From a virus: 30,626 nt of DNA. The translations under genes and the position numbers were made by a program. The notes beneath the pieces are model-generated. The model did not search any database and had not been told where the DNA came from. It worked only from the letters and a program-made list of their open reading frames with translations. Location of the stretch: IMG/VR virus record IMGVR_UViG_3300030333_003379, positions 1-30,626 of that record; one strand, written 5' to 3'. Below, piece after piece: positions 1 to 30,626 of the stretch (positions are counted from its first letter, which is position 1; the number at the start of each line of letters is the position of its first letter).

Positions 1-1062
1 CTGGACAATGTTCGATTTGATGCTATCATTGGATTGAGTGCTACACCACATCCTTCTGATGAGGCTCGTGGTATTGTTGAGAATGTGATTGGAAGGATTG
101 TGTATTCTTATCGCTATGCTCAAGCATTGGCTGATGGTGTTATCCCACCATTCGTGCTGAACCTTGTAAGAGTTCCAATGAGCAACGAGGAAAACGGTGA
201 GATTGAGAGGCTATCCAAATCTATCAAGAGATGTATGCAAGAGGCTGAATACAATACCAGAGATGAGAGGAATCGCCTTCATGCTATTGCTCGTAATCTG
301 GGAACACAGCGCAAGAGAGCAATCAATCGTTGCAGATCTCGCTTCCATATGGCTCTCCGGGTTATGGGTCATCATGGTGATGTTCCAACACTTCTATTCC
401 ATGAAAGCACAGAGGATGTGGACAGGCTATCACAAATGACTCCGCAATTTGACGCTGCTGTTTATCACAGTAATCACCCAGAGAAGGATATTCAATTGGC
501 TCGGTTTAAGAACCGTGAAACAAATCATCTCTACTCATGCCTAGCATTGACCGAAGGATTCAATGTTCCTTTCGTTCAAGTAGCAGTAATGATGAGTGGC
601 CCTAATGCACCACTAAGAAGGATTCAGACACTAGGTAGATCACTCCGTGGTAACAAGGATGAAGTCAATCAAGTGTATCTGTTCTATGTGAACCACAAGA
701 AGGATTTGGAGGGTGTTCACAATCTAATCGAAACAGCAGATATCCCACCAGAAGTTATTCAGCATTTTGAGATGAACGATGAGTGGATGAGAGAATTGCC
801 ACCATTACCCCGGAGGGAGAGATGGATACCTGTTGATAACACACCCAGAGAACGCCCTGTATGCCCTCGGTGTGGTCGTGATTTCCGTAGTGAGGTTGGA
901 TTGAATAATCATCATTGTGTTCGACCTAGAGGACTTGCTGACGATGCTACATTAGATGAAGTAGTGGCAGCAAGAAATGCCCCAAGGACTAGAAGAACCT
1001 TTGAGGAGATCTTCGGGCCAACTCCAGATGACTTCGATGAGTTCATGCAGGGCTTCAATTGA
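1..1062 (+). CDS. XPB-like SF2 DNA helicase, C-terminal part, with zinc finger (5' partial)
   Basis: The frame is open from base 1, so the N-terminal half (Walker A and DEAH box) lies outside the window. The visible part begins just before motif III (GLSATP, bases 31-48). It continues through a second RecA-like domain containing LLFHEST, a 'LTEGFNVP' block and motif VI (QTLGRSLRG). That order and the spacing after SATP fit the XPB/RAD25 branch of superfamily 2, ATP-driven DNA translocases used in repair, transcription or replication restart. After the helicase core comes a C2H2/C2HC-type zinc finger (CPRCGRDF...NNHHC, bases about 868-920), then an acidic tail. The finger probably helps bind DNA. 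A short gap with a promoter-like sequence separates it from the next gene. The helicase call is secure; the exact subfamily and biological role are inference. Confidence 0.85.
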   Translation: MDNVRFDAIIGLSATPHPSDEARGIVENVIGRIVYSYRYAQALADGVIPPFVLNLVRVPMSNEENGEIERLSKSIKRCMQEAEYNTRDERNRLHAIARNLGTQRKRAINRCRSRFHMALRVMGHHGDVPTLLFHESTEDVDRLSQMTPQFDAAVYHSNHPEKDIQLARFKNRETNHLYSCLALTEGFNVPFVQVAVMMSGPNAPLRRIQTLGRSLRGNKDEVNQVYLFYVNHKKDLEGVHNLIETADIPPEVIQHFEMNDEWMRELPPLPRRERWIPVDNTPRERPVCPRCGRDFRSEVGLNNHHCVRPRGLADDATLDEVVAARNAPRTRRTFEEIFGPTPDDFDEFMQGFN

Positions 1063-1071
1063 GCGTGGCAT

Positions 1072-1094
1072 CATATACTCACACCGCTTTCGGT
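1072..1094 (+). promoter_or_regulatory. Candidate promoter with TATA-like box and inverted repeat
   Basis: The 37-base gap before the gene starting at 1100 holds CATATACTC (1072-1080), about 25 bases before the ATG. That is the distance expected for an archaeal TATA box driving a leaderless or near-leaderless transcript. Five bases further on is ACCG-CTTT-CGGT (1083-1094), a perfect 4-bp inverted repeat lying where a repressor could block initiation. Two other gaps (3049-3074 and 7432-7455) have the same arrangement. This is read from sequence only and no expression data exist. Confidence 0.4.
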
Positions 1095-1099
1095 TAATC

Positions 1100-1600
1100 A
1101 TGGCGGCTAAGATACACCATGACCTGATTGAGCGTCTTGTGAAGAAATACAGGAAGGACTCAACAGTATTGAAGCATTACAGGAAGAAGCACAAAGCAGG
1201 TAAGAAAGCAGTAGTCCTTGAGGCTATTGCAGATGCTAGATCAGCACTACCACTTCGATTGAGGAATCCTAAGATGTATGAGGCTAAACGCAAAGCAGAG
1301 AGAGATAGGCTACATCCATACCAGAGTGATTGGCCTCATAGCGATTACAACAAATACGATCCACCATGGGTTAAAGCAGCAAAGAAGGCTAACAAAACAC
1401 CACTAAAGGATGTAAAGGACAAACTCTCTGGGTATGAGAAAGAGGATGCTAATCTTACCACAAAGATTGAGGATTTGAAACTCAAATTGATTAAAGCAGA
1501 AACCGAACAGGATGAGATTCGTGGTCGCATTGCTCACATCAAAGAGTTCCTTGCAGATGAAGATACAATCACAATTACTGAATGGATATTAGAGGATTGA
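1100..1600 (+). CDS. Hypothetical protein, basic N-terminus and C-terminal coiled coil
   Basis: The frame is open from 977, but the first 123 bases lie inside the helicase gene. The ATG at 1100 follows the promoter-like gap and starts a sensible protein (MAAKIHHDLIERL, 166 aa). The N-terminal two thirds are Lys/Arg-rich (KHYRKKHKAGKK). The last third (about residues 110-150) has a heptad-like pattern (LTTKIEDLKLKLIKAETEQDEI) that predicts a coiled coil. No family is recognised. The basic charge plus coiled coil suggest a nucleic-acid-binding or scaffolding protein. It overlaps no confident competitor, and the next gene starts 2 bases after its stop. Confidence 0.6.
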   Translation: MAAKIHHDLIERLVKKYRKDSTVLKHYRKKHKAGKKAVVLEAIADARSALPLRLRNPKMYEAKRKAERDRLHPYQSDWPHSDYNKYDPPWVKAAKKANKTPLKDVKDKLSGYEKEDANLTTKIEDLKLKLIKAETEQDEIRGRIAHIKEFLADEDTITITEWILED

Positions 1601-1602
1601 AT

Positions 1603-1962
1603 ATGGCAAGTAAAGTCAAACTCTACCTTGAATCTTACAGATCTAGGTTCATGGAACAGGAGAGGATTTGCCGATACAGGATTACTGCGTGGCAAGATGT
1701 GATGAAAGAGGTAGTAATTGATAGAGGCACACTTCTAGGTAGTCAAGAGTATCAGGATATGTCCGGGCTTGAACAGGCTAATTCTCTCAACAGGATTGAT
1801 GAGGCTCTTTCACTATGCTATGATAACATCGAGAGGCTTCGGGAGGATAGAGATAGAGGAATCCCGGTAAAGAGATTCTTCTCTCGCAGATGTGCTAGAA
1901 TTAGGTCACAAGTCATGGAGATGACTGATGATGATCTAGGTAAGAAGGAGGATTCAATATGA
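1603..1962 (+). CDS. Hypothetical small alpha-helical protein
   Basis: A 119-aa protein if the ATG at 1603 is used. This start follows a GAGG (1592-1595) by 7 bases and lies just after the upstream stop. An in-frame ATG at 1582 would overlap the upstream gene by 19 bases and has no good ribosome-binding site. The protein is charged, with about equal Arg/Lys and Asp/Glu, and looks almost entirely helical. No catalytic motif or family is recognised. It ends in an acidic tail (DDDLGKKEDSI), and its stop overlaps the next start (ATGA). Confidence 0.6.
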   Translation: MASKVKLYLESYRSRFMEQERICRYRITAWQDVMKEVVIDRGTLLGSQEYQDMSGLEQANSLNRIDEALSLCYDNIERLREDRDRGIPVKRFFSRRCARIRSQVMEMTDDDLGKKEDSI

Positions 1963-2228
1963 TTCATTGGGTTGGAGATAATAGCACATTCATTATGTCT
2001 ATTTCCGAACCATATCATTCAGGATGGTATGATGTTGCCATCGAGATAGAAGGAGATGTGGAGGATGCAAAGAAAGGCGCACAGGATGTGCTGAAAGATG
2101 CAGGTTTCTATCGCCCTCACGATAATTGGGAGGATTGGGAAACCACCAATACCACTTACATGAAAACTCAAGTTCAATATCACCAGATTAAGGTGAGGCG
2201 GAAGGATACAGGAGATGAAGAAGAGTGA
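1959..2228 (+). CDS. Hypothetical small acidic protein
   Basis: An 89-aa protein whose ATG overlaps the previous stop by four bases. It has a strong ribosome-binding site, AAGGAGG, at 1945-1951. Sequence blocks such as WYDVAIEIEGDVEDAKKGAQDVLKDAGFY suggest a compact alpha/beta fold (strand, helix, strand). The protein is rich in Trp and Tyr and ends in GDEEE. No family is recognised. Translational coupling on both sides makes it a convincing gene of unknown function. Confidence 0.6.
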   Translation: MIHWVGDNSTFIMSISEPYHSGWYDVAIEIEGDVEDAKKGAQDVLKDAGFYRPHDNWEDWETTNTTYMKTQVQYHQIKVRRKDTGDEEE

Positions 2229-2365
2229 CCGAACAGGAAACAATACCTTGTCCTGATTGCAGCCATGAGATGGTTATGTGGAAGCCGGGTATCCATCCTT
2301 CTGGTGAGGAAAGACCGAGAGTAAGATGCAAACAATGCAGAAGATGGAAGTGGAAAGATGAGTGA
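2225..2365 (+). CDS. 46-aa zinc-ribbon microprotein
   Basis: A small reading frame with a GTG start overlapping the preceding stop (GTGA). It encodes VTEQETIPCPDC...RCKQCRRWKWKDE. Two CxxC pairs (residues 9-12 and 35-38) 22 residues apart are the hallmark of a treble-clef or zinc-ribbon knuckle, and the basic Trp-rich end fits nucleic-acid binding. Its stop lies inside the ATGAGTGA that starts the next gene, so it sits exactly between two coupled genes. The length is too short for a family call. The Cys pattern and the overlaps are the evidence. Confidence 0.55.
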   Translation: MTEQETIPCPDCSHEMVMWKPGIHPSGEERPRVRCKQCRRWKWKDE

Positions 2366-3041
2366 TGAAATCGAATTAGATCTAGGGCCTTTGCCCCCAC
2401 CGAATGACCAAGATACTATCTGGGCATGGCGACTATGGAATACACTTGCTATCAAGAGTAATGATGGCGCATTTCATGGTTTGAATAGCGAAGGAGGAAT
2501 CTGGGATATGCCCGGTGTTGGTCGGTTTAGAAGGACTGATGTTCAAGAATTGACGCTTACAGAAATCCATGCTTCCAATGAGCCAAATGCTCTAGGTATT
2601 ACTGTCTGGCATAGGTTGGATTGGATTGTATTGCTAGGCGCACAGATTGGGTGGGTTGTGGTAACTGATAGAGTCCAAAAGGCTGATGAAGAAGAAGTAT
2701 CAGCAGATCAAGATGAGCCACCAGCACATCATTTGGGTGCAGTTCATGCCTGTGATTGTGGTATGATATATTCCTTGTTGGGGCCAGATCCAAATCAATT
2801 GCGTATCAAGGTCAATGATGCAGGGGATTGTATCAACCCTAACTGTAACATCATTGTGCCTTATCCCCATGCAGGTGTTCTCAACACTATTGATGATAGA
2901 GCCGTGATTGCTAAGATGCAAGCACAAGAGGCGTTGATATCCTTCGATGAAGAAGAAGGTGAGATACCACCTATCCCAATCCCCATAGATAGTGATGAAA
3001 TACCCATACTTGATGAAGTGCCTGATTCAGAAGAAGAATGA
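2358..3041 (+). CDS. Hypothetical protein with Cys cluster and acidic Pro/Ile tail
   Basis: A 227-aa protein starting in ATGAGTGA, which overlaps the end of the upstream microprotein by 8 bases. The N-terminal half is a globular-looking region rich in Trp (IWAWRLWNTL). A middle Cys/His cluster follows, with CDC at about residues 132-134 and CINPNC at about 157-162, which could bind a metal. The C-terminal 40 residues are strongly acidic with an IPxIPIPID repeat (PPIPIPIDSDEIPILDE), probably disordered. No family is recognised. It is the last gene before the promoter-like gap at 3042-3080. Confidence 0.6.
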   Translation: MSDEIELDLGPLPPPNDQDTIWAWRLWNTLAIKSNDGAFHGLNSEGGIWDMPGVGRFRRTDVQELTLTEIHASNEPNALGITVWHRLDWIVLLGAQIGWVVVTDRVQKADEEEVSADQDEPPAHHLGAVHACDCGMIYSLLGPDPNQLRIKVNDAGDCINPNCNIIVPYPHAGVLNTIDDRAVIAKMQAQEALISFDEEEGEIPPIPIPIDSDEIPILDEVPDSEEE

Positions 3042-3048
3042 AGCGCAG

Positions 3049-3074
3049 TTTAATATAGGCCACCCTCTGTGGGT
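3049..3074 (+). promoter_or_regulatory. Candidate promoter with TATA box and ACCC/GGGT inverted repeat
   Basis: TTTAATATA (3049-3057) is the best TATA-box match in the window and lies about 28 bases before the ATG at 3081. ACCC-TCTGT-GGGT (3062-3074) sits between the box and the start. No Shine-Dalgarno motif is seen before 3081, which fits a leaderless transcript. The inverted repeat is a candidate operator shared in form with 1083-1094 and 7441-7455. Confidence 0.5.
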
Positions 3075-3080
3075 ATAGGT

Positions 3081-3848
3081 ATGAGCAAGAAGGATATGAC
3101 CGAGTTCGTAGAAAGTTTGACGGATGACCAGATGATGCAGATGATGGGTGTTGGTTCAGCACTCAAGGTATTTGGCACAGTATTGGAGGCTGATTTTGAG
3201 AAGAGATTTGGTGTCCTTATGGATAAAGAAGGCCGTGATGAAAATAACGGCAAACCTAGCCATACTGCTAATCCTGTAATTGATATTGATATTCCTAATG
3301 TAGCGTGTTTCATGCTGCGCCCCACAGATTCTAACAACAAAGGCCGTGGTAATGGTTATGCTAAGGATGTTGGATTGTCTGATAAAGTCAAGACCGGGAA
3401 TGTTCCCCCAACACTACTTGGTGAGATCTTGGTAGATAAGATTGCTACCATGCTTGGTGGTAATATCAAAGACAAAGCACTCACAGAATTGCGTGATGCG
3501 CTTCGTGCTTGTATGACTGTTGATGATGGTAAGTTCACCTTCGATAAGAAGAAAGCACCACCATTGAACCACCCTGTTGAAGTAGCAGAGTTCATGGAAT
3601 CCTTGAAGCAAGAGTTCGTTGGAACATCTGCTGGTGCTAATCATGTGAGTATGGAAGTTATTCCTATTCCTATTGAATCCAATTCCCCCCTTGTGGCTTC
3701 GGAAGGCGATCTTCTCCTTTCGGCATCCCATCCCGATGAAGGTTCGGAGTCGCAGCATAATGGGCAGGGGGGAGAAAGTCCAGACACGCCATCTGGCACC
3801 ACAGATTTCATTGATGCACAGGCAGACATTCTACTATTCGGAGAGTGA
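3081..3848 (+). CDS. Hypothetical protein, first gene after a strong promoter-like site
   Basis: The ATG at 3081 (MSKKDMTEFVESL, 255 aa) is chosen because it follows a TATA box by about 28 bases. An in-frame GTG at 3069 would place the start inside the inverted repeat. The first 170 residues look globular and helical (VESLTDDQMMQMMGVG, LGEILVDKIATMLGG). The last 60 residues are low-complexity Ser/Gly/Pro/Glu, then a hydrophobic-acidic end (DAQADILLFGE). The stretch 3683-3790 within that tail has more GC and different codon choice (several TCG, CCC and GGG codons) than its surroundings. No family is recognised. Confidence 0.6.
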   Translation: MSKKDMTEFVESLTDDQMMQMMGVGSALKVFGTVLEADFEKRFGVLMDKEGRDENNGKPSHTANPVIDIDIPNVACFMLRPTDSNNKGRGNGYAKDVGLSDKVKTGNVPPTLLGEILVDKIATMLGGNIKDKALTELRDALRACMTVDDGKFTFDKKKAPPLNHPVEVAEFMESLKQEFVGTSAGANHVSMEVIPIPIESNSPLVASEGDLLLSASHPDEGSESQHNGQGGESPDTPSGTTDFIDAQADILLFGE

Positions 3849-3853
3849 TTAGA

Positions 3854-4027
3854 ATGGAGAAGATAATGTGTGCTTCGTGTGGTAAGCCTCACAAGTTTAT
3901 TGATGAGGATACTCCTGTTGGCCCTAGACCATTCTGTTCAGAGAAGTGTTGGGCTGAATACAATGCTATGGAAGTAAAGCCAGAAGGCTACTATGGATTC
4001 GTGCAAACAGGTTTTAGGGGGGCTTGA
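3854..4027 (+). CDS. 57-aa zinc-finger microprotein
   Basis: The protein begins MEKIMCASCGKPHKF and has CASC (residues 6-9) and CSEKC (about residues 28-32), a C-x2-C...C-x3-C arrangement like MYND/TRASH-type treble clefs. An in-frame GTG at 3845 is possible but lies only 1 base after the GGAG, so the ATG at 3854 is preferred. It overlaps nothing confident. Its function is unknown; such small fingers usually bind nucleic acid or a protein partner. Confidence 0.55.
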   Translation: MEKIMCASCGKPHKFIDEDTPVGPRPFCSEKCWAEYNAMEVKPEGYYGFVQTGFRGA

Positions 4028-4028
4028 T

Positions 4029-4337
4029 GTGTCTGATGCAAAATACAATCAGATCTTACATCGTTCCTTTGAAACATCATTCACCCCCGGTGAAGAATTA
4101 CACCTTTTAACACAAGATGCGTATGGTCAGCGTGTGCTGAATCTTCGTATCTTTCGTGTAGCACCATCACGAAGTGGTCACACAGGTTATACTCAAAGAG
4201 GATTCTATCTCAATCGAGATGAGGCTCAACTACTACGGGATCATCTCAATGATATCCTTGCAGATGAAGGGGCATTTGAACCAACTACTACCGGGCTGAA
4301 ACCCGTTGATGAAACACTCAAGGTTGGTGATGAATGA
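4029..4337 (+). CDS. Hypothetical protein, possibly PC4-like DNA-binding fold
   Basis: The GTG at 4029 lies 6 bases after a run of G (4016-4022) and just past the previous stop. It gives a 102-aa protein beginning MSDAKYNQ. An ATG at 3993 would overlap the zinc-finger gene by 35 bases. The middle reads as beta strands with basic residues (RVLNLRIFRVAPSRSG), followed by GFYLNRDEAQLLRDHLNDIL. This 'strand, turn, strand, KG-like turn, helix' order resembles PC4/p15 coactivator ssDNA-binding domains. The resemblance is by eye and weak. Its neighbour is a TFB-like gene, which makes a transcription role worth testing. Confidence 0.45.
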   Translation: MSDAKYNQILHRSFETSFTPGEELHLLTQDAYGQRVLNLRIFRVAPSRSGHTGYTQRGFYLNRDEAQLLRDHLNDILADEGAFEPTTTGLKPVDETLKVGDE

Positions 4338-4756
4338 TGAGTGATATACCAAAGGCTGGAACACAACTGTGGTATCAATACTATGCCCAGAAGATAGATG
4401 AGTTAGGAGATGAGATGGATCTTCCTAACGATGAGATAGAGAATGCAAAGGAATTGTGGGAAGAAGCAATAGGCACATCTCGTGCGCCTCTCCCGCTTGC
4501 TGTGGACTGTCTATACATCTGTGCTAAATTATCTGGTAATCGAGTCAGTATCAAGGCTACAAAGCGCATTACAAAGCGTCTTTGGGGTAAAGCCGTTGAA
4601 GTGCTGCCTTTAGATCGAAGGCGCAACACTAGGCGTTGGGTCTGGGATTACAAAGAGTTCATTCTTTCCATGTATCCTGATGAAGATGCGTGGGAGGATT
4701 TCACAGAAGCATGGCAAGATAAGGTCGTGGATGTTAGTTACTTTGAGGAAGAGTGA
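4337..4756 (+). CDS. TFB-like protein (single cyclin-box domain)
   Basis: A 139-aa protein starting in ATGAGTGA right after the previous stop (an ATG at 4334 is also possible). Residues about 12-95 match the TFIIB/TFB cyclin repeat helix by helix. The match runs YAQKIDELGDEMDLP (helix 1 and 'LGLP' turn), NDEIENAKELWEEAIG (helix 2), APLPLAVDCLYICAKLSG (the 'AAALYAACR..G' helix 3) and VSIKATKRITKRLWGKAVEVL (the 'TL.EIA' helix 4). Family TFBs have an N-terminal zinc ribbon and two cyclin repeats. This one has neither the ribbon nor the second repeat, so it cannot replace host TFB fully. It could recruit or divert RNA polymerase, or be a cyclin-fold adaptor. The fold call is by pattern, not by search. 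Confidence 0.55.
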   Translation: MSDIPKAGTQLWYQYYAQKIDELGDEMDLPNDEIENAKELWEEAIGTSRAPLPLAVDCLYICAKLSGNRVSIKATKRITKRLWGKAVEVLPLDRRRNTRRWVWDYKEFILSMYPDEDAWEDFTEAWQDKVVDVSYFEEE

Positions 4757-4760
4757 TACT

Positions 4761-5042
4761 ATGGATGAGTTACCAGAAGTTATTGATGATGGCACAATGG
4801 ATGGGAGAGTGTTTCACTACCTAAATCCGACAGCGATTGATGAGAAATTGAAGAACACCCGGTGGCGTAACAGGCACACAGGTGTTATAGCACGAGTGGT
4901 GGATGTTCACCGTATTCGTGGTGCTGATAATCCCATTGCTGAATTGAAGTATGAGGATTATCCAGAACCCGAAGGAACAGTCCGTTGGGATAATAGCCAT
5001 ATGCTTAGTCATTGGACTCCCGTTCTTGATGAAGAAGAATGA
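4761..5042 (+). CDS. Hypothetical small beta-rich protein
   Basis: A 93-aa protein from the ATG at 4761, 4 bases after the previous stop with GAGG at 4745-4748. The pattern RWRNRHTGVIARVVDVHRI...ELKYED...VRWDNSHMLSHWTPV looks like a small SH3-like barrel, as in many short viral proteins with a W..V.V...W...F..W.PV layout. It ends DEEE, like several neighbours. No family is recognised. It is coupled to the ligase-like gene that follows. Confidence 0.6.
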   Translation: MDELPEVIDDGTMDGRVFHYLNPTAIDEKLKNTRWRNRHTGVIARVVDVHRIRGADNPIAELKYEDYPEPEGTVRWDNSHMLSHWTPVLDEEE

Positions 5043-5051
5043 GGGATGGGG

Positions 5052-6512
5052 ATGCTAATGGGAACAAGATCAACCGACTTTACGCACATTGCTGCGTCTT
5101 GTCGCCAAGCATACAATGGTATCAGGCGACCATCGGTTGTTCTTGAGTCATGTTTCAACATGAACCAAGGAGAGATTGTTGAGTATATTCGATTCTTCTA
5201 TCAAGATGATAGAGTGGATTACAGATTGACTGATGAGGATTTGAGAGAGATATTCTACCTTCTCACAGATGTGTATCCAGAAGAAGTGCATGAGGATCCA
5301 GACCTTATCCAAATACTATCGAACCTATCAGAGCAGATTGAGAGTAAAGCATCATTCACTCGCATTCATTCATTGATGAAAGGTATGCTTGATGCAGATA
5401 ACAACAACATCCGGGCAATGCAGATGAGATCTATACTGACTCGTTTGATACCAAGAGATGCTTATTGGGTCATCCTTCGTATGCAGAGGAAAGCAAACCC
5501 ATTCAAGCGCAGAGATGTAATCATGGCTCTAGCAAATGTATTCAATATACCAAGTGTGAGATTGACTCACGCATCATCCTTCATGGATTTACCAACGATA
5601 GCCAAGCATCTCATAGAAGGAAAGGACATAGCAACAACACCCGTCATTGGTGATAAGATGCTGATGCCATTACCTGTGAGATGGACAGAGGCAGGTTTGC
5701 CATTTACTGAAACATATCTTGAGGTCATTCGTGGTGAAAGATTGACTCTCCATACAGAGGAATTGGATAAGAATACATCATTCACTATGGTGCTAGATCC
5801 AAATGGTCAGGAGGTCACGAAGGAGGCAGTAAAGGATGTTAGTCAATTTCTGCCTAATGGTATTTACACAATCGAATATGTTCCAAAGGATGATTTTCCT
5901 ATTACTGTGGTTGATGTGCTACTTTGTGATAGTGTTCAAGACAGTCCTTTCTCACAACGCAGGGAGTGGCTTGAGGAAATACTACCAGATATGTTCCTCA
6001 AACCCATGGTTCATGTGCGTAATCCTTCCGAAATGAAGCGAAAATGTCCTAAAAATGGTATTACATTCTTACACAATGGAGATGCGATTGTGGATTACAC
6101 AAACCCACGCTCATCTATTGTAAGATACACCACGAAAGCCACAGGAGATGTGTTCCGGGTAATTGGTGGTGTGTGGCAGCATCAAGATGGTAGAGGATTA
6201 GTATTGAGTGGGTGGCAGGTTGCTGCTCGTGACGGTATTGATGGCTACTATGAGGTTGGTGTAATACAGGCAGAGCCAGATCTAGAGAAGCAACTTCGTG
6301 ATAGAGTGCAGAAGGCAAAGGCTCTGGAGGGAGAGATGGCTCTAATGGTTGGGCCGACATTTGTTCAAGTGGATGTTCACTATGCTGATTACGATGATAG
6401 AGGAATTATCATCCAAGGAGTCATTACAGATATTATCAGCAATGCAGGTATTTCTGATGTAGTTCCTGTGGAGGAAGTCGAGTGGTTGGTGGGTGATGAT
6501 GGAGAAAGATGA
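5052..6512 (+). CDS. ATP-dependent DNA ligase homologue lacking catalytic motifs (pseudo-ligase)
   Basis: The fold follows archaeal ATP-dependent DNA ligases (numbering from an ATG at 5046). Residues about 1-190 form a helical DNA-binding domain (RDAYWVILRMQRKANPF...IMALANVFNIP; DLPTIAKHL). A nucleotidyltransferase-like domain follows, with the pre-motif MLMPLPVRW. PFSQRREWLEEIL (301-313) matches the conserved PLSERRxxLEEIL. An OB-like end has RVIGGVWQHQDGRG...GYYEVGVI. Where motif I (KxDGxR, adenylated lysine) belongs, the protein reads VIRGER (227-232). Motif IV (EGxxxK) reads NGITFL (337-342), and the WLKxK of motif V has no match. At least three key positions are changed, so adenylyl transfer is unlikely. 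It may be a structural or DNA-binding derivative. The start at 5052 is preferred because GAGGG lies 6 bases upstream; 5046 and 5058 are alternatives. Confidence 0.65.
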   Translation: MLMGTRSTDFTHIAASCRQAYNGIRRPSVVLESCFNMNQGEIVEYIRFFYQDDRVDYRLTDEDLREIFYLLTDVYPEEVHEDPDLIQILSNLSEQIESKASFTRIHSLMKGMLDADNNNIRAMQMRSILTRLIPRDAYWVILRMQRKANPFKRRDVIMALANVFNIPSVRLTHASSFMDLPTIAKHLIEGKDIATTPVIGDKMLMPLPVRWTEAGLPFTETYLEVIRGERLTLHTEELDKNTSFTMVLDPNGQEVTKEAVKDVSQFLPNGIYTIEYVPKDDFPITVVDVLLCDSVQDSPFSQRREWLEEILPDMFLKPMVHVRNPSEMKRKCPKNGITFLHNGDAIVDYTNPRSSIVRYTTKATGDVFRVIGGVWQHQDGRGLVLSGWQVAARDGIDGYYEVGVIQAEPDLEKQLRDRVQKAKALEGEMALMVGPTFVQVDVHYADYDDRGIIIQGVITDIISNAGISDVVPVEEVEWLVGDDGER

Positions 6513-6861
6513 TCTTACTCTGTTGCTCATAGCACAGAATGCTCGGATGAGGATTGCCTCACGATTGACCACGAAGCACAAGACAGGATACCAGATAAGA
6601 CCTGAATGTGATTTGTTTGGTCGTGGTGCTATACCTGCTAATGTGAAGGATTTCCTTGCTCGGCAAGGGCTACCAGCACAGAATAGATACACACAGATCC
6701 CACATCTAAACCGATTACTACGACTCTTAGATCCATATGTTGAGTTCACTAAAGACCCGGAGGGTTTAAGGACTACCGCCAAACACATTGGTTCTCTCCC
6801 TTCTCTGGAAACCCATGAGGATGTAGAGAAGATATTGGGGGTGCTTGAAAATGCTGTTTGA
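6499..6861 (+). CDS. Hypothetical basic protein
   Basis: A protein of about 120 aa whose start overlaps the end of the ligase-like gene. ATG at 6496 or 6499 and GTG at 6493 are all in frame, and a GGTGGG lies just upstream. The sequence is helical and basic (RMRIASRLTTKHKTGYQIRPE) and contains RYTQIPHLNRLLRLLDPYVEF. No family is recognised. Its last 11 bases overlap the next gene, and coupling to the ligase-like gene suggests joint expression. Confidence 0.55.
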   Translation: MEKDDLTLLLIAQNARMRIASRLTTKHKTGYQIRPECDLFGRGAIPANVKDFLARQGLPAQNRYTQIPHLNRLLRLLDPYVEFTKDPEGLRTTAKHIGSLPSLETHEDVEKILGVLENAV

Positions 6862-7423
6862 TGAGGTTGCAGATGACCATGATTGGTTTGATGTTTGCCC
6901 CAATGCAGATGTGGATATGCCATCCGATGAGGATATGCGGTTATTCGATATGGGGAGATTGTATCTCACCGAAAGAGATAGGCACAGGGTTCAACACATA
7001 ATACACAAAGGACATTGCAACAGGAAATACTTGATGTTGGTTCTCTCCTATACTGTTGCACGAGAATACAAAAATGGTATCCTGTTTGCTGCGAGAGAAT
7101 TATACCAGAAAGTTCCTGATGAAATAGTGGCAACAGCAATAGCATTCTCGCATCCGGGTGGAAGTCGAAGGAGATTGCACTTCCCCCAGAAGGTTACTAA
7201 CATTCCTAAATCTTTGATGAAGGCATTTGGACTTCGCACCAACCAGATCGGTTGGTTCAACAAATTAGCAGCCAATGAGGACTTTGTTCGGCTCATTGGA
7301 AGTGGGATAAAACCAGAAGATTGGAAACACATCCCCCTATATGATACCACACTACTTGAATCTAAACAAAAAGAGGCAACTGCGCCTCAATTAGAGGAAA
7401 CAAAGGGGGCTACATTGTGGTAA
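6851..7423 (+). CDS. Hypothetical protein with C-terminal TLW tail
   Basis: A 190-aa protein. The ATG at 6851 follows GGGGGTG (6838-6844) at good spacing; a TTG at 6845 is less likely. The N-terminus is acidic (DEVADDHDWFDVCPNADVD). The middle is helical with basic patches (HKGHCNRKYLMLVLSYTVAREY; SRRRLHFPQKVTNIP). The last 20 residues are a flexible Gln/Glu/Lys tail ending KGATLW. The methyltransferase at 15253 ends KQKTLW, so the tail may be a short clamp- or partner-binding peptide. No family is recognised. It is the last gene before the promoter-like gap in front of the replisome genes. Confidence 0.6.
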   Translation: MLFDEVADDHDWFDVCPNADVDMPSDEDMRLFDMGRLYLTERDRHRVQHIIHKGHCNRKYLMLVLSYTVAREYKNGILFAARELYQKVPDEIVATAIAFSHPGGSRRRLHFPQKVTNIPKSLMKAFGLRTNQIGWFNKLAANEDFVRLIGSGIKPEDWKHIPLYDTTLLESKQKEATAPQLEETKGATLW

Positions 7424-7431
7424 CGACACTC

Positions 7432-7455
7432 TTATACACTACCCCCTATTGGGGT
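7432..7455 (+). promoter_or_regulatory. Candidate promoter for the replisome genes with ACCCC/GGGGT inverted repeat
   Basis: The gap 7424-7477 holds TTATACA (7432-7438) followed by ACCCC-CTATT-GGGGT (7441-7455), a perfect 5-bp inverted repeat with a 5-base spacer. A clear ribosome-binding site, CCGGAGG (7464-7470), lies 7 bases before the ATG at 7478, so this transcript probably has a short leader. The position, between TATA box and expected start site, suits an operator. The repeat could also form a small hairpin in RNA. Confidence 0.5.
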
Positions 7456-7477
7456 GACTACTACCGGAGGAAATGAT

Positions 7478-8437
7478 ATGGCACAATTATGGCTCAAGCA
7501 TAGACCTGATACTCTATCCCACATGGTGGGATTAGATAGCATCAAAGCAGATGCACCTAATTGGGTTGCATATGAGAATAACAAGTATGTTCTCAAGTGT
7601 GGTGGAGTTATTTTCAATGGGCCACCCGGAACAGGTAAAACATCTGCTTCTCGTGCTATTGCTAAGGATCACTTAGGGGCAGCGTTTGAGGCAAACTACC
7701 ATGAGTTCAACGCCTCCGATGAAAGAGGAATACAATTCATTCGTGATAGGCTCAAAGGATTGGCACAACAAAAGGCAACTAATTCACCCTTCAAAATTAT
7801 CAATTTGGATGAGGCTGATGGTTTAACACGAGATGCACAGGATGCACTACGACAAATCATTGAGCAAACTAGCACACATACACTATGGATTCTAACCTGT
7901 AATAGAATCAGTAAAATTATACCAGCCTTGAGATCTAGGCTACCATCATATTCATTCAAACCTATTGAGTCGGATGAGGCTCAAGGGTTCTTAGAGCGTG
8001 TAATCGAGATTGAAGGATTCCCAACTGAATGGATTAGCCTTATTCCTTCTTTGATTGAGGGTAAGAAGGGCGACCTTCGTGCTTGCCTCAAGACAATGCA
8101 GATATGCGACCCGAAAGACCCGGATGGGCTACTAGACCACCTATCAGATTCACATGATGCCATAGACCAACTCTATGAAGCCATAGATACAGAGGACTTT
8201 GGTGATGCAATGGAATGTGCAGAAACCATTGTAGCAGAAGGTTTGAGCAGAGATGATGTTATCTCTACCTTACATGGTAACTTACTCACACAATACAAAG
8301 AGAACAACCTATCGTTAGGTGTTGTTCTCAAACGCACATTGATTCTAGGTCAATGGGCAGCAAAATCACCAGATTGGACTTCTGGTGATCTCCTATTCCT
8401 CCATGCTATGATTGGAGATTATTACAACAGAGGTTGA
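7478..8437 (+). CDS. rfcS: Replication factor C small subunit (sliding clamp loader)
   Basis: A 319-aa AAA+ ATPase that loads the PCNA ring onto primed DNA. It shows the RFC-box start LWLKHRPDTLSHMVG, Walker A GPPGTGKT (residues 48-55), NASDERG, Walker B INLDEAD (108-114), sensor 1 LTCN (139-142) and the arginine-finger region LRSRL (151-155), where the usual SRC reads SRL. A helical C-terminal collar domain follows. The length matches archaeal RFC small subunits. No large subunit is present in this window, so it either works as a homomer or uses the host large subunit. The start at 7478 has a GGAGG 7 bases upstream; in-frame alternatives further up lie inside the inverted repeat. It heads the replisome block. 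Confidence 0.9.
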   Translation: MAQLWLKHRPDTLSHMVGLDSIKADAPNWVAYENNKYVLKCGGVIFNGPPGTGKTSASRAIAKDHLGAAFEANYHEFNASDERGIQFIRDRLKGLAQQKATNSPFKIINLDEADGLTRDAQDALRQIIEQTSTHTLWILTCNRISKIIPALRSRLPSYSFKPIESDEAQGFLERVIEIEGFPTEWISLIPSLIEGKKGDLRACLKTMQICDPKDPDGLLDHLSDSHDAIDQLYEAIDTEDFGDAMECAETIVAEGLSRDDVISTLHGNLLTQYKENNLSLGVVLKRTLILGQWAAKSPDWTSGDLLFLHAMIGDYYNRG

Positions 8438-8441
8438 GAAA

Positions 8442-9788
8442 ATGTCGGAAAGAGAAATTGGAAACGAATGCCTAAGTGAAGCGAAGCAAATACTCGGTCT
8501 GGAAACAGACAAAGAGGTTCAGGTTGCCTTTGGTTCATGGATGAAAGAAAACTTCACAGAGATGTGGTCAGATGCTGAAAGTAATCTAGACAATCTTGAA
8601 GATGAAGATTACAATCACTTTGCAGATTTGTATGTCTGTGCTATTGGCCGTAGTGGAGGCTCATCCGGGGGCGGTAGTGGCACAGAATGGGTTGGTATGT
8701 TACTAGGCTTTGAACGCAGATTCGATATGATGGAGAAGAAGCGTAACATGGCTATTGATGTGGCTACTGCTGATCTAGGTCTTGCTATCAAGAATGGTTT
8801 CAATTACAATGGTAAGAAGTGGGGCATTGGTCGTGCTTATGCAGAAGATGGTGTTTGGAAGGTTGAACACTCTGCTGGAACATTCATTTCAAAGGAGAAG
8901 GCTGACGCTAATCCTAATTGGCTTGTCCACATCAATGAGAGAATCAAGATTGCAGTAATGAAGTCCGATAATACACCGGGCATGATCTACGGTATCAAAT
9001 CTATCTGGGTATTCCATGGTAATACCAAAGAGAAGTTCCTTTCAGAAGGCCCACGCACAGTTACCCTTGAGGGTGCATGGGATGCAGCCAAGGTTGATTT
9101 TGACCTATGGCGACCTATCACAGTTCGTGGTGAAATGGATGAAGAAGGATACAACGGTGCTGGCCCCACTCTAACGGTTGGCAATCCTAATGTTGTCTAT
9201 GGTATTGATTGGGTCGAAGAAGGTCGTAAGCGTGAGGCTGCGTCTGCTCTATTCAATCCAGAACAATACTTGACTACCACAGGTGATGCTTGTATCAATC
9301 TCAAAGATATCATTGACTACCATGAGGACAACAAGACAGAAGCATATGTGGATAGAAATGGTGTTCAACGCTACAATGGCGCACTCGTGTGTGTCGTTGG
9401 TGGTGTAATGGATATCAACCATGAAGGCCGTGAATCCCAATGGGATCCAACAGGTCGTGACTTCTATCTATCAATCAGCAATCAACTACTACGCAGAGAG
9501 AATCCAAATGCTAGAGTCGGTGTGAAGGTATCAGGTATTCTTCACGATGACTTCCATGGCATGGAGATGAAGAAGAATGGTGAGTGGACACGCTTTGCTC
9601 GTGGCTCTCGTATCTGGGTTGTTGGTCGAACCAATGTGTATCAGACCACAGACGGTGAAACCAGAGCCAATGTTGAAGCCGTTGGTATCTATGCAGTTCC
9701 TAAGAAATCTATTCCATACCAAGAGCCATCTGATGAGTCCAATGATTTGGGCAACTTAGGTGGCTTCGGTGTTGGGGGTGATTTGTGA
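8442..9788 (+). CDS. Probable ssDNA-binding (OB-fold, RPA-like) protein
   Basis: A 448-aa protein from the ATG at 8442 (GAGG 8 bases upstream). The acidic helical N-terminus leads to a Ser/Gly linker SGGSSGGGSG (residues 71-80). Long beta-rich segments follow (GIKSIWVFHGNT; NGALVCVVGGVMDIN; NARVGVKVSGILHD; RGSRIWVVGRTNVYQT) that look like tandem OB folds. The end is a Gly/acidic flexible tail (SDESNDLGNLGGFGVGGDL), like the partner-binding tails of SSBs. The position between the clamp loader and the RecA-fold ATPase supports an SSB role. No signature motif proves it; the alternative is an unknown replication accessory factor. Confidence 0.5.
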   Translation: MSEREIGNECLSEAKQILGLETDKEVQVAFGSWMKENFTEMWSDAESNLDNLEDEDYNHFADLYVCAIGRSGGSSGGGSGTEWVGMLLGFERRFDMMEKKRNMAIDVATADLGLAIKNGFNYNGKKWGIGRAYAEDGVWKVEHSAGTFISKEKADANPNWLVHINERIKIAVMKSDNTPGMIYGIKSIWVFHGNTKEKFLSEGPRTVTLEGAWDAAKVDFDLWRPITVRGEMDEEGYNGAGPTLTVGNPNVVYGIDWVEEGRKREAASALFNPEQYLTTTGDACINLKDIIDYHEDNKTEAYVDRNGVQRYNGALVCVVGGVMDINHEGRESQWDPTGRDFYLSISNQLLRRENPNARVGVKVSGILHDDFHGMEMKKNGEWTRFARGSRIWVVGRTNVYQTTDGETRANVEAVGIYAVPKKSIPYQEPSDESNDLGNLGGFGVGGDL

Positions 9789-10999
9789 TGAGTGGCACAG
9801 GATTTTTAGATGGCTTTGAGCCAAAGAAGGGTAACTTTGAACCTGCCCCAAAGGGTAGTAAGAAGAAGAAGGAAACTAAGGCTAAGAAAGAGCCTAAGCA
9901 GCAGAAGATCGCAGAGCCTGTGGTCGAAGGCACTCAAGTTCCTTCTGATGACTCCTTTGAGGCAGACAATGAGAAAGAAGCATCTGCGCTAAAGGCAGCG
10001 AAAGCAAAGGTCAAGGGTCAAGAACAGGCTATGGCTAGTGTTGGTCTGCCTAATGCTAATTCTGCTATTCAGCGTATGATTCAATCTGCTCGTGTGCAAA
10101 TGCCACCAGAACACAACTTCGTTCTCTGTGGTATCTCTGGCCCTCCAAAGTCAGGTAAGAGTGGTGGTGTGCTTGATAGTCGCACCAAAGAGGAAATTAA
10201 GAATGGTGCAGAGATTGCTCACCTTGACTTCGATATGGGTGGTATCTCAACGGTATCTGCTCACCATGCAGGTAATCCGGGTATTCTAGTATTCAATCCA
10301 TGGGAGTTCAACTATGATCCAGAAACAACTGATTCGTATGACTTCCCTGCTACATTCCAAAAGGTAATCAATTTGCTAAAGGGTCTATTGGCTCAAGTGG
10401 AATATCAGAGAGCATACTATGCAGAGCATGGTAAAATGCCTAAGCCTTATCTCAAAACTGTGGTGTTTGATGGTGCTGACCAATGGTTGCACATCTGTGA
10501 AACGGTGATGAAGATTGAGGATCTTGAATTGGGTGTTGATGGTCTTGATGCAGCAGTATATCTGCGCCAACATGAGAAGGGTGACGCTAAGAAAAAGAGT
10601 GTTAGCCGATTCAATTGGAATCTAAGGACTATTCGATATCAAACTGCTATCCACCTATTGCGTGAATTGTGCCGATTGGGTGTCCATTGCTATGTGATTA
10701 CACACATGAAGCCCGGATATGATAGCACAGGCAATGAGATTGCAGGTGCTGATAAACCAAAGTGGCACTCTGATACAGAAGGACAACTACAACAGGTCGT
10801 CTATACTGAATTAGAAGAAGAACGCAATGAAGTCGGTGAATTGACGGGTGTTGTTCGTGCATACGGTGTGGTTGTTGCTAACCGCACTAGCCTTGCATCC
10901 CCAGAGCGATTCTTGATCTTTGAGCGTAACTCTGATGGTGGTGTATGGCATGGTTGGCCGGGTATTGCAGAAGGAGATTTCACAGGGGGTGCTGAATGA
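9788..10999 (+). CDS. RecA-superfamily ATPase (RadA/Sak4-like)
   Basis: A 403-aa protein whose ATG overlaps the previous stop by one base. The first 80 residues are Lys-rich and likely disordered (KGSKKKKETKAKKEPKQQK). The RecA-type core has Walker A GPPKSGKS (118-125), a strand LDFDMGG, Walker B TVVFDGAD (224-231) and a sensor-like strand CYVITHMK. This is the layout of phage Sak4 and related RadA-like recombination ATPases, which work with SSB-type proteins in annealing or strand exchange. The SSB-like gene lies directly upstream, which fits. The usual DNA-binding HhH domain of cellular RadA is not seen. Family placement between Sak4 and other RecA-fold ATPases needs a profile search. Confidence 0.7.
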   Translation: MSGTGFLDGFEPKKGNFEPAPKGSKKKKETKAKKEPKQQKIAEPVVEGTQVPSDDSFEADNEKEASALKAAKAKVKGQEQAMASVGLPNANSAIQRMIQSARVQMPPEHNFVLCGISGPPKSGKSGGVLDSRTKEEIKNGAEIAHLDFDMGGISTVSAHHAGNPGILVFNPWEFNYDPETTDSYDFPATFQKVINLLKGLLAQVEYQRAYYAEHGKMPKPYLKTVVFDGADQWLHICETVMKIEDLELGVDGLDAAVYLRQHEKGDAKKKSVSRFNWNLRTIRYQTAIHLLRELCRLGVHCYVITHMKPGYDSTGNEIAGADKPKWHSDTEGQLQQVVYTELEEERNEVGELTGVVRAYGVVVANRTSLASPERFLIFERNSDGGVWHGWPGIAEGDFTGGAE

Positions 11000-11778
11000 T
11001 GGTATCCTTTGTAATCAAGCAACAGAATCTTTCTCACTTCCTCAACTCGTTTTCGGGTATGAGTGATATTGTGCTAAACATCACAAACGATGGAGTATCT
11101 GCTTCTGGAACAATGGAGAGATCATTCTTCATCAAGAAGAATGTGGAATGGCGTGAAGGAGAATCTTGTGAAGAAGAAGGAAACCTTGCTATTGGACAAC
11201 TAGAATTATTCAAATCACTTCTAAGTGGTGCGGGTAGCACACTCACTATCAAAATCGAAGATGATACTATCCACATTTCAGGAGATAACCTTTCGTTCTC
11301 TCTACCCCCTATTGCTGATGCACATTCGCAGCAGGGTGTCGAAGTGGTTGGTAACATGATTGATGAGGCTCAAGGCTCATGGGAGAAGTTCGGAGATGCT
11401 ACTCTGGATTACAACCTTACCTTTGAGGCAAAGGATTTCCAAGACCTGCGTAATGTGGGTAAAGCAATTCAACAGGGCGCACTTTATTCTGTTGAAGTGG
11501 ATAAGACACAACTTATCCTCACAGTAGTGCGTGATCAGATTCGTGTAGTCAAGGAATTGACCTATGGAGAGTTCTCATCATCACCAGATGATACTACTAT
11601 CCTGTGGTTTGGTAAGTGGCTAATGGATGCTCTCAAGGCTATGCCGGGCAAGGGAACAATCCATGTGTATGGGGGCGAAGATTCACCATTGATTATTCGT
11701 CACGAAGCACCAGACAATGAAGCATGGGGAACACTATGCGTCATTGCACCCCGGCAAGAGTCGGGGGATGAAGCGTGA
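10999..11778 (+). CDS. pcn: PCNA-like sliding clamp
   Basis: A 259-aa protein. An ATG at 10996 is equally in frame; 10999 is chosen because GGGGGTG lies 7 bases upstream. The two-domain beta pattern fits PCNA. Domain 1 has SDIVLNITNDGVSASGTMERSFF. A linker follows (LSFSLPPIADAH), then domain 2 with EAKDFQDLRNVGKAIQQG and a last strand block GEDSPLIIRHEA, matching the family 'PL.I' end. It would form a ring that tethers PolB and other partners. The genes for loader and polymerase flank it, so the module is complete. The length is close to the usual 245-260 aa. Confidence 0.8.
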   Translation: MVSFVIKQQNLSHFLNSFSGMSDIVLNITNDGVSASGTMERSFFIKKNVEWREGESCEEEGNLAIGQLELFKSLLSGAGSTLTIKIEDDTIHISGDNLSFSLPPIADAHSQQGVEVVGNMIDEAQGSWEKFGDATLDYNLTFEAKDFQDLRNVGKAIQQGALYSVEVDKTQLILTVVRDQIRVVKELTYGEFSSSPDDTTILWFGKWLMDALKAMPGKGTIHVYGGEDSPLIIRHEAPDNEAWGTLCVIAPRQESGDEA

Positions 11779-14129
11779 TTATTGAGGCACTAGAGCAAGC
11801 AGATTCAATGGATATCTTTCTCCGTTACCGTGATGGTTCATCACAAATCATGGAGAAGATAATTGAAGGTGTTGAACCTTACTTCTTTGTCCGTATGGAG
11901 GATATCGAAGATATATTGACTAGGTTTGAAACATCAGGTTTGCAGTATGGTGTTTGCTATGAAACAGGTGGCTATTGGGCTATCAACAAAGATGACCCAG
12001 AAACCCCTATTGAATTGATGAAGATTACCTGTAACAAAACATCTGATGTTAGACGACTTCGTGATCTAGCAATGGAAACATGGGAAGCGGATATTGACTT
12101 CAAAGACCGATACTTGATGGATAACATTCCTTTGGGTGAGATGCCCAATTGGTATGATAACATGGTAAGGGCGGGAGGATTCGATCTTGAATGGAATCAA
12201 GATGAGGAAATTACTGCTATGGGTTTCACCACAGATGGTGAGAAAATCCACCAATGGTCTTGGCATCCAGATGCCGACATTAGGGTAACAGCCTTTTCAA
12301 CAACAATGTATTCGTTTATCTTTGATAATGAAAAGGATATGCTCATCCATTTTGCTGATTACTTCAAGGACTTAGATCCAGACATTATTACTACATGGTC
12401 AGGTAATCGTGCTGATTGGCCGATGATATACAAACGATACAGGTTTCATGGATTGGACTTAGATTGGTTATCAGCCATCCCTAACCGCCAATCTGGTATG
12501 ACCCCTCCCATGAAGCATCTACCACGCTCTGGTGTGTATAACGAAGGCACACAGGTCGTATTGGGGCGTTTTACCCTTGACCTTGCAGACAGGAATCACG
12601 GCTTTGAGAGAGTATGGAGAGATAGTGGTAATGGTCAATTGGGAGATAGGAGATTAGGCTCTGTCGCTCAAGAGGCATTCCCCGACAATCCAGAATGGTG
12701 GAAAGTGGACTTTGAGAATGACCCAGAGTTAGAAGGTAAGTGCGATAACCATCACGATCTATGGATGAATCATTTCGATAAGTTCCTTGAATACCATCGT
12801 GGAGATGTGCTGCTAACCGACAGGTTAGACCGAGCATACCATGTTGGTCGGTTCTTCTCGGCATTACAGGAGGTTTGTGGTGTATCATTCAAGTCCGTTT
12901 TTACAGTTAGTAAGTTCGCTCGTGGGCAACTACGAAGGCGTGATAAGTTCAAAGCACCAACAACCAACTACAATGCTCTCAAGGAGGGCTATCCGGGTGG
13001 CTTCGTTTCTAAGCCCAAAGGTGGCAGACACGCTAATGTTGGTGTATTCGATTATCGTGCTATGTATGCTGAAATACAGAGGAATGAGAACATCAGTCGA
13101 GAAACTAAGCGCAATGGGCCGGGGCCAGCAATCAAGGAATTACCTAATGGAACATTCTGGTATCAAGGTAAAACAGGTGTATTGCCTCAACTACAAATGG
13201 ATCTAGCAGATGCCCGTAACAAGGCAAAGGCACAGATGAAGAAGCATAAGCCCGGTAGTAATGAGTATGCGGGATTCAATGCTTTGCAGTTAGCGTATAA
13301 GAGAGCAGCAGCGTCTTGCTATGGCCTGATGGGAACAGAGGGTCATGGTGAAGCAGACAGAGATGTTGCATCCACTATTACATTCATGGGGCGTAGCCTT
13401 ACATCACGACTAATGGAGATTTGTGGTGAAATGGGATATGACCCGTTAGCAGGTCATACGGATAGCGCATACATTGGTATCGGTGATGCCGATGGAGAGG
13501 CTATTGCTAAGGAATTGACTAAGCGCATTCAAGACGAGTTCTCTGGCGACAGGTATGTGGTCGAATATGAGAAATTGATGAAGTATTGGGTAGCCCACGA
13601 TGATAAGAAGAATCGTAACTTTGGGTGGACTATCTGGCCGAAAGAAGGATTGCATTGCACAGGATTTGAATTGAAGAAAAGTAATGTAGCCAAGATCACA
13701 AAGCAAGTTCAAGAGCAAGCATTCATTGCTCTCTGCCGAGATAATGCAACTAGAAAGGAAATAGATGATATTGTCTTTGGTGCTATCACAAAAGCCAGAA
13801 ATGGCAATTTGGATAAGAGGCTAATTGTAATGCGCTCAAGGTTGGGCAAGAACCCAGAATCATACGGCAACCAAGGAGGATTTCAAGGTGCAGCCAAGCG
13901 TTATAATCAAAAGAATCCAAACAAGTTCGTGGCGGGTGAGGGCGTTCCTCACATTTACACCACGAAAGGTATGGAGGCATTCAAGACAGATGAGGAACGG
14001 GAATCTTTGAGCGTTGATTGGACAACAGTAATAGCCAAGCAAATCATAGCCCCTGTTGCGCTCATTTACGATGCTATGGGTTGGGAACAACCCGATGCTT
14101 CTGGGGCGAGAGCGAAGCCGTTATTTTAG
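11775..14129 (+). CDS. polB: Family B DNA polymerase with 3'-5' exonuclease
   Basis: A 784-aa replicative polymerase. The GTG start overlaps the clamp gene's stop (GTGA). Exonuclease motifs are FDLEW (Exo I, D137/E139), SGNRADW (Exo II, D214) and YHRGD (Exo III, Y340/D344). Polymerase motif A is FDYRAMY (D426), motif B YKRAAASCYGLMG (508-520) and motif C HTDSA (D563). Motif C has His where most family B enzymes have DTDS, and motif A has RAMY instead of the usual SLYP; the main catalytic aspartates remain. The C-terminus ends AKPLF, a possible clamp-binding peptide. Its place right after PCNA supports a processive replicative role. Confidence 0.92.
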   Translation: MIIEALEQADSMDIFLRYRDGSSQIMEKIIEGVEPYFFVRMEDIEDILTRFETSGLQYGVCYETGGYWAINKDDPETPIELMKITCNKTSDVRRLRDLAMETWEADIDFKDRYLMDNIPLGEMPNWYDNMVRAGGFDLEWNQDEEITAMGFTTDGEKIHQWSWHPDADIRVTAFSTTMYSFIFDNEKDMLIHFADYFKDLDPDIITTWSGNRADWPMIYKRYRFHGLDLDWLSAIPNRQSGMTPPMKHLPRSGVYNEGTQVVLGRFTLDLADRNHGFERVWRDSGNGQLGDRRLGSVAQEAFPDNPEWWKVDFENDPELEGKCDNHHDLWMNHFDKFLEYHRGDVLLTDRLDRAYHVGRFFSALQEVCGVSFKSVFTVSKFARGQLRRRDKFKAPTTNYNALKEGYPGGFVSKPKGGRHANVGVFDYRAMYAEIQRNENISRETKRNGPGPAIKELPNGTFWYQGKTGVLPQLQMDLADARNKAKAQMKKHKPGSNEYAGFNALQLAYKRAAASCYGLMGTEGHGEADRDVASTITFMGRSLTSRLMEICGEMGYDPLAGHTDSAYIGIGDADGEAIAKELTKRIQDEFSGDRYVVEYEKLMKYWVAHDDKKNRNFGWTIWPKEGLHCTGFELKKSNVAKITKQVQEQAFIALCRDNATRKEIDDIVFGAITKARNGNLDKRLIVMRSRLGKNPESYGNQGGFQGAAKRYNQKNPNKFVAGEGVPHIYTTKGMEAFKTDEERESLSVDWTTVIAKQIIAPVALIYDAMGWEQPDASGARAKPLF

Positions 14130-14138
14130 GGTGATATG

Positions 14139-14327
14139 ATGTTTAGATGGTTGAGAAAATTATTCAGAAGAAGAAGGCACACTATCCGAGATCCACACTC
14201 AAGCAATGTAGTAGCATTGAAGCGATTCGATGATACAACACCACCAAAGAAAGAGCCGATTCAAACTACTCTACCTGTTGAAGATGCAGGTCAAACTTCA
14301 CTTGAGAAATGGGGGGCATGGGAGTGA
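14139..14327 (+). CDS. 62-aa basic protein of unknown function
   Basis: Starts MFRWLRKLFRRRRHTIRD from the ATG at 14139, 7 bases after AGGG (14128-14131). An ATG at 14136 is also in frame. The N-terminal 15 residues form an amphipathic, strongly cationic helix that could bind membrane or nucleic acid. The rest is polar and likely disordered. It sits between PolB and the nuclease gene and overlaps the latter's GTG. No family is recognised. Confidence 0.5.
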   Translation: MFRWLRKLFRRRRHTIRDPHSSNVVALKRFDDTTPPKKEPIQTTLPVEDAGQTSLEKWGAWE

Positions 14328-15256
14328 TTGTTCACAAACCACCGAAGGCTTACCCCATACCGGGGCATGACGGCCTATTCTCTTGCTATGACCATCATTC
14401 AGGTATGGCGGATAACATTCTATTGAGGATGAGTAAATCCTCTGTAATGTCCGACTATGGCTTCTGCCAACAACAATACTTCATCAAGAGGGCTATTGGT
14501 ATGAAAGAGCCACAGAACGACAATATGATTCGTGGAACGAATGTTCACGACTCTCTAGAGATGTTCTATCAGCGTGTGGACATTGAGAAGGCACAAGAGG
14601 TTGATGATCTCTATTCTTATTTCAGAGATTGCTTTGGTAAGCCACATGAGATTCGCTCGCAGCAAGAACACTTTCTATTGGATGAGGACTTGCACATAGA
14701 CAAATTGTGTGAGGCAGAAGTTCAGCGTTTCAACGCAAGCGACCCAGATTACTTCTTACCCACAGGTAACGAGTTAGAAGTGGATTTAGTTCACGAGATA
14801 GAAGTGGATGGCATACCACAAAAGATACACTTTAACGGATTCATTGATAGGGTATTTACTAACCCTGATGGGTCACTTCACATTCACGAATTGAAAACAG
14901 GAAAGTGGCTCAAGAACGGTAAAGTCAGCAAGATGAAAGAGGAAACCATGCGTAAGGAAATGGCGTTCTATGTCTGGCTGATGAATAAGACCGACCCTTC
15001 ATTGAGGATTACCCATTGGGGTTGGGATCATACAGGCGGGGATGAGATATTCCGCTATGTTGAGCCTGTCCGTGTTCAAGAGATTCAAGCAATGATTGCA
15101 CAAATGCAAGCCTGTGTTCGTTCACACAGGAAATACAAAGGAGATGGGGATGGCTCTGCTTTCGCTCTCCTTCCACCGGGCGCACAATTCCGTATTTGCG
15201 ACCCATGGTGTGCGGTCAAAGAGTTCTGCCCTAGATATGCGGAGGCGGAAATATGA
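14324..15256 (+). CDS. Cas4/RecB-like PD-(D/E)XK nuclease with Fe-S cysteines
   Basis: A 310-aa nuclease. The GTG at 14324 overlaps the upstream stop and lies 7 bases after GGGGGG; ATG at 14309 and 14318 are alternatives. Motifs: C48 in SDYGFCQQ; H75 in GTNVHDSLE; the catalytic strand pair GFIDRV (D175) and HELKTGK (E189, K191); then C292, C296 and C302 near the end (ICDPWCAVKEFCPRY). One N-terminal plus three C-terminal cysteines are the 4Fe-4S arrangement of Cas4 and AddB. No cas1/cas2 or CRISPR array is present, so a role in viral DNA end processing or recombination is more likely than spacer acquisition. It overlaps the methyltransferase by 4 bases. Confidence 0.85.
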   Translation: MIVHKPPKAYPIPGHDGLFSCYDHHSGMADNILLRMSKSSVMSDYGFCQQQYFIKRAIGMKEPQNDNMIRGTNVHDSLEMFYQRVDIEKAQEVDDLYSYFRDCFGKPHEIRSQQEHFLLDEDLHIDKLCEAEVQRFNASDPDYFLPTGNELEVDLVHEIEVDGIPQKIHFNGFIDRVFTNPDGSLHIHELKTGKWLKNGKVSKMKEETMRKEMAFYVWLMNKTDPSLRITHWGWDHTGGDEIFRYVEPVRVQEIQAMIAQMQACVRSHRKYKGDGDGSAFALLPPGAQFRICDPWCAVKEFCPRYAEAEI

Positions 15257-17046
15257 GATACATTAGCCTGTTTAGCGGAATTGAGGCTGCTACTGTTGGT
15301 TGGCATGATTTGGGTTGGGATCCCGTTGTGTTTGCCGATTTCGATGAGTTCCCATCTGCGGTTCTCAACTATCATTATCCACAAATTGAAAATGTGGGAG
15401 ATGTGATGAAACATGAATGGAAACAATACAAAGGAAAATGTGATCTTATTGTCGGAGGAAGCCCTTGCCAATCTTTCTCCGTGGCCGGACAGCGACTTGG
15501 AATGGATGACCCTCGTGGTAACTTGGCCCTCAAGTTCCTCCAAATTATTCGGGATGTTCGACCAAGGTGGTTCATCTATGAAAATGTCCCGGGATTACTG
15601 TCGTCTGGGGGAGGACAAGATTTTGCGACCTTCCTTGGGGAAGTGGCAGAATGCGGGTATGGGTTCGCATACAGAGTTCTTGACGCTCAAAACTTCGGAG
15701 TCCCACAGCGCAGACGAAGGGTGTTCGTTGTCGGACATATTGATGGAGATTGGCGAAGTCCCGCAGCAGTATTATTTGAGTCCACGAGCCTGTTCGGGGA
15801 TTCTAAGCAGAGCAAAGAGGCGGGGAAAAACGCTTCCCTCTTTGCTGGACACGGCTCTAAAGGAACAAGCGAAGAAGCATCAGGAGTGATGTATGAAAAC
15901 CATGCTAGTGATGCTAGAATCACAGAAGCAGGGGATGTTAGTCCTACTGTAAGGGCAAGATTTGGCACAGGCGGAGGTAATGTTCCTCTAGTCAAACACG
16001 AGAATGAGAAAGGTATCATTCATTGTGCCGATGTGGGGCCAGCAATGACGGCTTCTGGGCCACCTTATTCACGCACAGGGCAACAAACCGTTGAAGATGA
16101 AGCATTGGTAGTTCAAGAGCCGATAGCATTTGATTGGAAGAATATCAGATCAACACGCCCATCGGAGGAAAGCACAGACCCATTGACTGTCGAAGGTGGC
16201 ATTGCGATAAATCAGCAAGCACCTATGCACGATCCAGCACCAACTCTTGACGCTTCATATGGCACAGGGGCAGGTATGCGAGCAGGTATTGAGAGGCAGG
16301 TAATTGGTGTCCGACAGGGTAGTGCAGAAGGCTCGTTTGGCACATTTGAGGATTCAGACATAGGTGCGGTATTGAAAGCATCTGGTGGTGTCCTTGGTGG
16401 TGGCTCTGAAACCATCATCACAGAAACATTCACCAAAGGTGGTCATGGTGTCTTTGAACAGAATGAGGATACCCTTGGCACTTTACCAGCCAATGAACAC
16501 AAAGGCGCACATTCACTCATTACTACAAGCGCAGGTGTAGTAACCAAAGGTAACGGTGAAGCATGGGAAACCGATGAAAAGCACATGAGCCTCACAAGTG
16601 GTGGGGGTCAAGCAGGTCAAGGATACCCGGCGGTTCGCCAATCAGTATTCAACATAGATTCTCAAAGTAGCAATTCAATCAAATCAGGCAATCCCAATTC
16701 TGGATCTCAAGAGATAGATAAGGCATCAACTCTCACTACTTTCCCACCAAGCCCAGAGGGTTATCGTGGTGGTAACGCAGTAGTGGCTAGTCATGTAGTT
16801 CGCAGATTAACCCCTATTGAGTGTGAGCGATTGCAAGGATTCCCAGACAACTACACACGAATACCATTCAAGGGTAAGAGTGCAGAGGATTGCCCTAAGA
16901 CACACCGATACAAGGCACTCGGTAACAGTATGGCTGTTCCCGTAATGAAGTGGATTGGAGAGCGTATCCAACAGGTGTCTTTTGTGGTGGATGATATAGA
17001 GGACAGACCTGCTTCAAAGACGACTAAGCAGAAAACATTGTGGTGA
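15253..17046 (+). CDS. dcm: C5-cytosine DNA methyltransferase with repeat-expanded target region
   Basis: A 597-aa enzyme that transfers methyl from SAM to cytosine C5. Motif I is SLFSGIEAA (residues 5-13), motif IV GGSPCQSFS (68-76, catalytic C72), motif VI ENV (110-112) and motif VIII QRRRRV (152-157). Motif IX is RRLTPIECERLQGFP (from 517) and motif X GNSMAVPV (557-564). Between VIII and IX lie about 350 residues, far more than the usual target-recognition region. They are built of about eight loose repeats of the type D..PTL.A...G.G....V. The C-terminus ends KQKTLW. Bases 15300-15890 use codons somewhat differently from the neighbours, a possible sign of separate origin. No cognate restriction enzyme is seen, so it probably protects or marks viral DNA. 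Confidence 0.9.
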   Translation: MRYISLFSGIEAATVGWHDLGWDPVVFADFDEFPSAVLNYHYPQIENVGDVMKHEWKQYKGKCDLIVGGSPCQSFSVAGQRLGMDDPRGNLALKFLQIIRDVRPRWFIYENVPGLLSSGGGQDFATFLGEVAECGYGFAYRVLDAQNFGVPQRRRRVFVVGHIDGDWRSPAAVLFESTSLFGDSKQSKEAGKNASLFAGHGSKGTSEEASGVMYENHASDARITEAGDVSPTVRARFGTGGGNVPLVKHENEKGIIHCADVGPAMTASGPPYSRTGQQTVEDEALVVQEPIAFDWKNIRSTRPSEESTDPLTVEGGIAINQQAPMHDPAPTLDASYGTGAGMRAGIERQVIGVRQGSAEGSFGTFEDSDIGAVLKASGGVLGGGSETIITETFTKGGHGVFEQNEDTLGTLPANEHKGAHSLITTSAGVVTKGNGEAWETDEKHMSLTSGGGQAGQGYPAVRQSVFNIDSQSSNSIKSGNPNSGSQEIDKASTLTTFPPSPEGYRGGNAVVASHVVRRLTPIECERLQGFPDNYTRIPFKGKSAEDCPKTHRYKALGNSMAVPVMKWIGERIQQVSFVVDDIEDRPASKTTKQKTLW

Positions 17047-17053
17047 TGATAAG

Positions 17054-18115
17054 ATGGCGCATATGTTTAGACACTTTCCAAGAGAAGTGGATATGCGTAA
17101 GCGCAAGGTAGTTCATTCGATGGAGGAATTACAACAGTATGTCCAAGCCACTAATGGGGGCGACAACCTTACTACTACTGTCTATGGTTTCAGGGAATTG
17201 AAACCGAGTGGTCACAGAGGGGAGTATAGCACAGCGATCATTCCACACTTCGTAATTGATTTGGATTATGAGAGGGCTATGACGAACCGCACAGTCGAAG
17301 AAGCGGGTGAAAGAACCCTCCATGAAGTCAATATGATTCATCAGCATTTACTCTCCAACGATTGGAAACACGCCATGTTCTTTACAGGTGGTGGTGTCCA
17401 CATTTGGGTCAATCTTGACCGAACATACTATCCAGAGGGGTCGGAAATGTCCGACATATTGGTGGCGGGTAGAAGGATGATTGATGGATGGGTCAAAAAG
17501 TGGGAGTTATCCACTCTAGATCCCGTTGTATCATTCCGACCAGACCGCCACATACGCATTCCTAACACATTCAACTTCAAGCGTGGTGTGTGGGGTATGC
17601 CACTAAAGACAGAGGATTTGGTTGATGGTTGGAACAATATGTTGAAGCGAGCCGCTACTCCGCATGGAGGAATGAATGTCTATGGCACTACCGGGCTTAC
17701 AATGGAGGTTACTAAGAGAGATTCATCACAACCCTTTGACGCAGAGCCTGTTGATTTGAAGATGGAGAAGGTTGGATCAATCTCCGTTCTGCCTTGTTTA
17801 GCAGATGCTGCTTGCCAAAAGGGTGGCAACCCTCCACATGAAGCCCGGATATATCTCACAATGTATCTTCAAGACAGGCTTCGCTCGTTTGCTAGACCAC
17901 CAACTTCATCCAATGTTTCTAACAGTAGTATCGAGAAACAAATTATCACATTCATTACCGATTTGGAGTGGTCTGACTTTGACCACGAAACCACCAAAAC
18001 GCAAGTTCACCATGCCGTAAATCGGCACTACATGAGTCCGTCTTGTCGGACTCTTTACGAGAGAGGCTATTGCCTTGGTCGCTGTCCAATGTATGATGGA
18101 TCTGGAGGAATATGA
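17054..18115 (+). CDS. Archaeo-eukaryotic primase, PriS catalytic domain fused to PriL-like Fe-S domain
   Basis: A 353-aa primase that makes primers for PolB. The AEP core shows FVIDLDYE (metal-binding D69 and D71), the FTGGGVHIWV motif (111-119) and RHIRIPNTFNFK (165-176). After a linker the protein reads SVLPCLADAACQKG with C248, an HEARIYLTMYLQD helix, then YMSPSCRTLYERGYCLGRC with C331, C340 and C344. This Cys order and the PPxxR-like helix match the C-terminal 4Fe-4S domain of the primase large subunit PriL. In cellular archaea the two subunits are usually separate; here they are one compact chain. The start follows the methyltransferase stop by 7 bases. The catalytic call is firm and the PriL part likely. 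Confidence 0.8.
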   Translation: MAHMFRHFPREVDMRKRKVVHSMEELQQYVQATNGGDNLTTTVYGFRELKPSGHRGEYSTAIIPHFVIDLDYERAMTNRTVEEAGERTLHEVNMIHQHLLSNDWKHAMFFTGGGVHIWVNLDRTYYPEGSEMSDILVAGRRMIDGWVKKWELSTLDPVVSFRPDRHIRIPNTFNFKRGVWGMPLKTEDLVDGWNNMLKRAATPHGGMNVYGTTGLTMEVTKRDSSQPFDAEPVDLKMEKVGSISVLPCLADAACQKGGNPPHEARIYLTMYLQDRLRSFARPPTSSNVSNSSIEKQIITFITDLEWSDFDHETTKTQVHHAVNRHYMSPSCRTLYERGYCLGRCPMYDGSGGI

Positions 18116-18116
18116 A

Positions 18117-18479
18117 ATGAGCAAAGGAAAGAAGAATAAACCAATTGGAAAAATCAATTCTTCAATTGAAAAATTAGAGAATGAGGAAAATGAAATTGCA
18201 ATTGCAAAATCCAAAATCGTCAAGGTGATGGGGAGGATGTGCAACTTCCTTTTGATGAAGAATGCTTCCTATGGAAACTCTGTTTTGAACCCTCTTAGAT
18301 TGTTCAGTAAGGCTGATGATTATGAGCAATTGATGGTGAGAATTGACGACAAATTAAGTCGTCTGGAAAGAGGTAATTTTGACCACGAAGATCGTGTCGA
18401 ATTGCATAAAGATTTGATGGGCTATCATGCCCTTGTATTGGTGAAGTTAGGGTTCGGTGATGAAGAATGCGATTCTTAA
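18117..18479 (+). CDS. DUF1599 / Nmad1-like protein
   Basis: A 120-aa protein from the ATG at 18117, with GGAGG at 18104-18108. The basic N-terminal 25 residues lead into a helical domain with KNASYGNSVLNP...VRIDDKLSRL...HEDRVELHKDLMGYHALVLVKLG. The pattern K.ADYGNS, then vRi.DK..RL, then D...D..GYA matches DUF1599, also called nucleotide-modification-associated domain 1. This domain is common in phages that modify their DNA, but its reaction is unknown. Its place three genes after a cytosine methyltransferase and in a genome with a second one fits a link to nucleotide modification. Its end overlaps the next microprotein. Confidence 0.65.
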   Translation: MSKGKKNKPIGKINSSIEKLENEENEIAIAKSKIVKVMGRMCNFLLMKNASYGNSVLNPLRLFSKADDYEQLMVRIDDKLSRLERGNFDHEDRVELHKDLMGYHALVLVKLGFGDEECDS

Positions 18480-18580
18480 TCAATTTATGCCACAAGAGAG
18501 GATGCACCAACCGCACTAGATCTGGATTTCGGTTTTGCCGATTGCCTAATTGTGGCAAACCAAAGGAGGAAGAAGAGTAA
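18467..18580 (+). CDS. 37-aa zinc-finger microprotein
   Basis: A short frame from an ATG that overlaps the previous gene, encoding MRFLINLCHKRGC...FRFCRLPNCGKPKEEEE. Two C-x4-C pairs (C8/C13 and C24/C29) and basic residues between them make a compact metal-binding knuckle. The stop and next start share TAATG. It has its own AAAGGAGG near its end, which serves the following gene. No family is recognised; the Cys spacing and coupling are the support. Confidence 0.5.
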   Translation: MRFLINLCHKRGCTNRTRSGFRFCRLPNCGKPKEEEE

Positions 18581-18699
18581 TGTGGGAATGTAAGAATCCA
18601 AGATGTAAGCGGGTTAGCAAAGGCTTTCCCAATGGTAAGACCCTATGTGGTGTATGCAGGGCTATTGAAACACGAAAGAAGGTGAAGATAAATGAGTGA
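18580..18699 (+). CDS. 39-aa zinc-finger microprotein
   Basis: Starts at the A of the previous TAA (TAATG) with a strong AGGAGG upstream. It encodes MWECKNPRC...TLCGVCRAIETRKKVKINE. Cysteines at residues 4, 9, 23 and 26 (C-x4-C...C-x2-C) predict a zinc knuckle. The first pair, C-x4-C with Asn-Pro, resembles the second pair of the upstream microprotein (CRLPNC), so the two may be diverged copies. Its end overlaps the next gene at ATGAGTGA. Confidence 0.55.
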   Translation: MWECKNPRCKRVSKGFPNGKTLCGVCRAIETRKKVKINE

Positions 18700-19006
18700 T
18701 GAGTTAGAGAAGATTAGGGCAGAGAAGATGGCTGCATTGGGTCAGAAGATTACTGATGCAGAAGAACAATTTGAAGAAATTAACGCCATGAAGAATGAGT
18801 TCACATGGGAGGATTTTGGATACGAAGAACCCGAATGGGGTTTTCGTGTGAGTCAAGATGTTCCTGATGCCATTGAAGTGTGCCAGAAGCGACAGACGGT
18901 TGCTTTAACGCAATCACCAGAATGGGCTATGCTCGTGTGTGATCTGCTCAACAGAGCCAAACTTGAGGAATTGATAGTAGCACAGGGGGAGAAGAAGGAT
19001 GAGTGA
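18692..19006 (+). CDS. Hypothetical acidic helical protein
   Basis: A 104-aa protein starting in the shared ATGAGTGA. The N-terminal 35 residues are a charged helix with coiled-coil character (LEKIRAEKMAALGQKITDAEEQFEEINAM). A Trp-rich segment follows (FTWEDFGYEEPEWGFRV), then a second helix. No family is recognised. Its end again overlaps the next gene through ATGAGTGA, so it is tightly coupled to the ERCC4 nuclease gene. Confidence 0.6.
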   Translation: MSDELEKIRAEKMAALGQKITDAEEQFEEINAMKNEFTWEDFGYEEPEWGFRVSQDVPDAIEVCQKRQTVALTQSPEWAMLVCDLLNRAKLEELIVAQGEKKDE

Positions 19007-19706
19007 AAAGATTCTATTCGTTGATAACCGTGAGCGTTCCGGGCTTGAGGCTCTTGTGAAGCGTCACGCAGACAAAGAAGGCATCAAATGGGAGGTTAAG
19101 CAGAACCTAATCACAGATTACTGCTATGGTCAAATCGGCATCGAAGCCAAGACCATGCAAGATTACTTTCAATCTCTACAAAGCGGTCATTTACAATCAC
19201 AGTTAGAAAACATGGATGATAATTACCAGAGAATGATTCTCATTATCCACGGCACAATAGACAAGTATGTGGGCCAAATGCGTAAGCGTGGTAACAGAAC
19301 ACCGTATGCTCGCATTGAAGCCATGTTCATAGGCTCATTGGCTCGTTTTGATGTGGACTTCGATCTTACTATCATGCACTTTGATTCATCATCTGCGGCA
19401 GCACGATGGATAATCAAACGGTGTGCTAAGGATGGCACTATCGGTAGTGCCACTACTTTCAGAAGGATGAGGCGAACCACTAGCGAGGATTTGCGTGTGG
19501 ATGGCCTTAGAACAATGGGTTGTAGTGAGGCAATTGCCAAGAAACTGCTTGAAAGGTTCGGCTCATTGATGGAAATCGGTAGTGCCTCTTTGAAGGAATT
19601 GATGAAAGTGGAAGGAGTCGGAAAGATACGGGCGAAAGCAATCATGGATGCGCTAAACAGCGAGAGTCCTGTGGTGAAAGAGAAGGTGAAACTCACGAGA
19701 GCCTAA
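18999..19706 (+). CDS. ERCC4-type structure-specific nuclease with HhH domain
   Basis: A 235-aa homologue of the nuclease half of XPF/Mus81/Hef, which cut branched DNA. The ERCC4 domain has VDNRER (D9, R11, E12) and TDYCYGQIGIEAKTMQDYFQSL with D40, E49, K51 and D55. The conserved ERK triad reads EAK here. Residues about 165-225 contain two helix-hairpin-helix motifs (GLRTMGCSEAIAKKLLERFGS and LMKVEGVGKIRAKAIMDAL). The helicase part of Hef is absent; the virus has a separate XPB-like helicase at the window start. It probably trims forks or recombination intermediates, perhaps as a dimer through the HhH domain. It is followed by a 47-base gap. Confidence 0.88.
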   Translation: MSEKILFVDNRERSGLEALVKRHADKEGIKWEVKQNLITDYCYGQIGIEAKTMQDYFQSLQSGHLQSQLENMDDNYQRMILIIHGTIDKYVGQMRKRGNRTPYARIEAMFIGSLARFDVDFDLTIMHFDSSSAAARWIIKRCAKDGTIGSATTFRRMRRTTSEDLRVDGLRTMGCSEAIAKKLLERFGSLMEIGSASLKELMKVEGVGKIRAKAIMDALNSESPVVKEKVKLTRA

Positions 19707-19753
19707 ACGCTTATGTGTGATAATACGGTGGAGAGAAATCCGGGGGTGCGAGA
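19707..19753 (+). promoter_or_regulatory. Intergenic gap with weak promoter-like sequence
   Basis: The 47 bases between the ERCC4 gene and the AAA+ gene contain two AT-rich stretches, CTTATGTG and TGATAATAC, either of which might be a TATA-like box. A GGGGGTG ribosome-binding motif follows at 19742-19748. Unlike three other gaps, no ACC/GGT inverted repeat is present. A promoter is possible but not well supported. Confidence 0.25.
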
Positions 19754-21319
19754 TTGGAAATAGAAATGAATAGTGGCTTAAATAGCATGACTAATCAAAC
19801 CCGTCAATGGGATGATTATCAGGTTGTAAATGGAAAGAATGCAGGATCTACATTCATTAGAGGATACATTGAGCGATTCAATACTGTATCCTATTTCAAC
19901 GAGTATGCAGGGCTTCTTTCCTTCTTCTTTGCAATGGGTCAAATTGCAGCACCATTTGTCCGTATCCCTATTCACGGCACTTACCTTGATTGTCGAGTCC
20001 ATGTATATTGGATACAACAATCCAGAACAGGTAAATCCATTGCATGGGATTTTACAGACAGGCTACTTGAGAAGTTAGGTGTGCCTTCTGATTCCTTTAC
20101 GGCAGGTTCGGATGCTCGTCTTATTGGAACGGTTGAAACTCAACCTGTGTTAGACGAGAATGGGCGACCCACAGGTGAAACCAACCACATCGTGGTTGAA
20201 GGGCTTCTAAACGGCTACAAGACGCTTCTATTCGATGAGGCATCTATCCTACTCAATGACGCTAAAGCGCACTTCTCGGATAAGATTCTGTATCTTCAAC
20301 AGGCTATGGCCCCATTGGGATCCAGAACGAATGTATTGGTTAAGCACTTAGTGGGTGGTTCAGTAAGAACACCTTCTGGTGTTTCTCTGTGGATGACCAC
20401 ATACCCTCCAAAAGACATTATGGATCATGTGTTAGACAAAGGGTTCTTTCAGCGTGTATTCCTATTCCAGAACGATGTATCCGTTGAGCAAAGGCAAACG
20501 GTGAGTGAACACAGGATGAGTGGTGTGTATAAGCGAGTGGGCGACCACATCATGGATTATGAGAATCTTGCTGAATACATGAATGAATGTGTTGATTTGG
20601 TCAAGGAACGCCTTTGGAATGCCATGGGGCTTGAAGAAGGATTAGAAGAAGTGCGAGAGCGTGATGAAGAAGGAGAATTGACGGGGCAGATAATCACCGT
20701 TCCTATTTCCCGGCAAACACAATGGGATGCTATGTCTGCTGGTGCTAAGGAGGATGCAGCCATGCGCTATGCGTATGATATCTTTGATGTATCACCGGGT
20801 TATGAGGCAGCCGTTCTAAACGCAGTAGATGACTACTATGGTTTGGTTCACAGTATTGCTAGTGAATCTATCCGTGAAACGGCTATGACTTTCGTGCCAA
20901 ACATTGAGAATTACACAATCATATTCGCCAATCTAATTGCAATCACTATGAAAGCCAAGACAATTACAGAAGATCATGTGATGATGGCGAGTGAAATCAT
21001 CTTCGATAATATGCACAATCTAACCATCTGGTTAGAACAGAAGCAGAACTTCAAGGACAAGAAGCGTCTTGCCTCCGAGAGAGCAGCATGGATGCAATCA
21101 TTCAACAAGTGCCAGAAGTTCGTGGATGAAAGTGACGGTAAAGAGAGAGTCAAGCAATCAGATTTGTTAGCCAACTATGCAGCGCAACAATGTATTGCAA
21201 ACATTACTGCTCAACGCAGGTTCAAGGCACTCAAAGAAGGAGGCCAAGCCATTGTAAGTCGCTCTGGTAGTGCTAATGGTGGATGGCGTAACTTCGTTAT
21301 GTTCTCATGGGGTAATTGA
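19754..21319 (+). CDS. AAA+ ATPase, candidate replicative helicase
   Basis: A 521-aa P-loop protein. The TTG at 19754 lies 7 bases after the GGGGG of a good ribosome-binding site; an ATG at 19766 is the alternative. Walker A is IQQSRTGKS (87-95), Walker B TLLFDEAS (157-164) and sensor 1 MTTYPP (214-219). A GFFQRVFLF segment (230-238) provides a possible arginine finger. A long helical region and a C-terminal winged-helix-like part follow (VKQSDLLANYAAQQ...AQRRFKALKEGG). This order recalls MCM-type or DUF3987-type phage helicases rather than clamp loaders. No other hexameric helicase is visible, so it is the best candidate to unwind DNA ahead of PolB. The exact family is uncertain. Confidence 0.6.
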   Translation: MEIEMNSGLNSMTNQTRQWDDYQVVNGKNAGSTFIRGYIERFNTVSYFNEYAGLLSFFFAMGQIAAPFVRIPIHGTYLDCRVHVYWIQQSRTGKSIAWDFTDRLLEKLGVPSDSFTAGSDARLIGTVETQPVLDENGRPTGETNHIVVEGLLNGYKTLLFDEASILLNDAKAHFSDKILYLQQAMAPLGSRTNVLVKHLVGGSVRTPSGVSLWMTTYPPKDIMDHVLDKGFFQRVFLFQNDVSVEQRQTVSEHRMSGVYKRVGDHIMDYENLAEYMNECVDLVKERLWNAMGLEEGLEEVRERDEEGELTGQIITVPISRQTQWDAMSAGAKEDAAMRYAYDIFDVSPGYEAAVLNAVDDYYGLVHSIASESIRETAMTFVPNIENYTIIFANLIAITMKAKTITEDHVMMASEIIFDNMHNLTIWLEQKQNFKDKKRLASERAAWMQSFNKCQKFVDESDGKERVKQSDLLANYAAQQCIANITAQRRFKALKEGGQAIVSRSGSANGGWRNFVMFSWGN

Positions 21320-21320
21320 T

Positions 21321-21875
21321 ATGATAACCAAAGGTGTTGGGGTGGTCTTTGATACCGACTTTGAAGATGGTTATCGTAGCGATATGCAAATAGTCATGGT
21401 TGCTACATGGGATGGCACAAGCGGTGAGGTTTTCACCAACATCAACTTGAGTGAAAGAAGTGTCGGTTGCCCTATATGGACATTTGATGATAAAGCATGG
21501 AGTGATAGCGAGGATTTGCTAATTGGTCACAATCTCCATGATAAACTCAATGGTAACACTTTCGATTTACTTCAAGAGATTAAGCAGGTTAGTGCAGATT
21601 ATCTGCAAAATGAAGGAAAGCGATTCACACTTAACGATCTGGCACGATGGAATAGGTGTCGTAAATTGCCCGTTGAATTGATTTCTAAAATGAAGAGAGT
21701 CATGGCATGGCGCAAAGGACAGTATGTGAAAGTGGCGAAGTGGGCATTGGAGGATGCACGACTCTGTTATGACCTTTACCACAAAATACTGAAAGATGGT
21801 GAAGTTCGATTCTTGGATGTGAAAACCGGGAAGAAGCCTTCTGTGCCAACCAATTGGGGGGATAGTGAGGAATGA
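21321..21875 (+). CDS. DnaQ-like (DEDD) 3'-5' exonuclease
   Basis: A 184-aa RNase H-fold exonuclease. The ATG at 21321 is 1 base after the previous stop. Motif I is VVFDTDFED (D11/D13/E15), motif II LLIGHNLHDKLNGNTFDLL (67-85) and motif III KWALEDARLCYDLYHKI (140-156, D145). This is the DEDD layout with a relaxed motif III. RFTLNDLARWN between II and III is the usual 'sL.dLa...lg' element of this group. It may proofread, trim ends or degrade RNA. PolB already has its own exonuclease domain, so this is an additional activity. The call rests on motif order. Confidence 0.65.
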   Translation: MITKGVGVVFDTDFEDGYRSDMQIVMVATWDGTSGEVFTNINLSERSVGCPIWTFDDKAWSDSEDLLIGHNLHDKLNGNTFDLLQEIKQVSADYLQNEGKRFTLNDLARWNRCRKLPVELISKMKRVMAWRKGQYVKVAKWALEDARLCYDLYHKILKDGEVRFLDVKTGKKPSVPTNWGDSEE

Positions 21876-22039
21876 GTCAGAGTCAGAAAATCAAGCAAGG
21901 TCTTGTAAGAAGGAAGTTCGTTCCATGCCCCGCAGAAGATTGCGACAAATACTGCTGTGTCCACCATATGATATGCCACCATTGTGGTTATGTGGTAAGA
22001 CACGCAGATCTAGACAAATACAGGGATGAGACATTATGA
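21872..22039 (+). CDS. 55-aa Cys/His-rich microprotein
   Basis: Starts at ATGA overlapping the exonuclease stop. It encodes MSQSQKIKQGLVRRKFVPCPAEDC...YCCVHHMICHHCGYVVRH. Cysteines at 19, 24, 28, 29, 35 and 38 plus His 31, 32, 36 and 37 could hold one or two zinc ions. CHHCGYVVRH resembles a zinc-ribbon half. The N-terminus is basic. Its stop overlaps the next start (ATGA). Confidence 0.6.
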   Translation: MSQSQKIKQGLVRRKFVPCPAEDCDKYCCVHHMICHHCGYVVRHADLDKYRDETL

Positions 22040-22221
22040 AAGAAAAGGGAAAGAGATTGCCATCGGCATCACACATTAGAAGAATATGCAGACGATGTAA
22101 TTGTGATATCACATATTACAACACAAAAGCAGGGCGACCAGAAAGGAGAGGCATGGAACTTTGTGGTAAATGCTACCTAAAGGTCAAAGCAGAAGAAAGG
22201 AAAGCCAAAGGTTTGGCTTGA
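22036..22221 (+). CDS. 61-aa zinc-ribbon microprotein
   Basis: Encodes MKEKGKRLPSASHIRRICRRCNCDI...RGMELCGKCYLKVKAEERKAKG. CRRC (18-21) and CGKC (43-46) are 21 residues apart, a classic zinc-ribbon spacing, in a very basic chain. It probably binds nucleic acid. It is the second of a tandem pair of Cys-rich genes at the end of the + strand replication block, and the long gap 22222-22447 follows. Confidence 0.65.
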   Translation: MKEKGKRLPSASHIRRICRRCNCDITYYNTKAGRPERRGMELCGKCYLKVKAEERKAKGLA

Positions 22222-22447
22222 CCGACACGATCATAAGTGTTAGCCCTCACACCTTACATCGGGCGATCCCTCATGGATAGCGATACCGTGGTAGTTCATA
22301 CAACAGCCTACGGGGTGGTGGGTGGATTTCGTGAAATGGTCGGACAGGATGAGTTATACTCTGGCACTACTTTGAGTCCTGTTAAGCGAGCGTCAGAGTG
22401 TCGCCTTTTACAAAACCACTAAATGATCGTATGATATCGCATTGTTA
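22222..22447. other. Longest non-coding gap; promoter-like sequence and one stem
   Basis: About 225 bases with no convincing gene. TTATACTC (22354-22361) resembles a TATA box, and CTTTTACAAAA (22405-22415) is a second AT-rich stretch. ACTCTGGC (22358-22365) pairs with GTCAGAGT (22392-22399) to give an 8-bp stem including one G-T pair, with a 26-base loop. ATTTC-GT-GAAAT (about 22326-22337) is a smaller palindrome. A reading frame from GTG 22237 or ATG 22273 to 22422 exists, but it has no ribosome-binding site and unusual content. No tRNA could be folded by eye. The gap may hold the promoter for the methyltransferase gene, a small RNA or a replication signal. Confidence 0.4.
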
Positions 22448-23566
22448 ATGTGGGGTCATACCAAGGCATTAGATAGAGGGTTTAGCCTCTTGAAGTATGA
22501 GCATGACCTTTCACTCGATGACCGTATCGCTCGCCTCAATGTAATGGAAACATACGCAGGTGCGGGAGGAAACCCAGATATTCATGCGGGTTGGGCGCAA
22601 GCAGCAAGGGATAGAGGACACAATGTAGTTCGTAACGAAATAATGTATGCAGGTAATCCAGAGGGAGGATGGCAAGATACCGATCTCGGCTATATGCCCG
22701 AATTGCCCGGTAACATTCTTCATTACACAGCAGAAGATGTAATTCGACAATTTGGTGGTAAGACACCAGATGTATTCTATGCCTCTCCACCGTGTGAAGG
22801 ATTCTCACAGGCTGCTCGTCATCAAGGGTGGGAAGATTGGGCTGGTGAAAAGGAAAAGAAGGAACAATTCAATCTTGCCCGTAGCAGGGGAGATGCCAGA
22901 TACTTCATGCGCCCCGGAGTCGGCCCTACACCGGGCAACCCTCAAGCACACCGTGGTCGTGGTTTGATGAATCACACTTTACAAATGATTGATGATTTAC
23001 AAGATTACAGGATTCATCACGAAGGGCGTGATTTGGATGACCCAATGTATTGGTGGTTAGAAAACCCAACAGGTATGATGAGATATCAACCAGAGTTAGG
23101 TGCTAGGACATTGGCACAACCACCACAATCTCTTGCAGCAGATTATCCGGGTGATTTCGCACCACCAAATATGAAGCGCAGACCAAATCAACCCCCATTA
23201 CCATCCGTCACCCACTCGTCTTATTCTGGCCCATTCGCAGAAGCATTGGGGCTAGAAAGGCACGATATCCCCGGACACCCTGCATTGCCTTCTAGGAAGC
23301 CGACAGATCTGTGGACAAACGCTTCGGATATTTGGACACCAAGGCCACATACGAAAGTCGGTGAGCATGGTGGTATTTTCCATGCTAAAGCACCGAGAGG
23401 GGCTAAGACAGGAGTTCAGGCCGTTGAGGATTGGACTACACCACAAGGTTTGAGGATACCGAAGTATCACATGAGATCACTAATCCCTTATGGATTAGGG
23501 CTTGATACTATTCTAGCGGTTGAGCGAGCAAAGCGTGGTGAAACACCACCGGGAAGATTGTTTTAA
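22448..23566 (+). CDS. Phage-type C5-cytosine DNA methyltransferase
   Basis: A 372-aa protein unlike the Dcm-type enzyme at 15253. It has METYAGAGGNPDIHAGW (SAM-binding motif I, about residues 33-49), DVFYASPPCEGFSQA (catalytic PPC, C116), YWWLENPTGMMRYQP (201-215) and KPTDLWTN (284-291). These match the short C5-type methylases found in many phages, where xPPCxxFS, ENPxGxmR and KPTDLWTN are conserved. The centre (about 120-170) carries an extra segment rich in charged residues. No ribosome-binding site precedes the ATG at 22448; GTG/ATG codons just upstream or a leaderless start are possible. It ends PPGRLF. Its stop shares TTAA with the convergent gene. Confidence 0.8.
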   Translation: MWGHTKALDRGFSLLKYEHDLSLDDRIARLNVMETYAGAGGNPDIHAGWAQAARDRGHNVVRNEIMYAGNPEGGWQDTDLGYMPELPGNILHYTAEDVIRQFGGKTPDVFYASPPCEGFSQAARHQGWEDWAGEKEKKEQFNLARSRGDARYFMRPGVGPTPGNPQAHRGRGLMNHTLQMIDDLQDYRIHHEGRDLDDPMYWWLENPTGMMRYQPELGARTLAQPPQSLAADYPGDFAPPNMKRRPNQPPLPSVTHSSYSGPFAEALGLERHDIPGHPALPSRKPTDLWTNASDIWTPRPHTKVGEHGGIFHAKAPRGAKTGVQAVEDWTTPQGLRIPKYHMRSLIPYGLGLDTILAVERAKRGETPPGRLF

Positions 23567-23769
23567 TCCCAATTCCAATGGCGGGATAGGCCACCTTCAC
23601 GAGCATCCATCATCAACGCCATTTCCTCATCTGCGGTTAATTCGGATGCAGGTATTTCAAAATCAAAATCTAATCGAGAAGCATAAATGTAAAGGAACAG
23701 GGTGGTTGTGATAAAGCACACAAAAACAATGAGTGCTGAAATGGCTAAAGTGGAAAGTATGTCGCTCAT
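23563..23769 (-). CDS. Small single-pass membrane protein
   Basis: A 68-aa protein (MSDILSTLAISALIVFVCF...). Residues about 5-31 form one hydrophobic helix (TLAISALIVFVCFITTTLFLYIYA). The remaining 38 residues are acidic and soluble (FEIPASELTADEEMALMMDA). The start overlaps the upstream stop (ATGATGAG); an ATG at 23772 is equally possible. There is no signal cleavage site. A single-helix holin or spanin-like role is conceivable at the edge of a structural module, but nothing in the sequence proves it. Confidence 0.55.
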   Translation of the reverse strand: MSDILSTLAISALIVFVCFITTTLFLYIYASRLDFDFEIPASELTADEEMALMMDAREGGLSRHWNWD

Positions 23770-24149
23770 CATCTCTTGCTCATAGGTCGTTTTCCACCTG
23801 CCCCCAATTGTCGCCTCATTCTCGGTCTTGCACCAGATCCGCTTCCACGAACCTTGGAACGCTTGTAGCGGTTGGCTGTGCGCTTATTTTTGTTTCTGCG
23901 TGAAACGCCCCAAGCCCTGCGTTTTGCCTGTCTTTCGGCACGACCTGCAAGATTATTTTTTGAATATCCTCTAAACTCTCCTTTTGTTACACCTTCATTG
24001 GCGTGATGAGGGCAGTAATCACCCTCATTCTCAACCCTTGCTATACAATAGGTGTTAGCACAAGTCGGGTAAGTGGTTATTCTGCGCTTAACAATAGACC
24101 AGCCTTGAGCGATTGCTCGCTTTTCAACTTCGGCCTTGCTTTGCGCCAT
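23769..24149 (-). CDS. Basic protein with Cys/His cluster
   Basis: A 126-aa protein if the ATG at 24149 (MAQSKAEVEKRAIAQGW) is used; the frame is open to 24176. A short N-terminal alpha-beta part leads to CANTYCIARVENEGDYCPHH, a likely zinc-binding cluster. The last 70 residues are extremely rich in Arg and Lys (AERQAKRRAWGVSRRNKNKRTANRYKRSKVRG) and probably disordered and nucleic-acid-binding. It overlaps the zinc-ribbon gene upstream by 73 bases, unusually long for this genome, so the true start may be further downstream. A DNA-packaging or nucleoid role is possible. Confidence 0.55.
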   Translation of the reverse strand: MAQSKAEVEKRAIAQGWSIVKRRITTYPTCANTYCIARVENEGDYCPHHANEGVTKGEFRGYSKNNLAGRAERQAKRRAWGVSRRNKNKRTANRYKRSKVRGSGSGARPRMRRQLGAGGKRPMSKR

Positions 24150-24289
24150 ATATGAGCGCATACAGGACATTCCCATAAAAATATCCTTTCTCTTGAGCCA
24201 GAATAAAAGCCATTTATGCGAACTGCAAGGACAGCCGTATCACAACTTGGACAGATCTGTTCGACCTTATCTCTGTATTTCTTATCCAT
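24077..24289 (-). CDS. 70-aa zinc-ribbon protein
   Basis: Encodes MDKKYRDKVEQICPSCDTA...FLWECPVCAHIWRKARPK. CPSC (13-16) and CPVC (41-44) with a Trp and basic residues after the second pair resemble TFIIS- or RPB9-type zinc ribbons. The ATG at 24289 lies 1 base after the stop of the upstream structural gene. Its C-terminal part overlaps the next gene's start region in another frame. The ribbon itself (24150-24255) lies outside that overlap and is convincing. Confidence 0.6.
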   Translation of the reverse strand: MDKKYRDKVEQICPSCDTAVLAVRINGFYSGSRERIFLWECPVCAHIWRKARPKLKSEQSLKAGLLLSAE

Positions 24290-24290
24290 A

Positions 24291-25469
24291 TCAGAACCCC
24301 GAATGGGTGAGATGTATTTGGAGGAATCCGTTGGGTGTAATACCTGCGCTCGTGTGTGGGTTTGTGGCAGTAGTAGCCAAATCCAACATAGTCATTACTT
24401 TACCTGATATGGTGTAGTGCGTTCCTTCTGTTAGAACCACACTTTGATCCCCTGCTGCACTAAACCATGTGACTTGCATAAGATGGAATGGGCCACCGGG
24501 TGGATCAATCTCGCTATACAAGGGTGTAAATGTGATATCAATAGGCCCCGGCCCCGTATAATTCGTTTTCTGCATATGTTGCCTATGAACAGGGGTCAAT
24601 TGATACGCACCACCGGGTGCAGCACCAATGGCTTGATCTGATTGGTAAAACAAATGGTTGTGTCCATTACCATGCGCTTGTGTTGCTGTTGCTGCAACAA
24701 CAGGTGGGCTATGCCCTGCGGGGTCACGAGTGTATAGATGACCTAGACCTGTAATTGGAAGGCTACCTGCACTTATGGCTGGTGTGGTGATGAGGCTATT
24801 TGATGGATCTACCCCTGCACCTGACGCATCTTTCATTTTTGTAAGGGGTAAAGGGCCACCACGAATGAATGTCCTCTTATCTTCGATTGCAGCCACCACA
24901 GGGCCATTGGTAATTCTCATTGCACCTAGCACCAAAGATTGCTTTACAAGATGAGATGAAGGCATTTGAGGATACAAACCTGTTGAAGTATCCACCTTTT
25001 GACCACAAACCAGACCGATATTATTCGTGCCTGTGAGTTCTGGATCAACAATTACTAGCACCCAACACTCTTCATTAGCAGCATTTGGTAATGAGGCTGC
25101 TGTCCACCCCGCATTGAATCTAGCATTGTATAACGAAGCAGTATCCACATCTTTAGCAGAAGCAGAGCCTACTGTGTAAAACATTCCGTCTAAACATACT
25201 GTTCCAACATCTACAAAGAATCCTTTTGGATCTCCACCATCTGGTCGAACACAACAGTTACCTGCTATGGGGTTGTTTCTGTCTGTTCCACCCGAATCGA
25301 GCGAATAATCAGTCAAAGTAATGGGTATTACCCCATTGTATAACCCTCTTTCAACAAAATTGGTAAGGGTTGCTGATGCTAATACATCAGTATCCCTCAA
25401 CCCATCAGATTGCCATGTAGCACCTGTTCCTGTTTTTTCGTGGCCTTCCGTAAGACCTGTCGTTCCCAT
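24291..25469 (-). CDS. Probable virion structural protein (tail fibre/baseplate type)
   Basis: A 392-aa beta-rich protein starting MGTTGLTEGHEKTGTGATW, with a strong GGAGGTTAGGTGAT ribosome-binding region before the ATG. The N-terminal half has the pattern of phage tail-associated proteins: a conserved start, DGMFYTVGSASAKDV, ECWVLVIVDPELTG and VLGAMRITNGPVVAAIEDKRTF. The later part holds Gly/His-rich loops (ATQAHGNGHNHLFYQ) and a beta-hairpin block, VVLTEGTHYTISGKVMTML, seen in virion fibres. No enzyme motif is seen. It lies downstream of the giant tail protein in the same operon. Confidence 0.55.
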   Translation of the reverse strand: MGTTGLTEGHEKTGTGATWQSDGLRDTDVLASATLTNFVERGLYNGVIPITLTDYSLDSGGTDRNNPIAGNCCVRPDGGDPKGFFVDVGTVCLDGMFYTVGSASAKDVDTASLYNARFNAGWTAASLPNAANEECWVLVIVDPELTGTNNIGLVCGQKVDTSTGLYPQMPSSHLVKQSLVLGAMRITNGPVVAAIEDKRTFIRGGPLPLTKMKDASGAGVDPSNSLITTPAISAGSLPITGLGHLYTRDPAGHSPPVVAATATQAHGNGHNHLFYQSDQAIGAAPGGAYQLTPVHRQHMQKTNYTGPGPIDITFTPLYSEIDPPGGPFHLMQVTWFSAAGDQSVVLTEGTHYTISGKVMTMLDLATTATNPHTSAGITPNGFLQIHLTHSGF

Positions 25470-25470
25470 A

Positions 25471-25812
25471 TCACCTAACCTCCATTACAACATCCACCCG
25501 AATCTCGTTTGTAGCGTTTTTGGATATAGGATGAAAAGAAGTCCTGTAAGCAGGGTTATCAATAGGAGAAGCACCGTGAACGGATACCTCTTTGATATCT
25601 TTGGCAGAGATAAGTGATGTATCAAATGTTCCACTAATGGAAATTGTTCTATCATCTATCCTCTGGACTGTTGGGGTGACTGTAAATGCTACATTTCCAA
25701 CACCACCATCCCTGCTTGATGATGAACCACCTGTTGTGCCAAGGCTCATCCTAGTTACAAGTGTCTGCAAATGTTGAGCCAATTCTGCTTTTATCCCATC
25801 TAATACCGGCAT
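25471..25812 (-). CDS. Small probable virion/tail protein
   Basis: A 113-aa protein (MPVLDGIKAELAQHLQTLVTRMSLGTTGGSSSSRDGG...). An N-terminal helix and Gly/Ser linker precede a beta-rich C-terminal part (RTISISGTFDTSLISAKDIKEVSVHG...ATNEIRVDVVMEVR). The layout 'gtf....a..ikEv.v......yR..f.pi.k....eirV.v.m.v' recalls small baseplate or fibre-adaptor proteins. GGGGTG precedes the ATG. It sits tightly between two probable structural genes with 1-base gaps, which supports a virion role. Confidence 0.5.
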   Translation of the reverse strand: MPVLDGIKAELAQHLQTLVTRMSLGTTGGSSSSRDGGVGNVAFTVTPTVQRIDDRTISISGTFDTSLISAKDIKEVSVHGASPIDNPAYRTSFHPISKNATNEIRVDVVMEVR

Positions 25813-25813
25813 A

Positions 25814-28800
25814 TCATTTCACCCCATAGAACACGGACTTTGAATGTCCGATAGTTTTCGCCCTATTATGGATAACCCTTAATTCAGCGTTATCTGCTAT
25901 CAATACTGCGTTATTAGCAGAGAGCGTGATAGCCGTAGCAGAAGGAACGGCAGACACCGTTCCAACATATTGCCATTGATCGTAATTTGTGGTCAATGGG
26001 TTAGTATTGCTTGTAGTAGCGACATTACGAACCTCTACAATATCACCTGCGCTAAATCTCAACCTAGCATCCACACCATCAACCACAAGGGATGTAGTAG
26101 ATGTGGCTGCAATAGCCCCATTCTTGAGAACACCAGACCTGCCACCTGTGATGCCGAGATTACCCAAAGGATACTTGATTGGCTCACCTGTTTTATTGAC
26201 CCAATGACCACCAATGTTGAACTTGGTATTATTGTTAATTCTAGTCATAATACGAGCAGAGGCAAGAACCCTGATAGGCGCAGTTAATGCCATTTCAGTC
26301 AATTCCTTTGTTCTAGTGGAATCTTCTTCCGTAGTAGATCCTGTTGAGGCTTGTATATCTGCAATTAGCCCTTCGATACCTTTCTCATATTGTCCTATTA
26401 CAAGATCCGTCAATCCTGTATTGTAATTGTGTGATACTTCAAAGACAGCGAAATCACCCTTGATTCTTTCCATGGTGAAATCCACATTTACTATCTCACC
26501 GGGTTCAATATCTTGGACTTTGACTAAACCTTGCACCTTGAGAATGGCAGCACCTTGCTCTGTCCTACGCATAAACGCCTTAGCGAGCCTTATCCCTAGA
26601 TTCTTATCTCTCAAGCCCGGTATGGCTTGTTGAAGGGTTCTAACCAAACCATCTCCACCCTTGCCACCCATCTCCTTGATTTTTTCATTATCCTTGACTT
26701 CTGCTAACACAGTTTCATTCTCTGCTATGCTTTCACCTGTGATAATGATGTGGTTTGCCATTTCCATCATGGCACTCTTTTCAATCAACTGTGGGCCACT
26801 ACTAGATCCAATTCTTCTATCCTTGTTGAAGAATGCTTCTTTAGTGTAAAGCAATGTTCCACCTTTTGTGACGATTAACTGATAACCATCCATCTGTGAA
26901 AGGTTTCTCAACACATCCATTACAAACAATCCTTTGGATTTTCGATTAACGAAGATATTGCTATGTTGTAATGATGAGGCAAGCATAGGGTGTGCGCCCA
27001 ACAAAGAACTCAATGATGTTCTCCTAGATATGCCAGACATTACGCTAGCAACATCGTAAATGTTGTTCGCTGCCAAATCTGTTTCCAAGGTTTGTTGCTC
27101 GTTGATGATCTCGTAATCTATCAAATCAGCACCAGATAAGGTCTGGTCAATATCATTCAATATCATCAATGAAGCATCGGTGCTTCTTACACCGATAGCC
27201 ATGAAATGCCCTAATCGGACATATTCTTCACTATCTTCTCTAATTTTTAAGCCAGATTTCTTCAAAGAATCCCCTTTCAAGTTACGGAATTGAAGATAAT
27301 ATGTGGATGCCACTCCTTGGTTGGCATGAGCAACCACATTTGCAATCCTCCATCTTTGATTATCACCATCAATTAGATATGGTGGTGATTTAGTGGGTGA
27401 AAGAATGACTCCATCAACATAAACGCTGCTTAGGCCACCCGTTCCGGGTTTTTGCACATATTGTAATTGACCCAATTTATCTGCGTCTTTCAGCACAAAT
27501 CTCTGGGGAGTAAGGAATGTGAAATCACTAGGTTCGTAATGCCCCAATCCTCGATATTGTATGTTTGTTCGGTAATCTATGGTATCTGTAACATCACTAC
27601 CATCCCATTTGTCTGTATGGTAAGAAGCGATAGTTACCGCATTATCCACCAAAGATGGGGCTACGACCAATGCCTGTGAAACAGGGAGAATATGCTCGTA
27701 TGTTGATAGCCAATTCGTTTTCGTTCCTCTTAGAACAGTATCGTTAGGAATATCCACAAGGATATTGGTTGTAAAGGTAACATCTGTGGAATAAGTGCCA
27801 ACAACACGATTCATTGATTGTATTACACCAACTACCCCATTCGCACAATGTATTGTTTCTCCGATCTCAAACGCTTCATATGCGGGTAACAGACCTGCTT
27901 GACTGTGAATACCGTCATAGTAAATCCATGCGGTTGAGAAGGCAGGGGTCATACGCACAACTGCGGTTGAACCTGCTGCTAAAGTGGGATATCCAGAATT
28001 GTTGTAGTAGTTCGATATCCCTGTTCCAAGGTTTGTGCCGTATCTCACAATTTCCCCATGGCAATTGTCTATCATGCAATCTCCCGTTGCAGGGATAGAA
28101 GCATGAGGGGGAGTTACCTCATAATCAAGATTGAATCTAGTGTTTGTCCTTGATATGTATTTGAATTGCCCTGATTTACCAATGATAATCAATGTTCCAG
28201 ATGGTGGGAATCCTGACGCATCATCAACTTCTAGATACCCACCATTCAACTGCTTTGCATCCACTTTGATTGTTGCCTGTGGCCCTAAGACCGTCATAGC
28301 GTGAGATGTTTGATCTTTAACAGCAACACTATCTCTATCTCTCAATGGATATGGATGCAATACCGCATTATTATCAAATGTGTAATTTGTTTCACTTTGC
28401 GATACTTTGACTTTGCCACCCGGATGGGTGCTTTGCGAATATCTAGCATCAATGTCTGCGTGAATCTTACCTTCGTGGTCTTTTCTAGACGCATCGGATT
28501 TGAAGTGTTGAAGCATATTTGCAGATGGTATCAAATGCCATACTACATCGTGATCGTTTGCATCAGGCCACTCAATTTCTGGTGCTTTATCATATGCCGA
28601 ACCAATTGCTTTGATTGTTCCCGCCATCCTTGATTCGTTTAACTCAAACATCCCATAGCGATTATCACGAGTAAAGGGTTGTTGTGTTAAACCTGATTGA
28701 GTAAGTGCATTCATTGGGCCTAACAACCACCCATCGTTACCATTCCATTCTGATGTATAACCAAACACCTTGAGAGGGCGCACCATCCTCACAATGTAAT

Positions 28801-30626
28801 CAATGGATTTCCTAATGGGTTGGGCGTGTTGAGGATGACCCAACCAAGTTCCAACTGTGCTTTGGATTTTGTTATCATTTTCCTCTCGATTGAGATATGT
28901 TTTACGGAGGATGAATACACCACCCCATGCTGGTAAATCACCAGAACCACGAACAGCCCAATGATCTCGCACAGGAGATGTGGATGTGCCATGAATCATA
29001 CGAGTGGAATCGCTATTGAGCAATGCACCATTGTTTGTAAGTGGGTTGATACACCAATTTGGCTTACCTGTTGCATCTTGGTTTGGATTTATCGCTTTGC
29101 CGTAAGGTTGTTTATGTGTTCCACTAGCAGCATAATTTAGGGTTAGTGGTGAGCCATCATTTTGAGAGTATCCCGCCTTTGTCCTTTGTGTATCCACTAC
29201 CCAAGACGGCATAACAGGGAATTGTTGCCCAACTGCCAAATCGCTATGTAGCGATACAGCCTTCGTGCTTGTTACGATATAATCTGTTTGCTTGTTTGAA
29301 TGTGTTTCTGTGATAACACCCAATCTTGGCGACATATCGGATTGAACCTGTCTATGATCTGCGATTTCACTTAATGGAATAGGTGTTACGCCTCTTTCCG
29401 CTTGGGTTGTGTCTTTCATATTCTTTTCTCTACCCCAACCATGAGCAGGGAAGTGATGTTGGAAATCATCGTGAATCAAATCTGTATTTGTGGATGACCC
29501 CACAGTTACAGAAGTGTGGTAATCCACAGGATGAGCGTTTAGATGCAGGTTGTTACCTTTCTGATGAATGAAGTTAGTGGATGTTGATTCAAATGCTTGG
29601 GTTTGTGTTAAGGCATCCACAGAACCTGCTGCTTTAGCCAACTCACCTGTATGGTGATTCAAGTCCACAATTGGATCTGAACCTTTGTTTAGGGTCTTTG
29701 CTTGGAGATATTTAGCACTCGTTCCTGTTAAAGTGGTATATTCTGTCCTTACAGAATCAATAACACCTGCTGGCATTGCTTTGTGTGATACTAACCCAAA
29801 GTTATCTTCACCCAATACTCTGCCCATACCTGCGTTTTCTTCTCCTTTTTCCCAAGGGTCGTTGGATAATCTAAGGAATCCTTCTTCATTGAGTGATTCT
29901 GCCGTATGTCCACTCAATACCATACCAATAGGTGTGGTTCTTTCGACACCTGTGTATGATCTAGGCCAATTCCAATCTTCACCATCGTTGATAGTCGGCA
30001 TATCATTCATGGTATCATGCTTACCACCATCAAATCGGGCAGAGCGAGTAATGGCTTGTTGTGAAGTGTTGATTGCAGACAACTGTGCAGGGTCGCCAGC
30101 GAGCATATTCAAAGCATCACTTGCGCCCCTCATACCCCATGCTCTTACAGGTAGCCTTCTGCTAATGTCTATTGCGACCATAGGATCTGTTACGGTGGTG
30201 ATTACGGTCATGGGTCTAGAGCCTGTATGTTCAGTTTCCATGGTAGTGGTTTCAATGGTTTTTCTAGGATTCAAACCATCTCCGATACCTTCACCCCTAG
30301 ACATACGCCTTGAGCCAAATTGCATAGGAAGTTCAAGAGTGCCATGTGGTTCACGAATACCACTATGCCCCATCAATACTGCACTTGCTGCCCTTTCTCC
30401 CCAATTAGTGCCATGCCCACCTGCATTGAGGGCATTGTAACCATACTGTTGAAGCCATTGGAAAGCATATATTCTTTCAAACGGCAATGCTTTGTTTGCA
30501 TTGCTAGTAATTTGACTACTGCTTTCATTAGCGTTTCTAAGCAATAGACCCTTTAGAGAGGGATAATACAAGGCATTAGGCATACCAGATGCCCTATATC
30601 GGAAAGTCATGTATTGCTCACGGCTT
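25814..30626 (-). CDS. Giant tail/baseplate-hub-like protein (partial at window edge)
   Basis: A protein of at least 1598 aa from the ATG at 30610. The frame stays open to the last base (reading SREQYMTFRY), so the true start may lie outside. Residues about 1203-1420 (26350-27005) look like a tail hub (gp27/gpD-type). They contain MDVLRNLSQMDGYQLIVTKGGTLLY, then MANHIIITGES..., then LKVQGLVKVQDIEPGEIVNVDF...VFEVSHNYNTGLTDLVIG, the usual late-control hub order. Around residue 860 and near the end are FPPSGTLIIIGKSGQFKYISRT and WQYVGTVSAVPSATAITLS, typical of beta-strand-rich virion proteins. The long N-terminal 800 residues are unrecognised. It probably forms the central tail tip or baseplate. 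Confidence 0.6.
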   Translation of the reverse strand, partial: SREQYMTFRYRASGMPNALYYPSLKGLLLRNANESSSQITSNANKALPFERIYAFQWLQQYGYNALNAGGHGTNWGERAASAVLMGHSGIREPHGTLELPMQFGSRRMSRGEGIGDGLNPRKTIETTTMETEHTGSRPMTVITTVTDPMVAIDISRRLPVRAWGMRGASDALNMLAGDPAQLSAINTSQQAITRSARFDGGKHDTMNDMPTINDGEDWNWPRSYTGVERTTPIGMVLSGHTAESLNEEGFLRLSNDPWEKGEENAGMGRVLGEDNFGLVSHKAMPAGVIDSVRTEYTTLTGTSAKYLQAKTLNKGSDPIVDLNHHTGELAKAAGSVDALTQTQAFESTSTNFIHQKGNNLHLNAHPVDYHTSVTVGSSTNTDLIHDDFQHHFPAHGWGREKNMKDTTQAERGVTPIPLSEIADHRQVQSDMSPRLGVITETHSNKQTDYIVTSTKAVSLHSDLAVGQQFPVMPSWVVDTQRTKAGYSQNDGSPLTLNYAASGTHKQPYGKAINPNQDATGKPNWCINPLTNNGALLNSDSTRMIHGTSTSPVRDHWAVRGSGDLPAWGGVFILRKTYLNREENDNKIQSTVGTWLGHPQHAQPIRKSIDYIVRMVRPLKVFGYTSEWNGNDGWLLGPMNALTQSGLTQQPFTRDNRYGMFELNESRMAGTIKAIGSAYDKAPEIEWPDANDHDVVWHLIPSANMLQHFKSDASRKDHEGKIHADIDARYSQSTHPGGKVKVSQSETNYTFDNNAVLHPYPLRDRDSVAVKDQTSHAMTVLGPQATIKVDAKQLNGGYLEVDDASGFPPSGTLIIIGKSGQFKYISRTNTRFNLDYEVTPPHASIPATGDCMIDNCHGEIVRYGTNLGTGISNYYNNSGYPTLAAGSTAVVRMTPAFSTAWIYYDGIHSQAGLLPAYEAFEIGETIHCANGVVGVIQSMNRVVGTYSTDVTFTTNILVDIPNDTVLRGTKTNWLSTYEHILPVSQALVVAPSLVDNAVTIASYHTDKWDGSDVTDTIDYRTNIQYRGLGHYEPSDFTFLTPQRFVLKDADKLGQLQYVQKPGTGGLSSVYVDGVILSPTKSPPYLIDGDNQRWRIANVVAHANQGVASTYYLQFRNLKGDSLKKSGLKIREDSEEYVRLGHFMAIGVRSTDASLMILNDIDQTLSGADLIDYEIINEQQTLETDLAANNIYDVASVMSGISRRTSLSSLLGAHPMLASSLQHSNIFVNRKSKGLFVMDVLRNLSQMDGYQLIVTKGGTLLYTKEAFFNKDRRIGSSSGPQLIEKSAMMEMANHIIITGESIAENETVLAEVKDNEKIKEMGGKGGDGLVRTLQQAIPGLRDKNLGIRLAKAFMRRTEQGAAILKVQGLVKVQDIEPGEIVNVDFTMERIKGDFAVFEVSHNYNTGLTDLVIGQYEKGIEGLIADIQASTGSTTEEDSTRTKELTEMALTAPIRVLASARIMTRINNNTKFNIGGHWVNKTGEPIKYPLGNLGITGGRSGVLKNGAIAATSTTSLVVDGVDARLRFSAGDIVEVRNVATTSNTNPLTTNYDQWQYVGTVSAVPSATAITLSANNAVLIADNAELRVIHNRAKTIGHSKSVFYGVK

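What the first reader, a model, noticed from the sequence alone, without database searches (positions are those of the whole stretch)
5052..6512. DNA ligase homologue that has lost its catalytic lysine and other adenylation motifs
The chain aligns by eye with archaeal ATP-dependent ligases over its whole length, including PFSQRREWLEEIL and the OB-like end. But motif I reads VIRGER instead of KxDGxR, motif IV reads NGITFL instead of EGxxxK, and motif V has no WLKxK. Several independent losses argue against a sequencing error. A viral pseudo-ligase kept at full length with an intact frame suggests a new non-catalytic job, such as nick binding, clamp docking or blocking host ligase. No other ligase is seen in the window.
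Basis: partly seen in the sequence, partly recalled or inferred. Interest (0 to 1): 0.78.

Follow-up and report, generated by a model that had tools for sequence, protein, structure and literature searches.

The report
Dead DNA ligase kept by viruses
A gene in the replication cluster of a marine archaeal virus encodes a protein with the shape of a DNA-sealing enzyme but none of the residues needed to seal DNA, and every related virus checked keeps it in the same dead form under strong selection, so it very probably has a different, non-enzymatic job.

Summary
The ORF at 5046/5052-6512 (+) encodes a 486-aa protein that no sequence library recognises. Its AlphaFold model (pLDDT 85) matches archaeal ATP-dependent DNA ligases over the whole DNA-binding, nucleotidyltransferase and OB-fold architecture (Foldseek E about 1e-19). 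A 61-member profile aligns end to end with 73 archaeal ligases (459 columns, probability 96.9%, E 1.5e-10); reversed and shuffled controls score 0.3% or less. The motif I catalytic lysine is absent in 61 of 61 family members, and motif IV and V residues are gone too, whereas structural residues are invariant. Median dN/dS is about 0.07. All 53 usable loci anchored on the neighbouring RadA-like gene carry it, within a replication gene cluster. No canonical ligase was found in the 100-kb virus or in 34 related records, many of them fragments. Gene content fits magroviruses. The ligase annotated in published magroviruses sits beside the prohead protease; that place here holds a different late protein whose ligase-like domain also fails to conserve the lysine. 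Best reading: an anciently fixed pseudo-ligase acting as a non-catalytic DNA-junction or replisome accessory. The loss of catalysis is well supported; the job is inferred.

The parts
5046..6512 (+). Pseudo-ligase gene (488 aa from ATG 5046, 486 aa from ATG 5052): ligase-like three-domain protein without catalytic residues
   Evidence: ORF; fold; profile-profile; 61 members
5064..5621 (+). Residues 5-190: all-helical domain equivalent to the ligase DNA-binding domain, with the conserved acidic stretch L-[ST]-DEDLREIF..LTD.YPEE
   Evidence: AF2 secondary structure; collinear with ligase DNA-binding domain in hhalign; conservation
5643..6131 (+). Residues 198-360: degenerate nucleotidyltransferase domain
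5718..5744 (+). Residues 223-231 (LEVIRGERL): position of motif I KxDGxR. Lysine position is V here, never K in 61 members; strand-turn-strand geometry kept
5859..5879 (+). Residues 270-276 (GIYTIEY): strand equivalent to motif III; acidic residue E275 kept as E/D in 61/61
5904..5963 (+). Residues 285-304 (TVVDVLLCDSVQDSPFSQRR): motif IIIa-like segment; D288 in 60/61, R303 in 61/61
6054..6080 (+). Residues 335-343 (NGITFLHNG): position of motif IV EGxxxK; Glu and Lys absent
6117..6137 (+). Residues 356-362 (IVRYTTK): position of motif V WLKxK; not conserved
6144..6491 (+). Residues 365-480: OB-fold domain; D394, G451 and G466 invariant; no RxPR motif VI
6493..6861 (+). 122-aa ORF overlapping the 3' end of the pseudo-ligase, unknown function; found beside it in most relatives
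7454..8437 (+). Replication factor C small subunit (clamp loader); context
8412..9788 (+). SSB/RPA-like candidate (named by position and reading, no library hit); context
   Evidence: synteny
9785..10999 (+). RadA-like P-loop ATPase (named by motif, no library hit), used as the anchor for synteny
10996..11778 (+). Sliding clamp-like protein (weak PF00712 match, below cut-off); context
11775..14129 (+). Family B DNA polymerase; context

Best explanation
The protein is a pseudo-ligase: an archaeal/LIG1-type ATP-dependent DNA ligase that kept its DNA-binding, nucleotidyltransferase and OB domains but lost the adenylation chemistry before this virus group diversified. Shown: ligase fold, loss of the catalytic lysine in every member, strong purifying selection, and fixed place in the replication gene cluster. 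Inferred: it works as a non-catalytic accessory of the viral replisome. Made next to RFC, the SSB-like and RadA-like proteins, PCNA and PolB, it would grip nicked or junction DNA with the ligase clamp fold, hold or mark it, and hand it on to the processing enzymes or to the host ligase, which does the sealing. I put the loss of catalysis at about 0.93 and this particular job at about 0.45.
For: Fold: AF2 and Foldseek, with archaeal ligases on top over the whole length. Profile-profile with decoys. Lysine absent in 61/61, with V17, I17, S9 and T5 the commonest residues at that position; H234, R303 and D394 in 61/61 and D288 in 60/61. 73 of 73 archaeal reference ligases do have KxDGxR (they were picked partly by that motif), and the HGTV-1 tailed-virus ligase has KVDGYR. 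Median dN/dS 0.067 over 36 pairs, full-length frame. All 53 RadA-anchored loci with at least 4.2 kb upstream carry the gene, and its neighbours are replication genes. No canonical ATP ligase over the Pfam cut-off in 21 records or in 13 of 14 further records, the exception being the late protein of one record, whose motif I is WYDGYR; positive control HGTV-1 E 1.2e-27. No NAD ligase and no RNA ligase in the window's own record.
Against: DNA binding is not shown. The most conserved stretch of the DNA-binding domain is acidic (DEDLRE...YPEE), which suits a protein partner at least as well as DNA. The protein is acidic overall, although so are several replisome neighbours. There is no conserved PIP box. 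The protein is about 77 residues shorter than archaeal ligases (median 484 against 561), much of it missing from the nucleotidyltransferase domain between motifs III and IIIa. Model coordinates could not be superposed on a solved pocket with the tools at hand.
Confidence: 0.5

Rival explanations
1. Protein scaffold: the ligase fold is kept only as a platform, and the conserved acidic helical stretch binds another replisome protein (RFC, PCNA, the overlapping 122-aa neighbour, or a host factor) without DNA contact.
For: The most conserved surface candidate is acidic; a short ORF overlaps the 3' end and is found beside it in most relatives; the motif III-IIIa region near the ligase active site is trimmed.
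Against: All three ligase domains, including the OB domain whose usual role is closing on DNA, are retained and collinear; conserved arginines remain in the helical domain (R121, R143, R153).
Confidence: 0.22
2. Regulatory subunit: it pairs with a catalytic ligase (the host enzyme, or the virus's late ligase-like protein) as the dead half of a heterodimer, stimulating or redirecting it.
For: A solved precedent exists for a two-subunit phage ligase (9i5i, described as PR1 phage heterodimeric DNA ligase). Dead paralogues that activate enzymes are known (e.g. PMC5201418).
Against: The only other ligase-like protein in this virus lacks the lysine too (RPEGKR) and lies in the late module; no host interaction data.
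Confidence: 0.15
3. Inhibitor: it competes with or binds host ligase to stall host replication or to keep viral nicks open.
For: A catalytically dead ligase with an intact clamp fold would be a natural competitive nick binder (inference).
Against: The virus itself shows no canonical ligase and would need host sealing for lagging-strand synthesis; the gene sits in the replication cluster rather than among host-takeover genes.
Confidence: 0.1
4. Active enzyme with displaced chemistry: another lysine, such as K317 (56/61 conserved), takes over adenylation.
For: K317 is the only strongly conserved lysine, and an acidic residue at motif III persists (E275, E/D in 61/61).
Against: K317 is missing in the most distant clade; the motif IV Glu/Lys and motif V lysines that characterise this enzyme class are gone as well.
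Confidence: 0.06
5. Decaying gene or sequence artefact.
For: One contig (L016) has a stop codon inside the frame.
Against: About 60 distinct intact copies, dN/dS of about 0.07, the same losses in independent metagenomes.
Confidence: 0.01

Closest known systems
Archaeal/LIG1-type ATP-dependent DNA ligases (PDB 2cfm, 3gde, 6wbo, 2hiv)
   Same: Three-domain architecture, collinear end to end; motif I strand-turn-strand with the glycine and the downstream histidine, motif IIIa Asp and the following RR kept in most members
   Different: No motif I lysine, no motif IV Glu/Lys, no motif V WLKxK, no RxPR seen; about 77 residues shorter; no Pfam match above cut-off in any member scanned
HGTV-1 (Halogranum tailed virus 1) ATP-dependent DNA ligase, YP_008059398.1
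   Same: Archaeal tailed-virus ligase of similar length (475 aa) and fold (BFVD hit R4T9C5)
   Different: HGTV-1 keeps KVDGYR, EEGIIVK and a strong Pfam match (E 1.2e-27); it is an ordinary enzyme by sequence
'ATP-dependent DNA ligase' annotated in published magroviruses (Aoguangviridae, Apasviridae; PMC10768690, PMC12999244, PMC7318539)
   Same: Same kind of virus by gene content and layout
   Different: In the one published case with a location (PMC7318539) that gene adjoins the prohead protease, which here is the place of the about 1160-aa late protein, not of this replication-module protein
Non-catalytic nucleotidyltransferase folds such as the snurportin-1 cap-binding domain (from general knowledge; chains 3nc0_B and 3gjx_B, which I take to be snurportin-1, appear among fold hits of the late protein)
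   Same: Nucleotidyltransferase fold reused without covalent catalysis
   Different: Snurportin binds an RNA cap and lacks the ligase DNA-binding domain

Membership tests
ATP-dependent DNA ligase, archaeal/LIG1 type | DNA-binding, nucleotidyltransferase and OB domains in that order | tested here: met
   AF2 and Foldseek E about 1e-19; hhalign 459 columns
ATP-dependent DNA ligase, archaeal/LIG1 type | Motif I KxDGxR with catalytic lysine | tested here: not met
   0 of 61 members have K at the aligned position; 73 of 73 reference ligases have it
ATP-dependent DNA ligase, archaeal/LIG1 type | Motif III acidic residue and motif IIIa Asp | tested here: met
   E275 E/D 61/61, D288 60/61; alignment of E275 with the motif III Glu is from hhalign and may be off by one or more
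ATP-dependent DNA ligase, archaeal/LIG1 type | Motif IV EGxxxK | tested here: not met
   Columns 335-342 show no conserved Glu or Lys
ATP-dependent DNA ligase, archaeal/LIG1 type | Motif V WLKxK | tested here: not met
   Columns 356-362
ATP-dependent DNA ligase, archaeal/LIG1 type | Motif VI RxPR in the OB domain | tested here: inconclusive
   No RxPR seen; the local alignment there is gappy
ATP-dependent DNA ligase, archaeal/LIG1 type | Adenylation and nick sealing | not testable with these tools
   Needs biochemistry
Archaeal ligase PCNA docking | Conserved PIP box in the DNA-binding domain | tested here: not met
   PIP-like strings in 15 of 61 members, not at one conserved site
Magrovirales (virus of Poseidoniales) | 90-110 kb tailed virus, replication and virion modules in opposite directions, with PolB, primase, PCNA, RFC-S, ERCC4 nuclease and PD-(D/E)XK nuclease | tested here: met
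   99,897-base record, compared with PMC10768690, PMC12999244 and PMC10160649
Magrovirales (virus of Poseidoniales) | Ligase-like gene adjoining the prohead protease gene | tested here: met
   L054 4752-8225 next to 3416-4741, the latter named prohead protease by position and reading; PMC7318539
Magrovirales (virus of Poseidoniales) | Sequence similarity to a classified magrovirus genome | not testable with these tools
   OR863078 and ON649702 are not in the held collections

The most novel reading that the evidence does not exclude
An entire order of abundant marine archaeal viruses, described as replicating almost independently of the host, carries two separate ligase-derived proteins, one in the replication cluster and one beside the capsid protease, both without a conserved catalytic lysine. 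The ligase fold would have been recruited twice for non-enzymatic roles (junction binding in replication; a structural or packaging role in the virion), with sealing left to the host.
Probability: 0.35. Interest if true: 0.82.

Novelty: new variant of a known kind. Interest (0 to 1): 0.68.

Why it matters
Dead versions of many enzymes are known, but I found no report of a ligase pseudo-enzyme fixed across a whole virus group in the library searched. If right, it corrects the picture of magroviruses as viruses with a complete replication kit including their own ligase, predicts dependence on host ligase, and offers a natural ligase-shaped module without chemistry. It also shows a family invisible to Pfam and PHROGs that fold comparison places at once.

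Tried and rejected
Direct family searches of the single protein (Pfam, PHROGs, PDB phmmer, phages tblastn) found nothing, and so did a profile of ten close relatives against PDB. A scan of 84,980 prokaryote genomes with the family alignment found no cellular relative at the sensitivity of that tool. Considered: a sequencing or frame error (rejected: 61 consistent members); a decaying gene (rejected: dN/dS 0.07); a canonical ligase elsewhere in the record (PF01068, PF01653 and PF09414 negative, and a 73-sequence ligase HMM at maximum sensitivity against the other ORFs negative); canonical ligases in related viruses (only weak matches, falling mostly on the late protein or on this family itself). 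A PIP box (not conserved). Net charge as evidence for or against DNA binding (not discriminating, because several neighbours are acidic too). The RNA family scan was empty. hhalign of the late domain with ligases was weak (E 0.002, probability 14%); only the fold search settled it.

Full report
CHECK OF THE OBSERVATION. The frame 5046-6512 (+) is open, with ATGs at 5046 and 5052, and encodes 488 or 486 aa. Alone it matches nothing: Pfam, PHROGs, PDB sequences, annotated phages. The window is the first 30.6 kb of a 99,897-base virus record, G000.

RELATIVES. Successive scans of viral contigs gave 1, 13, 31 and 57 loci, down to about 27-30% identity. A scan anchored on the neighbouring RadA-like gene gave 80 loci. 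An HMM of 21 members found family members in most of these loci, including several distant contigs at E 1e-10 to 1e-5 that lie at the same place in the gene order. A 61-sequence HMM found the gene in all 53 RadA-anchored loci with at least 4.2 kb upstream.

IT IS A LIGASE FOLD. AlphaFold2 with the 21-sequence alignment gave pLDDT 85.2 and pTM 0.73. Foldseek against PDB ranks archaeal ATP-dependent ligases first (6wbo 1.4e-19, 2cfm 1.6e-19, 3rr5, 3gde), then human ligases IV, III and I, then capping enzymes. Independently, hhalign of 61 family members against 73 archaeal ligases (taken from genomes) aligns 459 columns from end to end with probability 96.9% and E 1.5e-10; the reversed ligase profile and eight column shuffles give 0.3% or less, and the RadA-like alignment 0.6%. 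Pfam's ligase model also touches some of the most distant members weakly.

IT HAS LOST THE CHEMISTRY. In P0001 coordinates the motif I lysine falls at V225, or is deleted next to it (hhalign prefers a one-residue gap exactly there). Across 61 members that column holds V 17, I 17, S 9, T 5 and rarer residues, never K; only one member has any lysine in columns 222-227. Motif IV Glu and Lys and motif V lysines are likewise not conserved. All 73 reference ligases have KxDGxR (they were picked partly by that motif), and the haloarchaeal virus HGTV-1 ligase reads KVDGYR. By contrast H234, R303 and D394 are invariant, G373, G451 and G466 likewise in the 40-sequence non-redundant set, and D288 is kept in 60/61. 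The acidic position E275 stays E or D in all. So the fold is policed while the active site is not. Pairwise dN/dS (Nei-Gojobori, 36 pairs with dS 0.05-1.5) has a median of 0.067. One contig, L016, has an internal stop.

SURROUNDINGS. The gene sits among small conserved ORFs upstream and, downstream, a 122-aa ORF that overlaps its 3' end, a 192-aa ORF, RFC small subunit, an SSB-like candidate, a RadA-like P-loop protein, a sliding-clamp-like protein and PolB; further along are a PD-(D/E)XK nuclease, a primase with a PriL-like part and an ERCC4 nuclease. The order is held in the close groups and largely in the distant ones, although RFC was not detected by BLAST beside it in the middle group. 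This gene content, the size and the opposed replication and virion modules fit the ICTV descriptions of Magrovirales (PMC10768690, PMC12999244). Direct comparison with classified magroviruses was not possible, so this assignment is probable, not proven; the window's G+C is 44%, against 31.5% reported for YSH_150918.

A SECOND LIGASE-LIKE PROTEIN. Searching the records with PF01068 exposed weak matches in an ORF of about 1160 aa that has relatives in 12 of 19 records searched, including all those over 65 kb. In G000 it lies at 58,751-62,224 (-), directly upstream of the prohead protease. A domain of it folds as a ligase nucleotidyltransferase plus OB (AF2 pLDDT 75.6; Foldseek 4eq5 9.5e-9, 2cfm 1.5e-8). 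Its motif I position is K in 41 of the 71 motifs that could be scored, M in 23, R in 3, V in 2, Q and W in one each; this virus has R. [quoted passage not shown] No canonical ATP, NAD or RNA ligase was found in G000. In 34 further records no PF01068 match passed the cut-off except one in the late protein of G026, whose motif I reads WYDGYR. Many of these records are fragments.

HOW IT MOST LIKELY WORKS. Shown: ligase architecture, clade-wide loss of catalytic residues, purifying selection, fixed position in the replication cluster. Inferred: a non-catalytic replisome accessory that grips nicked or junction DNA with the ligase clamp fold. The conserved acidic stretch in the helical domain (DEDLRE...YPEE) equally allows a protein-docking role, and no PIP box is conserved, so I put the DNA-junction mechanism only at about 0.45, with a pure scaffold, a regulatory subunit and a host-ligase antagonist as rivals. 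An active enzyme with a displaced lysine is unlikely, because the only strongly conserved candidate in that domain, K317, is lost in the most distant clade.

NOVELTY AND LIMITS. The ligase fold is well known; a ligase pseudo-enzyme fixed across a virus group was not found in the papers searched, but that library omits most subscription journals and the key magrovirus papers were not readable. The function is untested.

Noticed in passing
G000:C1:58751-62224 (-), locus L054:4752-8225; relatives L279-L355: Protein of about 1160 aa between portal-side genes and the prohead protease carries a second ligase-like nucleotidyltransferase plus OB domain; the lysine position is K in 58% of scored motifs, otherwise M, R, V, Q or W. 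Probably the gene annotated as ATP-dependent DNA ligase in published magroviruses.
   Followed up: yes
L269 (record G026), 1871-aa ORF: Much longer relative of the late ligase-like protein, with motif I WYDGYR (lysine replaced by tryptophan while DGxR is kept).
   Followed up: partly
L016:1791-1793: In-frame stop splits the pseudo-ligase in this one contig (ORFs 897-1790 and 1794-2357 in the same frame).
   Followed up: no
window 6493-6861: 122-aa ORF overlapping the end of the pseudo-ligase by 20 bases and found beside it in most relatives; a candidate partner of unknown function.
   Followed up: no
window 15253-17046: C5 cytosine methylase (PF00145, E 7e-60) with unusually high identity (up to 84%) to segments in otherwise distant viruses, and placed differently between them (directly after the pseudo-ligase in L009): perhaps a mobile gene within the group.
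   Followed up: no
window 17054-18115: Primase that appears to join a small-subunit-like part to a C-terminal large-subunit-like part (PF04104, E 3e-4, just below cut-off).
   Followed up: no
L003 and L010-L012, just downstream of the pseudo-ligase: Extra DNA (about 0.6-1.5 kb) between the pseudo-ligase and the 122-aa ORF in some relatives.
   Followed up: no
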